This document shows positions 1 through 64,000 of a stretch of DNA of 64,000 nt, in pieces; positions within the stretch are counted from its first letter, which is position 1; each line of letters begins with the position of its first letter. Under the pieces are notes generated by a model. That model ran no database searches and had not been told where the DNA came from. It saw only the letters and a program-made list of their open reading frames with translations. The DNA comes from Sporomusa sp. KB1 (GTDB lineage Bacteria > Bacillota > Negativicutes > Sporomusales > Sporomusaceae): contig NZ_VLKC01000002.1 in assembly GCF_007830295.1 (NCBI RefSeq), positions 4,571,157-4,635,156 of the forward strand, written 5' to 3'. The position numbers were made by a program, and so were the translations under genes.

Positions 1-973
1 CTGCCAGCACAGCATGCTTACGGGTTAACTTTGCTATTTCTGCAGCTAGTAGTTTTGTTACTACTTCTTTTGCAGGCAAGGGCGGCCGGCCTTTAAACTT
101 ATCGAAAAAATCGACAGCAGCACTCATTGTAGAAAAATTGTGCAGGTTATGCTGTCTAAGATGTTCGGGAACAAAGGCGGCAATGGCCAGCGGCTTGTCC
201 TGCCCCTCAACTACAACAGTCGGTGCTGCCAAACCGTCCTTGAGTTGGCTGGCAATACTGGTGACGGCTTCACTTAGTGCGCCTATGTCGGCAGTATCAA
301 GATCGTTCATGCGAATATCAGGGGAAAAACCACCACGCCAGGCAAGTTCTTTTGCCGTAAGCGGGCCAAGACCAATTCCGGTTGCAATAATAGCCTTGCT
401 CAGTGAAGTGGCAGGCGCAGCTAATACTTGCGTGACAAACTGGGTAGAATCAATATCCAGGATATTCAGGCGATCCTGACCAGGCGGGTAAATATACTCT
501 TTACCAGGCAAAACCTGACGGTGGCGGCTTACATGAGCACTGACTCTTTTTATAGAATCAATAATAATATTATCTTGCAGTAAAATAATATTGCTATATT
601 TCCCCATTATTTCAATGACTAAGCGTTTAGTGAAAATCCGGCCGCGTTCACCACGAACATCAATATTGACATTGACAATACGGTCAAGACTATGCTGCTC
701 AATACTGGCAATGCGCCCATCTTCCAGGTGTTTCCGGAGCAACATGCAAAAATTAGGGGCTACAGCCGGATTTTCGGGTATAGTCGTTGTAATGAGCAAT
801 TTAGGGCGCTCAGGGTTTGCCGATAGAAAAAAACGCAGGTTTTCTCCTGGCTGGCGTACCCATAGTAAGAGGGAGTAAGAGTCTGGTTGAAATACTTTAT
901 CAATGCGTCCACCCGTAAGCGCTGCATTAAGCTCACCTACAAGCGGTGCAAGCGACAATCCATCAATATTCAT
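1..973 (-). CDS. rqcH: Rqc2-type NFACT protein RqcH, 3' end cut by window edge
   Basis: Translation from the - strand ATG at 973 gives 324 residues beginning MNIDGLSLAPLVGELNAAL, the typical N-terminus of the NFACT-N domain of the RqcH / fibronectin-binding protein A family. In Firmicutes RqcH binds stalled 50S subunits and recruits tRNA-Ala to add C-terminal alanine tails that mark nascent chains for degradation. The family is normally about 570-590 residues, so the second half, with the HhH, coiled-coil and NFACT-R parts, lies off the left edge. A GGAGG site at 981-985 on the opposite strand fixes the start. It is divergent from the P-type ATPase gene. The older fibronectin-binding name comes from homology and is probably not the main role. 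Confidence 0.88.
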   Translation of the reverse strand, partial: MNIDGLSLAPLVGELNAALTGGRIDKVFQPDSYSLLLWVRQPGENLRFFLSANPERPKLLITTTIPENPAVAPNFCMLLRKHLEDGRIASIEQHSLDRIVNVNIDVRGERGRIFTKRLVIEIMGKYSNIILLQDNIIIDSIKRVSAHVSRHRQVLPGKEYIYPPGQDRLNILDIDSTQFVTQVLAAPATSLSKAIIATGIGLGPLTAKELAWRGGFSPDIRMNDLDTADIGALSEAVTSIASQLKDGLAAPTVVVEGQDKPLAIAAFVPEHLRQHNLHNFSTMSAAVDFFDKFKGRPPLPAKEVVTKLLAAEIAKLTRKHAVLA

Positions 974-1116
974 ACTATAACCTCCGCAAAAACATAAGAC
1001 AATTTGCCAATAGTATAACACCCTGCCATTTAGCGGTCAAACCCGGTCTAATTCTGCTGCCAATAGAATACTATGGTTAATATAGCAAACACAACACATG
1101 GTAGCGAGGTGGCTGC

Positions 1117-3873
1117 ATGGATAGGAAAAAATGGTATACACGTACGTCTGAGGAGGCAGTTCAATTCTGGCAAACTAGTTTTACTGATGGCTTATCTTCT
1201 GCTGAAGTCAAGACCAGGCTGGAAAAATTCGGCTGTAATGAACTGGCTGAAAAAGAAAAACCAGCTTGGTGGAAACGGTTTTTGGCACAATTTCAGGACT
1301 TTATGGTATTAGTGCTGCTAGGAGCGACACTGATATCGGCTTTTCTGGGTGAATATGCTGATGCCATTACCATTTTAGTCATTGTCCTTATGAATGCTGT
1401 ATTAGGTTTTATTCAGGAATATCGAGCTGAGCAGTCACTGGCGGCATTAAAAAAACTGGCTTCGCTTACTGCCAGAGTAGTGAGAAACGGTATGGTCCAA
1501 CAAGTTCCAGCCAGAGAACTTGTGCCTGGTGATATTTTAGTACTTGAAGCAGGTGACAAGCTTTCGGCTGACGGCCGACTCATTGATGTACATAATATGG
1601 AGGTAGAGGAAGCAGCGTTAACCGGAGAATCTACGTCTGTTCGCAAAGTAGCTGACCGCAAATTTAGTGAGGATGCTCCTTTAGGCGACAGGAAAAATAT
1701 GGTCTTTTCCGGCACTAACGTAGTCCGGGGCCGTGGCAGGGCTGTTGTTTGTGCGACTGGCATGGCTACCGAAGTCGGTCATATAGCAGATATGATTCAG
1801 GCTACAACAGAAGAAACCACTCCGCTGGAACGACGCCTTGAGCATTTGGGAAAATGGTTAGTTTGGGCTTGTCTGGTTATTTGTTTAATTGTCGTTATTA
1901 CCGGGGTAGTTAGAGGAGAATCGGTATTTCTTATGTGTATGGCCGGTATTAGCCTGGCAGTTGCTGCTATTCCGGAGGGGTTGCCCGCTATTGTTACAGT
2001 CGCCTTGGCACTTGGTGTTCAACGAATGATTAAACAACACGCCATTATTCGAAAATTACCAGCAGTTGAAACATTAGGCTGTACAACAGTAATATGTTCA
2101 GATAAAACTGGTACACTAACACAAAATGCCATGACGGTACGCCAAATATTCACTGATGGCAATCATTATGAAGTTACCGGTTCGGGGTATGATATTAAAG
2201 GCAGCATCCTGCTCAACCAGCAGCCCCTTGATATAAATAAAAATAAAGCGTTGCAACAATGCCTTACAATCGGCGTGCTTTGTAACAACAGCATCTTAAA
2301 ACAGAATACGATTGCTATTACCGGTGTATGGCGTAATAAAACTGAAACTGGCTGGTGTATAGAAGGTGATCCAACAGAAGGGGCTATTATTGTAGCAGCA
2401 GGCAAAGCAGCCATTTGGCAAAGCGAAATTGAGAAAGTCCAGGAACGGGTAACTGAAATTCCTTTTGAATCCGAACGTCGCCGGATGTCGGTTGTGTACC
2501 GTGATACTAACGGCAACAATACTCTCTATGTTAAGGGCGCTCCTGACGTGATCCTGGAATTATGCCGGTATTATCATACAGATGCCGGTCCCACTACGAT
2601 AACCAAGAATCACATTGCCCAGATAAACAGCATGAATGAACAAATGACCTCAGGAGCCCTCAGAGTGTTGGCTGTCGCTTACCGTCGCCTAACCCCTGCA
2701 CAAGCCCAAAATCCTGATGAAGCCATCGAAAATGATTTGGTATTTGCCGGCATTATCGGCATGATTGATCCCCCGCGGGAAGAGGTTAAAATATCGATTG
2801 CCCTGTGTCGTGATGCTGGTATTAAAACAGTGATGATTACTGGCGATCATAAGAATACAGCGATTGCTATTGCCCAGGAGCTAAATATTTATAAAGAAAA
2901 CCAGCATATGACACTGACTGGTAAAGAACTTGACGCCTTGTCTGAGCCTGAGCTTGATGCAATTGTCAATCGTGTTACCGTTTATGCCCGTGTTTCGCCA
3001 GCCCATAAATTAAGAATCGTTCGGGCGCTTAAACGGCAAGGGCATATTGTAGCCATGACCGGTGACGGCATTAACGATGCTCCAGCTATTAAAGAAGCTG
3101 ATATCGGCGTTGCCATGGGAATTACCGGCACCGATGTAACTAAAGAAGCCTCGGCTATGGTTCTAGCTGATGATAACTTTGCAACAATCGTGGCCGCGGT
3201 AAAAGAAGGCCGCGGCATCTATGAGAATATCCGCAAATTCATTCGTTATCTGCTAGCTTGCAATATCGGCGAAGTCCTTACTATGTTTTTAGCTGCCCTT
3301 TTCGGGCTGCCGATGCCACTTTTACCTGTACAAATACTGTGGGTCAATCTTGTCACTGACGGACTGCCTGCCATGGCACTGGGAGTTGACCCCAGCAGCC
3401 CCAATGTTATGCAGCGGCCACCCCGCCATCCTGGAGAAAGCGTTTTTTCCCGGGGACTAAGTCAGAAAATCATTGGCCGTGGCATCCAAATTGGTTTGAG
3501 CACACTTTTTGTCTTTAGTATGATATACTATATGCAGGACGATTTAGCTGCAGCCCGTACAGCGGCCTTTGCTACATTAGTATATTGTCAGATGTTTCAT
3601 GTATTTGATTGCCGGTCGGAAATGGCTACTATCTTCGAACTTAAGTTCATGACCAACAGATACTTGCTGGCAGCCGTTGCTTTTTCGAGTATCATGCAAC
3701 TTTCTGTAATGTACATACCTTTTTTAAGCGCCATCTTTTCGACGGTACCTTTATCTGTGGGGCATTGGCTGTTTATCTTGATCGTATCAGGCTGGACACT
3801 AATAGTAAGTGCCTGCAAGCAGATATTCAAACGTCGTCCCGCCCGCCGAGCCACTATACCACAAAGCCGATAG
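1117..3873 (+). CDS. Calcium-transporting P-type ATPase (SERCA/PMCA-like, P2)
   Basis: A 918-residue cation pump of normal family length. It has an N-terminal cation-ATPase domain, the actuator loop motif LTGESTSV, the phosphorylation motif DKTGTLT (Asp about residue 329), a nucleotide-binding domain and the hinge [11 protein letters not shown]. About ten membrane segments are expected. The M4 sequence PEGLP and the M6 sequence [13 protein letters not shown] carry the Glu, Asn and Asp ligands of Ca2+ pumps rather than the CPx motif of heavy-metal pumps. The likely role is Ca2+ (possibly Mn2+) export driven by ATP. The ATG at 1117 follows an AGCGAGGTGG ribosome site. It is a single gene, followed closely by dapF. 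Confidence 0.9.
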
Positions 3874-3898
3874 CTATACTATCCTAGGAGGAAATAGC

Positions 3899-4732
3899 AT
3901 GCAGTTTACTAAATGGCATGGATTAGGTAATGATTTTGTAATTGTCAATGGTATGGAAGAACATATTGCTGATTACCAGCAACAAGCGATTGCTGTCTGT
4001 GACCGAAACTTTGGGATTGGTGCCGACGGACTTGTCATGCTGCTGCCATCAGACATTGCTGATTTTAAAATGCGAATTTTTAACTCAGACGGCAGCGAAG
4101 CTGATATGTGTGGTAATGCTACCCGCTGCGTTGCCAGGTATCTCTACGAAAACAAATTAACTGCCAAAACCGTTATTACCCTAGATACCCTGGCGGGAAT
4201 TATTACGCCTGAACTAATCTTTAAAAATGGTACACTGGCAACAGTTAAAGTTGATATGGGACTCCCCAGACTTAAGCGGGGCGAAATTCCTATTATCGGT
4301 AATGCGGAAGAACAAGTAATAAACACGCCGCTGGCGATAGAGGGAGAAACGTATCACATCACCTGTGTCTCTATGGGTAATCCCCATTGCCTGATCTTTG
4401 TCAACGATATCACCAAAGTTGAACTGGCACTTATTGGGCCCAAAATCGAAACCCATGCCTTATTCCCCAAAAAAACCAATGTTGAGTTTCTGCAAATTAT
4501 TGACAGGAAAACAATAAGAATGCGGGTTTGGGAACGTGGTGCCGGCATAACCAAGGCCTGTGGCACAGGAGCTAGCGCCGCCTTGGTAGCTGCGGTTTTA
4601 AATGGCTGTACCGATCGCCAGGCCACAGTCAAATTAGATGGCGGTGATCTTTACCTTGAATGGGCCGAAAACAACCATATCTATAAATCAGGTCCGGCCG
4701 TAGAGGTATTTCGCGGTAACTATTTATTATAA
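3899..4732 (+). CDS. dapF: Diaminopimelate epimerase
   Basis: A 277-residue enzyme converting LL- to meso-diaminopimelate for lysine and peptidoglycan synthesis. The two active-site cysteines of this PLP-independent epimerase are visible: Cys71 in ADMCGNATRC and Cys221 in KACGTGAS. The N-terminal FTKWHGLGNDFV is typical. The start is the ATG at 3899 after CTAGGAGGAAATAGC; an upstream in-frame start inside the ATPase gene adds unrelated residues and was rejected. It lies 25 bases after the ATPase gene and may share its transcript, though the functions are unrelated. Confidence 0.95.
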   Translation: MQFTKWHGLGNDFVIVNGMEEHIADYQQQAIAVCDRNFGIGADGLVMLLPSDIADFKMRIFNSDGSEADMCGNATRCVARYLYENKLTAKTVITLDTLAGIITPELIFKNGTLATVKVDMGLPRLKRGEIPIIGNAEEQVINTPLAIEGETYHITCVSMGNPHCLIFVNDITKVELALIGPKIETHALFPKKTNVEFLQIIDRKTIRMRVWERGAGITKACGTGASAALVAAVLNGCTDRQATVKLDGGDLYLEWAENNHIYKSGPAVEVFRGNYLL

Positions 4733-4850
4733 AGTAACTGGCTCATGCAGATTCGATTAATGATTGATTTAAGATTCAGAAAAAAAAGGAATTTTTTAAT
4801 CGGAAGTATAATAGTTATACGGAAAGTATTTTGTCCGCGGAGGTGTTTAG

Positions 4851-5453
4851 GTGAAGCTTGTTACCGTTATTCTCGGCTTAATCATCATGCTTTCTGTTCC
4901 GCTGTCTGCTAGGGCTATCACTTTTATTAATAGGGATGTTATCTTAGAAGCGCAAGAATATGGCGTCAAACGCAGCCAACTGCCTCTCTCAGATTTTCTT
5001 CAGCCTTGGCTTGCTTATGAGGAACAAGCTGCTATCATCAATGAAACAACGGAAAGAGCTTATTTGTACACACCATTTTTGCTCTTAGCTTACGACGCTC
5101 GTGATAAAGCTATTAGCAAGCAAACTATTGAGCTTGCTAATAGCGAACAGATTCTGGCTGACTATGCCGGGTGTCTTGTTTTCAGTATAATCGTAAATGG
5201 CAATACTGAAAAATTTAGTGATAATGTTCAAGTTATTATTAAGCAAGAAAAAAAGATAATCAAACCCTACCATGCTGTAATCAACCCCCCGGTAAAAAAT
5301 TCCTGGACCTCAAAGGAGCCGCATTATACTGCTCATTACTATTTTTATTTTTATGAGCGAGACGTAGTTTTAAGCAAGCCAATTACCCTGACAGTAACTA
5401 CCAAAGACAAACAAGAACGGCGCTTTTATTTTGAGTTACCCAACTTTAAATAA
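4851..5453 (+). CDS. Exported protein of unknown function
   Basis: A 200-residue protein that I do not recognise. It starts at a GTG after GCGGAGGTG and has a clear signal peptide (Lys near the N-terminus, hydrophobic stretch to about residue 18, likely cleavage after SARA near residue 22). The mature part is mixed alpha/beta. The C-terminal third is rich in Tyr and Phe with alternating beta-strand-like patterns (YYFYFYERD). No Cys cluster, lipobox or catalytic motif is visible. It is a single-gene unit closed by a strong terminator at 5461-5492. Secretion is inferred from the signal peptide only. Confidence 0.75.
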   Translation: MKLVTVILGLIIMLSVPLSARAITFINRDVILEAQEYGVKRSQLPLSDFLQPWLAYEEQAAIINETTERAYLYTPFLLLAYDARDKAISKQTIELANSEQILADYAGCLVFSIIVNGNTEKFSDNVQVIIKQEKKIIKPYHAVINPPVKNSWTSKEPHYTAHYYFYFYERDVVLSKPITLTVTTKDKQERRFYFELPNFK

Positions 5454-5460
5454 TTTTTAA

Positions 5461-5492
5461 AATAAATGGAGATGATCTCCATTTATTTTTTT
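5461..5492 (+). terminator. Rho-independent terminator after the exported protein gene
   Basis: A perfect 12-bp stem (5461-5472 with 5476-5487) with a TGA loop is followed directly by a T tract to 5492. Confidence 0.88.
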
Positions 5493-5602
5493 ATTTGGCG
5501 AAAAAGGGATTTATAACGAGCAAAGCGAAGTAAATGTAAAAAACTACGGTTAAAATCGTGTTATCCGTCAATAATAACATACGCAAAGGAAGGTGCAAAT
5601 TT

Positions 5603-6487
5603 GTGCTCAAAAGTATGACCGGTTTTGGCCGGGGAGAATATATTGATTCTACTCACCGTATTGTGGTTGAAATTAAAGCAGTAAATCATCGTTACAATGA
5701 AATTGTCATTCGCATGCCTAAAACTCTGGGAAGTCTGGAGGATAGGATTCGCCGCACGATTGCCAATACTATTTTACGCGGACGGATAGACGCTTTTATT
5801 ACCGTTGATGAATATGGGGAAAAGAAAAAGGCCGTAAGGGTTGACAAAGAATTGGCAATGGCTTACCATAATGCAATGAGAGAATTAGCGGGTTTGCTAG
5901 AAGTACCAGTAACTGACAATATATACCATTTATCAAAGTATCCCGACGTTCTCAAAGTGGAGGAAGTTACTGAAGATGTAGAGTGTTTATGGCCCAAACT
6001 GCTTACCGCCATTGAAGGGGCAATCGGTAATCTTATGAAAATGCGTGAAACTGAAGGGTCCAACATTGAGCAAGACCTGGAAGCGCGGGTTGATAAACTC
6101 CAGACATATATTGCAACAGTAGAGGAACGGGCACCGCAAATTCTTGTCGAATACCGGGAGAAATTATTATCCCGCATGCGTGAACTGCTAACTGCCGCAG
6201 GGGCCGAGCCTGATGAAACCAGACTGCTCCAGGAAACAGCTATATTTGCTGACAGGACAAATTTTACTGAAGAGATTGTCCGGCTCAAAAGTCATTTAGC
6301 ACAGTTTAACACAACGATTAAAGCCTCTGAGGCGGTAGGACGTAAACTGGATTTTATTGTTCAAGAAATAAACCGGGAAACGAACACTATTGCTTCCAAG
6401 GCAAATGATTCTACTATTGCCAATGTTGTGGTTGAAATTAAAAGTGAAATAGAGAAGGTCAGAGAGCAAATCCAAAACATAGAGTAA
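5603..6487 (+). CDS. YicC/YloC family endoribonuclease-like protein
   Basis: A 294-residue member of the YicC family, beginning LKSMTGFGRGEY and ending in the helical DUF1732 region (AIFADRTNFTEEI, VGRKLDFIVQEINRE). Members act as endoribonucleases on small RNAs and regulatory RNA in E. coli and Bacillus. The chosen start is the GTG at 5603 after AAAGGAAGGTG; an upstream GTG at 5558 would add 15 residues that do not fit the family. It begins an operon with remA, gmk, rpoZ and coaBC, the usual Firmicute neighbourhood. Confidence 0.92.
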   Translation: MLKSMTGFGRGEYIDSTHRIVVEIKAVNHRYNEIVIRMPKTLGSLEDRIRRTIANTILRGRIDAFITVDEYGEKKKAVRVDKELAMAYHNAMRELAGLLEVPVTDNIYHLSKYPDVLKVEEVTEDVECLWPKLLTAIEGAIGNLMKMRETEGSNIEQDLEARVDKLQTYIATVEERAPQILVEYREKLLSRMRELLTAAGAEPDETRLLQETAIFADRTNFTEEIVRLKSHLAQFNTTIKASEAVGRKLDFIVQEINRETNTIASKANDSTIANVVVEIKSEIEKVREQIQNIE

Positions 6488-6537
6488 TATAGAAACATTA
6501 CGTCTAAATAGCCTATAAATTTATAGGAGGAGTTCTA

Positions 6538-6804
6538 ATGGATATAAAATTGATTAATATTGGCTTTGGTAATATTGTTTCGGCTAACCGGATTATCTCT
6601 ATTGTCAGTCCTGAATCAGCCCCCATAAAACGTATTATTCAGGAAGCGCGTGACCGGGGTATGCTTATTGATGCTACCTACGGCCGCCGGACTCGCGCTG
6701 TAATTATTACCGACAGCGATCATGTCATTTTATCGGCAGTGCAGCCTGAAACAGTAGCTCACCGCTTGACCAGCAAAGAGACTGCTGATGACCCTGCTGA
6801 ATAA
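6538..6804 (+). CDS. remA: RemA-family DNA-binding regulator (DUF370)
   Basis: An 88-residue protein matching the RemA/YlzA family along its whole length ([27 protein letters not shown]). In Bacillus RemA is a ring-forming DNA-binding protein that activates matrix and osmoprotection genes. Here it sits between yicC and gmk, as in many Firmicutes. The start follows ATAGGAGGAG. The Bacillus targets may not apply here; only family and location are seen. Confidence 0.93.
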
Positions 6805-6824
6805 TCTTGGAAAGGAGACAGCCC

Positions 6825-7463
6825 ATGCCGCAAAAAGGAATATTAATTGTTGTTTCCGGCCCTTCGGGTACTGGTAAAGGCACCGTTTGTCGAGAGTTAT
6901 TGCATAGCAACCCCTATTTGAAATACTCTATATCGGCTACTACACGGTCGCCCCGGGCAGGAGAAGTGGAAGGAATAAATTATCTATTTGTTGCCAAAGA
7001 CCAATTTAAAACGATGATTGAAAATGACGATCTCCTGGAATGGGCTGAAGTCTACGGTAATTTTTATGGGACACCACGTCACTATGTGGTTGAGCAGTTA
7101 AACAGGGGCTATGATGTCATATTAGAAATAGATACACAAGGAGCCATGAAAGTTAAAGAAAAATTTCCGGAAGGTGTATACATATATATTATTCCACCTT
7201 CGCTGGATGAACTGGCTGACAGAATTCACAAGCGTGGCACCGATAGCTCTGATGTCATCAAAAAACGCCTGAAGTGCGCCAGTAGTGAGCTTTCCCTGGC
7301 ACATAACTATCACTATATTGTGATGAATGATCAGGTGGCGACAGCCGTACAGAAAATCAAAACCATTATTGCGGCTGAAAAATTAAGGGCCCAGCGTAAC
7401 ACAGCTTTAATTGATAATCTCTATTATGCTGGTTGTGTTGGTGAAGAGTGCCAACACCGTTAA
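6825..7463 (+). CDS. gmk: Guanylate kinase
   Basis: A 212-residue cytosolic kinase converting GMP to GDP with ATP. The P-loop is GPSGTGKGTV near the N-terminus, and the GMP-binding residues lie in TTRSPRAGEVEG and the YGTPRHYV region. The ATG at 6825 follows GAAAGGAGACA; an upstream TTG at 6807 is less likely. It lies 20 bases after remA and 22 bases before rpoZ, in the conserved gmk-rpoZ-coaBC order. Confidence 0.96.
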   Translation: MPQKGILIVVSGPSGTGKGTVCRELLHSNPYLKYSISATTRSPRAGEVEGINYLFVAKDQFKTMIENDDLLEWAEVYGNFYGTPRHYVVEQLNRGYDVILEIDTQGAMKVKEKFPEGVYIYIIPPSLDELADRIHKRGTDSSDVIKKRLKCASSELSLAHNYHYIVMNDQVATAVQKIKTIIAAEKLRAQRNTALIDNLYYAGCVGEECQHR

Positions 7464-7485
7464 ATAATAAATAAGGGGAAACGCT

Positions 7486-7692
7486 ATGATTAATCCGTCA
7501 TTAGATTCTTTAGTAAAAAAGGTTGACAGTAAATACACACTTGTAGTGCTAGCTGCCAAACGGGCGCGGGAAATTATGGATGGGCAGCAGCCGCTTATTG
7601 AATGCAAATCCAACAAACCAGTGACAATTGCGTTAGAAGAAGTTGCTCAGGGCGAAATGTCCTATGAGCGTACTAAAACTGGTATTAAATAG
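7486..7692 (+). CDS. rpoZ: RNA polymerase omega subunit
   Basis: A 68-residue protein with the omega motif YTLVVLAAKRAREI. Omega helps assemble and stabilise the beta-prime subunit of RNA polymerase. The start follows AAGGGGAAACGCT. It sits between gmk and coaBC as expected. Confidence 0.95.
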   Translation: MINPSLDSLVKKVDSKYTLVVLAAKRAREIMDGQQPLIECKSNKPVTIALEEVAQGEMSYERTKTGIK

Positions 7693-7701
7693 GAGTCAAT
7701 G

Positions 7702-8904
7702 ATGTCTTCAGGTCAAAACATTGTTATGGGAGTTAGCGGCGGAATCGCAGCCTACAAGGCAGTTGAGGTTGTCAGCCGTTTGAAAAAAGCGGGTTGTAAC
7801 GTCAACGTTATCATGACCAAAGCAGCCGCAGAGTTTGTCACCCCGTTAACTTTTCGTGAGCTTAGCGGTAACCCGGTAGTAACTGATATGTGGGAAGAAC
7901 CCAAAACTTGGAACGTGCAGCACATTGCCTTAGCTAACTGGGCGGATGTGTTTCTTGTTGCACCTGCTACCGCCAATATTATTGGTAAAATCGCCAATGG
8001 TATAGCTGATGATATGCTTACTACTACCATTATGGCTACAAAAGCCCCGGTAGTACTGGCACCGGCTATGAATACCAATATGTATCTTAACCCGGTTACT
8101 CAGCAAAACTTAACCAAATTGGCAGGGTTGAGTTATCATATTATAGAACCTGCTACCGGCTTGTTGGCGTGTGGCGTTGAAGGACCGGGGCGGTTGCCAG
8201 AACCGGTAGTCATCGTGGATAAAGTAGTAGCGCTGCTACATAACTGCCAGGATTTACGGGGGCAGCGCATACTAATTACAGCGGCCGGTACCCGTGAGGC
8301 CATCGACCCTGTCAGATATATTGGCAACCGTTCGAGCGGCAAGATGGGATATGCGCTTGCCGGAGTAGCAGCCAGACGGGGGGCTGAAGTCATACTTGTT
8401 TCCGGTCCGACAAGTCTGCCTGCTCCACCGGGGGTAACTATTACCAGAGTAGAAACAGCTGCCCAAATGCAGGCTGCTGTACTTGCTGAATTTGATACTG
8501 TCGATATTGTAATCAAAGCGGCAGCTGTTGCGGATTATCGTCCAGAGCAGGTAGCTGAACAAAAGATAAAAAAGACAGGGGACACTTTGACCATTAATCT
8601 CATTAAGAATCCGGATATTCTTCTTGAGCTGGGGCAAAGGAAAAAACGGCAAATACTAGTTGGCTTTGCCGCCGAAACGAAAGACCTTATAATTCATGCC
8701 CGGGAAAAATTAACCAAAAAAAACCTTGATATGATCATTGCTAATGATGTCACCCTGCCTGGGGCTGGTTTCAATATTGATACTAATATTGTAAAAATTA
8801 TCCATAAAAATGGCAATGTAGAAGAACTTCCTCAGCTTAGCAAACAGCAGGTAGCTGAGATCATGATAGACAAAATCAGTACATTGCTGACAAAATCTAC
8901 TTGA
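7702..8904 (+). CDS. coaBC: Bifunctional phosphopantothenoylcysteine decarboxylase / phosphopantothenate-cysteine ligase
   Basis: A 400-residue fusion of the FMN-dependent CoaC decarboxylase (GVSGGIAAYKAVE at the N-terminus, PAMNTNMYLNP in the middle) and the CoaB ligase (ITAAGTREAIDPVRYIGNRS, KAAAVADYRP). Together they make 4-phosphopantetheine for coenzyme A. Two ATGs lie in tandem at 7699 and 7702. The AGGAG at 7691-7695 is only 3 bases from the first but 6 from the second, so 7702 was chosen. Confidence 0.94.
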   Translation: MSSGQNIVMGVSGGIAAYKAVEVVSRLKKAGCNVNVIMTKAAAEFVTPLTFRELSGNPVVTDMWEEPKTWNVQHIALANWADVFLVAPATANIIGKIANGIADDMLTTTIMATKAPVVLAPAMNTNMYLNPVTQQNLTKLAGLSYHIIEPATGLLACGVEGPGRLPEPVVIVDKVVALLHNCQDLRGQRILITAAGTREAIDPVRYIGNRSSGKMGYALAGVAARRGAEVILVSGPTSLPAPPGVTITRVETAAQMQAAVLAEFDTVDIVIKAAAVADYRPEQVAEQKIKKTGDTLTINLIKNPDILLELGQRKKRQILVGFAAETKDLIIHAREKLTKKNLDMIIANDVTLPGAGFNIDTNIVKIIHKNGNVEELPQLSKQQVAEIMIDKISTLLTKST

Positions 8905-8960
8905 TTTTTTTAGGTAATTAGTTTAAAATTTTTTTGAAGTGACAAATTGCATATACTATA

Positions 8961-9067
8961 CTCATCAAGAGTGGTGGAGGGACTGGCCCAATGAAACCGC
9001 GGCAACCATTTAGCATATTTATGTTAAAAACGGTGCCAATTCCAGCGGTAAAACCGCGAGATGGGAG
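8961..9067 (+). promoter_or_regulatory. SAM-I (S-box) riboswitch aptamer
   Basis: The leader carries the S-box conserved blocks: AGAGTGGTGGAGGGACTGG, CCAATGAAACC, GGCAACC and GGTGCCAATTCCAGC. P1 pairs CTCATC (8961-8966) with GATGGG (9060-9065). S-adenosylmethionine binding should stabilise P1 and lower metK transcription. GGGAG at 9063-9067 can pair with CTCCC at 9081-9085 as an antiterminator, which P1 formation would prevent. Confidence 0.96.
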
Positions 9068-9080
9068 TGGAAAATCACAC

Positions 9081-9104
9081 CTCCCTTGCGGGAGTTCTTT
9101 TTTT
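9081..9104 (+). terminator. Attenuator terminator of the SAM riboswitch
   Basis: CTCCC (9081-9085), loop TTGC, GGGAG (9090-9094), then TTCTTTTTTT. Its 5' arm is the segment that the P1 3' strand can sequester, giving a classic SAM-on / transcription-off switch. Confidence 0.9.
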
Positions 9105-9137
9105 AGTAACCCAGTTAGGATTAGGAGGAATACTATT

Positions 9138-10328
9138 TTGACCAAAAAACGTGTGCTGTTTACATCTGAGTCTGTAACGGAAGGCCATCCTGATAAAATT
9201 GCTGACCAAATTTCTGACAGTGTGCTTGACGCTATTATCGCCCAGGACCCTGAGGCCCGGGTAGCCTGCGAGACATTAGTTACCACAGGGATCGTACATG
9301 TAGTAGGTGAAATCAGCACTAAGTGCTATGTTGATATTCCCAAAATTGTGCGTGAGACCATTAAGAGCATCGGTTACACCCGTGCCAAGTATGGTTTTGA
9401 TGGTGAAACCTGCGGTGTATTAACTTCCATTGACGAGCAGTCGGTTGATATTGCTTTGGGTGTAGACAAAGCACTTGAGGCTAAACAAGGTGAGATTGAT
9501 GCCATTGGCGCTATTGGCGCCGGTGACCAAGGCATGATGTTTGGTTACGCAACAAATGAAACTCCGGAATTTATGCCGCTGCCTATTGCCTTAGCACATA
9601 AAATGGCTCGGCGCTTATCAGAAGTTCGTAAAAACGGCGATCTGAATTATTTGCGTCCTGACGGAAAAACACAAGTCACTGTTGAATATGAAGATGGCAA
9701 ACCAGTGCGTGTTGACACAATTGTAATCTCAACCCAGCATAGCCCTGACGTTGACCGTGAGACTATTGAAAAAGACCTTATTGCCAACGTAATCATACCC
9801 ATAGTTCCGGGAGAATTATTGGATGCTAAAACTAAATACTATATTAACCCGACCGGCCGGTTTGTAGTGGGTGGACCGCAAGGCGATTCTGGTTTAACCG
9901 GACGTAAAATAATAGTTGATACCTATGGCGGTATGGCGCGTCATGGCGGCGGTGCTTTTTCGGGTAAAGATCCCACAAAAGTTGACAGGTCTGCTGCCTA
10001 TGCTGCCCGCTATGTTGCAAAGAACGTAGTTGCTGCCGGGCTAGCCGATAAATGTGAAATTCAATTGGCTTATGCCATCGGTATTGCCCGGCCAGTATCT
10101 GTTATGGTAGAAACTTTTGGAACTAATAAAATTGCAGAAGATAAAATTATTGAACTTATCAATAAACATTTTGACTTACGGCCTGCCGGGATAATTAAGT
10201 CGCTTGATCTTAGACGGCCTCTGTATCGCCAAACAGCCGCCTACGGTCACTTTGGCCGTACTGACGTGGATTTGCCCTGGGAACATACTGATAAAGCCGA
10301 ACTTCTTCGCAAAGAAGCCAATATCTAA
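9138..10328 (+). CDS. metK: S-adenosylmethionine synthetase
   Basis: A 396-residue enzyme making SAM from methionine and ATP. Visible motifs are [25 protein letters not shown], the P-loop-like [16 protein letters not shown] and the C-terminal [11 protein letters not shown]. The start is a TTG at 9138 with AGGAGG nine bases upstream. An upstream ATG at 8991 lies inside the riboswitch and was rejected. The SAM-I riboswitch makes this a feedback-controlled gene. The SAM recycling genes at 56710-61135 act downstream in the same metabolism. Confidence 0.97.
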
Positions 10329-10433
10329 AGGAGCCTTAGCGCAACTTGGGACAGCGGATAAACTTATTAATTGATAGCCAATGGTAATACTAACATTGCT
10401 GGACATTTAATTCAGTAATAAGGAGGTATTCTA

Positions 10434-10658
10434 TTGGTTACTCAGAAAAATACCACACAATCTGTTTACCATGTTGGCGGCATCAAAGGCGACCACTGCC
10501 GGGACCGTATTGAACATACCTTGTCCCATCTCCAGGGCGTTGCCTCAGTTAAGGTGGACATGGCCTCCAAGCAAGTTGCCGTTAGCCACGATGAAGCGTT
10601 ACCTTCTAGCGGAATTGAAGAAACACTACAATCACTTGGCTATTCAGTTCTAAGTTAG
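10434..10658 (+). CDS. HMA-like small protein with degenerate metal site
   Basis: A 74-residue protein with the ferredoxin-like fold of heavy-metal-associated (HMA/CopZ) domains: HVGGIKGDHCRDRIEHTL, then LQGVASVKVDM and LQSLGYSV. The usual metal motif has two cysteines (GMTCxHC). Here the first position is Gly and only the Cys of GDHC remains, so copper chaperone activity is doubtful. It starts at TTG 10434 after AAGGAGG. It follows metK and no copper ATPase is nearby. The fold is well supported, the function is not. Confidence 0.75.
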   Translation: MVTQKNTTQSVYHVGGIKGDHCRDRIEHTLSHLQGVASVKVDMASKQVAVSHDEALPSSGIEETLQSLGYSVLS

Positions 10659-10668
10659 GAATAAGCAA

Positions 10669-10797
10669 ATGAAGCTTCATTTTTCTCCGCAAAAAAGGAA
10701 ACGGATTAAACATTTTTTTAAACGTTTGCCAATGGACACCGGTCTTGATTGGGAAATGGCCGCTCATTACCATGAAAAACCGGTAGCAGGTATTTGA
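10669..10797 (+). CDS. Possible small protein of 42 residues
   Basis: A short open frame with an ATG eight bases after TAGGA, directly downstream of the HMA gene. It codes for a basic N-terminal half (SPQKRKRIKHFFKRL) and a more acidic, His-containing C-terminal half. I recognise no family. It may be real, as it has a plausible ribosome site and fills a gap before the terminator at 10831, but it could also be chance. Confidence 0.3.
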   Translation: MKLHFSPQKRKRIKHFFKRLPMDTGLDWEMAAHYHEKPVAGI

Positions 10798-10830
10798 TAG
10801 ATAAAAGCGAATATATATTGTAATTAAAAA

Positions 10831-10859
10831 GGGGACTGAACAAGTCTCCTTCTCTTTTA
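10831..10859 (+). terminator. Probable terminator before priA
   Basis: GGGGACT (10831-10837) pairs with AGTCTCC (10843-10849) with one G-T pair, followed by TTCTCTTTTA. It would end the metK/HMA transcript. Confidence 0.6.
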
Positions 10860-10892
10860 TCCCAATAAAGAAATGATACTTTAGGTGAAAAA

Positions 10893-13313
10893 ATGTCAAC
10901 TACCGCCCAAATAATTGTAAATATTCCTACTCGCAGCATAACTAAGCCTTTTTCCTATCTTATTCCCGCACACTTGTCCTTTGCAGCTATAGGCTGGCGC
11001 GTGCTGGTGCCGTTTGGTAATCGAAAAGTAGAGGGATTTATTGTCGGTTTAGAGGCTGAAAGCATCCCCGGCTTAAAATCCATTCTTGATGTTCTCGATG
11101 ATTATCCGTGGTTTGATAACAATATGCTACAAACTGCCAAATGGCTAAGTAACTATTACCTATGCTCGCTGGCTGAAGCAATGCGGTTATTTATTCCAGG
11201 TCAATCAGGCATCAAAACGCAAAAAGCATATCAAGTGCCGCGGGCGCTTGATTGGGAGTATACCAAAGCATTGCTGCGTGATAAACCAGAAGAATACCGT
11301 ACAATACTTAACTACATCTATGAGCACGGTCCGGTCACATTGACCGACCTTGCTAAAAGATTCACCAGTATTGAGGGCATGATAAAATTCTGTTTACAGC
11401 ACAAGCTAATCATAACTGCTGATACTGTCAGTAAGCGCGGCAAGGCTAACTCAACCATGCTTATTAAGCTGGCCGTAAGCAGGGAAGTTGCTGCCCAAAT
11501 GGAAAAAACGCTGCCTAAATCTAAAACTGCCCAACGACGCTTGCTCCAGGCGCTTTTACCTACGCAAGAACTAACTGCAGCTGAGCTGCGCAGTCTGGCT
11601 ATTACCCAGGCTACTGTGAAAAAACTAGCTGAACAAGGGCTTATTACTATCTGCAGCGTGCCGGTATTTCGTAATAGTTATACCGCAGCCCAGCCCCAGG
11701 CAGCCGAATTGACCCTGACCTCAGAGCAGTTACAGGCCCTGCAGCATATTATTCCAGCGATCAATACAGGTGCTTATACATCTTTTTTAATTCACGGTGT
11801 TACTGGCAGTGGTAAGACGCAGGTTTATATCAATGCAGCAGCTGAAGCGCGGCGTCTTGACCGCCAAGCTATCGTCCTGGTACCGGAAATAGCGTTAACA
11901 AGCCAGATTGTCGCTCGTTTCCGGGCGGCTTTTGGTGATGACGTAGTTGTTATGCATAGCAAGCTGTCAGTAGGTGAACGCTATGATGCCTGGCGGCGAC
12001 TACATGCAGGCCAAGCTGGAATTGTCATTGGCGCCCGGTCAGCATTGTTTGCACCAGTTAGCCGGTTAGGGCTTATTATCATTGATGAAGAGCACGAATT
12101 TACCTACAAACAAGAGGAAACACCCCGTTATCATGCCCGGGAGGTGGCGTCAGCCAGAGCTAAATTTGCTGGAGCTACGGTACTGCTTGGCAGCGCGACA
12201 CCTGCTATTGAAACCTATTACCAGGCGTTGCAGGGAGAACATCGATTGCTGCCGATGAATAAACGGGTGGACGATATACCGATGCCAGCAGTTACTATTG
12301 TTGACATGCGGCAAGAACTGGCACAAGGTCGCCGCAGTGTCATTTCACTGCCTTTGCAGACCATGTTAACCGAAATCTTAGCCAAGAAAGAACAGGCTAT
12401 TATTTTGCTTAACCGTCGCGGCTATTCCACATTTGTCCTGTGCCGTGAGTGTGGCCATGTTCTTAAATGCGGCCACTGCGATATCTCACTTGTCTACCAT
12501 GCTCCCACTAGTATCTTACGCTGCCATTATTGTCAGGAACGCCATGCAGTACCAGATGTTTGTCCTGAATGCGGCAGCCGGTACATCCGTTATTTTGGTG
12601 CAGGCACCCAGAAGGTGGAAGAAGCGCTGAAAGGGTTATTCCCAGCTGCCAGAATTGCACGTATGGATCAAGATACTACCCGTGGCAAGCTGGCCCATGA
12701 CAAGATTCTCGCTGCTTTTGCTGCCGGTTCGTATGACATTCTCCTCGGTACGCAAATGGTGGCTAAAGGTCATGATATTCCCAATGTAACGGCAGTTGGT
12801 ATTATTTCAGCAGATACGGCGCTCAACTTGCCTGACTTTCGCGCCGCAGAAAAAACCTTTGCCCTCCTGACGCAGGCTGCGGGGAGAGCCGGACGTGGCA
12901 GTAAACCAGGACGAGTAGTCATGCAAACCTATAATCCGGAACACTATGCGATAACTGCCGGGGCAGAGCATAATTATCAGGAATTTTATCAACAGGAGCT
13001 GAGCTTTCGCCAGCAGTTAGGCTACCCGCCCTATGCGAATCTGATAAAAATAACGGTACAAGCGAATGACGAAACCATAGTTCACCGTCAGGCTAACCAA
13101 GTAGCCGCAGAACTTACTCAGTCATTAGCTATGGCGGGCGCTTCCATTATCGGACCGTTTCCGGCGGCGGTAAATAAAGTTAAGGATATCTTCCGGGTGA
13201 ATATTCTCATTAAAACCAAAGATTTACCCACAATAACTAAACAAATTAGCACGATGAGCATAGCGAATCAAAAAAATATTATTGTCGATATTGACCCGGT
13301 TAATGTTCTTTAG
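10893..13313 (+). CDS. priA: Primosomal protein N', replication restart helicase
   Basis: An 806-residue superfamily 2 helicase that reloads the replisome at stalled forks. Domains in order: N-terminal 3' DNA-binding domain, winged helix, helicase lobe 1 with Walker A (GVTGSGKTQ) and DEEH box, then a lobe carrying the zinc-binding cysteines (CRECGHVLKCGHCD, CHYC, CPECGS) and helicase motifs QDTTRGK and QAAGRAGRG. The start is the ATG at 10893 after TTTAGGTGAAAAA. It heads a priA-def-fmt-DUF116-rsmB-rlmN run, common in Firmicutes. Confidence 0.95.
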   Translation: MSTTAQIIVNIPTRSITKPFSYLIPAHLSFAAIGWRVLVPFGNRKVEGFIVGLEAESIPGLKSILDVLDDYPWFDNNMLQTAKWLSNYYLCSLAEAMRLFIPGQSGIKTQKAYQVPRALDWEYTKALLRDKPEEYRTILNYIYEHGPVTLTDLAKRFTSIEGMIKFCLQHKLIITADTVSKRGKANSTMLIKLAVSREVAAQMEKTLPKSKTAQRRLLQALLPTQELTAAELRSLAITQATVKKLAEQGLITICSVPVFRNSYTAAQPQAAELTLTSEQLQALQHIIPAINTGAYTSFLIHGVTGSGKTQVYINAAAEARRLDRQAIVLVPEIALTSQIVARFRAAFGDDVVVMHSKLSVGERYDAWRRLHAGQAGIVIGARSALFAPVSRLGLIIIDEEHEFTYKQEETPRYHAREVASARAKFAGATVLLGSATPAIETYYQALQGEHRLLPMNKRVDDIPMPAVTIVDMRQELAQGRRSVISLPLQTMLTEILAKKEQAIILLNRRGYSTFVLCRECGHVLKCGHCDISLVYHAPTSILRCHYCQERHAVPDVCPECGSRYIRYFGAGTQKVEEALKGLFPAARIARMDQDTTRGKLAHDKILAAFAAGSYDILLGTQMVAKGHDIPNVTAVGIISADTALNLPDFRAAEKTFALLTQAAGRAGRGSKPGRVVMQTYNPEHYAITAGAEHNYQEFYQQELSFRQQLGYPPYANLIKITVQANDETIVHRQANQVAAELTQSLAMAGASIIGPFPAAVNKVKDIFRVNILIKTKDLPTITKQISTMSIANQKNIIVDIDPVNVL

Positions 13314-13391
13314 TCTAGAGGAACACTTTTATGATGAGCTAATCTATGGTAAAATTCTTTTGATGGCCTGATAGGTAAGGAGGAACACATA

Positions 13392-13844
13392 ATGCCAGTA
13401 ATGGAAATTAGAAAAGCAGGAGACAGGGTGTTAAAAGAAATTGCTGCCCCTGTTGAAAAGATTGATCGCAAAATCAAACATTTGCTTGATGATATGGCTG
13501 AAACCATGTATGCTGCAGATGGTGTAGGGCTGGCCGCACCGCAGGTTGGCGCTTCTCTACAGCTAGTCGTCATTGATGTTGGCGAGGGTATTATTGAGCT
13601 TATTAATCCTAAAATTATTGCCTGTGAAGGCTGTGAAATTGGCAGCGAAGGCTGTTTGAGTGTTCCCGGTATGTTTGGCGAGGTTGAAAGATACGCAACA
13701 GTAACAGTGGACGCGCTGAATCGAGCTGGTAAAATGATTCGGGTTAGCGGCTCAGGTCTGTTGGCACGGGCGTTGCAACATGAAATTGATCATCTTAAGG
13801 GGATTTTGTTTATTGAACTGGCTAAAACCATACACAAGGGGTAG
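13392..13844 (+). CDS. def: Peptide deformylase
   Basis: A 150-residue metalloenzyme removing the N-formyl group from nascent proteins. The three family motifs are present: GVGLAAPQ, EGCLS (metal Cys) and QHEIDH (two metal His plus catalytic Glu). The start follows TAAGGAGGAACACATA. It is 4 bases upstream of fmt, its functional partner. An extended -10-like TGGTAAAAT lies at 13347-13355. Confidence 0.96.
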   Translation: MPVMEIRKAGDRVLKEIAAPVEKIDRKIKHLLDDMAETMYAADGVGLAAPQVGASLQLVVIDVGEGIIELINPKIIACEGCEIGSEGCLSVPGMFGEVERYATVTVDALNRAGKMIRVSGSGLLARALQHEIDHLKGILFIELAKTIHKG

Positions 13845-13848
13845 TTAG

Positions 13849-14811
13849 ATGAAAAAATTACGTACAGTATTTATGGGAACGCCTGATTTTTCGGTACCTT
13901 GTTTAGATATGCTGGTTAGGGAGGGCTATCCGGTAGCCGCAGTTGTCACCCAACCTGACCGTCCCAAAGGACGCGGACAGAAACTAGCCTACTCGCCGGT
14001 TAAAGAAGCGGCTTTACACTATAATCTTACCATCTTACAGCCTGACAACATTAAAAATGATGATTTCTATAACCGGATTGCCGTTATTAAACCTGATATT
14101 ATTATTGTTATCGCTTTTGGACAGTTTCTGCCCCAAAGGCTCTTAGACTTACCGCTTCATGGCTGTATTAACGTGCATGCCTCACTTTTACCTGCCTACC
14201 GGGGATCAGCACCCATCCACTGGGCCATAATCAACGGCGAACCAATGAGCGGTATTACTACTATGTATATGGATGCCGGCATGGATACCGGTGATATGAT
14301 CATAAAAGCCAAAACACCAATTTTACCAGTTGATACCACCGGTAATCTTCACGACAAATTAAAAGACTTGGGCGCAAGCGTACTATCAGATACCTTGCAG
14401 CAAATAACAGCCGGCAATGCACCACGCATACCGCAAAATGATAGTGAGGCAACTTACGCTCCGCTGCTTTGCCGCAGTACGGAACGCATCGACTGGCACC
14501 AACCGGCAGCAGCTATTCATAACTTAGTACGCGGACTGAATCCCTGGCCGGGAGCCTACTGCAAATACCAAAATAAATCGCTAAAGATATGGCAAACTAG
14601 AGTATATAACGAATCAACACCATGCGCTCAACCAGGACAAGTTATCCAGCTCACCAAAGAAGGGCTGGTTGTTGAAACTGGTAAAGGGACCATTGAGTTG
14701 CTGGAAGTACAGCCTGAATCCAAACGGCGAATGAAGGCCAGCGACTTTGTTTGCGGCTACTCTCTTACAACAGGTACTATGCTAGAATGCGAAGGTGTCG
14801 GGGATGATTGA
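13849..14811 (+). CDS. fmt: Methionyl-tRNA formyltransferase
   Basis: A 320-residue enzyme that formylates initiator Met-tRNA using 10-formyl-tetrahydrofolate. The N-terminal catalytic domain has MGTPDFSVP, the folate and active-site region NVHASLLPAYRGSAPI, and the family Asp in DTGDM. The C-terminal tRNA-binding OB domain follows. The gene overlaps the start of the DUF116 gene by 8 bases. Confidence 0.96.
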   Translation: MKKLRTVFMGTPDFSVPCLDMLVREGYPVAAVVTQPDRPKGRGQKLAYSPVKEAALHYNLTILQPDNIKNDDFYNRIAVIKPDIIIVIAFGQFLPQRLLDLPLHGCINVHASLLPAYRGSAPIHWAIINGEPMSGITTMYMDAGMDTGDMIIKAKTPILPVDTTGNLHDKLKDLGASVLSDTLQQITAGNAPRIPQNDSEATYAPLLCRSTERIDWHQPAAAIHNLVRGLNPWPGAYCKYQNKSLKIWQTRVYNESTPCAQPGQVIQLTKEGLVVETGKGTIELLEVQPESKRRMKASDFVCGYSLTTGTMLECEGVGDD

Positions 14812-15583
14812 AATAATACACAGACCTCGTAAACGCTTGTTTCTAACATTAATTCTGATTAGTTTATTCCTGGCAACTGTATCAAGTTACGGTATCTGGG
14901 TCGTCAGTCTGCCAGGGTTAGCAAATATCAGTACCTACTTACCGCTGATGCTGGGTATAGTTTTAGCAGCCGTTATTTTAGCGATTGCCTGTGGTGTTGG
15001 CGGTATTATACTGGCTATTTTAGGATTTAGGACCCTGGGAATTTTTCAAGGTCTGGCATGGTCAGCGATTAACCTGCTATTCCCTGTGGCAATTTTCATT
15101 GGCAAGCTGTTTGATGTGGATAAGGAACGGATTGAACGTTCTTTTATTGAAGTAAGCAACCATTTAATCAAGCAAAAGAAAATAATGGTGCAACCGTCTA
15201 AGCTGCTGATTATGACACCACACTGCTTACAACATGAGACCTGTCCTTATAAAATTACGCGCGATGTATCAAATTGCCATCACTGTGGGCAGTGCCAGAT
15301 CGGCGACTTAGTGACACTTGCTGAAACCTACGGTGTTCATTTGGCAGTGGTAACTGGCGGTACGTTAGCCCGTAAGGTAGTAAAGACCATCCGTCCCCAA
15401 GCCGTACTGGCCATTGCCTGTGAACGCGATCTTACGAGCGGTATTCAGGATGTTTTTCCATTACCGGTAATTGGCGTGCTCAATGATCGTCCATTTGGTC
15501 CTTGCTGCAATACCCGCGTTAATCTTGCTAAGGTGGAAGCAGCTATCCAAAGCTTTTTACCCAAAGCTAATTCAAGAAAATAG
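14804..15583 (+). CDS. DUF116 membrane protein
   Basis: A 259-residue protein with two or three hydrophobic segments in the first 110 residues, then a soluble domain with a cysteine cluster (HCLQHETCPYK, CHHCGQCQIGD) and a later CCNTRVN. This matches the DUF116 family found beside fmt and rsmB in Firmicutes. The cysteines suggest a metal or Fe-S site, but the function is unknown. The start is taken as ATG 14804, overlapping the fmt stop; a GTG at 14795 is an alternative. Tight coupling to fmt implies co-translation. Confidence 0.82.
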   Translation: MIEIIHRPRKRLFLTLILISLFLATVSSYGIWVVSLPGLANISTYLPLMLGIVLAAVILAIACGVGGIILAILGFRTLGIFQGLAWSAINLLFPVAIFIGKLFDVDKERIERSFIEVSNHLIKQKKIMVQPSKLLIMTPHCLQHETCPYKITRDVSNCHHCGQCQIGDLVTLAETYGVHLAVVTGGTLARKVVKTIRPQAVLAIACERDLTSGIQDVFPLPVIGVLNDRPFGPCCNTRVNLAKVEAAIQSFLPKANSRK

Positions 15584-15601
15584 TAGAGATGGTGCATTGA
15601 C

Positions 15602-16960
15602 ATGACTGATAAAATAGTGAACGCCCGGGCAATTGCGCTAAAAATACTTAATGAAGTTGAAAATAATGGTGCTTATGCTAATATTGCCCTGGCAAAAGAG
15701 ATAAACCGTCAAACACTTCAGGGACATCTTTCTGAGCAAGACCGGCGGTTTATTACAGAGCTAATATATGGAACTGTTAAAACTGGCGCTACTTTGGATT
15801 GGATGCTCAGTTGCTATTTGAGCCGTCCGCTTGCCAAAGTAGCTCCTGTTATTAGAAATATTCTGCGGCTAGGCATGTACCAGTTATTTTATCTTAAAAA
15901 AGTACCTGCATCGGCAGCCTGCAATCAGGCTGTTGAATTGACAAAAAAATATGGCCATGCCGGTACCGTCAAATTCGTTAACGGCGTTTTGCGAAATGCT
16001 GCCCGCAGTCCGGAAAAAATCGTTTATCCAGACAGAGAACAACAACCTGTGAAATATCTTGCCCTTAGATACTTTCATCCGGAGTGGCTTATTGCACGCT
16101 GGGTTAAACGTTTAGGCGCAGCGGCCTGTGAAGAATTATGTCAAGCCAATAATACAGTACCGCCGCTTTCGGTGCGCACAAATACCATCAAAATAGATCG
16201 TGATTCCCTTTTGCTGCGTTTGGCAGGAGAGGGAGCAGTATGCCAGGCGTCAAACTGGACGCCGGAGGGCATTGTCTGTTATGAACATCCAGGTTTTGCC
16301 ACCCTTACGTCCCTGCAGGAGGGACTATTTCAGGTACAGGATGAAAGCTCGATGTTGGTAGCACATGTTCTTGATCCTCAACCAGGCGAATTTATTATTG
16401 ATGCCTGCGGTGCTCCAGGAGGAAAAACTACCCATATCGCTGCTTTAATGAATAATACCGGACAGGTTTTGTCTACCGATATTTATGAGCACAAATTAGC
16501 ACTTACCCGCGAAAATGCTGAGCGATTGGCATTAACAAACATTGAGACCAAGGCTTTGGATGCCGTTAATTTAGGTACTATGTATCCACGTAAGGCTGAT
16601 AGAGTACTTGTAGATGCCCCGTGTTCAGGTCTTGGGGTACTACGGCGCAAGCCGGATGCCCGTTGGCGCAAATCTGAGGACATTTTGCGAGATCTGCCTG
16701 CCTTACAGGCAGCTATCTTAGCAAGTGCTGCCCAGTGTGTAAAACCAGGTGGGGTGTTGGTTTATAGCACCTGCACAACGGAACCTGCGGAAAATCAGGA
16801 TATTGTTACTGCCTTTTTACAGGCCAATCCTGAATTCATACCGGAAACTACCGGTCAATACCTGCCGGCAGCTAAAAGGTCTGACACGATGATTCAACTG
16901 TGGCCACATACCGATAATGTAGACGGGTTCTTTATAGCCCGTATGATTCGGCAAAAATAA
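15602..16960 (+). CDS. rsmB: 16S rRNA (cytosine-967-C5)-methyltransferase
   Basis: A 452-residue enzyme with an N-terminal NusB-like RNA-binding domain (about residues 1-130) and a C-terminal Rossmann methyltransferase domain. The SAM site includes DACGAPGGKTTH. The two catalytic cysteines lie in DAPCSGLGVLRRKPD and YSTCTTEPAEN. It methylates C967 of 16S rRNA. It lies 18 bases after the DUF116 gene. Confidence 0.95.
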   Translation: MTDKIVNARAIALKILNEVENNGAYANIALAKEINRQTLQGHLSEQDRRFITELIYGTVKTGATLDWMLSCYLSRPLAKVAPVIRNILRLGMYQLFYLKKVPASAACNQAVELTKKYGHAGTVKFVNGVLRNAARSPEKIVYPDREQQPVKYLALRYFHPEWLIARWVKRLGAAACEELCQANNTVPPLSVRTNTIKIDRDSLLLRLAGEGAVCQASNWTPEGIVCYEHPGFATLTSLQEGLFQVQDESSMLVAHVLDPQPGEFIIDACGAPGGKTTHIAALMNNTGQVLSTDIYEHKLALTRENAERLALTNIETKALDAVNLGTMYPRKADRVLVDAPCSGLGVLRRKPDARWRKSEDILRDLPALQAAILASAAQCVKPGGVLVYSTCTTEPAENQDIVTAFLQANPEFIPETTGQYLPAAKRSDTMIQLWPHTDNVDGFFIARMIRQK

Positions 16961-16973
16961 GGCGGTAACAACC

Positions 16974-18038
16974 ATGACAACCAACATAAAAACAGACTTA
17001 TTCGGCTTGTTTGCCACCGAGATTGCTAAGCAAATAAAACCGCTGGGTTTACAAGCATACCGGGGCAAGCAAATTGCTGAATGGCTGTATAAGCATAATG
17101 TACGCCAGTTTGAAGCGATGACCAACATCGCCAAAGAATGGCGCGCTAGCTTGGATAATAGTTTTACAATTACCCAAGTTAGTCGTAAGGCAACGCAACA
17201 CTCGGCCGATGGCCGGACAAGCAAATTTTTACTGGCCTTTCCTGATGATATGGCTGTGGAGACTGTTCTCATGCGCCACCCCTATGGTAACAGTGTTTGC
17301 GTATCTACCCAGGTAGGCTGCGCTATGGGGTGTTCTTTTTGTGCTTCAACGCTGAGTGGGCTGGTGCGTAATCTCACTGGCGGTGAAATTTTGGCGCAAG
17401 TACTGTATATTACTGAGTTATTACAACAGGAAGAGCAAAAAATTGACTCCATTGTTATTATGGGGTCAGGTGAACCGTTAGCGAACTATGACAATGTTTT
17501 GCGCTTTATCCGGCTTGTCCATGAAGGTTACTGTCTCAACATGAGTTACCGTAATATCACGCTATCAACTTCAGGACTTGTTGCTCAAATTGATAAGCTT
17601 GCGGGGGAAGGACTACCGATCACATTATCAATTTCCTTACACGCACCTAATAACCTGCTTAGAACCAAGCTTATGCCGATTAATTCCCGTTATCCCCTTG
17701 AACAGGTCTTGGCCGCCAGTGACCGTTACGCCGCCGCAACCGGCAGACGCGTCACCTATGAATATATCTTGATTGCCGGTGTTAATGATGGGCCCGCACA
17801 AGCAAGAGAACTGATAACACTTCTTAAAGGACGACTGGCAAACGTCAATCTAATTCCCATTAATGCGGTACCCGAACGTGGTTTGCTTCGTCCTGCGGCC
17901 AGCGATATTATTAGATTTGAAAAACTCTTGCAAAACGAACATATCAATGTAACTGTCAGGCGGGAGATGGGCACCGATATTGCTGCTGCCTGCGGACAAC
18001 TGCGACACAAATTTGTTAGAATGGTTACTTTTGACTAG
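16974..18038 (+). CDS. rlmN: 23S rRNA (adenine-2503-C2)-methyltransferase
   Basis: A 354-residue radical SAM enzyme. The cluster motif CAMGCSFCAST binds the 4Fe-4S cluster. The catalytic cysteine pair of the RlmN mechanism is represented by the radical-SAM region plus a C-terminal Cys in AAACGQLRHK. It methylates A2503 of 23S rRNA and A37 of some tRNAs. It is the last gene of the priA-def-fmt-rsmB run, and the next promoter overlaps its 3' end. Confidence 0.95.
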   Translation: MTTNIKTDLFGLFATEIAKQIKPLGLQAYRGKQIAEWLYKHNVRQFEAMTNIAKEWRASLDNSFTITQVSRKATQHSADGRTSKFLLAFPDDMAVETVLMRHPYGNSVCVSTQVGCAMGCSFCASTLSGLVRNLTGGEILAQVLYITELLQQEEQKIDSIVIMGSGEPLANYDNVLRFIRLVHEGYCLNMSYRNITLSTSGLVAQIDKLAGEGLPITLSISLHAPNNLLRTKLMPINSRYPLEQVLAASDRYAAATGRRVTYEYILIAGVNDGPAQARELITLLKGRLANVNLIPINAVPERGLLRPAASDIIRFEKLLQNEHINVTVRREMGTDIAAACGQLRHKFVRMVTFD

Positions 18039-18059
18039 ACTGCTAATATCGCGTATAAT
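18031..18059 (+). promoter_or_regulatory. Sigma-A type promoter for the FHA/kinase cluster
   Basis: TTGACT at 18031-18036 and TATAAT at 18054-18059 are separated by exactly 17 bases. The -35 element overlaps the last codons of rlmN. It would drive the cluster beginning at 18102. Confidence 0.8.
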
Positions 18060-18101
18060 AAAAAAGATCCTATTTTATGCAGTTTAGCGGGAGTGTTTTA
18101 A

Positions 18102-18869
18102 GTGAAGTTTGTCCGCAATATTGAGAGCTTTTTTGAAAAATATATTGAAGGTTTCTTTAACAAACAATTTTCCAGCAGCTTGCAGCCTATTGAAATTGCC
18201 AAACAATTAGCCAGGGAGATGGAAGACGAGCGTACAGTTGGTGTTTCTCATGTCTATGTGCCTAATCACTATGCCATCTATATAAATCATGAAGACTATG
18301 GACGGCTGGAACCATATGCTGAATCTGTATGCAGCGAATTGGCGTCTTACTTGATTGATGAGAGCCGCCGCAAAGGCTATACTATGGCTGGCGGACCGCA
18401 AATCGAATTCTTTTCAGATGAAAAATTAGGCAGGCAGGCGTTTCGTATTACGTCAGGTTTTACGGAAACTTCTTACGACGAAAGTGTGAAAAAGCCTGAA
18501 AACATGTCAACAGACAGTGAAACCAAAGTATTTGATAAACTAGAACCTATGATTCTAATCCCATCGGTGCAGCACCAATTGCATAGTTTCTTAACCGTGA
18601 TTGACGGCTTAGATGCCGGTTTAAAAGTGGACTGCACAACAAACAGAATAAACATTGGCCGTCGCAACACCAACGAATTGCCGCTTACAGATATGAATAC
18701 TTCACGTTTACATGCTTACATTGTTTACGAAGACAACAACCATGTCATTCATGATGCAAAAAGCCTTAACGGGACGTATGTCGGAGGAATTCGTATTACT
18801 CATAAGCATCTAAAAAACGGTGATAGAATAAAAGTAGGTAACACCGTTATTTTATATGAGGTGAAGTAG
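18102..18869 (+). CDS. FhaA-type protein: DUF3662 plus FHA domain
   Basis: A 255-residue protein. Residues 1 to about 120 match the DUF3662/FhaA N-terminal domain (FEKYIEGFFNKQF, QPIEIAKQL). A linker and a C-terminal FHA domain follow (INIGRR at the start, SRLHA, then SLNGTYVGG near the end). FHA domains bind phosphothreonine peptides. In mycobacteria FhaA works with PknB and cell-wall proteins. It starts at GTG 18102 after GCGGGAGTG. It is the first gene of the cluster; a scaffold role for PASTA kinase signalling is inferred from context. Confidence 0.88.
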   Translation: MKFVRNIESFFEKYIEGFFNKQFSSSLQPIEIAKQLAREMEDERTVGVSHVYVPNHYAIYINHEDYGRLEPYAESVCSELASYLIDESRRKGYTMAGGPQIEFFSDEKLGRQAFRITSGFTETSYDESVKKPENMSTDSETKVFDKLEPMILIPSVQHQLHSFLTVIDGLDAGLKVDCTTNRINIGRRNTNELPLTDMNTSRLHAYIVYEDNNHVIHDAKSLNGTYVGGIRITHKHLKNGDRIKVGNTVILYEVK

Positions 18870-18870
18870 A

Positions 18871-19353
18871 TTGCCTGGTAAATTGCAAGTTTTAAATATA
18901 GTTGTAATCGCGTTGCAGTATAGCCTGGTAGTGCTGCTCTATTACTTTTTGTACCGGGTAGTAAAACTGGCAGCCCGGGATTTGAATCGCTTGGCCTTTG
19001 ATGATCTGGATGATTCGATTGTTAATAACACCGGGGTAAGCGATGCTGATTTTTCTTCTCAGCCCAGATTAGTAGTAGTTGATGATCATCAGGAACTGCT
19101 ATCACAGACGTTTTTTACAATAGTCGACAGCTTAACCATTGGTCGCAGTCAGCATAATAATGTAGTTATTGACAGTAGTTTTGTTTCACATGAACATGCC
19201 TGTATATCCAAAGTGAAACACAACTATCTGCTGGCTGATTTAAACAGTACAAACGGGACACTTGTTAATGGTCAACAGGTAGAAGAAGAAATTGCCCTGG
19301 TAGATGGTGATATAATACAAATTGGGGCAGTTACGCTTAAGTTTGAGAGGTGA
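18871..19353 (+). CDS. FhaB-type membrane-anchored FHA protein
   Basis: A 160-residue protein with one N-terminal membrane helix (about residues 9-29) and a cytoplasmic FHA domain: LTIGRSQHNNVVI, SHEHA, LNSTNGTLVNG. These are the canonical phosphothreonine-binding residues. It starts at TTG 18871 one base after the fhaA-like stop. Its position between FhaA and the PP2C phosphatase mirrors mycobacterial fhaB (FipA), which links kinase signals to division and wall synthesis. Confidence 0.86.
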   Translation: MPGKLQVLNIVVIALQYSLVVLLYYFLYRVVKLAARDLNRLAFDDLDDSIVNNTGVSDADFSSQPRLVVVDDHQELLSQTFFTIVDSLTIGRSQHNNVVIDSSFVSHEHACISKVKHNYLLADLNSTNGTLVNGQQVEEEIALVDGDIIQIGAVTLKFER

Positions 19354-19357
19354 TTCC

Positions 19358-20071
19358 ATGCTGGCATTTGCACAGTCAGACATTGGTATGGTACGTAAAA
19401 CCAATGAAGATAGTTATGTTTTTTTGCCACCGCACTTATTTGTAGTTGCTGATGGCATGGGGGGACATGTTGCCGGAGAAATTGCCAGCAACCTTGGTGC
19501 CAATACTATTCAGGAGTACATAGAAAAAAATTCACCACCAGTAGATTGGGAACAGTCTTTACAAGCAGCAATTGTCCAGGCGAACACTAGAATTTATCAA
19601 ATGTCTCAAGCTAAAAGTGAGTGCCAGGGTATGGGTACTACGGTTACTGCTGCCTATCTTGATAATGAGGAAATCTATTGGGGCCATGTAGGTGACAGCA
19701 GACTGTATCTAATCAGAGAAAACAAGCTACACCAGATAACCAACGACCATTCGCTGGTTTGGGAACTGATGCAAAATGGCAGTATTACCAGCGAAGAAGC
19801 GCAAACCCATCCTCATCGCAATATATTAACAAGAGCTGTAGGTACTAGTGATACACTTGCTGTAGATTCAGGTAAGTTCCTGTGGCAACCAGGCGATAAT
19901 TTGCTATTATGCACAGATGGGTTAACCAACATGCTTAGTGAAGAAACCATTCTTAATATCTGCCTGCAACCTAGCAGCCCGCAAACAATTGTTAATACCC
20001 TTGTGGCCCAAGCCAGACAGGCAGGCGGCTATGACAATATTACTGCTATTTTACTGCAATACAGGGATTGA
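19358..20071 (+). CDS. PP2C-family serine/threonine phosphatase (Stp/PrpC type)
   Basis: A 237-residue metal-dependent phosphatase with the PP2C motifs in order: QSDIGMVRKTNEDSY, VVADGMGGH, HVGDSRLYL, DHSLVWELM, LTRAVGT, LLLCTDGLTNM and GGYDNITAI. These Asp residues bind the Mn/Mg pair. It should reverse phosphorylation by the PASTA kinase at 22766. The start is ATG 19358 after GAGAGGTGATTCC. It lies 4 bases after the previous gene. Confidence 0.94.
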   Translation: MLAFAQSDIGMVRKTNEDSYVFLPPHLFVVADGMGGHVAGEIASNLGANTIQEYIEKNSPPVDWEQSLQAAIVQANTRIYQMSQAKSECQGMGTTVTAAYLDNEEIYWGHVGDSRLYLIRENKLHQITNDHSLVWELMQNGSITSEEAQTHPHRNILTRAVGTSDTLAVDSGKFLWQPGDNLLLCTDGLTNMLSEETILNICLQPSSPQTIVNTLVAQARQAGGYDNITAILLQYRD

Positions 20072-20073
20072 CC

Positions 20074-21336
20074 ATGAGACGCACAAGATTAACCGAGTTT
20101 GGACTTTTACTCCTGGCTGGTCTCATTTTGATAAATGGTTACCTTGTCGTAACACTGGCAAATCATCGATTTTCCTCTCAGGGTCTTGCCATTATTGTCG
20201 GTTTACCTGTTCTTTGGACGATTACTGCACTAGCGCTTCGCCGTTATTTTTTCAGGGCAGATCCGGTGCTGTTGCCTTTAGCTGTATTTTTAGCTTCTAT
20301 TGGGTTAACACTTATTCTAAGGCTGCGTCCTGATTTATTCATTCCGCAGGCTATGTGGTTAGCTGCAGGACTAATCGCCTTTATTATTACAGTGGTAATT
20401 TTTCGCCAGCCGGAAGATATTTCTAAATACAAATATCTTTGCGGCATAACTGGTCTTGTTTTATTGGTGAGCACAATTGCGTTTGGCGTCGACATCGGCG
20501 GTAACAAAAACTGGATTATTCTAGGCCCGGTACGATTTCAACCTGCCGAGTTTGCCAAATTGTTGATTATTATATTTTTAGCAGCGTACCTGAGCGAGCG
20601 GCGTCAGTTGCTAACTTACGCTACCCGCCATTACGGTCCGCTAACCTTGCCGCATCCCCGCTTTATTGCACCGCTGATGGTGCTGTGGGCGTTAACTATG
20701 GCGATGCTCATCGTCCAGCGGGATTTAGGTTCTGCTTTACTATATTTTGGCACAACGGTAACGATGGCTTATATGGCAAGTGGCAGATGGAGCTATGTAG
20801 CGTTAGCACTTTGTCTGTTTTTTTCCGGCTCTGCTGTATGTTATCTTTTATTTCCTCACGTGCAAGTTAGAATTGATATCTGGTTAAATCCGTGGTCTGA
20901 TCCGACTGGACGTTCGTACCAGATTGTCCAGTCACTATTTGCGTTAGGTTCAGGCGGAGTGCTGGGCAGCGGTTTAACTTTCGGTTATCCTGGCATTATT
21001 CCTGAAGTACATACTGACTTCATTTTTGCTGCTATTGGTGAAGAACTGGGTCTTGCTGGTACTGCCGGAGTAATCATTGCCTATATCCTTATTGTTTACC
21101 GTGCGTTTCGCACAGCACTTGCTTCGCAATTACCGTTTACCATGCTGCTGGCTGCCGGCTTAGGTGTGCTTACCGCATTGCAGGTTTTTATTATTATCGG
21201 TGGGGTCACCAAGTTTTTGCCGCTGACAGGCATAACACTGCCACTTATCAGTTATGGCGGCAGCTCTATGGTGGCAAGCTTTATCCTGCTGGGTATGTTA
21301 TTTGCCATATCGGAGGCGACAGCCACCTATGAATAA
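20074..21336 (+). CDS. SEDS-family peptidoglycan glycosyltransferase (FtsW/RodA/SpoVE)
   Basis: A polytopic protein of 420 residues with about ten membrane helices and SEDS motifs: IGGNKNWIILGPVRFQPAEFAK, VQRDLGSALLYFG, and the C-terminal GITLPLISYGGSSM. These proteins polymerise lipid II together with a class B PBP, which is encoded next. The start is ATG 20074 after AGGG; a TTG at 20068 that overlaps the phosphatase stop is possible. I cannot tell elongation (RodA) from division (FtsW) or sporulation (SpoVE) use. The order resembles mycobacterial rodA-pbpA. Confidence 0.93.
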   Translation: MRRTRLTEFGLLLLAGLILINGYLVVTLANHRFSSQGLAIIVGLPVLWTITALALRRYFFRADPVLLPLAVFLASIGLTLILRLRPDLFIPQAMWLAAGLIAFIITVVIFRQPEDISKYKYLCGITGLVLLVSTIAFGVDIGGNKNWIILGPVRFQPAEFAKLLIIIFLAAYLSERRQLLTYATRHYGPLTLPHPRFIAPLMVLWALTMAMLIVQRDLGSALLYFGTTVTMAYMASGRWSYVALALCLFFSGSAVCYLLFPHVQVRIDIWLNPWSDPTGRSYQIVQSLFALGSGGVLGSGLTFGYPGIIPEVHTDFIFAAIGEELGLAGTAGVIIAYILIVYRAFRTALASQLPFTMLLAAGLGVLTALQVFIIIGGVTKFLPLTGITLPLISYGGSSMVASFILLGMLFAISEATATYE

Positions 21337-22753
21337 ACACGACATTCCCCATAAGGCAATACGCAGGAGTATCCATAAAGCAGCACTTTTTTCTATCAGC
21401 CTGTTGGTGTTGCTGCTCAGTTATGTAATATATATTCAGGTTATCGAAAGTAACACACTTGCGTTTCATCCGCTTAATCGCCGGACAGCTGAGGCGTCCC
21501 GCAAGGTAGAACGAGGTCAAATTACTGATATTCATGGGAAAGTTCTGGCTGTAAGCAAACTCACAGCACAAAAAGTATACCAGCGGGAATATCCTTATGA
21601 TGCCGTATTTGCCCATGTTGTGGGTTATGCTAATTCTACCTATGGCAAAACAGGCATTGAAGGCAGCTATGACGGTTATTTATCAGGGCAAATAAATCCT
21701 GAAAAACGCTTAGGTGCAATCAGTCAATTGTTTGCAAATGCTGCCGGTAATACGGTCGTACTTACGGTTGATACTGAGCTGCAGCAAACGGCTTATAAGG
21801 CCCTGGGCAATCAGCGTGGCGCAATTGTTGTCATGTCACCTAAAACGGGTGCGATATTGGCAATGGTTAGTCGCCCAAGCTTTGATCCAAACACTCTTGA
21901 CACTACCTGGGAGAGTATTTCACAAGCTGCAAATAGTCCGCTTCTTAACCGGGCCGCGCAAGGATTATATCCCCCAGGTTCCATTATCAAAGTCATGGTG
22001 GCCGAAGCCGCGCTAGCCGAACAATTAGCTAACGGAAACCACCAATTTACCTGTAATGGATCTCTCAAAATCGGTTCTGATTATACATTAACAGAATCTA
22101 ATAATATAGCTCACGGCAAAGTAAATTTGCGCGAAGCGCTAGCTGTGTCCTGTAACGTCACTTTTGGTCAGTTAGCACTTGAGCTTGGCCGCACAAAAAT
22201 GGCCAAGAACTTTGAACGCTATGGTTTTACTCAACTGGTGAATGGTGATATTCAAGAATCTGCTAACCGGATTCCCGATTTTTCACAGCTAAATGATGGT
22301 GATTTGGCGCAAATCGGCATTGGACAGGGTAGTCTCTTAATTACACCACTTCGCATGGCCATGCTGGCATCAACTTTTGCGAACAAGGGAATTATGATGA
22401 AACCCTATTTAGTACAAAAAATTATGGCACCTGACGGCACTATCGTAAAGCAAACGATACCAAATGCCTGGCTGTCACCCACAGACAGCCAGTTGGCCGG
22501 TCAGGTAGCTGCTATGATGGTAAGCGTGGTAGATGAAGGTACCGGCACTGCGGCAGCAATACGCGACATCCAGGTTGCCGGCAAAACAGGTACTGCCGAA
22601 AATCCGCATGGTGCTTCCCATTCCTGGTTTATTGGCTTTGCACCAGCAAACAATCCACAAGTTGCCGTAGCGGTAATTGTTGAAAATGCGGGTTCTGGTG
22701 GTAAGGTAGCAGCACCACTCGCCAGGCAGATTTTGTTACAGGCATTACGTTAA
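21329..22753 (+). CDS. Class B penicillin-binding protein (PbpA-like transpeptidase)
   Basis: A 474-residue single-pass membrane protein. A membrane helix at about 17-38 precedes a short dimerisation region and the transpeptidase domain. The active-site motifs are GSIIK (SxxK), SCN (SxN) and GKTGTAENPHG (KTG). It cross-links peptidoglycan made by the adjacent SEDS protein. The start is ATG 21329, overlapping the SEDS gene by 8 bases. The length is close to actinobacterial PbpA. Confidence 0.93.
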   Translation: MNKHDIPHKAIRRSIHKAALFSISLLVLLLSYVIYIQVIESNTLAFHPLNRRTAEASRKVERGQITDIHGKVLAVSKLTAQKVYQREYPYDAVFAHVVGYANSTYGKTGIEGSYDGYLSGQINPEKRLGAISQLFANAAGNTVVLTVDTELQQTAYKALGNQRGAIVVMSPKTGAILAMVSRPSFDPNTLDTTWESISQAANSPLLNRAAQGLYPPGSIIKVMVAEAALAEQLANGNHQFTCNGSLKIGSDYTLTESNNIAHGKVNLREALAVSCNVTFGQLALELGRTKMAKNFERYGFTQLVNGDIQESANRIPDFSQLNDGDLAQIGIGQGSLLITPLRMAMLASTFANKGIMMKPYLVQKIMAPDGTIVKQTIPNAWLSPTDSQLAGQVAAMMVSVVDEGTGTAAAIRDIQVAGKTGTAENPHGASHSWFIGFAPANNPQVAVAVIVENAGSGGKVAAPLARQILLQALR

Positions 22754-22765
22754 GGGGGTGAATTA

Positions 22766-24649
22766 ATGCTTAATCGCACACTTGATGATCGTTATACAAT
22801 ATTAGAACGAATTGGCGGCGGTGGTATGGCTGATGTATACCGCGCGCATGACAAACTGTTAGACCGTTCAGTAGCTGTCAAGGTATTGCGTTCTCAGTTT
22901 ACTGATGATGAAGAGTTTATTAGTCGCTTTCGTCGGGAAGCCCAGGCAGCAGCTAAGCTTTCTCACCCTAATATTGTTAACATCTATGATGTTGGTTTTG
23001 ATGAACAAACGTACTATATAATTATGGAATACATTTCCGGCGAAACGCTTAAAGATAAAATTGACAGAGAAGCTCCACTGCCTGTAGAAACTGCGGTACA
23101 CATTGCGATGGAAATAGCAGAGGCATTGGAACATGCTCATCAAAATAATTTAGTACATTGCGATATTAAGCCACACAATATTCTTATTACCCGTTCAGGG
23201 CGGGTTAAGGTAACCGACTTTGGTATTGCCAGAGCAGTTACGTCATCAACAATGACTAATTCGGGTACAATTATTGGTTCCGTACATTATTTTTCACCAG
23301 AACAGGCCAAAGGTACGTCTGTCGGCGCTAAATCCGACATCTATTCTCTTGGTGTTGTACTCTATGAGATGCTTACAGGTCAGGTGCCATTTATTGGTGA
23401 ATCACCAATCAGTATTGCCCTTAAGCACATTCAGGAAGAACCAAAACCGCCACGGGAACTAAACGCTTCTATACCGCCATTGATTGAGGCCATTGTCGTA
23501 AAGGCGATGCATAAAGATCCAGTTGCCAGATTTGATGATATTGGTGAAATGATTGCTGATTTTAAATTAGCCCAAAATTATTTAAGAGATGATCATACCC
23601 GGCGGTTATCGCCTACTGATTTCCCTACCCAAGTATTACCGACAGTTACTCCAACATCGCAGCAGGATGATTCAAAGCACATAGAACCATCCAATACGCC
23701 TGCCTCTTTATTAAGGGAGGCCAAACTTTCTAAAGCCTGGCTTTTGGGAATAGCACTGTTGCTGCTGGTCTCAGCAGTAGTTGCTTTTCTGGGATTTGGT
23801 AAGTTTTGGAGTCTAAATGAAGTTACCGTGCCAGACGTTGTGGGCAAGCAGGTAGATACTGCCCGTAATATTATTACCAGTAATAATCTCAGAGTTTCTG
23901 TCTCAGAGGCCTTTAATGACAAAGTTCCGGCAGGCCAGGTCATTTCCCAGCAGCCAGAAGCAGGAACCACAGTCAAAGAACAACGGACAATAACTATCAT
24001 TGTTAGCAAAGGCGGTGAAATTACTGTTGTTCCGGATTTACGCGGTCTTAGCCGCCGGGATGCCGAACTGCAGATTAAAAACTCCGGTCTGAAACTGGGA
24101 CGGGTTGACGAACAATTTGCTGATGCTGCGCCAGCTGATACGGTCATTAGCCAAAATCCCCGTCCGCCGGCACAAGTAACCAAAGGCACAACGATTGATA
24201 TTGTCATAAGTAAAGGGACTAGTCCGAAAAAAGTTGCCCTGCCGGATTTCCAAGGCTCGCTCTTAACCACAGTGGCAACTCAGCTCGAAAGCCTGAAGCT
24301 TAAGCAAGGAAAAATAACAGAAACTCCTAATGACAAATATCCGCCAGGAACAATTATTAGTCAAAATCCGCCACCGGCTACTGAAGTTACGGAAGGAACA
24401 ACTATTGATTTCTCTGTTGCCAAAGGTGTGCCTGGAGCTGTCAAGCGGGCAGTTGTTCAAGTAACTGTCCCCGACGGCTCAGGTCGCCAGGCACTGCAAA
24501 TAGTAGTTACCGATACCAATGGCCGCCGGGTTGCTTATGAAGGCACACACAAACCGGGTGAACGGATTGAAAAAACAGTAGAAGGCACTGGCCAGGTACG
24601 CGTTCAGGTTTATATCAACGAAAAATTGCTTCAAGAACAAACAATTTAG
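22766..24649 (+). CDS. PASTA-domain serine/threonine kinase (PrkC/PknB type)
   Basis: A 627-residue membrane kinase. The kinase domain covers about 10-270 (GGGGMADVY, Lys39, catalytic HCDIKPHN with Asp133, DFG at 151-153), then a linker, one membrane helix at about 324-346 and three external PASTA repeats from about 352 to 555. A C-terminal beta-rich tail follows. The catalytic loop has HCD where the RD kinases have HRD. PASTA domains sense muropeptides or lipid II, and these kinases control wall synthesis and germination. It lies 12 bases after pbpA-like and 25 bases before rsgA. Confidence 0.95.
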   Translation: MLNRTLDDRYTILERIGGGGMADVYRAHDKLLDRSVAVKVLRSQFTDDEEFISRFRREAQAAAKLSHPNIVNIYDVGFDEQTYYIIMEYISGETLKDKIDREAPLPVETAVHIAMEIAEALEHAHQNNLVHCDIKPHNILITRSGRVKVTDFGIARAVTSSTMTNSGTIIGSVHYFSPEQAKGTSVGAKSDIYSLGVVLYEMLTGQVPFIGESPISIALKHIQEEPKPPRELNASIPPLIEAIVVKAMHKDPVARFDDIGEMIADFKLAQNYLRDDHTRRLSPTDFPTQVLPTVTPTSQQDDSKHIEPSNTPASLLREAKLSKAWLLGIALLLLVSAVVAFLGFGKFWSLNEVTVPDVVGKQVDTARNIITSNNLRVSVSEAFNDKVPAGQVISQQPEAGTTVKEQRTITIIVSKGGEITVVPDLRGLSRRDAELQIKNSGLKLGRVDEQFADAAPADTVISQNPRPPAQVTKGTTIDIVISKGTSPKKVALPDFQGSLLTTVATQLESLKLKQGKITETPNDKYPPGTIISQNPPPATEVTEGTTIDFSVAKGVPGAVKRAVVQVTVPDGSGRQALQIVVTDTNGRRVAYEGTHKPGERIEKTVEGTGQVRVQVYINEKLLQEQTI

Positions 24650-24674
24650 ACATTTTTATCGTAGGAGGTCCTAT

Positions 24675-25550
24675 GTGCTGAATGGCATCGTAGTAAAAGC
24701 CTATAATAGTTACTACTATATCCAGTCAGGCAGCAAAATTGTCACTTGCAATTTACGCGGCCGGTTTAAGAAAGGGCGTTTTTCCCTACTTGTAGGCGAT
24801 GAAGTGGCCTATACTCTAACCGGCCCGGAAAAAGGCATCATTGAAGAAATACTGCCTAGACGCAGCCTGTTAAAGCGTCCAATGGTCGCCAATGTAGATC
24901 AGGTTGTTTTGACTTTTGCCGCTGTTAATCCTGACATTAGTTCATCCTTAGTTGACCGGTTCCTGGTAATTGCTGAGTTCTCAGAACTTGAGATCATTCT
25001 ATGTATTAACAAAATTGATTTAGCGGATTCTGAGGTTCTAGCTGAATTAGTTGAGCGTTATCAGCAAATTGGTTACAAGGTGCTCTCTGTAGCTGCTAAA
25101 TTAGGTACCGGTATAGAGCAATTGTACGCACAGCTGCATGATAAAATATCAGTTTTTGCCGGTCCGTCAGGTGCGGGAAAATCCACCATCCTTAATGCCA
25201 TCCAACCCGGACTTGGCCTTACAACTGGTGAAGTCAGCCAAAAAATTGGCCGTGGTAAACATACCACCCGGTTTGCTGAACTTTTGCCATTTGAGGGTGG
25301 TGGCTTTGTAGTAGATACTCCCGGCTTCAGCTTTACTGAATTCAAGGATATGGAAGAAACCCACTTAATGGACTATTTCCCCGAGATTTTCCCACTAGCT
25401 CCTAAATGCAAATTTAACACTTGTATTCATTATAAGGAGCCACAGTGTGCTGTTAAACAGGCGGTAGCTGAGGGGGTTATTCATGCTGACAGATATCAGT
25501 CTTATCTTGAAATACTGAACGAAATTAGAGAAAACAAGAAGGGATACTAG
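24675..25550 (+). CDS. rsgA: Ribosome small-subunit-dependent GTPase A
   Basis: A 291-residue circularly permuted GTPase: OB fold (1 to about 70), G domain with NKIDLAD (G4) before the P-loop GPSGAGKST (G1) and DTPGFS (G3), then the zinc finger CKFNTCIHYKEPQCAVK. It assists 30S maturation. It starts at GTG 24675 after TAGGAGGTCCTAT; an ATG two bases earlier hits an immediate stop. In Bacillus rsgA also follows prkC, and RsgA is a known target of this kinase family. Confidence 0.96.
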   Translation: MLNGIVVKAYNSYYYIQSGSKIVTCNLRGRFKKGRFSLLVGDEVAYTLTGPEKGIIEEILPRRSLLKRPMVANVDQVVLTFAAVNPDISSSLVDRFLVIAEFSELEIILCINKIDLADSEVLAELVERYQQIGYKVLSVAAKLGTGIEQLYAQLHDKISVFAGPSGAGKSTILNAIQPGLGLTTGEVSQKIGRGKHTTRFAELLPFEGGGFVVDTPGFSFTEFKDMEETHLMDYFPEIFPLAPKCKFNTCIHYKEPQCAVKQAVAEGVIHADRYQSYLEILNEIRENKKGY

Positions 25551-26210
25551 ATGAATACGATGATTAAAGTTGCTCCCTCTATCTTATCCGCCGATTTTTC
25601 CCAGTTAGCTAATGAAATAATCAAGATAGAAGAAGCAGGCGCTGATTGGGTTCATATTGATGTTATGGATGGTCATTTTGTCCCTAACCTGACATTTGGC
25701 CCACCGGTTGTTGCTGCTATTCGCAAAGTAACCAAATTGCCTTTTGATGTTCACTTAATGGTTACTAATCCTCAAGACTTAATTGAACCCTTCATCAAGG
25801 CTGGTGCCGATATTATTACTGTTCATGCCGAAACTGCGCCCCATCTGCACCGCTTGCTGCAAACCATCAAAGAGCATGGCAAGAAGGCCGGGGTATCATT
25901 AAACCCGTCAACGCCGCTTACTGTAGTTGAAGAAGTACTTGATGACCTGGATATGATTCTTATTATGAGTGTTAATCCTGGCTTTGGCGGCCAAAAATTT
26001 ATCCCGGGAGCCATTGACAAAATTGCCCGGTTGCGGGCAAAAATTGAGCAACGCAAACTCACTATTGCTATTGAAGTTGACGGGGGCATTAATGCCAGTA
26101 CGGCGCGTCAGGTAATCGCCGCTGGTGCAACGATATTAGTTGCTGGATCAGCAGTATATGGAGCGCCGGATATGAGGCAGGCAATTAAAGACATCCGGGG
26201 GCTTGATTAA
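25551..26210 (+). CDS. rpe: Ribulose-phosphate 3-epimerase
   Basis: A 219-residue TIM-barrel enzyme of the pentose phosphate pathway (ribulose-5-P to xylulose-5-P). Motifs include [31 protein letters not shown] and [12 protein letters not shown], with the metal and catalytic Asp/His. It starts directly after the rsgA stop, with AAGGGA upstream; ATG 25560 is an alternative. It is the last gene of the cluster. Confidence 0.96.
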
Positions 26211-26274
26211 ATTGCTGCTTAGTGGTAACATAGGTAGTAGATAGTTACATTATGGATGAAAATTACATACTAAA

Positions 26275-26402
26275 GCCTTTGGGGCAAGGTGAAAAAGAGT
26301 AAAATCTTTTAATTCCTGACCGGCGGTATAGCCCGCGAGCCGTTTTTACGGCTGATCTGGTTCAATTCCAGAGCCGACAGTATAGTCTGGATGGTAAAAG
26401 GC
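26275..26402 (+). promoter_or_regulatory. FMN (RFN) riboswitch aptamer
   Basis: The conserved RFN blocks are present in order: GGGGCAAGGTGAAA, ATTCCTGACCGGCGGTAT, AGCCCGCGAGCC, GATCTGGTTCAATTCCAGAGCCGACAGT and ATAGTCTGGATGG. P1 pairs GCCTTT (26275-26280) with AAAGGC (26397-26402). FMN binding should reduce expression of the riboflavin operon that follows. Confidence 0.97.
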
Positions 26403-26446
26403 GTAAGTTCTGCCATATTGGCATTTCCCAACCACATTGCCTATTT

Positions 26447-26484
26447 AACTGTTGATAGCCCCAAAGCTAATCAACAGTTTTTTT
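26447..26484 (+). terminator. Attenuator terminator of the FMN riboswitch
   Basis: A perfect 10-bp stem, AACTGTTGAT (26447-26456) with ATCAACAGTT (26470-26479), is followed by a T tract to 26484, 38 bases before ribD. It indicates control by transcription attenuation. Confidence 0.88.
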
Positions 26485-26521
26485 ATTTACTCACTTACTA
26501 CGTTTGCATTGGAGGACTTCT

Positions 26522-27658
26522 ATGGACAAATATTATATGCAGCAGGCCCTTACCATTGCGCAGTATGCAATCGGCCGTACCAGCCCCAATCCACTGGTGG
26601 GTGCCGTTATTGTAAAAGATGGACACATAGTCGGCCAAGGCTGGCATCATCAGGCCGGTACACCGCATGCAGAAATTCATGCTTTGGCCCAAGCCAGCGA
26701 GTTAGCTAAAGGAGCAACCATATATGTTACTCTTGAACCGTGTTCCCATCATGGGCGAACCGGTCCTTGTGCCGATGCCCTGATTGCGGCTGGAATAAAA
26801 AAAGTTGTTGCCGCCATGACTGATCCTAATCCTGAGGTCGCCGGCAAGGGCCTAACCCGGCTTAGAGAAGCTGGTATTGAAGTGGTTGAGGGAATACTAG
26901 CAGCCGAAGCCGCAAAACTCAATGAAGTATTTATAAAGTGGATTACTACCAAAATGCCATTTGGTGTTCTTAAAACAGCGATGTCACTTGATGGAAAAAT
27001 TGCTGCCTATACTGGCCATTCTAAGTGGATAACAGGCCCGGTTGCCCGGGAGTATGTGCATCGACTGCGTGATATATATGATGGCATACTGGTAGGTATC
27101 GGTACAGTACTGACAGATAACCCCAGGCTAACAACCCGTTTGCCGGCAGGTGGACAAAACCCTGTACGAATTATTATTGACACCATGGCCCGCACACCAC
27201 TGACTGCTAACGTCATAACAGACAAGCAGGCGCCAACGATCATTGCGGTAAGCCAGGCAGCACCACCAGAACGGATAGCTGCATTACAGAGCCATGGGGT
27301 AGAGGTGTTGGTGCTTGCGCGATCGCCGCTTGGTGTTGATTTGCGTCAGCTGTTTACGATTTTGGGCGAACGCCGTATTACCAGCGTGTTTGTTGAAGGC
27401 GGTGCAGCCATAAACGCCTCGCTCTTAGCCGCTAATCTGATTGATAAGGTGTATTGCTTTATAGCCCCCAAAATACTTGGTGGTAAAGCGGCGCCAGGCC
27501 CAGTTGGCGGTATAGGCGTAGAAACAGTAGATCAAGCCATACTGCTTGAGGATATTGCCACACAAACCATCGGGACAGATGTCTTACTAAATGGTTATAT
27601 AACTGGACGGGAGGGACGAAATGTTTACCGGACTTGTGGAGGAATTAGGGAAAGTTAA
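26522..27658 (+). CDS. ribD: Bifunctional riboflavin deaminase/reductase
   Basis: A 378-residue fusion. The N-terminal deaminase domain (to about 145) has the zinc motifs HAEIHAL and PCSHHGRTGPC. The C-terminal NADPH-dependent reductase domain (KTAMSLDGKIA, VEGGAAINASL) follows. It catalyses the second and third steps after GTP ring opening. The start is ATG 26522 after TTGGAGGACTTCT. Its 3' end overlaps ribE by 38 bases in another frame. Confidence 0.96.
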   Translation: MDKYYMQQALTIAQYAIGRTSPNPLVGAVIVKDGHIVGQGWHHQAGTPHAEIHALAQASELAKGATIYVTLEPCSHHGRTGPCADALIAAGIKKVVAAMTDPNPEVAGKGLTRLREAGIEVVEGILAAEAAKLNEVFIKWITTKMPFGVLKTAMSLDGKIAAYTGHSKWITGPVAREYVHRLRDIYDGILVGIGTVLTDNPRLTTRLPAGGQNPVRIIIDTMARTPLTANVITDKQAPTIIAVSQAAPPERIAALQSHGVEVLVLARSPLGVDLRQLFTILGERRITSVFVEGGAAINASLLAANLIDKVYCFIAPKILGGKAAPGPVGGIGVETVDQAILLEDIATQTIGTDVLLNGYITGREGRNVYRTCGGIRES

Positions 27659-28274
27659 GCATATTGTACGCGGCAGTAAATCAGTTCGGCTCTCGGTTTT
27701 TGGCAGTAAAGTATTGGCTGACGTCAAACTGGGTGACAGCATTGCCGTAAATGGCACCTGTCTGACAGTAGTCGAGTTTAGCCGTGATTGGTTTACTGCT
27801 GATGTTATGCCTGAGACAGTAGACCGTACCGTGCTGGCTGGTCTCAAAGCAGGTGACACTGTCAACCTCGAACGTACCCTGCGCGTGGGTGATCGACTTG
27901 GTGGTCACATGGTCAGCGGTCATATTGATGGAGTAGGAACTATTTTGATCAAAGAACAAAATGATAATGCCATACTTGTCCGGATCGGCGCTGGTCCTGA
28001 AGTTATGCGCTACATTATCTCCAAAGGCTCCATTGCTATTGACGGTACAAGTCTTACGGTTATTGACGTTGGTGCTGACTGGTTTACCGTGTCACTTATT
28101 CCCCATACGGCTGCTATGACCACAGTAGGCCTGAAGGCGCCAGGGGAGCCAGTTAATCTGGAAGCAGATATTATTGGCAAATATGTGGAAAAAATGCTGG
28201 GCTTACAACAAAATACGAAACCAAACGAAAAGATAACACTGGGATTTCTCGAACAGCATGGATTTACCCTATAA
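27621..28274 (+). CDS. ribE: Riboflavin synthase, alpha subunit
   Basis: A 217-residue protein with the two tandem lumazine-binding barrels of riboflavin synthase ([10 protein letters not shown] start; repeats around [12 protein letters not shown] and [12 protein letters not shown]). It dismutates two 6,7-dimethyl-8-ribityllumazine molecules. The GGGAGG ribosome site and the start lie inside the end of ribD. Confidence 0.96.
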
Positions 28275-28311
28275 ATTAACGCGATTGCCAATACGAAATG
28301 GAGGAATTTAC

Positions 28312-29526
28312 ATGAAATTCAATACGATTGAGGAAGCTATTGCAGATGTACAAAACGGTAAAATGGTTGTCGTAATTGATGATGAAGACCGGGAAAATGA
28401 AGGTGATCTGCTAGTAGCAGCCGAAAAAGCAACACCTGAAGTCATTAATTTTATGGCAACTCATGCCCGCGGTCTTATTTGTATGCCAATCATCGGCAGC
28501 AGACTGGATGAACTTGATATCGGTCAGATGGTAATAGAAAATACAGATAATCATTGCACTGCATTCACAGTATCTATTGATGCCAAAGACACAACTACAG
28601 GCATATCAGCTTACGAACGTTCCATGACGGTGCAGGCCGTGTTAGACAAAAAAACAATTGCCAGTGATCTTAGACGACCTGGCCATATTTTCCCGCTCAG
28701 GTATTGCGAAGGTGGTGTACTACGCCGTTGTGGACATACTGAAGCTGCTGTTGATTTAGCTAAAATGGCTGGTTTATACCCGGCAGGTGTAATTTGCGAA
28801 ATCATGAATGAAAATGGCACTATGGCCCGGACGCCAGAGTTAATGGAGTTTGTACAAAAACATGATTTAAAAATAATCACTATTGCCGACTTGATAAAAT
28901 ACCGCAAAAAGCACGAAAAATTTATCACCAGAGCGGCCGAAACCAAACTGCCAACAAAGTATGGTGACTTCAAACTGATTGCTTACGAAAGCCAGCTGGA
29001 TAACCAATGCCATATTGCCCTGATTAAAGGCGATGTAACTAACAAACAAGATGTGTTGGTCAGGGTTCATTCCGAATGCCTGACAGGTGATGTTTTAGGC
29101 TCACTACGCTGTGATTGTGGTGATCAGTTGGCCCATGCCTTAAAATGCATTGAAAAAGAAGGCTGTGGCGTATTGCTCTATATGCGCCAGGAAGGCAGGG
29201 GTATTGGACTTGCCAACAAAATCCGGGCGTATGCGCTTCAGGACAAAGGCAAAGACACTGTCGAAGCCAATGAATTGCTGGGCTTTGCCCCAGATCTTAG
29301 AGATTACGGTATTGGGGCGCAAATTTTGGCTGACATAGGCTTAACCAGTATTAGACTGTTAACGAATAATCCTCGTAAACGGGTAGGTCTTGAAGGCTAT
29401 GGCTTAACCATCAGCGAACGGGTGCCGCTGGAAATCATTGCGAACAAATTTAATAACAGATATTTGTCTGCCAAAAAATCCAAACTTGGACATCTATTAA
29501 AACAATATGAGGGGGCACAAAAATAA
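28312..29526 (+). CDS. ribBA: DHBP synthase / GTP cyclohydrolase II fusion
   Basis: A 404-residue bifunctional enzyme. The N-terminal RibB domain has [11 protein letters not shown] and the metal His in [10 protein letters not shown]. The C-terminal RibA domain has zinc cysteines in [19 protein letters not shown] and the active-site RQEGRGIGL. It supplies both riboflavin precursors. The start is ATG 28312 after TGGAGGAATTTAC. Its stop shares one base with the ribH start. Confidence 0.96.
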
Positions 29527-29996
29527 TGGAAACAATTAAAACCTACGAAGGAAACTTAGTTGCTGAGGGATTAAAATTTGGTATTGTTATTGCCAGATTT
29601 AACGAGTTTATTACCAGTAAATTGCTGGGTGGCACCTTAGATGCACTAAAACGCCATGGCGCCAGCACAGACAATGTGGAGATTGCCTGGGTACCAGGTG
29701 CTTTTGAAATTCCCCTTGCTGCAAAAAAAATGGCTGTAAGCAAAAAATATGATGCCGTCATTTGCCTGGGTACAGTTATCAGAGGCAGCACTAGTCATTA
29801 CGACTATGTCTGTGCCGAAGTATCCAAAGGCGTAGCTCATGTTGGTTTAGAGAGCGGTGTTCCCACACTCTTTGGTGTGCTTACAACCGATACCATTGAA
29901 CAAGCTATTGAACGCGCTGGCACCAAAGCAGGCAATAAAGGCTTTGACGCCGCTGTTTCCGCTATTGAAATGGCCAATCTGCTCAAAGGATTATAG
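29526..29996 (+). CDS. ribH: 6,7-dimethyl-8-ribityllumazine synthase
   Basis: A 156-residue lumazine synthase that forms icosahedral or pentameric assemblies. Motifs are [35 protein letters not shown] and [11 protein letters not shown]. It completes the operon ribD-ribE-ribBA-ribH, controlled by the FMN riboswitch. The start codon overlaps the ribBA stop by one base. Confidence 0.96.
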
Positions 29997-30013
29997 TTCC
30001 AGGGAGGGTAACT

Positions 30014-30571
30014 ATGAAAATAGGCATAATCAGCGATACTCACGGTTGTCTGGAAACCTGGGAAAAAGTATTTACTGCATATTTTCAGGATTCCGACCTA
30101 ATCATCCATGCCGGTGATGTTCTTTATCATGGCCCGCGTAACACCATTCCTGCCGAATATAATCCGAAGCAGCTGGCAGAGGTTCTTAACAACTGCCCGG
30201 TGCCGATTGTAACTGCCTGTGGTAACTGTGACGCCGAAGTTGACAGTATGGTGCTTAAACTGCCTATTCAATCACCATATTCTTACCTACTGCTAAACGG
30301 CTTACGAATTGTTGTCACTCATGGCCACAATCTTACTGATGAAGCTAAACAGGAGTTGGCAAAGCGCCTGAAGGCCAATATCTTTATTACTGGTCATACC
30401 CATATTGCCACAATGGAAAAGCTTGATGGAATTATTTATTTGAATCCAGGCTCACCTGGCATGACCAAACGACCGGATGGTCGCGGTACCATTGCCTGGA
30501 TAAATGACAATCAAGTTGAAATACTAGAGATAGCAACAGGTCAGCCTCTTATTTCCGAGGTTTTGGCCTAG
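30014..30571 (+). CDS. YfcE-family metallophosphodiesterase
   Basis: A 185-residue calcineurin-like phosphoesterase with the metal-binding motifs SDTHG, HAGDVLYHGP, CGNCD, THGH and GHTH. This matches the YfcE / MJ0936 group of Mn-dependent phosphodiesterases, active on artificial esters with the natural substrate unclear. The start follows CCAGGGAGGGTAACT, 17 bases after ribH, so it may be read through from the riboflavin operon. Confidence 0.9.
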   Translation: MKIGIISDTHGCLETWEKVFTAYFQDSDLIIHAGDVLYHGPRNTIPAEYNPKQLAEVLNNCPVPIVTACGNCDAEVDSMVLKLPIQSPYSYLLLNGLRIVVTHGHNLTDEAKQELAKRLKANIFITGHTHIATMEKLDGIIYLNPGSPGMTKRPDGRGTIAWINDNQVEILEIATGQPLISEVLA

Positions 30572-30592
30572 TATCCGGAGGTTTAAGAAACT

Positions 30593-31456
30593 ATGCACGA
30601 CCATCTTATCCGGGCGACAGCGCCCGGAATTCGTGCCTTTGCGGCTATTACCACTAATCTAGTGGAAGAAGCACGGGGGCGGCATAATTGTTATCCTACA
30701 GCTACAGCTGCGCTGGGGCGCACCATGACAGGGGCATTATTATTGGCTGCCAACTTAAAAACAGCCGAAAGCATAACTGTAAGGATATCTGGCGACGGGC
30801 CGTTAAAAGAGATCGTGGCTGATGCCTATCCTGATGGCTCAGTACGTGGTTATGTCAGAAATCCCTTTGTCGATCTACCACTTAATCAGGGTAAATGGGA
30901 TGTCGGACAGGCTGTAGGGAAGGGGCACATCTATGTCACCCGCTTTGTTGGCCTCAAGCAGCCCTTTACAGGCAGTGCAGAACTAGTCTCAGGCGAAATA
31001 GCGGAAGATATAACCCAGTATCTTGCCGTATCAGAACAGACGCCGTCAAGCGTTGCGTTAGGCGTTTTGATTGCCCCTGACACAACTGTAGCGGCGGCAG
31101 GCGGATTTTTTATTCAAGCATTGCCAGGTGCAGAAGAAACTGCACTGGCTCAACTTGAAGATAATCTTCGGCAGCTGCCGCCAGTTTCACAAATGATTAG
31201 TAGTGGTAAAGATGCTAAAGGGATCTTAGAAATGCTATTTGCCGGACTGCCAATCACCTGCTATGACTCCCTGGAACTTACGTTTAACTGTCAATGTTCC
31301 CGGGAAAGAGTGGAAAATATGCTCATTAGTCTTGGCGCTGACGAAATTAAAGCAATGATTATTGAAGGCCAGGCAGAAGTCTGTTGTCATTTTTGCAGCG
31401 AAAAGTATCAATTTTCCGCTCAGGAACTTACTGCTATTTTGCAAGAAATCGTATAA
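30593..31456 (+). CDS. hslO: Redox-regulated chaperone Hsp33
   Basis: A 287-residue holdase chaperone. The N-terminal domain is followed by the C-terminal zinc switch: CQC near residue 236 and CHFC about 30 residues later, the CxC-x(n)-CxxC arrangement that is oxidised under stress. The start follows CCGGAGG. The last 510 bases plus the terminator (30948-31506) are duplicated, in shortened form, at 36502-36752. The gene is intact, but its 3' part could come from an incoming segment (see findings). Confidence 0.95.
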   Translation: MHDHLIRATAPGIRAFAAITTNLVEEARGRHNCYPTATAALGRTMTGALLLAANLKTAESITVRISGDGPLKEIVADAYPDGSVRGYVRNPFVDLPLNQGKWDVGQAVGKGHIYVTRFVGLKQPFTGSAELVSGEIAEDITQYLAVSEQTPSSVALGVLIAPDTTVAAAGGFFIQALPGAEETALAQLEDNLRQLPPVSQMISSGKDAKGILEMLFAGLPITCYDSLELTFNCQCSRERVENMLISLGADEIKAMIIEGQAEVCCHFCSEKYQFSAQELTAILQEIV

Positions 31457-31506
31457 TAAGCAAACCAAAAACAGCGGTGTAACTATCGCTGTTTTTTTGC
31501 ATTATA
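30948..31506 (+). repeat. Left copy of the hslO 3'-end direct repeat
   Basis: This stretch contains hslO codons from about 119 to the stop plus terminator and the following GCATTATA. It reappears as a shorter copy at 36502-36752 in the same orientation. The first 175 bases align with about eight substitutions and a 3-base insertion. The right copy then lacks about 311 bases, joined at an AGAA microhomology. Homology ends sharply at both sides. Confidence 0.85.
31467..31498 (+). terminator. Terminator of hslO
   Basis: AAACAGCG (31468-31475) pairs with CGCTGTTT (31487-31494), followed by T residues. A related terminator with a compensating extra C-G pair lies at 36713-36744. Confidence 0.88.
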
Positions 31507-31514
31507 GTGAACTC

Positions 31515-31853
31515 TGTGAGGGGTTTTACTTTTGGCATTGCCCCAAGTAACAAAAGGTCTAAGCCCTAAGCCTCCAAAGGCTGAAAAGCCGGGCGATATT
31601 CCTAAAATCCGTAAACTCGCTATGCTCAAACAGTACGGATTTTTTAACGGAATACCGCCCGGCTTTTCTCCTGCGGAACGCTTTTCCGGCAAAGTCCAGG
31701 GGGTTACGGGAGTTACGAGGGGTGCAGGGGTACCACCTTATGGGGATACAATTTCTTTAAGGCAAGGAGGTGGCGAAAAGAAGACTATCGTCATAGTCCT
31801 CTTCGGCAAAATGCTTATATAGCTTCACAGTGCAATCGTATAGCCGTTCTTCT
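31515..31853. repeat. Non-coding repeat-like region with an 86-nt hairpin
   Basis: No convincing gene is present between hslO and the LysR gene. The open frames read here are short and mirror one another because of a palindrome. GAAAAGCCGGGCGATATTCC (31583-31602) pairs with 31649-31668 at 19 of 20 positions, and inside it AAAATCCGTA (31604-31613) pairs with TACGGATTTT (31634-31643). The first part, 31515-31546, matches 35331-35362 at about 29 of 32 bases. This looks like a dispersed repeat element. Its family is not known to me. Confidence 0.6.
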
Positions 31854-32756
31854 TCAAAAAGAAGACCAGGATTGAAATACGCCAAAAATTTCTTGGAGAT
31901 ATTGATCAAGAATACGAATACTTTTCATAGTGGACTCATTGGGAAATTTGTGAATCACTTGCAAACATCGCCACCCTGGTATTTTCTCGGATAACTTTTG
32001 AAGTACAAACGGGTTGGACTGAATAAGCTGCTTCCCTACGGAAGCAGGAACAATGGCCCAATGTTGCATATCCTTCATAAAGACGGGAATCAGACCCGCA
32101 TTATCCAAATGAATGCGCGATGGACAGACAGGATCCCACCATTGGTCATGTTTAAATTGAAATTCTTTATTTAAATTTACATAGATTTCATAGCAAGGAT
32201 TTAGGTCTTTTTTATCAACACTGTCACCAGTCTGTCGCTCAGGAGCCGCCAAACGCAACAAGACCATATCTTCTGTAAAAATTGGTTTAACAGTAACACT
32301 TGGCGATACAATCTCACGCACCACAAATGCCACGTCCATTTCACGGCTTTCAATGCTATGAAAAGCTTCCTGTGTATGCTGGGTACGAATTTGCAGGCGT
32401 ATCGGCGGAGAGTATTGACTGAGTCTGTGATAAACAGGAGGCAAAACAAAATGACTCAAACTTTCAGCAACACTAATGGAAAGAGCCAATTGAGGACCGT
32501 TAGTTTGTAAAATTTGCGTTTCCCGCCTCAATGCATCCAACCGCTCCGCAATGCTAAAAAAACTTTCTCCCATAGGAGTCAGACTAATTTTTTTTAGTCC
32601 TTTCTTTCGCTCCATTAATAATCCGCCCATCTCTTCTTCCAATGTCTTGAGCCGGTAACTTACGGTGGCCTGCGATAGATGCAGCAGATTGGCAGCTTTG
32701 CTAATGCTTTGAGTCTGTACAATAGCTATAAAAGCTTCAATTCCAAGAAAATACAT
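31854..32756 (-). CDS. LysR-family transcriptional regulator
   Basis: A 300-residue regulator with an N-terminal winged helix-turn-helix (AFIAIVQTQSISKAANLLHLSQATVSYRLKTLEEE region, residues about 8-45) and a C-terminal periplasmic-binding-like effector domain. The start is ATG 32756 after GAGGGTG. It is divergent from the EamA transporter gene, the usual layout when a LysR protein controls its neighbour. The effector is unknown. It lies in the accessory block between the hslO repeats. Confidence 0.9.
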   Translation of the reverse strand: MYFLGIEAFIAIVQTQSISKAANLLHLSQATVSYRLKTLEEEMGGLLMERKKGLKKISLTPMGESFFSIAERLDALRRETQILQTNGPQLALSISVAESLSHFVLPPVYHRLSQYSPPIRLQIRTQHTQEAFHSIESREMDVAFVVREIVSPSVTVKPIFTEDMVLLRLAAPERQTGDSVDKKDLNPCYEIYVNLNKEFQFKHDQWWDPVCPSRIHLDNAGLIPVFMKDMQHWAIVPASVGKQLIQSNPFVLQKLSEKIPGWRCLQVIHKFPNESTMKSIRILDQYLQEIFGVFQSWSSF

Positions 32757-32782
32757 CAATAAACACCCTCTAATTATAGAAA

Positions 32783-32792
32783 ATATTAATAT
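32783..32792. promoter_or_regulatory. Candidate LysR operator palindrome
   Basis: ATATTAATAT, a perfect 10-base palindrome, lies in the 129-base divergent region between the LysR and EamA genes. LysR boxes are often AT-rich interrupted palindromes (T-N11-A). In AT-rich DNA such a site can occur by chance, so this is a weak call. Confidence 0.3.
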
Positions 32793-32885
32793 AAATCACA
32801 AATTATTTGAGTTTTACAAGAAGCATCTATATGTTTAAAATTATCATGAATGAATCTATTAGTCAATTTTATTGGAGGGATGTAA

Positions 32886-33746
32886 ATGACAGGGCTCGCT
32901 ATTGCTTTTGTACTAGTGGCCGCTTTCGCTCATGCCGGATGGAACTATCTATCGAAAAGAGCAGCAGGAGGAACAGCTTTTATCTGGTTATTCGCCAGTA
33001 TGTCGGTCTTAATTTATCTGCCCTTAGCCTGTTGGATTGTATTCATACAACAACCTGTTATCGGCTGGCATCAGTTGGCCTTTATGGTCGGCAGTGCTGC
33101 TCTTCATTCTTTGTATTTTATCTTACTGGACAAGGGATATACTGTTGGCGACCTATCGCTGGTCTATCCTTTAGCCCGCGGCACAGGTCCCATGCTTTCG
33201 ACCATTGCTGCCATTGTATTTCTTGGCGAGCAACCATCTCTCATTGCACTACTAGGAGCCGGATTAATTGGACTGGGAATTATTATAATGACCGGAAATC
33301 CCCTGGAAATAAAAAAAACTGCCGCCTATAAACCCATTTTTTTTGCCATACTGTGTGGTACGGTGATTGCCGCTTACACGATTTCAGACAAATTGGCTGT
33401 TAGCACTTTTTTGATTCCTCCGCTATTACTGGATTGGTCAGCCAATTTAGGCCGGACATGTATGTTAACTCCATATGCATTTAGAAATTGGAACAGCATA
33501 AAAGAGCAATGGAAAATTCATAAATTGGAAATTTTAGGCGTTGCGATACTATGTCCGTTGGCCTACATTTTGGTCTTGTCTGCTATGGTTTTTAGTCCCG
33601 TAAGTTATATCGCACCGGCAAGAGAAATCAGTATTTTAATCGGAACTTTTATGGGAGCTAAATTTCTTGCTGAAAAAAACATAAAACTGCGCCTTGCAGG
33701 GGCTACCGCAATACTTTGCGGCCTTGCGGCCTTGTCTGTTGGCTAA
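32886..33746 (+). CDS. EamA/DMT-family transporter
   Basis: A 286-residue membrane protein with about ten hydrophobic helices in two EamA halves (first half HAGWNYLSKRA, PLARGTGPMLSTIAA; second half SYIAPAREISILIGTFMGAKFLAE). DMT transporters move amino acids, sugars or other metabolites, often as exporters. The substrate cannot be told here. The start follows TTGGAGGGATGTAA. It is probably controlled by the divergent LysR regulator and ends at the terminator at 33790-33835. Confidence 0.9.
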   Translation: MTGLAIAFVLVAAFAHAGWNYLSKRAAGGTAFIWLFASMSVLIYLPLACWIVFIQQPVIGWHQLAFMVGSAALHSLYFILLDKGYTVGDLSLVYPLARGTGPMLSTIAAIVFLGEQPSLIALLGAGLIGLGIIIMTGNPLEIKKTAAYKPIFFAILCGTVIAAYTISDKLAVSTFLIPPLLLDWSANLGRTCMLTPYAFRNWNSIKEQWKIHKLEILGVAILCPLAYILVLSAMVFSPVSYIAPAREISILIGTFMGAKFLAEKNIKLRLAGATAILCGLAALSVG

Positions 33747-33789
33747 CTTAAAGACATTTTTTAATTAAAACTTTGCTAACATGGAATAC

Positions 33790-33835
33790 AAAAGCCAGTA
33801 ACCCGGGGAAAGACCCAGTGTTCCTGGCTTTTACT
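33790..33835 (+). terminator. Terminator of the EamA gene
   Basis: AAAAGCCAG (33790-33798) pairs with CTGGCTTTT (33824-33832) around a 25-base loop, and the stem ends in T residues. Confidence 0.7.
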
Positions 33836-34070
33836 ATTTATATAATCGGTTGTTTTCGGACGTACCAGGGGCGAGTGAATAAACAAGCATGGTGGTTAAT
33901 TTATTTTTTGTAAAAAGCAGGAATTTATTGTTATTTTGTGGTAGTAATTATAATATTACACAATTTTATAAGAAATAAACAATTTATAAGGGGTGATGCC
34001 AACTAAGCAAATCTCAAAGAAAAAGCACCGTTTCACGATACCATTATGAGAGGAGATGGAATCCGGCTTA
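33836..34070 (+). other. Gap before the TctC gene, with a possible promoter
   Basis: No gene is visible. A consensus-like TATAAT lies at 33949-33954 with TTGTTA at 33928-33933 (15-base spacing, short). GAGAGGAG at 34048-34055 is the nearest ribosome-like site to the next gene. Confidence 0.4.
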
Positions 34071-35093
34071 ATGAATTCAAAACGGCTTTTACTTATTGGA
34101 ATTACCAGCCTATTAGGCATGACAATCACGCTAGGAGGTTGTGGCATGGGAGCAAAAGAGAGTATGGTTTCTGAAAAATATCCGGCAAAACCCATTACGA
34201 TAATTGTGCCGTTTGCCGCTGGCGGTAGCTCAGACATAATAGCACGAATGCTGGAAAAGCCAGCTCTAAAACAATTCGGACAATCGTTTATTGTTGTTAA
34301 TATGCCTGGTGGAGCAGCTACAATTGGTATGAACGAATTAGCCGGAGCTAAACCAGATGGATATACAATTGGAATTGTTGGCGCTAGTGTATTTTTACAA
34401 CCTTTATACGGACAAACCAGATACCATTATCCTTCTGCGTTGGAACCATTAGTTCAAACTACATCTATGCCTATGGTTTTGGCCACTCTTTCGGAGAAAC
34501 CTTGGAAGAACCTTAATGAATTAGTCAGCTATGCGAAACAACATCCAGGTGAAATAAAATATGGGCATAATGGTTTAGGTTCGGCACCACATATTACAGG
34601 AGAGATGGTTGCTAAAGAAGCAGGTATTTCGATAGTACCGGTTCCATTTAAGGGTGATTCAGAAGCACTTGCTGCACTTTTAGGTGGGCATGTGCAATTG
34701 ATAGTTGCCGCCACTCCTTCTGCTTTAAAGGAACATATACAGAACGGCACAATCCGAATACTGGGAGTTGCAGAAAAAGATAGATTAAGTATTCCCGGAT
34801 TTGAAGATGTTCCCACTTTCAACGAACAAGGGCTTAATGTCGCTTTTAGTCTTTGGAATGGTATCGCTGCCCCCAAGGGCATGCCACTAGCGGAAAAGGC
34901 CAGGCTGGCAGCCGGGCTAAGGGAAATGATCAATGACCCTGACTTCAAAAAGAACATGGAGGAACTGGGAATGTCAGTCCAGTATATGGGGCCTGAGGAT
35001 TTTAGTGAAAGATGGATAGAAGATAATGCAAAATTAACGAAAATAGTAAAAGAGACCGGAATTGCAGAACTTATTGCGTCTCAGAAAAAATAA
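34071..35093 (+). CDS. TctC/Bug-type substrate-binding lipoprotein
   Basis: A 340-residue tripartite tricarboxylate transporter (TTT) receptor: KPITIIVPFAAGGSSDIIARM near the N-terminus, a typical mid-region (YGHNGLGSAPHITGEM, VPFKGDSEALAALLGG) and a C-terminal FSERWIEDNA. The N-terminus has a lipoprotein signal with lipobox LGGC at about residue 22-25. The start is uncertain: ATG 34071 is 15 bases from GAGAGGAG and the in-frame ATG at 34056 abuts it. The membrane partners TctA and TctB are absent nearby, so it is an orphan receptor in this window. Confidence 0.88.
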   Translation: MNSKRLLLIGITSLLGMTITLGGCGMGAKESMVSEKYPAKPITIIVPFAAGGSSDIIARMLEKPALKQFGQSFIVVNMPGGAATIGMNELAGAKPDGYTIGIVGASVFLQPLYGQTRYHYPSALEPLVQTTSMPMVLATLSEKPWKNLNELVSYAKQHPGEIKYGHNGLGSAPHITGEMVAKEAGISIVPVPFKGDSEALAALLGGHVQLIVAATPSALKEHIQNGTIRILGVAEKDRLSIPGFEDVPTFNEQGLNVAFSLWNGIAAPKGMPLAEKARLAAGLREMINDPDFKKNMEELGMSVQYMGPEDFSERWIEDNAKLTKIVKETGIAELIASQKK

Positions 35094-35638
35094 TCGTGGG
35101 CCGAAAGCCAAAACGACGCAAATTATAAGCGACAAATCAAGACCACCCCATAAAACGGGTAATCCTGATCATAGATAGGGGTGTCGCCAACATTTCCGAC
35201 AAATTCCACGCTAATAGAAAATATATGCGAATTTCATACGTTAAGGAAGTTGTAGCAGGAATAAAGCCGTTTTCCCATACGACCGGCTTGACCGAAATTA
35301 GGCGATAGTTGGAGACGTTATGGAATACAAGGAGAGGGGTTTTACTTTTGGCATTGGCCCAAAAGTTGGATTGAATTTTGAAAGTACTGAGATTTTACGT
35401 TGACACCTATATGAAAATATAAAATAATGGAAAATAATCAGAAGATGGTTATTGCTTATTCGTTTTATATGGGGTAACGCCAACATTTTCGACAAAACCC
35501 ACGCTAAGACAAAAACTGGATGAAAAGTCGAATTTTCACCCACTCTAAGCTATAACGAATCTTTACATATAGTGGTATAATTTAGAAATACGTTATTATA
35601 GAATAGTAGTAAATTGTGAACTGAAGATAATTATATTA
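35094..35638. repeat. Non-coding stretch with two kinds of repeat fragment
   Basis: No gene is supported in this 545-base gap. An imperfect direct repeat occurs at 35177-35220 and 35470-35514: GCCAACATTT(C/T)CGACAAA followed by CCACGCTAA, with 36 of 44 bases equal. A third fragment at 35331-35362 matches 31515-31546. The pattern suggests decayed dispersed elements, not a gene. Confidence 0.55.
35573..35581 (+). promoter_or_regulatory. Extended -10 promoter for the methyltransferase gene
   Basis: TGGTATAAT combines a TGn extension with a consensus -10 element at 35576-35581, about 58 bases before the methyltransferase start. No good -35 element is seen at 17 bases. Confidence 0.45.
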
Positions 35639-36466
35639 ATGGAGGGTGTCGGCATAGACAAGAATTCTGATTATAGAACAAACATTATAGGTGCTGGCGA
35701 GGTTGGCTGCGCCAGCTCGATCGACATGGACAAGCAGTTTGTTTATAAAACAAACTGCTTCTTTTGGGACACAAAAGGAAATGATGTTTTAGGAGCAATC
35801 TCGCTTCCTTTTTATGGAGCGTTTGTCTCAGAAGAAAAATGCCAACTTTTTGGCGATATATCAGGAAAAAAGATGCTGGAGATAGGCTGTGGAACCGGTC
35901 ATTCCTTGCAATATCAGGGGGAACGCAAAGCATCTGAACTATGGGGTATGGATATATCAGAAAAACAAATCGAAAAGGCAAAGCAACATTTGACGGCATG
36001 CGGTCTTTCAGCAAAATTGATCTGTTGTCCCATGGAAGAAGAATGTGGCATACCAGTGGATTATTTTGACTTTGTTTATTCGATTTATGCCATAGGCTGG
36101 ACCACCGACCTTGAGGGTACTTTTTGCCGGATCGCTTCTTACCTTAAAAAAGACGGCGCATTTATTTTCAGTTGGTCTCACCCTATACACAAATGTGTTG
36201 TTGCAGAAAATAATATACTTGCTTTTAAAAAATGTTATTTCGATGAATCTTGGTATTCGGTATCTCTTGATGAAGGTGCGCTAACATTATCAGACCGTAA
36301 ACTATCAACCTATGTGAATGCGTTGGCAAAAGCGGGATTTGTAATTGAACAAATGATTGAGCAATCTGATGATGAAATTATGCAATCGCGGGACGATAAC
36401 AGCGATTTTTCCCAAAAAGCAAAGATGCTTCCTATAACTTTTGTAGTCAAAGCAAGAAAACTATAA
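35639..36466 (+). CDS. Class I SAM-dependent methyltransferase
   Basis: A 275-residue protein whose Rossmann motif I, MLEIGCGTGHSLQ, and following MDISEKQIEKAK mark a Methyltransf_11/25-type enzyme of unknown substrate. The start is unclear. ATG 35639 has only a poor ribosome site; Met30 (35726) would give a 246-residue protein starting MDKQFVYKTNCFFW. A perfect 13-bp hairpin (35732-35760) lies just after that second start. It is in the accessory block between the hslO repeats and has no obvious partner. Confidence 0.85.
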   Translation: MEGVGIDKNSDYRTNIIGAGEVGCASSIDMDKQFVYKTNCFFWDTKGNDVLGAISLPFYGAFVSEEKCQLFGDISGKKMLEIGCGTGHSLQYQGERKASELWGMDISEKQIEKAKQHLTACGLSAKLICCPMEEECGIPVDYFDFVYSIYAIGWTTDLEGTFCRIASYLKKDGAFIFSWSHPIHKCVVAENNILAFKKCYFDESWYSVSLDEGALTLSDRKLSTYVNALAKAGFVIEQMIEQSDDEIMQSRDDNSDFSQKAKMLPITFVVKARKL

Positions 36467-36501
36467 GAGTACAGTATAAGCATTTTCAGTACCAAAACTA
36501 C

Positions 36502-36752
36502 TTGGCCTCAAGCAACCCTTTACAGGCATTGCAGAACTAGTCTCAGGCAAAATAGCGGAAGATATAACCCAATATCTTGCCGTATCAGAACAGACGCCAT
36601 CAAGCGTTGCGTTAGGCGTTTTGATTGCCCCTGACACAACAACCGTAGCGGCGGCAGGCGGATTTTTTACTCAACCATTACCAGAGGTAGAAATCGGATA
36701 ATAAGCAAACAAAAACCAGCGGTATACATATCGCTGGTTTTTTTGCATTATA
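36502..36752 (+). pseudogene. Truncated copy of the hslO 3' end with its terminator
   Basis: In-frame translation reads [21 protein letters not shown] and continues like Hsp33 for about 60 residues, then jumps to the last codons and a stop. It has no start codon, lacks the first 118 codons, and has an internal loss of about 311 bases that removes all four zinc cysteines. It carries one extra codon (Thr) and several substitutions relative to hslO at 30593. It lies immediately before the convergent rpmB. Confidence 0.85.
36713..36744 (+). terminator. Terminator of the hslO pseudogene copy
   Basis: AAACCAGCG (36713-36721) pairs with CGCTGGTTT (36732-36740), then T residues. Relative to the terminator at 31467 an extra C-G pair is present on both arms, so pairing has been kept. 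Confidence 0.8.
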
Positions 36753-36754
36753 AT

Positions 36755-36785
36755 AAATAAAAAAGGACTTGGTTAATCAAGTCCT
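36755..36785 (-). terminator. Terminator of rpmB
   Basis: AGGACTTG (36764-36771) pairs with CAAGTCCT (36778-36785); on the - strand the stem is followed by a T-rich run (complement of 36755-36763). Confidence 0.8.
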
Positions 36786-36803
36786 CCAGTGCTTATATTG
36801 AGA

Positions 36804-36995
36804 TTATACCGCGCGTTGGATTTTACCGGAACGTAAGCAGCGAGTGCATACATTAACCCGTTTAATTTCACCTTTAACTAATGCTTTCACTCTTTGTATA
36901 TTAGGTTTCCAAGTGCGCTTGGTTTTAAGGTGAGAATGGCTGACATTGAAGCCGGAACGTTCACCTTTACCGCAAATTTCACATAAATTTGCCAT
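36804..36995 (-). CDS. rpmB: Ribosomal protein L28
   Basis: A 63-residue bL28 with CEICGKGERSGFNVSHSHLKT and a second Cys pair (CTRCLRSG), so this is the zinc-binding type. The ribosome site GGAGGTG precedes the ATG at 36995. It is a single gene and probably the original neighbour of hslO before the accessory block was gained. Confidence 0.96.
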   Translation of the reverse strand: MANLCEICGKGERSGFNVSHSHLKTKRTWKPNIQRVKALVKGEIKRVNVCTRCLRSGKIQRAV

Positions 36996-37189
36996 CTATT
37001 TACACCTCCTGTAGGAATCATCCTCATGTACTTAACGTGACTATTTTAGCACAATTTACTTATGATATGCAAGGGCAAATAAAATTTTCAACCGATATTT
37101 TCATAAATACCTGGCATTTAGTGTGCATCAGCAGGAATTATGCGTATTATATTGAAAATAGAAATAAGTAAATGAAGGGGGGCTTACCT

Positions 37190-37396
37190 ATGATTACCAA
37201 AAGCACTCCGATAATTGATGCATTACGCTCACATCCACAGGCACGCGAAATTTTCACCAGACACGGTATGGGCTGTATCGGTTGTATGGGCTCAATGACG
37301 GAAACGATCGAAAATGGTGCCAAGATGCATGATATTGATATTGAAGCACTACTTGCAGAATTAAATAGCCTGCTGGTGGAACCAGTAAAATTGTAA
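37190..37396 (+). CDS. DUF1858 redox-disulfide domain protein
   Basis: A 68-residue protein of the DUF1858 family (hybrid-cluster-protein-associated redox disulfide domain): STPIIDALRSHPQAREIF, then HGMGCIGCMGS with the CxxC motif. Such proteins occur in anaerobes beside redox and nitrosative-stress genes, with function unproven. The start is ATG 37190 after GGGGGG; an upstream ATG at 37172 overlaps that site. It lies one base upstream of recG. Confidence 0.86.
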   Translation: MITKSTPIIDALRSHPQAREIFTRHGMGCIGCMGSMTETIENGAKMHDIDIEALLAELNSLLVEPVKL

Positions 37397-37397
37397 G

Positions 37398-39470
37398 GTG
37401 ATTCTTATTCAAAACTTTTTGTCTGCTAAAATCCAATTTTTAAAAGGTGTAGGACCGGCAAATGCTGCTAAGCTCAACAAACTGGGGATTTATACTATTG
37501 GTCAGCTGCTGCAGCATTATCCGCGCCGGTATGAAGACCGGAGTACACTAAAATTAATTGGCGAGTTGACTGACGGATTGTATGAAAGCTTCCGGGCAGT
37601 TGTCATTAACATTAGTGACTTAAAATCACAGCGTGGCCTTAAAATAACCAAAATTACCGTCCGGGATCAATCCGGTATAGCGCAACTCACCTGGTTCAAC
37701 CAGGCCTATATGAAAAGCAAATATAAACCTGGTATGGAGCTTATTATATCAGGGAAAATTCAGCGTCGTCTCAATGTGGTTGAAGTAAATAAACCAGATA
37801 TTGAACTAGCCGCTGAATTTAATGCTGGTTCCGGGCACATTATCCCTGTTTATCCAACTACCGAAGATTTTCCCCAATGGCGCTGGCGAGCTCTTATCAT
37901 TCAAGCGCTGGAACTCTTTCAAAATGGTGCAGCTCCGGAAGTGGTCGAATCGCTGCCTGCAGATATAATAGCTGCTCACAAGCTTCTGAATCGTCAGCAA
38001 GCAGTAGTAAATATCCATTTGCCTGCAAATATGGAAATCCTAATTAATGCCCGTCGGCGCTTAGTATTTGAAGAATTATTCCTGTTGCAATGTGGGTTAG
38101 CCTATTTGAAGCAAAAAACCAAAGCTGGATTGAAGGGTGTTAAACATGCTCCTGACGGAGAGTTAGTGTCCAAAATTGAAAAAAGTCTGCCATTTACCCT
38201 AACTAATGACCAATTAAAAACATTACAGGAAATTAAAGCCGATATGGAAGATACTACTACCATGCAACGGCTGGTTCAAGGGGATGTCGGATCAGGAAAA
38301 ACAGTTATTGCTGCTATCGCCCTGGCTAAGACAGTCGAAAGTGGCTATCAAGGCGCGATGATGGCTCCAACTGAGATATTAGCCGAACAACACTATCATA
38401 CACTAGCTCAATTGTTGACTCCACAGGGTATTACAGTGGCGGTACTAACAGGGAAACTGACTCGCAGGGCAAGAGATAAAATCGTACACCATTTCAAGGA
38501 AGGCGTAATTGATATTGTTGTCGGTACCCACGCACTTATTCAAGATGATGTTGAATTTGCGCAGCTTGGCCTGGTAGTCACTGATGAGCAGCACCGGTTT
38601 GGTGTACGCCAACGGGCACGACTAGAAGCCAAAGGCAATCAACCAGATGTGCTTATCATGACGGCAACGCCTATTCCCCGAACAATGGCGCTTACTGTCT
38701 ATGGCGACCTTGATGTATCCGTTATTCGTCAGCTTCCGCCCGGACGACAGCCAATTGCTACTTATTCCCGCAGCAATAACCGCCGGAATAAGGTTTATCT
38801 TTTTGCTGTCGAACAAATCAAAGCTGGACGGCAGGTATATGTCGTATGTCCACTAGTTGATGAATCAGATAAAGTTGCCGCCCAATCGGCTGTAAAAATG
38901 CATGAAGAACTCTCAGCTACTTTTTTAAAAAACATTTCCTGCGGTCTACTGCATGGCAAAATGAAATCACAGGAAAAGGATGCTGTCATGGCATCCTTTT
39001 CCTGTGGTGAAATTAAAGCATTAATTGCTACAACAGTTATTGAAGTAGGTGTTAATGTACCTAATGCTACTGTCATGATTATTGAAGGAGCCGACCGCTT
39101 TGGTTTGGCACAACTCCACCAGCTGCGTGGCCGCGTTGGCCGGGGCGAGCACAAATCTTATTGTATTTTATTATCTGACAACACCAATGAAGAAACGGTG
39201 GAACGGCTTACCATTATGACCCAGGTAAATGATGGGTTTGTGCTTGCAGAAAAAGATTTGCTGTTACGCGGTCCGGGTCAGTTTTTTGGCACTAATCAGC
39301 ATGGCTTACCTGATTTAAAGATTGCTGATATCGTAAGAGATACCGATATTTTGCTGGAAGCCAGACGGGCAGCACAGCAGACAATTTGCTCAGCTGAGTA
39401 TTTAGACAAAGTATGGAAAACACTCCAGGATTGGTTTGGCGAAAAATTCAAAATGATATTTTGTAGATAA
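37398..39470 (+). CDS. recG: ATP-dependent DNA helicase RecG
   Basis: A 690-residue helicase that reverses stalled forks and processes recombination intermediates. It has the N-terminal wedge OB domain, Walker A GDVGSGKT, DEQHRFG (DExH), TATPIPRT and the RQ region LRGRVGRGEHKSYC. The start is uncertain. GTG 37398 overlaps a good Shine-Dalgarno match, AGGTGAT (37396-37402), whose best-spaced codon is an ATT at 37407; a TTG at 37419 is also in frame. The protein core is unaffected. Confidence 0.95.
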   Translation: MILIQNFLSAKIQFLKGVGPANAAKLNKLGIYTIGQLLQHYPRRYEDRSTLKLIGELTDGLYESFRAVVINISDLKSQRGLKITKITVRDQSGIAQLTWFNQAYMKSKYKPGMELIISGKIQRRLNVVEVNKPDIELAAEFNAGSGHIIPVYPTTEDFPQWRWRALIIQALELFQNGAAPEVVESLPADIIAAHKLLNRQQAVVNIHLPANMEILINARRRLVFEELFLLQCGLAYLKQKTKAGLKGVKHAPDGELVSKIEKSLPFTLTNDQLKTLQEIKADMEDTTTMQRLVQGDVGSGKTVIAAIALAKTVESGYQGAMMAPTEILAEQHYHTLAQLLTPQGITVAVLTGKLTRRARDKIVHHFKEGVIDIVVGTHALIQDDVEFAQLGLVVTDEQHRFGVRQRARLEAKGNQPDVLIMTATPIPRTMALTVYGDLDVSVIRQLPPGRQPIATYSRSNNRRNKVYLFAVEQIKAGRQVYVVCPLVDESDKVAAQSAVKMHEELSATFLKNISCGLLHGKMKSQEKDAVMASFSCGEIKALIATTVIEVGVNVPNATVMIIEGADRFGLAQLHQLRGRVGRGEHKSYCILLSDNTNEETVERLTIMTQVNDGFVLAEKDLLLRGPGQFFGTNQHGLPDLKIADIVRDTDILLEARRAAQQTICSAEYLDKVWKTLQDWFGEKFKMIFCR

Positions 39471-39486
39471 AAGAAAGCAAAAAAGG

Positions 39487-39504
39487 GACGGCCCGCAGGC
39501 CGTC
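39487..39504 (-). terminator. GC-rich hairpin after recG, T tract on the - strand
   Basis: GACGGCC (39487-39493), loop CGCA, GGCCGTC (39498-39504). The A tract on its left (39478-39484) gives terminator form only for - strand transcripts. No - strand gene is nearby, so the role is unclear. Confidence 0.45.
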
Positions 39505-39653
39505 AATTATGGGAGAGGAGAAAATTTACATTCATAATATTGGCATTCTAGACAATATTTATACATGGTTTCACTAAATATTTTAAAAAGATTCTTATTT
39601 TTTTTGCACCCTCGCGCACACTAAAGATAAATAACAGTGAGGAGTGGTGCAAA

Positions 39654-39854
39654 ATGGAACAGTACACACAAAACCAGCTTAGAAGTATTGCCGAAGAATG
39701 TCAGGAGTTTGAACATATTATCAATGCTATGGGGTATGGATATTCACTTCTAAACGTATCAGCTGAAGATTTTAGTCGACGCTGTACTGATTGTACCAAT
39801 TGGCTAGGTGGCTCGTGTACGATTTTCCAAAATGAAATTTCTCAATGGAAATAG
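39654..39854 (+). CDS. Small Cys-rich protein of unknown function
   Basis: A 66-residue protein with an N-terminal helical half (QLRSIAEECQEFEHIINAMG) and a C-terminal CTDCTNWLGGSC motif, which could hold a metal or Fe-S cluster. I do not recognise the family. The start follows GTGAGGAGTGGTGCAAA, and a strong terminator follows at 39860, so it looks like a genuine single-gene unit. Confidence 0.7.
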   Translation: MEQYTQNQLRSIAEECQEFEHIINAMGYGYSLLNVSAEDFSRRCTDCTNWLGGSCTIFQNEISQWK

Positions 39855-39859
39855 ACCTT

Positions 39860-39888
39860 AAACGGCGCTGCCTTACAGCGCTGTTTTT
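39860..39888 (+). terminator. Terminator after the small Cys-rich gene
   Basis: AAACGGCGCTG (39860-39870) pairs with CAGCGCTGTTT (39876-39886) with one G-T pair, loop CCTTA, then T residues. It lies 20 bases upstream of the TVP38 gene. Confidence 0.82.
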
Positions 39889-39907
39889 AGAGAACAGGAT
39901 GGTATTA

Positions 39908-40567
39908 ATGAACAAACTATTGGGTTGGCTGGCTATTGCAGCAATGATTGGGTTAACATACATGTGGCAGCCTGAATTTTTTCATCATGCATATGGAATT
40001 ATAGAGAGAGGCGATATTGCAGCGTTAGCTGAATATCTTCGCTCTTTTGGTGCTAGCTCTGTTTTTATCACAATTATTTTATTTGTAATCATGACCTTTA
40101 CAATTGTTTTTCCGTTTATGATTTTGTCAGGCGCAGCAGGTATTGTCTTTGGACTTTTCTGGGGTACAATCATTTCCTGGGCTGGTGAAGTCACCGGTGC
40201 ACTAGTGATGTTTGTATTTGCCCGCTATTTCTTTCGGCATACTGTTGAAGGTTGGATTAGGAAAAGCCGTTATTTGAAACAGGTGGACGATTATAGTGCC
40301 GAAAATGGGTTTAAGGCCCTATTATTTGCCAGATTATTACCACTGGCCCCCTCAGGTATTATTACTGCCATAGCGGCGATTAGCCGAATGTCGTTTAAGG
40401 ATTTTTGGTGGGCGACGCTAATCGGAAAATTGCCGCCAGTTATTATCAAAGTTCTGCTTGGCCATGATATCGTTTTTGCAGGCGAAAACATGGGAAGGCT
40501 ACTATTTATTATTGTCATTGTTGTCCTTGTTTACGCCATCCTCTGGTGGCGGAGAAGAAGAAAATAA
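39908..40567 (+). CDS. TVP38/TMEM64-family membrane protein
   Basis: A 219-residue protein with about five hydrophobic helices and the SNARE-associated (DedA-like) motif GAAGIVFGLFWGTIISWAGE, then FARLLPLAPSGI. The relatives are implicated in lipid scrambling or export, but the substrate is not established here. The start is taken as ATG 39908; ATG 39899 is also in frame. Its last 66 bases overlap the convergent HipA-like gene. Confidence 0.88.
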   Translation: MNKLLGWLAIAAMIGLTYMWQPEFFHHAYGIIERGDIAALAEYLRSFGASSVFITIILFVIMTFTIVFPFMILSGAAGIVFGLFWGTIISWAGEVTGALVMFVFARYFFRHTVEGWIRKSRYLKQVDDYSAENGFKALLFARLLPLAPSGIITAIAAISRMSFKDFWWATLIGKLPPVIIKVLLGHDIVFAGENMGRLLFIIVIVVLVYAILWWRRRRK

Positions 40568-41353
40568 CCATCTTCGGCCACCACGGCTGCGAGGAATAAG
40601 CCGGCAGAGTTTTTCCCAGATTTCACCAGCCATATCCCGTCGCATTTTGGTATAGTCGGCCAAAGCCAGACGCTCTGTTTCACCAGGCAGCCATTCATGA
40701 GGAATTTCTTCCACGATGCAGTCAATCTGTTTATCACTAATCTTTTTTACTAACTCAATGTAGGGAACAAAATCTTGGGGAGTAAGAAGGTCTTTAAGTA
40801 AATTTCGATAATGCTGATAATAATACGTTTTTATTTTTGTTCCCAAGTTTTGAAAAGATTCAATAGTCCAGCGACTGGATCGAAACAAATGTGAATTATC
40901 TATCGCATAGATTCTATATTGTTCATCTTCAAGTCTAAGTAACAGGTTTTTTTGATTTTTAGCGCGATCTGCATTATGAAACATATGGTCAAACAACACA
41001 ACTCCAGCCATTTCTGATACATTAATTGCTTTGCATAATCGGTTTTTGCCAACATATTCTGCGTGAGTCAGATAGAGAGAGGCGAAATCCAGTCCTGGTT
41101 CTAAGCCGATATCCATCAAAGCAGGATTTTCCTGTAACAGCTGTTCACCAATTTCAATAATATCGCTGGGCGGAAAGCATAAACCCATGAGTGCACCAAT
41201 CTTAGCTGCCAATAATTCGCTTACTAATACCCTGGAGCCTAGTCGATTATTTTGGAATTTTACTACATAGATATTTCCATCATGAGCGCGAAAAAACTGA
41301 GGCAAAGTGACCCCAACGCCCACTTTGCCCAAATACTCTATCGCCATGAGCAT
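40502..41353 (-). CDS. HipA-like kinase domain protein
   Basis: A 283-residue protein resembling the stand-alone HipA-like kinase group: an N-terminal nucleotide-binding region (GVGVTLPQFFRAHDGNIYVVKF) and a central AIDNSHLF that may carry a metal Asp. It lacks a HipB antitoxin partner next door, so it need not be a toxin. The ATG at 41353 follows GGGAGG. Its Arg/Ser-rich tail overlaps the 3' end of the TVP38 gene by 66 bases on the other strand, a real convergent overlap if both stops are right. Confidence 0.72.
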   Translation of the reverse strand: MLMAIEYLGKVGVGVTLPQFFRAHDGNIYVVKFQNNRLGSRVLVSELLAAKIGALMGLCFPPSDIIEIGEQLLQENPALMDIGLEPGLDFASLYLTHAEYVGKNRLCKAINVSEMAGVVLFDHMFHNADRAKNQKNLLLRLEDEQYRIYAIDNSHLFRSSRWTIESFQNLGTKIKTYYYQHYRNLLKDLLTPQDFVPYIELVKKISDKQIDCIVEEIPHEWLPGETERLALADYTKMRRDMAGEIWEKLCRLIPRSRGGRRWLFSSSPPPEDGVNKDNNDNNK

Positions 41354-41386
41354 ACCGCTCAGCCTCCCACAATATAAATATAGTTA

Positions 41387-41424
41387 TAAGAAAAAGGACC
41401 CGGTAAAAAATTCACCGAGTCTTT
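41387..41424 (-). terminator. Terminator of the LSm-like repeat gene
   Basis: GACCCGGT and ACCGAGTC (about 41397-41421) pair with one mismatch, extended by A-T pairs, giving a T-rich tail on the - strand. Confidence 0.65.
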
Positions 41425-41481
41425 TACCCTAATAGCAGTATAAAATTTACCAAGCTTTACATCATACCGATGTTGCGGAAG

Positions 41482-42060
41482 TTAACAGCATTCTGCTGAG
41501 CGGGATACGGATGTTATTGCTTCAAGATTAATTACGGCTGTGCTTACCACACTGTCAGAGATTCCTGAAGAGGTTGCCGGACCAAAAATCTCATCAACCG
41601 ATATAAATGCCAGTTCATCATCGACATTGCCCAGTGTTCCTTGAAATATGAAACCACCAAGGGTTGTAATTACTACAAGATCACCGATCATGCGCCTTAA
41701 AAGGCAGATCAATTCGTGGCTCTCCTGACGCTCACTTGCTTCGGTTCTTTGTGAGACAGCAGCAGTAGTAGTACTATTGTCAAAAGGACTTGTCTTTACT
41801 CCCGTAGCTTTGGCGACGATTTGCCACAAATCAAGATTAAGGAATCTTACATCCACAACCTCTCCGCCAGGAGAAAGAATCTCTACGTTCGAATCCGCTT
41901 CAATGGCTGGCGATAAAAAGGCTATACGGCAGTCATCAACTTTTTGCAGATTGCCAAAATAAACTATACCATCAAAACCAAACAATAATACGTCAGTGTT
42001 TAACTCATGTTCGAGTTCTTTAATTAAGCATTCGTTGCGGAGCTCTCTGAATATGCCCAT
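41482..42060 (-). CDS. Protein with tandem LSm/SH3-like repeat
   Basis: A 192-residue protein with two related segments. Residues 23-50 (DVLLFGFDGIVYFGNLQKVDD, then RIAFLS) align with 127-154 (DLVVITTLGGFIFQGTLGNVDD, then ELAFIS), both preceded by a similar helix. This strand-turn-strand pattern resembles Sm-like or SH3-like barrels. The linker (about 85-115) is Ser/Thr rich, and the protein ends in two Cys. I know no named family. The ATG lies after GAAGGGGGTC. It is a single gene with its own terminator. Confidence 0.7.
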   Translation of the reverse strand: MGIFRELRNECLIKELEHELNTDVLLFGFDGIVYFGNLQKVDDCRIAFLSPAIEADSNVEILSPGGEVVDVRFLNLDLWQIVAKATGVKTSPFDNSTTTAAVSQRTEASERQESHELICLLRRMIGDLVVITTLGGFIFQGTLGNVDDELAFISVDEIFGPATSSGISDSVVSTAVINLEAITSVSRSAECC

Positions 42061-42255
42061 AAGTAGACCCCCTTCAATATATCTGATAAACAGGTATGTT
42101 ACTATACTGTATGAGCAGTAGCAGCAAAATGTTACTCGCGAATGGTTTTATGTCAGGCTAGTGAATAAAAAGTTTACTGTTGCAGGGATTCTTGCTTTTG
42201 ATAAAGAAAATACTAGTTGCAAGTGAAAGCAAAATATCATGAGGAGGTGACTCAT

Positions 42256-42441
42256 ATGCCAATCGTACAAATCGACTTGATTGAAGGTCGTTCCTTAGAC
42301 CAAAAACGGGAAATGGTAAAAAAAGTAACTGAAGCCATTGTTGATACAGCCAAATGTCCACCGGAAGCTGTAACGATCGTGGTTCGCGAAGCTCCTGCCC
42401 AACATATTGGTAAAGCAGGTGTATTAGCCTCTGACAGATAA
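42256..42441 (+). CDS. 4-oxalocrotonate tautomerase family protein
   Basis: A 61-residue protein. After Met removal it starts with Pro1, the catalytic base of the tautomerase superfamily (MPIVQIDLIEGRS, DQKREMVKKVTEAIV). The substrate is unknown; small 4-OT homologues are common in anaerobic bacteria. The start is ATG 42256 with a near-perfect GAGGAGGTGA site six bases upstream; an upstream start at 42217 was rejected because it would bury Pro1. A stem-loop follows at 42444-42476. Confidence 0.93.
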   Translation: MPIVQIDLIEGRSLDQKREMVKKVTEAIVDTAKCPPEAVTIVVREAPAQHIGKAGVLASDR

Positions 42442-42443
42442 AA

Positions 42444-42476
42444 GAGTAAGCCATTTCATAAATCAATGGCTTACTC
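42444..42476 (+). terminator. Stem-loop after the tautomerase gene
   Basis: GAGTAAGCCATT (42444-42455) pairs perfectly with AATGGCTTACTC (42465-42476). There is no clear T tract, so it may be an mRNA stabiliser or weak terminator. Confidence 0.5.
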
Positions 42477-42497
42477 TCTAAAAAGGTGGTGCCTTAT

Positions 42498-42986
42498 ATG
42501 CTGCCGCTGCATTTTGCGATTGAACTTGAAACAGTGATAAACAGTCAGTTAACAAAGCTAGCTGCTCCAGCTGCTATTATACCGGTAATCACGCTTATCC
42601 ATAACTGTCAAATGAATTTTTTGGAGTTGTTATCAGCCGCCAGCACAATAAATATCGACATAGCTCCGTATCCGCTGGTAGCAGAGGACCAATTACTTGG
42701 CTCAGATACCTCCTGGCAACAACTTACTTTACATACCGATGCCACTAACGCCAGTTTGCAGGTATTTACAACTCTGTGGCCTATCTACATGGCAACCGAT
42801 AAGACAGTCCAATTTTACCAACAGGCAGCTGCGAACAGCGCCCAGCCTCAGACTCGATTATTCTTTAGTTCCCTTAGTCATGTAAAGAAGATTTTGTGCA
42901 GAAGATTGAATGGTATTATCCAGATATACTATAACCACTACTGGGGAGAGCTCGGGTTTGCACCGTTTGTACTGGGAAAGGATTAG
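42498..42986 (+). CDS. Unknown protein, possibly ferritin-like
   Basis: A 162-residue, mostly helical protein. The second half (TVQFYQQAAANSAQPQTRLFFSS, then SHVKKILCRRL) has the helix spacing of a rubrerythrin/ferritin-like fold, but the usual metal-ligand Glu/His pattern is not seen. The start is ATG 42498 after AAAAGGTGG. The gene ends 4 bases inside the convergent fixX. I do not know its function; the fold is only a suggestion. Confidence 0.6.
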   Translation: MLPLHFAIELETVINSQLTKLAAPAAIIPVITLIHNCQMNFLELLSAASTINIDIAPYPLVAEDQLLGSDTSWQQLTLHTDATNASLQVFTTLWPIYMATDKTVQFYQQAAANSAQPQTRLFFSSLSHVKKILCRRLNGIIQIYYNHYWGELGFAPFVLGKD

Positions 42987-43267
42987 CCTTCCCAGTACGC
43001 CACTCCCATACCTCCTGGCGGATACTCAAACAGGATGTTGTCAAACCGGCAAATTAGCCGGCAGGCACCGCATTCAACACATTGCTTATAATGTACTAGT
43101 ATGGGACTGCCTGCTTGGCAGTCCCATTTAAATACGCCGGTAGGACAGATAGTTAGGCATTGCTTCTCTTCACAGGTAAGGCAGTGTTCCTGATTATGTA
43201 CAGCAACATGCTGAATGCTGTTATCTGGATTAAAATGTATGAGCATAATTTTATCCTGTAGTTGCAT
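42983..43267 (-). CDS. fixX: FixX-type ferredoxin-like protein
   Basis: A 94-residue protein with two Cys clusters: CLTCEEKQCLTICP and CVECGACRLIC. This is the FixX pattern, which takes electrons from an ETF system toward a flavoprotein or acceptor. The start is ATG 43267, with AAGGTGAT seven bases upstream, sharing one base with the fixC stop. The start at 43294 is less supported. Confidence 0.9.
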   Translation of the reverse strand: MQLQDKIMLIHFNPDNSIQHVAVHNQEHCLTCEEKQCLTICPTGVFKWDCQAGSPILVHYKQCVECGACRLICRFDNILFEYPPGGMGVAYWEG

Positions 43268-44646
43268 TAACGAATCACCTTCCACGTTTTCCAAACATCG
43301 GACAATATCTTCAAGACCGGCTGCATGCTTGTTATTTTTTTGTACACCATAAGCCTCTTGGCCCGTTTGGGCATTGTATATACCCGCGCAACCTGATAAG
43401 CCGCTTCGTTTCCCATGCGGGAATAAAGATCAAAAGCATAGGGGATATTGCGCATTAGTGCAGCAGCACCGGCATTAGCTTGTAAATCTTGTATAATGAA
43501 GCTTTCTTGCAAGAGCTTGGTATATAAAGACAGCTTACCTACCGAATAATCCCGGCTAATCTTTGCCGCATAGACGGCTTTGGCCGCATAAAAGCCAGAC
43601 CACATTGCAAGGTTTATGCCATGCGTACCATTGACCAATGAACCAGCATCACCAATAATCACCAGGCCGGGATGTACCAATGGGGGAATAGCGTTATAAC
43701 CCCCCTCAGGAATTAATGAGCCGCCATATTCAATAGTCTGGCCCCCAGCAATCAACCGTTTGATGTGGGGGTGTTTTTTTATGCGTTCTAAGAGGTCATT
43801 GGGGTTGAAGCCTGCTTGGGCAAAACTGGCTACCGCCATGCCTACACTGATATTAATACTGTCGCTAAAGGTATGTATGGAACCAGTGCCGTTAAATCCA
43901 GCAGTAGGATAACCAAGCAACCCGATTATTGTGCCTTGACCTGGCAGCAAATTAAATCTTTCTTCAATCAGACTTGAAGGCAGGGCAATAGTCTCTTTTA
44001 CATATAGAGACATGTTTTCCGGTGTTACCCGGGGCACCAGTCCTGAACGTTCCGCCAACAAAGAATTAGCGCCATCTGCCAGAATGATGATATCGGCCAA
44101 ATACTTACCATCATTTTGCGTTAGTACACCTCCAGCCAGACCATTCTCGTTAAATACGGCTTGCTTTACCGTATGGTTGAAAAGTATTTGCGCGCCAGCT
44201 TCCGTTGCTTTGCCAGCCAGCCACTTATAGAGGTTAACACGCTTAACAGAAAATTTGTTGTAAGGTGCGGCGGCAAGCCGGTCGCTCTGAAACCTTGAAG
44301 AAAGAACAGAATCCTCAGTCATCAACCAATAGGCTTGATCAGTGATAATTCGTTCACAATGACACTCTTCCCAAAAGTTAGGGAAAAGTTTATGGGTAGG
44401 CTCAGCCATAATACTGGCGCCGCCGCAATTTTTGGCCCCGGCATAAGGGCCGCGTTCCAGGACAAGCACGTTAAGACCGTCACGAGCCAGAAAATAAGCC
44501 GCTGTTAATCCGGCTGGACCGGCCCCGGCTACAATAACGTCATATTTTTTTTCAGCGATGGCAGTATCCTGATTTTCTGTTTGTAAGCTGCTGATTTTAT
44601 CTGGTATTTTGTGTGGTCTTTTAGCCTCATACCAATGCTTTAACAT
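43267..44646 (-). CDS. fixC: FixC-type flavoprotein oxidoreductase
   Basis: A 459-residue FAD protein of the ETF:quinone oxidoreductase / geranylgeranyl reductase group, with DVIVAGAGPAGLTAAYFLA (Rossmann) and a GDAGSLVNGTHGINLAM region near the C-terminus. It pairs with FixX next door. The chosen start, ATG 44646 after GGGTGAG, gives an unusually long N-terminal segment before the FAD site; ATG 44703 is a longer alternative. No fixA or fixB (ETF) genes are visible here, so the electron donor must lie elsewhere. Confidence 0.88.
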   Translation of the reverse strand: MLKHWYEAKRPHKIPDKISSLQTENQDTAIAEKKYDVIVAGAGPAGLTAAYFLARDGLNVLVLERGPYAGAKNCGGASIMAEPTHKLFPNFWEECHCERIITDQAYWLMTEDSVLSSRFQSDRLAAAPYNKFSVKRVNLYKWLAGKATEAGAQILFNHTVKQAVFNENGLAGGVLTQNDGKYLADIIILADGANSLLAERSGLVPRVTPENMSLYVKETIALPSSLIEERFNLLPGQGTIIGLLGYPTAGFNGTGSIHTFSDSINISVGMAVASFAQAGFNPNDLLERIKKHPHIKRLIAGGQTIEYGGSLIPEGGYNAIPPLVHPGLVIIGDAGSLVNGTHGINLAMWSGFYAAKAVYAAKISRDYSVGKLSLYTKLLQESFIIQDLQANAGAAALMRNIPYAFDLYSRMGNEAAYQVARVYTMPKRAKRLMVYKKITSMQPVLKILSDVWKTWKVIR

Positions 44647-44770
44647 ATACTCACCCAGCTTTAGTTTACGCTTAATGAGGAATATATATTTAGGGGCGCG
44701 CATACCAACGCATTATAAAGAAAATAGCTGTTAATAATCAATATTCTCAGATAATTTGTTAAAACAAGAA

Positions 44771-44799
44771 TTGCATCCTCCCAAACTATCCTGTATCAT
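44771..44799 (+). promoter_or_regulatory. Promoter of the c-di-AMP riboswitch transcript
   Basis: TTGCAT (44771-44776) and TATCAT (44794-44799) are spaced 17 bases. The expected start, near 44806, coincides with the first base of riboswitch P1. Confidence 0.65.
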
Positions 44800-44804
44800 A
44801 ACAG

Positions 44805-44919
44805 CATGCCGAATTTCCTAATGAAATAGGAAAATGGGGGAACCATTTATGGGGTGAATCCGCGATTGCGGTAGGGATTTCCCTTTGTCCCGAACCCGTC
44901 AGCTAACCTCGTAGGCATT
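44805..44919 (+). promoter_or_regulatory. c-di-AMP (ydaO/yuaA) riboswitch
   Basis: The conserved blocks GGGGGAACC, ATGGGGTGAATC, GTAGGGA and CCCGAACCCGTCAGCTAACCTCGTAGGC are all present. ATGCC (44806-44810) pairs with GGCAT (44914-44918) as P1. c-di-AMP binding usually turns off wall hydrolases and K+ or osmolyte uptake; here the downstream gene is a cell-wall 3D-domain protein. Confidence 0.95.
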
Positions 44920-44937
44920 TAGAAAGGGGTGTTTTAT

Positions 44938-45576
44938 ATGAAAAACATCAAAAAAATCATTACAAGTACCATTGTAATGGCAGTTTTAGCAGCTGCCATC
45001 TGGACACCGCTGGCTTTTGCTGCGCTTGGCGACCAGACACTTAGCATAGGTATGACAGGACCAGATGTAATTGAACTGCAAACTAAGCTTAGTGATTTGG
45101 GGTATAGCAATCTTACCGTTGACGGTGTTTTTGGTGAAGCTACCGAACAGGCGGTAATTAGCTTTCAACAGGCGAAAAACCTTACTGCCGATGGTGTTGT
45201 CGGTCAAGATACCTTACAAAGCCTATATGGTGGTCGTATGCCGGAAACATCGCGCGGCACTGCACCAGGACGTTATAAGACCGTGCTGGACATAAAAGCT
45301 ACCGCCTACGCTGCCGGTCCGCATGATAATGAACAATGGGGCAGTTTAACCTATATGGGAACCCAAGTGCGTCCAGGCGTAATTGCTGTCGATCCCAATG
45401 TTATTCCGCTTGGTTCAAGAGTATATATTGAATTTGCCGATGGCAATAGTATGTATGGTGTTGCTGAAGATACAGGCGGCGCAATTAAAGGAAACCGTAT
45501 CGACATTGCGATGCATTCTGTCGACAAAGCCTATGACTTTGGTGTCCAAAATGTAAAAGTTTATGTCCTTAACTAG
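44938..45576 (+). CDS. Cell-wall protein: PG-binding plus 3D domain
   Basis: A 212-residue secreted protein. A signal peptide (about 1-28, ending LAFAALG) precedes a PG_binding_1 domain (about 30-95, LSDLGYSNLTVDGVFG, QAKNLTADGVVGQDTL) and a C-terminal 3D domain (KATAYAAGPHDNEQWGS, VDPNVIPLGSRVYIEF, EDTGGAIKGNRIDIAM) with the family Asp residues. Such proteins are peptidoglycan lytic enzymes or resuscitation-type factors (YocH/YabE type). The start is ATG 44938 after AAAGGGGTGTTTT. c-di-AMP control links it to turgor and wall homeostasis. Confidence 0.92.
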   Translation: MKNIKKIITSTIVMAVLAAAIWTPLAFAALGDQTLSIGMTGPDVIELQTKLSDLGYSNLTVDGVFGEATEQAVISFQQAKNLTADGVVGQDTLQSLYGGRMPETSRGTAPGRYKTVLDIKATAYAAGPHDNEQWGSLTYMGTQVRPGVIAVDPNVIPLGSRVYIEFADGNSMYGVAEDTGGAIKGNRIDIAMHSVDKAYDFGVQNVKVYVLN

Positions 45577-45578
45577 CA

Positions 45579-45617
45579 ACACTGCCTGACGGTTTCGTCA
45601 GGCAGTGTATTATTTTT
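45579..45617 (+). terminator. Terminator after the 3D-domain gene
   Basis: ACACTGCCTGACG (45579-45591), loop GTTT, CGTCAGGCAGTGT (45596-45608), then a T tract: a perfect 13-bp stem. Confidence 0.93.
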
Positions 45618-45643
45618 TTATTATTTTTTTTGTATCTACATAA

Positions 45644-47185
<1,542 letters not shown>

Positions 47186-47199
47186 TAAGTAAGAACAAC

Positions 47200-47243
47200 A
47201 AAAATGCTTTGGACATTTAATTTGTCCAAAGCATTTTTATTTT
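47200..47243. terminator. Bidirectional terminator between guaB and the deacetylase
   Basis: AAAAATGCTTTGGACA (47200-47215) pairs perfectly with TGTCCAAAGCATTTTT (47223-47238). T residues follow on the + strand, and the A run on its left serves the - strand. Confidence 0.92.
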
Positions 47244-47245
47244 TC

Positions 47246-48208
47246 TTACCACGGTGACGGTGTTTCAAAATTAACTACCCGAAACTCAAATTGGCGGTCT
47301 TTATAAAATTTAATAATAGCTGGCAGCGCTTTTACCGTTTCAGCATGGCCACGGCCGTCATGCATCAGCAAAATCGCATGGCTCCATAAATTTTTGTTGT
47401 CCATTTGGGCAGCGATATTATTTACCAGTTGGCCGGCCTTTGCACTGGAGGCATCGCCTGAACTAATATTCCAGCCAACCTCCGTATAGCCAAGATTTTT
47501 TAGGGTTGCCCAGTATTCTTTGGTAAAACTCCCGGCTGACCCGCCAGGTGCCCGGGAAATGCGGGGGCGTACGCCAATACTATTTTTAATAATTTCATCA
47601 GTATGACGAAGTTGGGAAAAATAATTGTTAGTTGATTGATACAGTTCACGATAGACATGATTGTAAGAATGATTACCAATAGCATGGCCGTCCTGATAAA
47701 TTTGGCGTAAAATCGCTGGATATTTTTCAATCTGATTACCTACAACAAAGAAGGTCGCCTTTATGCCCTGGCTTTTCAAAATAGCAAGGACAGCAGGCGT
47801 ATTTTCCGGCTCAGGTCCATCGTCGAAAGTAAGATATACTACTTTTTGTCCATAGTACGGACTTACCTTAGGAACTTCCAAGACCAATCCCCGTGCTTGT
47901 CGCTCTTCCACAGTAAACACATCATAAACCGGTTTTGACGGAATGGCGGGATTATCCGGATTTTCATTCATATAGTAGGCATCTATTGCGTTGTTAGGTA
48001 TGGTATACTTATTTTCAGGTACAGGTACAAGTTCAGGGTCCGGATCCGGATCTTCCGGACCTTCCGGATCGTTAGGTGGACCGGAAACAGGTATAGGCGA
48101 GGCAGAATCAGAGAAAGCAAGTAAAGCTAACGGTGACGATACTAATAGTGTGAGGCAGATGACACTTAACGCACACACTGTCTGAAAGAATTTCGATGTA
48201 TGTTGCAT
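47246..48208 (-). CDS. Polysaccharide deacetylase family protein (secreted)
   Basis: A 320-residue secreted enzyme. A signal peptide (about 1-32) precedes a Pro/Asp/Glu-rich linker (GPPNDPEGPEDPDPDPEL) and a NodB-type carbohydrate esterase 4 domain: YLTFDDGPEPENTP (catalytic Asp and metal Asp), GNHSYNH (metal His), RAPGGS and LLMHDGRGH. It likely removes acetyl groups from peptidoglycan or another exopolysaccharide. The acidic linker is unusual and may span the envelope. It is divergent from the PBP1A gene. Confidence 0.9.
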   Translation of the reverse strand: MQHTSKFFQTVCALSVICLTLLVSSPLALLAFSDSASPIPVSGPPNDPEGPEDPDPDPELVPVPENKYTIPNNAIDAYYMNENPDNPAIPSKPVYDVFTVEERQARGLVLEVPKVSPYYGQKVVYLTFDDGPEPENTPAVLAILKSQGIKATFFVVGNQIEKYPAILRQIYQDGHAIGNHSYNHVYRELYQSTNNYFSQLRHTDEIIKNSIGVRPRISRAPGGSAGSFTKEYWATLKNLGYTEVGWNISSGDASSAKAGQLVNNIAAQMDNKNLWSHAILLMHDGRGHAETVKALPAIIKFYKDRQFEFRVVNFETPSPW

Positions 48209-48337
48209 ATAGCGCGCTCCTGATTAAATATTTTTAATAATTATGTCTAATTTTCGTATATTCTCTATAAGACAGGCTATTCCTGCATGTAAAGTAAGAA
48301 AGCTTGGGGATACTATTTCTAAGAGGAGTGTATACCT

Positions 48338-50326
48338 ATGAAAAAAAACAGCATTAGAGTTACTATCCTGGCTCTCCTATTTGCAATGTCGGTTAATACG
48401 TGTTTTGCTTTTCTAGGATTGCCGGGAACTGACAGTTTAAACGATTTAAATCTAGTAGCTGCTACGCAAGTATTTGATATAAATGGGCAGTTGATTTCTA
48501 AACTGTTTGAGGAAAACCGGATAGTAGTAACTATTAATAACATGTCACCTTATATTCAGCAAGCCATTATAGCTAATGAAGATACTCGCTTCTATAATCA
48601 TTTTGGCATAGATCCGATTGGTATTATTCGTGCTGTCGTGGTCAATATCCGTCAGGGCTCTCTGGTGGAAGGCGGTAGTACTATAACCCAGCAATTGGCA
48701 AAAAACAAGTTTCTTACACAGGAACGAACATTTATTCGCAAAGTAAAAGAGGCGGTACTAGCATTAGTTATTGATTATAAATTTTCGAAGCAAGAGATCT
48801 TGCAAGCATACTTAAATCAGGTATATTTTGGCGAAGGGGCTTATGGTGTGGAGGCTGCCGCTCAAATGTACTTTGGCAAACATGCTAACGAGTTGACTTT
48901 ATCTGAAAGTGCTGTGCTGGCAGGACTACCACGCGGACCGAATATCTATTCGCCTTATGTTGATATGAAGGCAGCTATGGAACGCCGGGCAGTAGTGCTG
49001 GACAGTATGGTTAAAGAGGGCTATATCACGCAGCAAGAAGCAGCACGCGCCAAAGTTGAGCCGATTACGCTTGCTGGTAAAAAAAAGCGGATAGTCCAGG
49101 CTTCTTACTTTCTTGACTATGTAGCTAAGGAATTAGTTGATCGCTATGGTGCAGACCGGGTATATAAAGGTGGGCTCAAGGTGTATACAACGCTTGACAT
49201 TAGTCAGCAACAAGCAGCCGAGGCTGTGTTAGGGCAAATGCAGGGAGCAGTATTGGCACTTGACTCCAAAACAGGATATATTAAAGCTATGGTTGGTGGG
49301 CGTAATTATGAGGAAAGTCAGATCAATAGGGTACTTACTGAAGTTCGCCAACCGGGATCGGCTTTTAAACCATTTTTATATGCAACTGCGATTAATCAGG
49401 GACTCACTGCTAACGCTATTATCATTGATGAACCTATTAATATCAATGGCTATTCGCCACTTAACTATGATAAAAAATACCGTGGACCAATAACTATGAA
49501 AAAAGCGCTGCGCTGGTCAGTCAATATAGCTGCCGTCAAACTAGGGCAGCAGATCGGCATTGACCAAGTTCTAAACCTTGCGAAAACTATGGGCATCACC
49601 ACTTTAACACCCGAAGATGATAATCTGGCCTCGGCATTAGGCGGCTTAACTCAGGGGGTCAATTTATGGGGGTTAACGACAGCTTATACAGCCTTTGCCA
49701 ATAACGGCGTATTATCTAAACCTATGGCAATCGTAAAGGTACTTGATGAAAATGGTCAGGTGCTTGAGGAAGGAAGAATAGAGCAACAGTCGGTGCTTAA
49801 ACCCGAAACAGCCTACATTTTAACAGATATGCTCAGAGGTGTGCTGCAGGATGGTACTGCCACACCGGCTAATCTTGGCCGTCCCGCTGCCGGCAAAACA
49901 GGTACTACAGATAACTATGAGACGGCCTGGTTTATCGGTTATACGCCAGATATTGTAGTAGGCATTTATGTCGGAAATGACAACCGCAAGCCTGTTAGCA
50001 TTTCTGGTACTGAAGTATCAGCATTATGGGGAAAAATGCTTTCTAAAATAGTAGCCAGTACACCGCCTGCTGATTTTCCCATCCCGCCTAATGTAGTTGT
50101 TGGTATTCCTGTTTGTACAAGCACAGGCAAGCTGGCTGGAAGTGGCTGCAAGGAAACGGAGTACAGCGCCTTTATCAAAGGTACTGAGCCAACAGCTCCG
50201 CGTGTGAACAACCGTATTAAACAATGGTTGACTCCTGATGAAACTCAGCCGCAACCGCCTGAACAACAGGAACAAAAAAAGCAGCCTTTCTGGAAATGGC
50301 CCTGGTCGAGATTGCCGTCATTTTAA
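48338..50326 (+). CDS. Class A penicillin-binding protein (PBP1A family)
   Basis: A 662-residue bifunctional enzyme with a short N-terminal membrane anchor (about 7-25). The GT51 domain has EDTRFYNHFGIDPIG, GGSTITQQLAKN and RKVKEAVLAL. The transpeptidase domain has PGSAFKPF (SxxK), SVN (SxN) and GKTGTTDNYETAW. A short Pro/Gln-rich tail ends the protein. It polymerises and cross-links peptidoglycan. The start follows TAAGAGGAGTG. Confidence 0.94.
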   Translation: MKKNSIRVTILALLFAMSVNTCFAFLGLPGTDSLNDLNLVAATQVFDINGQLISKLFEENRIVVTINNMSPYIQQAIIANEDTRFYNHFGIDPIGIIRAVVVNIRQGSLVEGGSTITQQLAKNKFLTQERTFIRKVKEAVLALVIDYKFSKQEILQAYLNQVYFGEGAYGVEAAAQMYFGKHANELTLSESAVLAGLPRGPNIYSPYVDMKAAMERRAVVLDSMVKEGYITQQEAARAKVEPITLAGKKKRIVQASYFLDYVAKELVDRYGADRVYKGGLKVYTTLDISQQQAAEAVLGQMQGAVLALDSKTGYIKAMVGGRNYEESQINRVLTEVRQPGSAFKPFLYATAINQGLTANAIIIDEPININGYSPLNYDKKYRGPITMKKALRWSVNIAAVKLGQQIGIDQVLNLAKTMGITTLTPEDDNLASALGGLTQGVNLWGLTTAYTAFANNGVLSKPMAIVKVLDENGQVLEEGRIEQQSVLKPETAYILTDMLRGVLQDGTATPANLGRPAAGKTGTTDNYETAWFIGYTPDIVVGIYVGNDNRKPVSISGTEVSALWGKMLSKIVASTPPADFPIPPNVVVGIPVCTSTGKLAGSGCKETEYSAFIKGTEPTAPRVNNRIKQWLTPDETQPQPPEQQEQKKQPFWKWPWSRLPSF

Positions 50327-50340
50327 ACTTGTGGTACAAT
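50312..50340 (+). promoter_or_regulatory. Promoter upstream of the WecG/TagA gene
   Basis: TTGCCG (50312-50317) and TACAAT (50335-50340), 17-base spacing, with a TGG extension before the -10. It overlaps the end of the PBP gene. Confidence 0.6.
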
Positions 50341-50378
50341 GTGCTAAGGAATGTAAAACAATTGTAAGGAGTAAATAG

Positions 50379-51113
50379 TTGTCAGTGGGTATAAAAATAG
50401 CCGTCTTAGACGTTTCGATTGATACTGTAACCATGTCTGAAGCAGTAGTTAAACTTGAGCAGTTTATTGCAGAAAAAACGCCGCATTTAGTGGCCACAGC
50501 CAATGCCGAAATGGTGATGCTGGCACAAGAAGACAACGAATTGGCTGCTATCCTTGCCAATTCTCATTTAGTAGTTCCAGATGGCGCTGGTGTAGTATGG
50601 GCGGTAAGACGTCAAGGAAATACTATTGTAGAGCGGGTAGCTGGCTATGATTTGGCCCAAAACCTGTTATTAGAAGCTTCACAAAAAGGATATCGTGTAT
50701 TTCTGTTCGGCAGCCGGCCTGACATTGTTGCTAAAGCCAAAACTGTGGCGCTGGCGCGTTACCCCGGATTATGCATAGTCGGGACAAGACATGGATTTTT
50801 TACGCCAGAAGATGAACCTGCTATTGTTCAAACCATTACAGCTGCCAAACCGGATATTTTATTGGCAGCTTTAGGGGTTCCCAGACAGGAAAAGTGGCTG
50901 GCTAAGAACTTGGAAAAACTGGGCGTCCCTGTATGCATGGGAGTGGGTGGAACCTTTGATGTAATGGCTGGTGCTGTTAAGCGTGCGCCGCTATGGATGC
51001 AGCGTACTAGTTTGGAGTGGCTGTTCCGTTTACTTTGTCAGCCTCAGCGCGCTATCAGAATGCTGGCTTTGCCAAAGTTTGCTCTTAAAGTCATGTTAGG
51101 GAAAAAAGATTAG
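50379..51113 (+). CDS. WecG/TagA/CpsF family glycosyltransferase
   Basis: A 244-residue GT26 enzyme with PDGAGVVWAVRRQG, GVPRQEKWLAKN and GVGGTFDVMAGAVKRAP. The family adds N-acetylmannosamine or a related sugar to lipid-linked GlcNAc in wall teichoic acid or surface polymer synthesis. It starts at TTG 50379 after TAAGGAGTAAATAG. No other teichoic acid genes are adjacent, so the acceptor cannot be named. Confidence 0.9.
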   Translation: MSVGIKIAVLDVSIDTVTMSEAVVKLEQFIAEKTPHLVATANAEMVMLAQEDNELAAILANSHLVVPDGAGVVWAVRRQGNTIVERVAGYDLAQNLLLEASQKGYRVFLFGSRPDIVAKAKTVALARYPGLCIVGTRHGFFTPEDEPAIVQTITAAKPDILLAALGVPRQEKWLAKNLEKLGVPVCMGVGGTFDVMAGAVKRAPLWMQRTSLEWLFRLLCQPQRAIRMLALPKFALKVMLGKKD

Positions 51114-51139
51114 ACAAAGTAAACTAAGTATATTATACT
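51111..51139 (+). promoter_or_regulatory. Promoter upstream of psd-pssA
   Basis: TAGACA (51111-51116) and TATACT (51134-51139) with 17-base spacing, 65 bases before psd. Confidence 0.6.
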
Positions 51140-51203
51140 GATATACTGAACTTGCTTTTTGGTTTGAATACTATGAGGAGGTTTTTGGCAGGGAGGTGGA
51201 TAG

Positions 51204-51845
51204 ATGGTAAGAAATCCTATAGTAAAGGAAGGATACACATACATCGCAATACTTGGACTGGTTACAATTATTACTGCCTTAAACCTGGGTGCCCCCTGGG
51301 CTATTATTCCCGGGATATTGACAGCTTTTGTTACCTTCTTTTTCCGTAATCCCAAACGCAATTTTCCTGATGATGATAATTTAATCTTATCGCCTGCAGA
51401 TGGTAAAGTAATGGGTATTGCGGAAGTTTACGATGACCAGTTTTTAAATGATAAAGGGTTAAAGGTTACTATTTTTTTGTCAGTATTTGACGTTCATGTT
51501 AATCGCAGCCCTGTCAGAGGGGAAATTAAATTTCAACAATATACTTGTGGTAGATTTAAACCGGCTTATAAAGAATCCGCAGCCTGTGAAAACGAACGTC
51601 ATGCTATCGGCTTAGAAAATGAGAAAATGCGTGTACTAGTCACACAAATTGCCGGAATTTTAGCCCGGAGGATAGTTTCTTGGGTTACATTAGGTACTGT
51701 CCTTAAACAGGGCGAACGCTACGGACTTATTAAATTTGGTTCTTGTACTGAACTTATTGTACCACCAACAGTAGAAATTTTAGTAAAAAAGGGGGATAGA
51801 GTAATCGGAGGAAAAACAGTAATAGGGAGGGTAATGGAAGAGTGA
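51204..51845 (+). CDS. psd: Phosphatidylserine decarboxylase
   Basis: A 213-residue enzyme of the short Psd type. It matures by self-cleavage at a Gly-Ser bond to give a pyruvoyl group, visible in KFGSCTELIVPP. Conserved SPADGKV and SVFDVHVNRSPV fit. It makes phosphatidylethanolamine from phosphatidylserine. The start is ATG 51204 after GGGAGGTGGATAG. It overlaps pssA by four bases, so the two lipid steps are translationally coupled. Confidence 0.93.
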   Translation: MVRNPIVKEGYTYIAILGLVTIITALNLGAPWAIIPGILTAFVTFFFRNPKRNFPDDDNLILSPADGKVMGIAEVYDDQFLNDKGLKVTIFLSVFDVHVNRSPVRGEIKFQQYTCGRFKPAYKESAACENERHAIGLENEKMRVLVTQIAGILARRIVSWVTLGTVLKQGERYGLIKFGSCTELIVPPTVEILVKKGDRVIGGKTVIGRVMEE

Positions 51846-52519
51846 AAAACGCTATTCCTAATATAGTAACTGCACTCAATCTTGTTTTAGGTGTGTTTGC
51901 GATTATATTTACGTTTCAAGGTGAGCTTACCTATGCAGCGTTGTTTGTTGTGTCTGCTATGGTGGCAGATGGTCTGGACGGGCGGGTAGCCCGGTATTTT
52001 GGCGTAAGCAGCGATTTTGGTAAAGAACTTGATTCCTTATGTGACTTAGTATCGTTTGGCGTAGCTCCAGCCGTTATGGCCTATGCATATATGCTTAAAG
52101 ACTTTTCCGGCGGAGCTTTCATAGCCGCTGCGTTTGCGACCTGCGGCGCTTTGCGGTTGGCGAGATTTAATGTTAATACGAGTACAGTAAAAGGATACTT
52201 TATGGGCTTGCCAATACCTGCCGGCGGCTGTGTAATTGCGACTTTTGTCATGCTTGATATGAAACCTTCAGGCTGGCTCTTTCCGCTTATGGTAGCTGTT
52301 TTTGCCTACTTAATGGTCAGCACTATTCGTTATCCTGATTTTAAAGGTAAAGATGGCGAGCCCATTCGCACAATTCCAGCAATTATCACTGTAGCTATCG
52401 GTGTATACATATTATTTCTGACATTCAAGTCTGTTTTATTTGTGCCGTTTTTTGTTTATGCGCTGTTTGGTATCTTAAATACAATTTTTGGCTTATTTGA
52501 CCACCGTCAGGCCGTGTAA
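51842..52519 (+). CDS. pssA: CDP-diacylglycerol-serine O-phosphatidyltransferase
   Basis: A 225-residue integral membrane enzyme with the CDP-alcohol phosphotransferase motif DGLDGRVARYFGVSSDFGKE followed by LDSLCD. It makes phosphatidylserine, the substrate of Psd next door. About six hydrophobic segments are visible. It starts at GTG 51842 inside the psd stop (GTGA overlap). Confidence 0.93.
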   Translation: MKNAIPNIVTALNLVLGVFAIIFTFQGELTYAALFVVSAMVADGLDGRVARYFGVSSDFGKELDSLCDLVSFGVAPAVMAYAYMLKDFSGGAFIAAAFATCGALRLARFNVNTSTVKGYFMGLPIPAGGCVIATFVMLDMKPSGWLFPLMVAVFAYLMVSTIRYPDFKGKDGEPIRTIPAIITVAIGVYILFLTFKSVLFVPFFVYALFGILNTIFGLFDHRQAV

Positions 52520-52673
52520 GACGATCCTGTCAGATTTCGCCAGACAGCAAAAAATAAATCATGTACCTCAAAAATCAGCATATGATTTATTATGAAAAGT
52601 TTCAGGAAAACCGTGTATAAATCCTGTAAATCATGGTACTCATTAACACAGGATTTTGTAAGGAGAATAATCC

Positions 52674-53957
52674 ATGAATTATATTTTTGATTACATAATG
52701 ATTCCCATGCAACTCATTATTGTTTTTTTTACTCTGTACTACTTTTTCCTTGCATTTTTTGGGATTTTTAAAAGACATGAAGATAAAATTACTACTCCCA
52801 AAAATACCTTTGCCGTTATCGTGGCTGCCCATAATGAAGAACAGGTCATTGGTCAATTAGTAGAAAATTTACATATACTTAATTATCCCAGTGAACTGTA
52901 CGATATTTACGTCATCGCGGATAACTGCAAAGATAAAACAGCCCAGATTGCAAAAAATGCTGGTGCAATTGTGCACGAACGGTTTAGTCTTGACCAGAAG
53001 GGCAAAGGCTATGCTATGGAATGGATGTTTGAAAAACTGTTTACACAGAAAAAGCAGTATGATGCGGTAGTTGTATTTGATGCCGATAATTTAGTGGATA
53101 CGAATTTCCTTCTGGAAATGAATAATCGCCTGTGCAAAGGAGAAAAGGTCATTCAAGGTTACCTTGACGCCAAAAATCCGAATGATACCTGGATTTCGGC
53201 TACCTTTGCCATTTCCTTCTGGGTGGTAAACCACATTTGGCATTTGGCTAAATATAACGTAGGTTTGTCAAGTGTCTTAGGCGGCACTGGTATGTGCATT
53301 TCAACAGATATCCTCAAAAAATTTGGTTGGGGTGCCACCTGTCTTACCGAAGATATGGAATTTACGATGAAAGTACTGCTGATTGGCATTCGTACCACCT
53401 GGGCGCATGACGCCATAGTTTATGATGAAAAACCACTCACCTTCAAACAATCATGGAAACAGCGTAAGCGCTGGGCCCAGGGCCACTTTGATGTTGCTGG
53501 CCGTTTCATTCCCAAACTACTCATAGAAGGAATAAAACGGCGCGATATTAGAATTTTGGATGGCATACTTCATTTGGTTCAACCGTATTTCTTACTATTA
53601 TCAACATTGTTTGTGCTATTCAGTTATATTGGTTATATTACGCCATTTTATACCAATATTCTTTATATGGTTTTGCCTATTGAAGTGTGGACAATTATTG
53701 GCGTTGGTCAATATATTTTTCCAGCGATTATTTTGTTTAAAATTCGTGCTAACTGGAAAACCTGGATTTACTCCATTTTCTACCCGCTTTTTATATACAG
53801 TTGGATACCAATAACGTTCGTAGGTTATCTACACCGCCATGAACGCAACTGGAGTCACACTAAACATACCCGCAGCCTTAGTTATCAAGATGTACTTTTA
53901 AGTAATTCGACTGAGTTTTCCAAGGAAAACCTTGTAAGTAAGCAAGCTATCAAATAA
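52674..53957 (+). CDS. Membrane glycosyltransferase family 2
   Basis: A 427-residue protein with an N-terminal membrane helix (about 5-30), a GT2 catalytic domain (VIVAAHNEEQVIGQLV, VVFDADNLVD for the DxD, LTEDMEF, and QRKRWAQGHFD, the QxxRW signature of processive beta-glycosyltransferases), and about three or four C-terminal helices. It may polymerise or transfer GlcNAc, but the product is unknown. The start follows AAGGAGAATAATCC. It is flanked by a strong terminator and forms a single-gene unit. Confidence 0.9.
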   Translation: MNYIFDYIMIPMQLIIVFFTLYYFFLAFFGIFKRHEDKITTPKNTFAVIVAAHNEEQVIGQLVENLHILNYPSELYDIYVIADNCKDKTAQIAKNAGAIVHERFSLDQKGKGYAMEWMFEKLFTQKKQYDAVVVFDADNLVDTNFLLEMNNRLCKGEKVIQGYLDAKNPNDTWISATFAISFWVVNHIWHLAKYNVGLSSVLGGTGMCISTDILKKFGWGATCLTEDMEFTMKVLLIGIRTTWAHDAIVYDEKPLTFKQSWKQRKRWAQGHFDVAGRFIPKLLIEGIKRRDIRILDGILHLVQPYFLLLSTLFVLFSYIGYITPFYTNILYMVLPIEVWTIIGVGQYIFPAIILFKIRANWKTWIYSIFYPLFIYSWIPITFVGYLHRHERNWSHTKHTRSLSYQDVLLSNSTEFSKENLVSKQAIK

Positions 53958-53983
53958 AAGGTGAGTTAACACTCATCTTTTTT
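53956..53983 (+). terminator. Terminator of the GT2 gene
   Basis: AAAGGTGAGT (53956-53965) pairs with ACTCATCTTT (53970-53979), loop TAAC, then T residues. Confidence 0.85.
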
Positions 53984-54068
53984 TATATACAATTGAATAC
54001 TTTGACAGAGTGTTCCAAAGTATATCTATATCCCAATAATAAAATGTATTGTTCAAGGAGGCGTTATT

Positions 54069-54446
54069 ATGTATGAGTTAACTATTCTTGCTGAATTTGA
54101 GGCTGCCCATCAATTGCCTGACTATCCGGGTAAGTGCAGTCGTCTGCACGGACATAACTGGAAAGTGGAAGTTACTGTTGCTGGTCATGAACTTAATCAT
54201 TTAGGCATGGTTATGGATTTTAAAGACCTTAAGGCCGAGGTCGGCAAAGTAATTGACAAGCTTGATCATTATTATCTAAACGATTTGCCGGCATTTAAGG
54301 CAATGAATCCGACTGCAGAAAATATAGCAAAATATATCTATGATTCCTTAGCGAAGCAGTCTAGCTTTCAGCAAACAATTAAAATATGCTGTGTCCAGGT
54401 ATGGGAATCTCCCCGGTCAGCTGTTAAATATTGTCCACAGGGGTAG
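54069..54446 (+). CDS. queD: 6-carboxy-5,6,7,8-tetrahydropterin synthase
   Basis: A 125-residue enzyme of queuosine and 7-deazapurine synthesis. The zinc ligands and catalytic Cys are His14, Cys23, His27 and His29 (AAHQLPDYPGKCSRLHGHNW). The start follows TCAAGGAGGCGTTATT. A TTGACA element at 54002-54007 upstream may be its -35 box. The partner genes queC, queE and queF are not in the window. Confidence 0.92.
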   Translation: MYELTILAEFEAAHQLPDYPGKCSRLHGHNWKVEVTVAGHELNHLGMVMDFKDLKAEVGKVIDKLDHYYLNDLPAFKAMNPTAENIAKYIYDSLAKQSSFQQTIKICCVQVWESPRSAVKYCPQG

Positions 54447-54481
54447 AGTATGATGAATTACAATGTTGGGGGGGTTGTGCT

Positions 54482-55240
54482 TTGCATATACTATTGACAA
54501 ATGACGATGGCATACTTGCACCAGGAATAAAAGCACTCTGGCAAGAATTGTCTCACTTTGCCAGAATTACGGTAGTAGCGCCAGATAGTGAAAAAAGCGC
54601 CTCAAGTCAGGCCATTACTGTACATCATCCCATTTGGGTAGATGAACATCCTTTAGATGCTGCCAATATTTGTGCTTGGCGGGTCGGCGGCACACCTACC
54701 GACTGTGTTAAAGTCGCTTTAGAATCTCTGTTGGCAGATGATCTACCTGATATTATTGTTTCTGGAATTAATCAGGGCTCAAATATGGGCACCGATGTTT
54801 TATATTCAGGTACTGTTAGTGCTGCTATTGAAGGGGCACTACATGGTTTGCCGGCAATCGCGATGTCATTAGACAGTTGGGAGACATTTGATTTCGAACC
54901 GGCCGCCAAGACGGCAAGAAAAGTGATTGAAACCATGATTAATCGAAGCTTGCCACCTAATACCCTGCTTAATGTCAATGTTCCGGCTTTACCAGAAAGC
55001 CAATTAAAGGGGATAGCTATTACCAAGCTGGGAGTTCGAAACTATGAAAATACGTTTGAACGCCGCCAAGATCCCCGTGGTCGCACCTATTACTGGATGA
55101 GTGGTCGTGTTTCAGATACTGAAAATGCTCCAGACAGCGACATAGTTGCTGTCCAAAACGGTAAGATTTCAGTTACACCGATTCACTTCGATTTAACCAA
55201 CTATGGGATTATGAATGCATTAGGGACTTGGGGCTTATAA
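54482..55240 (+). CDS. surE: 5'-nucleotidase SurE
   Basis: A 252-residue metal-dependent nucleotidase/exopolyphosphatase with HILLTNDDGILAPGI, VVAPDSEKSASSQAIT, SGINQGSNMGTDVLYSGTVSAA. The start is taken as TTG 54482, giving the normal MHILLTNDDG N-terminus after a long G run. A further upstream frame adds residues not expected for the family. Confidence 0.92.
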   Translation: MHILLTNDDGILAPGIKALWQELSHFARITVVAPDSEKSASSQAITVHHPIWVDEHPLDAANICAWRVGGTPTDCVKVALESLLADDLPDIIVSGINQGSNMGTDVLYSGTVSAAIEGALHGLPAIAMSLDSWETFDFEPAAKTARKVIETMINRSLPPNTLLNVNVPALPESQLKGIAITKLGVRNYENTFERRQDPRGRTYYWMSGRVSDTENAPDSDIVAVQNGKISVTPIHFDLTNYGIMNALGTWGL

Positions 55241-55315
55241 ACTTATCAGAAGTCCGGTATATTTGGCCGTTATTTGCATAAATTTACAGTAAAAGATTTT
55301 GCAGGAGGGAGTATT

Positions 55316-55732
55316 ATGGCCAAAGCTTCCAGACGGACAAAAAACTACCCCCAAGTTCCACGAAATATCAATAGTTCTATGGCTATTTTCAAAGGAGTAA
55401 CTGTTAGTATTGTTATCTCACTCCTTTGTGCTGTAGGCCTGTCGATAATTAGTCTGATATCTGAAAATGGATTTATCGACAACTATCTTGAATACATAAT
55501 GGTGGCAGTTACTATGATTAGCATTTTTGTTGGCAGTGTTTATGCAACAAAACAAACAGCTGCGAAGGGTTTACTTATAGGCTGTGCCGTTGGCATTGTA
55601 TATGTACTATTCTCATTAGGTATCGGAATGGAACTAGGTCAGGAGCAAATATCCTGGCTTATGCTGGGCAATAAGATTGCTGCTGGTAGTTTAGCCGGGG
55701 CACTAGGCGGCTTTATTGGCGTAAATTTGTAA
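55316..55732 (+). CDS. TIGR04086-family membrane protein
   Basis: A 138-residue protein with four hydrophobic helices after a basic N-terminus (KASRRTKNYPQ). The closing GSLAGALGGFIGVNL is typical of the small TIGR04086 membrane family of Firmicutes, for which no function is established. The start is ATG 55316 after GCAGGAGGGAGTATT. Confidence 0.82.
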   Translation: MAKASRRTKNYPQVPRNINSSMAIFKGVTVSIVISLLCAVGLSIISLISENGFIDNYLEYIMVAVTMISIFVGSVYATKQTAAKGLLIGCAVGIVYVLFSLGIGMELGQEQISWLMLGNKIAAGSLAGALGGFIGVNL

Positions 55733-56046
55733 TTTATGCCAACAGTGCAGGCAGGGATTTTTTTTTTAATCTTGAATAATTACTTACATAGTTTGACTGG
55801 AATAATGCAGCGGAGAAGTGGGCAATTTTATGTCCACTTTATAAATTGAAAAATAATATCACAATACTATATTATGCAGTAAAAATGTTTGCAGGCGCAG
55901 GTAGGTGATGCATTGACAACGCTTCACCACTAGCGTTTAACTTCCGCTTTTGCCAACACACCACCTACCTGCAAAAGTCTTTAGCACGTTGCATATATAG
56001 GGTGGACAAGCTGTTCTTTTTTAGCGGAATATCTAGGAGGATAACA
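55733..56046 (+). other. Structured intergenic region upstream of the phosphatase gene
   Basis: No gene is visible. A weak TGCC/GGCA hairpin before a T run (55762-55771) may end the preceding gene. An 11-bp arm GCAGGTAGGTG (55897-55907) pairs with CACCTACCTGC (55962-55972), enclosing a 6-bp hairpin AACGCT/AGCGTT. TTTGCAGG (55888-55895) can instead pair with CCTGCAAA (55968-55975), so two exclusive folds exist. This could be a cis-regulatory leader or a small RNA. Confidence 0.5.
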
Positions 56047-56694
56047 TTGAGATTTAAAGGCATTTTATTTGATCTGGACGGTACACTGATCGATACTTCA
56101 AATTTGATCATTCGTTCTTTTCAGCACACCTTTATGCAGCATTATGGGCGAGCACTTACTCCGCAGGAAGTATATGCTTTTTTTGGTAAACCCCTCAGAG
56201 ATGCCATGGAGCATTACGGCCCGGATAAAGTTGATGAACTAATTACAACATATCGTCAGTTCAACCTTACCTACCATGATGAACTGACGACCGGCTTTGC
56301 CAGTGTGCCGGAAACTATGCAGAAACTCTATAACAATGGCCTACTTCTGGCGATAGTGACGTCAAAGTCCAAAAGTACTGCTATCCGCGGATTGAAGCTA
56401 TTTGCTATGGATAAATACTTTTCTGTCGTTATTGGCCATGAAGAATGCCAAAAACATAAGCCACATCCTGAACCAGTGCTGCGGGCGCTGGAGCAAATCA
56501 AACTTGCGCCAGCTGAATGTTTGATGGTAGGCGACAGCCCCTTTGACCTGGCCAGTGCACGCGCAGCCGGAGTTAAAACTGCCGCTGTCCGTTGGACGCA
56601 AATTGATTGGCACCAGCTGCTTGCCGAGCAACCGGACTATGTGCTTACTACCATTGAAGATTTGCTAACTATCTGCAATATAGAAAACGAATAG
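56047..56694 (+). CDS. PpaX/Gph-type HAD phosphatase
   Basis: A 215-residue haloacid-dehalogenase hydrolase with FDLDGTLIDTS (nucleophile Asp), VTSKSKS and MVGDSPFDLASARAAG. It is closest in form to pyrophosphatase PpaX and phosphoglycolate phosphatase Gph. The exact substrate is not readable. It starts at TTG 56047 after CTAGGAGGATAACA. It lies 15 bases before mtnP and may belong to its operon. Confidence 0.88.
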   Translation: MRFKGILFDLDGTLIDTSNLIIRSFQHTFMQHYGRALTPQEVYAFFGKPLRDAMEHYGPDKVDELITTYRQFNLTYHDELTTGFASVPETMQKLYNNGLLLAIVTSKSKSTAIRGLKLFAMDKYFSVVIGHEECQKHKPHPEPVLRALEQIKLAPAECLMVGDSPFDLASARAAGVKTAAVRWTQIDWHQLLAEQPDYVLTTIEDLLTICNIENE

Positions 56695-56709
56695 GCAGGG
56701 TGATAAACT

Positions 56710-57501
56710 ATGGAAATTGCCATCATTGGTGGAACTGGTGTATATGATCCCAAAATCTTAAATAATATTCAGGAACAATGGATTCCTACTCCTTACGGTA
56801 TTGTACATTGTAAAAGCGGTGAATATGCTGGTAAAGAGGTTGCATTCATCCCGCGCCATGGCAGTAATCATTCGATTCCGCCACACTTAATTAACTACCG
56901 GGCCAATATCTGGGCCATAAAAAAACTAGGTGTACAAAATATCATTGCGACAACAGCTGTAGGTTCACTCAATCTGGACATGAAACCAGGCGATTTTGTA
57001 GTTATTGACCAATTTCTTGATTTTGTAAAAAACCGGACAACAACCTTTTATGAAGGTGGGGAACGGGGTGTTGTTCATGTTGATGTAACAACACCCTATT
57101 GCCCGTCAATCCGTAATGTAATGTTTGAAGCTGCCAAAAAGCTTTCCATTCCCTTTCATCAGCAGGGGACATACGTCTGTACTGACGGCCCTCGTTTTGA
57201 GACACCGGCTGAAATTAAGATGTTTGCTAAATTTGGCGGTGATGTTGTTGGCATGACCAATGTACCGGAAGTAGTTTTAGCCAGAGAGGCTGAAATGTGT
57301 TATGCCACCGTTTCGATGGTTACCAACTTTGCTGCCGGTATTTCACCGCAGCCGTTAACCCATCATGAAGTCCTGGAAACTATGCAGGCTAATACCGAAA
57401 ATATTAAACGGCTGATTCTCGCTACTATAGAACGGCTGGCCCCGGAAACTGATTGTACCTGTAAGCATGCTTTAGCCGAATATGGCGGATTTAAACTGTA
57501 A
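56710..57501 (+). CDS. mtnP: 5'-methylthioadenosine phosphorylase (MtnP type)
   Basis: A 263-residue purine nucleoside phosphorylase of the MTAP family: IGGTGVYDPK, IPRHGSNHSIPPH, YVCTDGPRFETPAEI, GMTNVPEVVLAREAEMCYA. It splits MTA (from polyamine synthesis) into adenine and methylthioribose-1-phosphate, the MtnA substrate. MTAP and 6-oxopurine enzymes are close relatives, but the next gene supports MtnP. The ribosome site GCAGGGTG lies upstream. Confidence 0.92.
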   Translation: MEIAIIGGTGVYDPKILNNIQEQWIPTPYGIVHCKSGEYAGKEVAFIPRHGSNHSIPPHLINYRANIWAIKKLGVQNIIATTAVGSLNLDMKPGDFVVIDQFLDFVKNRTTTFYEGGERGVVHVDVTTPYCPSIRNVMFEAAKKLSIPFHQQGTYVCTDGPRFETPAEIKMFAKFGGDVVGMTNVPEVVLAREAEMCYATVSMVTNFAAGISPQPLTHHEVLETMQANTENIKRLILATIERLAPETDCTCKHALAEYGGFKL

Positions 57502-57516
57502 GGGAGATACTTACCC

Positions 57517-58560
57517 ATGCGTTCTATTGTTTGGTCAAATAACTGTCTTACCCTATTAAATCAGACCTTGTTGCCGAATAGGCTTGAATATATTGAGTGT
57601 CATGACTGGCAGCGGGTAGCAGAAGCCATAAGACGGCTGGAAGTGCGCGGCGCCCCGGCGATTGGAGCGGCAGCAGCTTTCGCTTTGGTGCTGGGTGCCG
57701 GCGAGCTTACTGAACTTGCTATGCCTGAGTTTAAGGAAAAAGTAACACAAATTGCCAGTGTACTCCGCCAAACCAGACCAACAGCAGTAAACTTGTTTTG
57801 GGCGATTGACCGCATGCTGACTGTTCTTGACCAAATGGCCGAAAATGCCGATAGTAACGCAGCTGTTACTGCGTTAGAACAAGCAGCTATTGCAATTGCT
57901 GAAAAAGACAAAACGGTAAATGAGAAAATGGCAGTTCACGGCGCAAGCCTGTTTACTAAGCCCACCGCTGTGCTAACCCATTGCAATGCCGGAGCTCTGG
58001 CTACAGTAGCCGTCGGCACCGCCCTGGGGGTCGTCTGTAAAGCATGGGAACAGGGCAATATTACCCAGGTCTTTGCCGATGAAACCCGGCCACTATTACA
58101 GGGGGCCAGGCTCACCGCCTGGGAACTAATGCAAGCTGGCATTCCAGTAACTTTAATTACCGACAATATGGCTGGCTGGGTCATGAAAAATAATATGGTT
58201 CAGGCTGTTATCGTCGGGGCTGACCGTATTGCGTTAAATGGTGATGTTGCCAATAAGATTGGCACCTACAGTGTAGCCGTACTGGCTAAAGAGCACGGTA
58301 TTCCATTTTATGTCGCTGCACCGTCATCTACGTTTGACTTCACTATCCATTCTGGCGCTGATATTCCCATAGAAGAGCGGTGTGCAACTGAGGTTACTTC
58401 TTTAGGTGGCAATTGTGTAGCACCTAAAGAAGTAAACGTATTTAATCCAGCCTTTGATGTAACCCCCAATAACCTGGTAGCGGCCATTATTACTGAATAT
58501 GGTATACTACGTACGCCCTATAGCCAGGCCATCAGCCAATTAGTCCAAAAATGCAAGTAA
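57517..58560 (+). CDS. mtnA: Methylthioribose-1-phosphate isomerase
   Basis: A 347-residue isomerase of the eIF2B-like family with [12 protein letters not shown], the catalytic Cys in [18 protein letters not shown] and the catalytic Asp in [17 protein letters not shown]. It converts methylthioribose-1-P to the ribulose form. The next classical salvage genes (mtnB, C, D, E) are not in the window. It lies 15 bases after mtnP. Confidence 0.94.
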
Positions 58561-58577
58561 CGAAAGGAGATTTCATT

Positions 58578-59819
58578 ATGGAATCAATGATTCGCGATAG
58601 TAGCTTAGCGCCGCAAGGCATGGATAGAATTAACTGGGTTAAGGAATTTATGCCTGTTCTTAATACCTTAAATGCAGAATTATCTCAGACAAAGCCACTA
58701 GCTGGCAAAAATCTGGTAATTACCATGCACCTGGAGGCTAAAACAGCCTATTTGGCACTAGTACTTAAAAATGCGGGGGCTAATGTGACCGTAACGGGCA
58801 GTAACCCTCTTTCTACACAAGATGATGTAGCGGCTGCCCTGGCATCGCAAGGTGTCAAGGTTTTTGCATGGTACAATACTACCGCCGAAGAATACGAAAA
58901 GTTTTTACATAAGGCCCTTGATACCAAACCTGATATCATTGTTGACGATGGCGGCGATTTGGTGTCATTACTCCATGGTGACCGCAGTGATATGCTGAAA
59001 AATATTCTCGGAGGTTCTGAGGAAACAACAACTGGTGTCCTGCGATTGCGGGCACTAGCTGAAGCCGGCCGTCTGAAATTCCCGATGATTGCGGTAAACG
59101 ACGCCTATTGCAAGTACTTATTTGACAATCGCTATGGTACCGGTCAGTCTACCTGGGATGGTATTATGCGGACAACAAACCTTACAGTAACTGGCAAGAC
59201 AGTGGTTGTCGCCGGCTATGGCTGGTGTGGTAAAGGCGTGGCTATGCGCGCTAAGGGTCTGGGAGCCAATGTTATTATTACCGAAATTAATCCTATCAAA
59301 GCGATTGAGGCTGTATTTGACGGTTTTAGAGTGCTGCCTATGCAGGAAGCAGCCTCACAGGGCGATATTTTCGTTACCCTGACAGGCTGCAAGGATGTTA
59401 TCCGCCGTGAACATATGGAAGTCATGAAAGCAGGCGCGATCATGGCAAACGCTGGTCATTTTGATGTTGAAATTAACAAAGAACACTTAACTGCTTTAGC
59501 TCAGACCCGGAAAACAGTACGTAAAAATATTGAAGAATTTGCTATGCCTGACGGTCGTAAACTATATCTGCTGGCTGAGGGTCGCCTGGTTAATCTGGCT
59601 GCCGGCGATGGCCATCCAACAGAAATCATGGATTTGTCCTTTGCTATGCAAACACTGGCTGTTCTCCATATTGCCGAAAATCACGCAAAATTGGATAATA
59701 AGGTATACACGGTGACAACAGAAATGGATAATCGCGTTGCTGCACTAAAATTGAAAGCTATGGGCTTTAGCATTGACAGCCTTAGCTCTGAACAGGAAGA
59801 CTATCTGCAGAAAGCCTAG
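58578..59819 (+). CDS. ahcY: S-adenosylhomocysteine hydrolase
   Basis: A 413-residue NAD enzyme that splits SAH to adenosine and homocysteine. The NAD site is [20 protein letters not shown] with [11 protein letters not shown]. Substrate residues lie in [19 protein letters not shown]. It lacks the long insertion of the eukaryotic enzyme, as in thermophilic and archaeal forms. The start is ATG 58578 after CGAAAGGAGATTTC. Confidence 0.95.
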
Positions 59820-59845
59820 TTTTGAAATGTGAAGGGGGCATACAA

Positions 59846-61135
59846 ATGATAACTATGCTGCTTAAAGGCGGCGACGTCCTTTGCCCTGACGGGCAAGTAC
59901 GCCAATTGGATATTGCCATCAACGGCTCGCTTATTACGCAAGTTGGAACTGTCACAGAGCAAGCTGACAGGATAATCAATTGCCAAAATAAATTAATCGT
60001 TCCTGGTTTTGTTAATACCCATACTCATGCAGCTATGACACTCTTTCGAAGCTATGCTGACGATATGATGCTTATGGATTGGCTGCAAACAAAGATTTGG
60101 CCGGCTGAAGAGAACCTAACAGCAGACGATGTCTATTGGGGAACGCAGTTAGCCATTGCTGAAATGATTAAATCTGGTACTACTTGCTTTGCGGATATGT
60201 ACTTTTTTATGCCTGACACCGCCAGGGCAGTAGCCGAAAGCGGTATTCGTGCAGTATTAGCAAGAGGAATGGCTGGCGTAGCCCCAACAGCCAATCAAGC
60301 GTTGGCTGAAAGTGAAAACTTCTATAAAGAATGGCATCATGGAGCTGACGGTCGAATCACCGTTATGCTGGGGCCACATGCACCATACACCTGTCCGCCG
60401 GAGTATCTAAAAAAAGTAACAGCATTGGCTGCCAAAATGGGAGCGCAAATCCATATCCATTTATCAGAAACGGCCAGTGAAGTGGCTGATTGTCAAAAGC
60501 AATACGGTAAATCGCCGATTGCATTAATGCAGGAGTTAGGTGTTTTTGATTACGGTGTATTAGCTGCCCACTGTGTGCATGTATCGAAGGAAGATATTTC
60601 TATCATGAAGGATAAGAAGGTAAGAGTGGCCCATAACCCAGGCAGTAATATGAAGTTAGCCAGTGGGGTAGCACCGGTTCCGGATATGCTCCAAGCAGGA
60701 ATTTGTGTTGGCTTGGGGACTGATGGCGCAGCCAGCAATAATAATCTCGATATGCTGGAAGAATTGCGCTTAGCAGCAATGCTCCATAAAGTTCACCGGT
60801 TAGACCCATTGGCGATTCCCGCTCAAACAGCCGTAGACATGGCAACCAGCCAGGGGGCTGAGGCACTGGGATTGGGCAATATAACCGGCAAAATCCAAAG
60901 TGCTTACAAAGCAGATATCACTATCTTTGCTATGCAGGAACCGCATTGGTATCCGCGTCATGACCGGTTATCGCTTTTGACGTATGCCGCTAGTGCCCGC
61001 GATGTTCATACAGTAATTGTTGATGGTAAGATCCTAATGGATAATCATCAGCTTACCACTATCGACCAAGAACGTTTGCTATCCGAGGTTAGCCGCCGTG
61101 GTATGAGCTTAATCAGCAAACCACAAACTAAGTGA
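59846..61135 (+). CDS. mtaD: MTA/SAH deaminase
   Basis: A 429-residue metal-dependent amidohydrolase with NTHTHAAMTLFR (metal HxH), HIHLSETASEV, AHCVHVS and GTDGAASNNNLD. This matches the MtaD group, which deaminates methylthioadenosine and S-adenosylhomocysteine to the inosine forms. It gives a second route beside MtnP and AhcY. The start is ATG 59846 after GTGAAGGGGGC. Confidence 0.92.
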   Translation: MITMLLKGGDVLCPDGQVRQLDIAINGSLITQVGTVTEQADRIINCQNKLIVPGFVNTHTHAAMTLFRSYADDMMLMDWLQTKIWPAEENLTADDVYWGTQLAIAEMIKSGTTCFADMYFFMPDTARAVAESGIRAVLARGMAGVAPTANQALAESENFYKEWHHGADGRITVMLGPHAPYTCPPEYLKKVTALAAKMGAQIHIHLSETASEVADCQKQYGKSPIALMQELGVFDYGVLAAHCVHVSKEDISIMKDKKVRVAHNPGSNMKLASGVAPVPDMLQAGICVGLGTDGAASNNNLDMLEELRLAAMLHKVHRLDPLAIPAQTAVDMATSQGAEALGLGNITGKIQSAYKADITIFAMQEPHWYPRHDRLSLLTYAASARDVHTVIVDGKILMDNHQLTTIDQERLLSEVSRRGMSLISKPQTK

Positions 61136-61247
61136 AATTATAAACTTTTTTTGGCTACTCAACAGGATTTGTCCTGCTAATATTGAATTAATAACTATTG
61201 GAATCATAGTAACTAAGCCTATTATCTGAGGCTAAATGGAGGCAACC

Positions 61248-62417
61248 ATGTTTGAGCAAGCTAAACGTATGCAAGCACTAACTTCTGCTGTTTTTACGCA
61301 AGTGGATGATTTGCGCAAAGCCGAAGTTGCTGCCGGCAAAGATGTTATTACTTTAAGTATCGGTAGTCCTGATATGGCACCTGCGCCGCATATTGTGGAA
61401 GCATTAAAAAATTCTATCGATTGCTGTTTTAATTATGGCTACACCTTATCAAAAGGAGTTCCCGAGCTGTTAGACGCTATCGCTAAGTGGTATCGTAAAT
61501 TTGGCGTTGAACTAGATCCGGAAACCGAAATTCATTCGCTTATTGGCTCGCAGGAGGGCTTAGCACATATCGCCCTGTGTCTTGTTAATCCTGGTGATAT
61601 CGTGCTTGTACCTGATCCCGGCTATCCTATATTCAGCGCTGGTCCACTTGTTGCTGGTGCTGAAATCTACCGTATGCCGCTTACTGCCGCCAATAACTAT
61701 CTGCCTGATTTGACGGCGATAGAAGAGGATGTACTAAAACGAGCAAAAATTATGATTTTGAATTATCCCAATAATCCGTTGGCTGCTACAGCACCGCGTA
61801 GCTTTTTGGAAGAAGTTGTTGCTTTTGCCAAGCGTCATAACATTTTAGTTTGCTACGATTTCGCTTATAGTGACTTGGTATTTGACGGCTATCAACCGGA
61901 TAGTTTCTTAGCTGTTCCTGGTGCTAAGGATATAGGTATAGAGTTTAATTCGCTGTCAAAAACCTATAATATGGCAGGCTGCCGGATCGGTTATGTTGTA
62001 GGTAATGCAAACGTAATTTCAATCTTAGGTCGTCTGAAATCTAATTTTGACTACGGGATTTTCTATCCAATCCAGCAGGCCGCCATAGCAGCGCTTACTG
62101 GTCCCCAGGATTGCGTTAGTGAAACAGCGGCTAGCTATCAAAAACGCCGCGATATTATTGTTGATGGCTTCAATGAACTTGGCTGGAAGGTAGACCGTCC
62201 CAAAGCATCAATGTATGTTTGGGCTCCAGTACCTACTAAACAATCATCCTTTGATTTTACCGTCTCACTGTTACAACATACCGGAGTTGCTGTTATCCCA
62301 GGCAGTGCTTTTGGTAATTACGGTGAAGGTTATGTACGTATAGCACTGGTGCAGTCTGAGAGTCGACTAACAGAAGCCGTATCGCGAATAAAAAACTGGC
62401 TAAGTTATAGTGAATAG
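61248..62417 (+). CDS. PLP-dependent aminotransferase (class I/II)
   Basis: A 389-residue fold-type I aminotransferase. The PLP Lys is about residue 238 in SLSKTYNMAGCRIGY; NYPNNPLAA and VCYDFAYSD are typical of the LL-diaminopimelate aminotransferase-like group. The substrate is not decided by sequence; a methionine-family amino acid is possible from its position after the SAM recycling genes. The start is ATG 61248 with GGAGG upstream. Confidence 0.88.
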   Translation: MFEQAKRMQALTSAVFTQVDDLRKAEVAAGKDVITLSIGSPDMAPAPHIVEALKNSIDCCFNYGYTLSKGVPELLDAIAKWYRKFGVELDPETEIHSLIGSQEGLAHIALCLVNPGDIVLVPDPGYPIFSAGPLVAGAEIYRMPLTAANNYLPDLTAIEEDVLKRAKIMILNYPNNPLAATAPRSFLEEVVAFAKRHNILVCYDFAYSDLVFDGYQPDSFLAVPGAKDIGIEFNSLSKTYNMAGCRIGYVVGNANVISILGRLKSNFDYGIFYPIQQAAIAALTGPQDCVSETAASYQKRRDIIVDGFNELGWKVDRPKASMYVWAPVPTKQSSFDFTVSLLQHTGVAVIPGSAFGNYGEGYVRIALVQSESRLTEAVSRIKNWLSYSE

Positions 62418-62429
62418 GAGGATTTTGGG

Positions 62430-62777
62430 ATGAAAGCATTGAATTTTTATTCATCTAACTATCACAGTCAATTAGTCTGCCGCCGTAAAATTTGCACTAT
62501 ACGGCTTGGTGACAAAACTAATAAATACACAGAAGGCGATATTGTATGGGTAACTGTTGGCAAACGCTTTTCCCAAAAGAAAAGAATATTTACCGCGGCT
62601 ATTGACCGTGTTTTAGTTAAGCCGATAGCCCAATTAACCATAGATGATTTACAAGGTGAAAATCCGGATCTTACCAGCATCGATGATTTAATGGTCTTTT
62701 TGCAATCTATTTATGACAAGACCTTAACCTGCAGTGATCTTGTTACTGTAGTGTATTTCTCTGAAGTCATCGAATAG
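62430..62777 (+). CDS. ASCH-like domain protein
   Basis: A 115-residue protein with the ASCH/PUA-like beta barrel pattern: CTIRLGDKTNKYTEGDIVWVTVG, a basic KRFSQKKRI loop and a C-terminal VTVVYFSEV strand. ASCH domains are thought to bind RNA or modified nucleotides. It lies 12 bases after the aminotransferase gene and 39 bases before pduL. The domain call is by pattern only. Confidence 0.65.
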   Translation: MKALNFYSSNYHSQLVCRRKICTIRLGDKTNKYTEGDIVWVTVGKRFSQKKRIFTAAIDRVLVKPIAQLTIDDLQGENPDLTSIDDLMVFLQSIYDKTLTCSDLVTVVYFSEVIE

Positions 62778-62816
62778 CAGGAAGAATATATATTAATAAA
62801 AGGAGTGCATTTTTCT

Positions 62817-63389
62817 ATGTCTAAAGCAATTCCCGTAGGTGTTTCAGCTCGCCATGTACATGTAACCCGTGAACATCTCGCTATCCTATTCGGTGAGGGA
62901 TATCAGCTCACTGTAAAAAAACCTCTGTCACAGCCTGGTCAATTTGCTTCTGAAGAACAGGTCGATTTGATTACCGAAAAGGGTTCGTTCAAAAAAGTTC
63001 GTATTCTTGGACCTGAGCGCCCACAAACGCAAGTCGAGATTTCCCTTACTGATGCTTTAAAACTCGGCATCAAGCCTCCTGTTCGTGATTCTGGCAACTT
63101 AAAAGGTTCACCAGGACTTACTATCGTTGGTCCTAAAGGTCAGGTAACAATAGAAGAAGGTGTTATTGCCGCCTGTCGCCATATTCATATGACCAAAGCT
63201 GATGCTGCTGAATTAGGCTTAAAAGATAAAGATATTGTAAAAATTGCCTTTGGCGGCGAACGGAGTCTCATATTTGACCAGGTTCTAATCAGAGTGAGCG
63301 ATAATTATAAACTTGATTGCCACCTTGACACTGATGAAGCTAATGCTGCTAAGATTGGTAATAGTGATACCGTAGAACTTCTAAAATAG
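62817..63389 (+). CDS. pduL: Phosphate propanoyltransferase PduL
   Basis: A 190-residue zinc-dependent acyltransferase with the duplicated PduL motif: PVGVSARHVHVTREHL at the N-terminus and CRHIHMTKADAAELG in the middle. It moves an acyl group between CoA and phosphate. No microcompartment shell or Pdu genes are nearby, so it may serve as the phosphotransacetylase of central fermentation. The start is ATG 62817 after AAAAGGAG. A strong terminator follows. Confidence 0.92.
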   Translation: MSKAIPVGVSARHVHVTREHLAILFGEGYQLTVKKPLSQPGQFASEEQVDLITEKGSFKKVRILGPERPQTQVEISLTDALKLGIKPPVRDSGNLKGSPGLTIVGPKGQVTIEEGVIAACRHIHMTKADAAELGLKDKDIVKIAFGGERSLIFDQVLIRVSDNYKLDCHLDTDEANAAKIGNSDTVELLK

Positions 63390-63399
63390 AGAAAATTGG

Positions 63400-63451
63400 A
63401 ATCACCCCCCATGTCGTGTTTGTTGATACGATATGGGGGGTGATTTTTATT
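63400..63451 (+). terminator. Terminator of pduL
   Basis: An 18-bp stem (63400-63417 with 63428-63445, one G-T pair) built around CACCCCCCAT / ATGGGGGGTG, with a T-rich tail. Confidence 0.93.
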
Positions 63452-63622
63452 TAATCAATATGGTGGGAAGGATTTTTACTACAAATAGCGAATTTTTACT
63501 AATAACAGTCATCGTAGGCGCACATAATTGCAGAACAAATAAGGAAGGCTACAGCTGAATCCATTTCAAAATGCCCATACTCAACCCGCACAAATGAAAA
63601 GTATGTATTGGTGGTGTCAAAC

Positions 63623-64000
63623 GTGAGTCATGAAACAATAGGTGATTACAAAACGTACTCCTTGGCTGGTACAGATCAGGAGGTCCAATTTATTACCCAG
63701 GTTCTAAAACTCAAACCCGGCGAATCTATTTTGGATTTATATTGTGGTTATGGTCGACATGCGATAGAACTTGCTAAGCAGGGATTTAATATAACAGGCA
63801 TAGATGGGACCCAAGATTTTTTAGATATTGCTATTCAAAAATCTCAGGAGGCAAATGTCAGTATAACATTTATAAAAAAAGATATGCGGGAACTTGACTA
63901 TAGTGAAAAATTTGCTGCAGTGATTAATATGTTTGCTGCATTTGGTTATTTTACTGATGAGGAAAACGCTGCGGTAATAAAACTGGTTGCCAAAGCCTTA
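63623..64000 (+). CDS. Class I SAM-dependent methyltransferase, 3' end cut by window edge
   Basis: The frame from GTG 63623 to the window edge gives 126 residues with motif I LDLYCGYGRHAIELAKQGF, followed by GIDGTQDFL. This is the Methyltransf_25/11 type; the usual Gly of the LDLGCG motif is replaced by Tyr. The start is not certain, as the frame is open upstream with further TTG/GTG codons at 63608-63616. The C-terminal half lies off the right edge. Confidence 0.8.
   Translation, partial: MSHETIGDYKTYSLAGTDQEVQFITQVLKLKPGESILDLYCGYGRHAIELAKQGFNITGIDGTQDFLDIAIQKSQEANVSITFIKKDMRELDYSEKFAAVINMFAAFGYFTDEENAAVIKLVAKAL

Follow-up and report, generated by a model that had tools for sequence, protein, structure and literature searches.

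Integration hotspots between conserved core genes combine one fixed gap with variable cargo. Homology-facilitated illegitimate recombination generally leaves a deletion, and the illegitimate joint mostly shows 3–10 bp of microhomology (PMC3240628). In the orphan immunity genes of the T6SS of Vibrio cholerae and in the orphan 3' regions of Rhs, incoming DNA becomes attached to a conserved 5' part and the old 3' part is pushed downstream; a process resembling homology-facilitated illegitimate recombination has been proposed for this (PMC5361080).

Here, we analyzed the interval between hslO and rpmB in Sporomusa sp. KB1 (genome label G000), using a stretch of 64 kb that we call the window. A sequence-only reading had described this interval as a block bracketed by two hslO ends and had taken, as the simplest account, that a DNA circle or imported segment with an hslO end had integrated there. 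We propose, with a probability of roughly 0.7, that the block grew by stepwise accretion at an accessory-gene hotspot in the convergent hslO/rpmB gap, which would have begun when an ectopic recombination inside the species group made a second copy of about 600 bp of hslO. A hotspot of this sort is known in kind and fairly ordinary.

The hslO-rpmB interval and its counterparts in relatives

The intact left copy of hslO, which encodes the Hsp33 chaperone (30593–31456, plus strand; Pfam PF01430, E 3e-96), is followed by its terminator (31470–31506, plus strand), read from the sequence and with a counterpart in the right copy, and by a dispersed intergenic repeat (31516–31822, plus strand) that consists of an 86-nt hairpin core (31583–31668) and a tail, as seen from its other copies in the genome and from the DNA fold. 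Next come three genes assigned by Pfam, for a LysR-type regulator (31854–32759, minus strand), which S. ovata has at the same locus, an EamA-family transporter (32886–33746, plus strand), and a TctC-type solute receptor without adjoining TctA or TctB (34056–35093, plus strand). Beyond these lie the first copy of a short dispersed motif, GGGGTGTCGCCAACATTTCCGACAAA (35178–35221, plus strand), and a piece of the dispersed repeat's leader (35320–35366, plus strand), in which 31518–31546 recurs at 35334–35362 with 97% identity; this leader is also present in other copies of the repeat. A recently acquired unit (35454–36498, plus strand; 98.2% identical to S. silvacetica) holds the second copy of the short motif (35471–35514) and a class I SAM-dependent methyltransferase gene (35639–36466, plus strand; Pfam) with prophage-borne relatives. 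The decaying second hslO 3' end with its terminator, hslO' (36502–36752, plus strand), was recognized by its repeat match and is common to S. silvacetica; it is directly followed by rpmB for ribosomal protein L28 (36804–36995, minus strand), the ancestral neighbor of hslO.

The four genes that the sequence-only reading had placed between the two hslO ends (LysR, EamA, TctC, and the class I methyltransferase) were all found by Pfam, and its remark that no integrase was visible agrees with the absence of any recombinase or integrase, and of any replication or transfer gene, among the seven proteins scanned with Pfam (five from the block and two from outside it). ARAGORN found no tRNA in the window, and the targeting of a tRNA gene was rejected on this ground.

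A search of 41 genomes found hslO in 38 of them and a second partial hslO match in only two, G000 and S. silvacetica DSM 10669 (G008). Separately, 50 loci were scanned downstream of hslO for rpmB, with some species possibly counted twice, gap distances measured from the last matched hslO residue, and S. silvacetica left out, as two contigs share its locus. rpmB occurs in 32 of the 50 loci and is convergent in all 32, with a gap of 44–360 nt in 27. The five wider gaps belong to S. acidovorans (G004, 721 nt, containing the dispersed repeat), a Veillonellaceae MAG (1594 nt), two Phascolarctobacterium MAGs (4065 and 4046 nt), and S. ovata DSM 2662 (G007, 9596 nt); outside the genus, the gap is thus also 1.6 to 4 kb wide in the Phascolarctobacterium and Veillonellaceae MAGs (L075, L076, L071). 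Five of the 18 loci where rpmB is absent span 10 kb (L074, L078, L083, L086, L088), and in these, which all lie outside the genus, the neighbor of hslO is a different one; the other 13 cover just 2 to 6480 bases downstream. Because rpmB is convergent in 32/32 loci and lies within 360 nt of hslO in 27 of the 50, the block between the two genes is an insertion.

Within the genus, compact gaps of 119–210 nt occur in G002, G003, S. malonica (G005), and S. termitida (G006), as well as in G011 of a neighboring genus, which bears out the earlier claim that hslO and rpmB were once neighbors. G001 and G002 are soil MAGs, and the contig of G001 ends inside hslO, so that its site is not readable. The eight other Sporomusa genomes comprise five sites without cargo, one that is cut off (G001), and two that are filled differently. 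A comparison of this interval in relatives, which had been suggested as a check on insertion, did reveal empty sites, but the filled sites of the sister species differ in content.

In S. ovata, hslO and the repeat are followed by a Phd/ParE-like pair, LysR-EamA-TctC, two GNAT genes, a different kind of methyltransferase, another Phd-like gene that falls below the cut-off of Pfam, more copies of the repeat, and rpmB; no second hslO end is present at this locus despite its 9.6-kb cargo-filled gap. The EamA gene of S. ovata (L033:7000–7859) lies in two frames through a one-base difference in a run of A, which is either real or a sequencing error. The order in S. silvacetica is hslO, the repeat broken by an insertion element, the methyltransferase, repeat-like filler, a longer hslO remnant (from the equivalent of window position 30899), and rpmB. 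Here the adjacency of contigs C15 and C30 is deduced from the repeat halves, which meet at 31622|31624, and from the same inverted sequence at the end of each contig. Neither LysR, EamA, nor TctC occurs in the two S. silvacetica stretches read, and no EamA closer than 51% is found anywhere in that genome. The window holds both cargo sets, LysR-EamA-TctC and the methyltransferase, so that one spot, whose conserved flanking genes are adjacent in relatives, carries differing cargo in three species.

The second hslO end

Positions 30948–31086 recur in direct orientation at 36502–36640 (139 nt, 96%), followed by two direct matches of 87% that link 31082–31135 to 36639–36692 and 31444–31498 to 36689–36743. 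The similarity of the two hslO ends is far beyond chance, and the recurrence of the 3' end with its terminator at 36502–36752, in the same orientation, is as had been reported. The offset between the copies drops from 5554–5557 to 5245, which means that about 309–312 bases are missing in the second copy, in line with the earlier figure of 311. The identity, put at about 95% before, measures slightly less, 93.4% (171 of 183 sites equal over 30950–31132).

The second copy lies at 36502–36752 as described, but 36502 is not its original left edge: the remnant in S. silvacetica starts about 50 bases further upstream, at window position 30899, and its internal deletion, judged by eye, ends at a short TGCA match and not at AGAA. 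From both differences it follows that the window remnant has been trimmed further. In both species, the second hslO end has lost about 300 bp internally, and for this reason the duplication would either predate the split of the window species and S. silvacetica or have arisen in one of them with later transfer to the other. The remnant has no evident function.

The right copies of these two species are equal at 164 of 178 sites; they match the three hslO genes of the group at 166–171 of 178–183 sites and those of three outgroups at only 133–143 of 178–183. In a tree of 226 columns, for which support is modest, the right copies pair (94%), join the hslO of S. silvacetica (67%), and fall within the clade of S. 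ovata, S. silvacetica, and the window species (74%). Identities and tree placement together indicate that this group is itself the most likely source of the duplicated end. A foreign hslO end was rejected on the same clade support and identities, and the imported segment of the sequence-only reading is not supported. That reading had named a right copy grouping with the hslO of an empty site as support for insertion; the outcome is mixed, as the right copies form a pair of their own next to the hslO of S. silvacetica and do not group with the empty-site species.

Part of the intact hslO (31133–31440) is 0.893 similar between G000 and S. silvacetica, below all 317 overlapping windows of the flanks (next lowest 0.899); relative to S. 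ovata the same part is ordinary, with 101 of 388 windows as low. This low similarity fits an exchange within hslO, although it is no proof of one. The branching of the three close species is near-star, with a support of 90% in the left flank, 51% in hslO, and 45% in the right flank, and a resolved species order was dropped. With such branching, S. ovata may have lost the remnant or never gained it, and LysR-EamA-TctC may have been lost in S. silvacetica or gained in the others, an ambiguity that counts against the stepwise account.

An island that used the hslO 3' end as its attachment site would be expected at a gene end beside the terminator, where the insert indeed sits. Such site-specific integration is nevertheless highly improbable, as the duplicated stretch is about 600 bp long and degenerate, with no short exact direct repeat as a core at both ends, no integrase was found among the proteins scanned, and S. 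ovata has no remnant despite 9.6 kb of cargo in its gap.

Repeats and cargo of different ages

The dispersed repeat at the left edge of the block forms 13 separate stretches of at least 85 nt in the KB1 genome, window copy included (18 match rows), and occurs in eight of nine genomes of the genus with 4 to 57 match rows each, in which halves and opposite-strand hairpin matches are counted. Its hairpin has a DNA fold z of −5.5, and in S. ovata and S. silvacetica, too, the repeat directly follows hslO. Assignment of the repeats or the remnant to an Rfam family was rejected, as the only three matches all lie below the gathering scores of their families, and a phage origin of the repeat was dropped after no match was found in phage records. 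No paper in the collection searched combines Sporomusa, the repeat, and hslO.

Insertion elements with two types of end sequences interrupt the hairpin loop of the repeat in S. silvacetica at exactly the same place (CTCGCTACG|CTC) in 12 of 12 contig-end junctions (L034, L031, L143–L152), which were chosen for a broken repeat match; other copies in this species are unbroken. One of the loop-inserted elements carries an rve-type transposase end. By analogy, these junctions look like loop-targeted insertion of the kind that REP elements undergo. IS1397 provides a parallel for insertion sequences that target REP-type palindromes. The short motif GGGGTGTCGCCAACATTTCCGACAAA..CCACGCTAA also occurs in G002, G008, and G021 and elsewhere in G000, beside unrelated genes. 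An IS21-type end was one candidate, but a role as an insertion-sequence end was set aside, as no transposase was seen beside five of its loci (ORFs of at least 100 aa, inspected by eye).

The genes of the block differ in age. Pooled over 11 core genes, G000 and S. silvacetica show 446 synonymous differences in 2827 sites (dS 0.12–0.30 per gene), against two in 172.5 sites for the methyltransferase (dS 0.012; Fisher p 3e-10 versus the core pool). The LysR genes of G000 and S. ovata have a dS of 0.129, close to the lowest values of the core genes in this pair (0.132–0.334). Judged by synonymous sites, the divergence of LysR is about core-like and the methyltransferase is far younger.

Over 35465–36502, the methyltransferase unit has 94.7% DNA identity to G064, a genome of another family in which the right end is the same and the flanks are different; by contrast, the dS of recG versus S. 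termitida, a member of the same genus, is 2.4. Protein matches to the methyltransferase at E ≤ 1e-40 occur in six of 300 genomes of the class, own genome included, among which that of S. ovata is only 49% identical and that of S. acidovorans is a fragment; by DNA, matches occur in six of 398 genomes of the phylum, own included. The S. termitida gene lies between phage head genes and tail/neck genes, and a relative on an IMG/VR contig lies beside phage tail and lysis-type genes (ORFs as read). These close relatives (L094, L129) are an extra gene within prophage head/neck and tail regions. In G064, a phage-type regulator and the N-terminal part of a sigma factor precede the gene, a context from which we infer a skin-type element. 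The identities and gene contexts show a very recent unit that moves between families and in places travels with prophages.

That this unit occupies an equivalent place in the window species and S. silvacetica, and yet is far younger than the remnant beside it, counts against the stepwise account. It could also be a discrete, non-autonomous mobile unit (35454/35465–36498) that entered beside the hslO remnant independently in the two species. Its right end (AGTACCAAAAC) is identical in three genomes of two families with differing flanks, and its left end bears the dispersed motif; we consider this explanation doubtful.

The TctC gene has a history of its own, being closer to a gene elsewhere in S. 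silvacetica (90.9% identity) than to its S. ovata counterpart in this interval (about 80%, down to 67% per 100-base bin). Six matches at E ≤ 1e-90, itself included, occur in its own genome. Relative to the S. ovata locus gene, its middle part (34193–34893) is only 67–79% identical and its ends are about 88–95% identical, a pattern that suggests exchange among TctC paralogues.

With a dS of 0.012 to S. silvacetica for the methyltransferase, a dS of 0.129 to S. ovata for LysR, and a third pattern for TctC, the block lacks the one history that the parts of a single element would share. A single-event insertion was rejected on these ages and on the distribution among the sister species, in which S. 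ovata has cargo without the second hslO end and S. silvacetica has the second end without LysR-EamA-TctC. The same difficulty faces a Campbell-type single crossover with a circle that brought in an hslO 3' piece together with the whole block. It would account for an intact left copy and a 5'-truncated right copy in the same orientation, and empty sites do exist, but the contents differ in age and in distribution, the seven proteins scanned include no replication, transfer, or integrase gene, and there is no sign of a foreign hslO end; we regard it as improbable.

Proposed history and comparison with known systems

In the stepwise account, ectopic recombination within the group would first have joined an hslO with trailing DNA to about codon 103 of the resident hslO, in the simplest form by one-sided integration from a close relative whose hslO was already followed by extra DNA. 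This would have duplicated about 600 bp, leaving the left copy intact and the right copy, still joined to rpmB, as a displaced remnant. The comparison of species then shows decay of the remnant, with the internal loss of about 300 bp that both species have and with frame damage and later trimming in each, and cargo pieces that have had separate histories. A donor-like state, with hslO, repeat, and cargo but without the remnant, is present in S. ovata.

The junctions bear on the first step. Both copies diverge right after the same GCATTATA in the window, with the insert placed precisely from one copy end to the other: the left copy keeps the first eight bases beyond the terminator before the dispersed repeat begins, and the right copy runs past its terminator into rpmB. 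As compact sites continue into rpmB in the same way, the right copy is likely the native junction. One-sided integration is favored because a single event explains, without coincidence, an insert placed exactly between two ends. A serious rival, although we think it the less probable course, is a plain tandem duplication of about 600 bp, from codon 103 to just past the terminator, after which repeats and cargo would have entered between the two copies independently. The origin of both copies in one species group, a cargo of mixed age that is in part younger than the remnant, and the abundance of dispersed repeats in the genus would all agree with it; those insertions, however, would need to have hit the new joint exactly, and no leftover sequence from the hslO or rpmB side separates the end of the left copy from the repeat, nor does any precede the remnant apart from the repeat-like filler in S. 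silvacetica.

The locus is a datable case of a core-gene gap turning into an accessory hotspot. Within one genus, sites are empty, hold the repeat only, or are filled in different ways, and a displaced gene end serves as a marker common to two species. Gene-end repeats on both sides of a block do not necessarily imply a single insertion, given that the contents here clearly differ in age.

Like hotspots between core genes, the hslO-rpmB gap is fixed, has variable cargo in sister species, and shows no dedicated integrase among the proteins scanned; unlike in them, the cargo is small, and one single gene within it has moved recently and widely. Like REP-type palindromes (PMC1525189), the repeat at the left edge of the block is a dispersed intergenic hairpin whose loop is hit by insertion sequences in S. 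silvacetica, but the Sporomusa unit is longer, at about 200 bp or more, with the 13 stretches of at least 85 nt in the window genome. A homologous and an illegitimate junction, as in homology-facilitated illegitimate recombination (PMC3240628), would suffice to bring an insert in after a conserved gene in a single step. That reaction generally deletes DNA, with recipient sequence lost at the illegitimate joint, whereas the Sporomusa locus shows a duplication whose original joint has eroded, and we therefore do not file it as a product of that reaction. The locus also resembles the T6SS and Rhs orphans (PMC5361080), where a displaced old 3' part likewise stays downstream as an orphan; those displaced genes may stay useful, whereas the hslO end is the decaying debris of a housekeeping gene.
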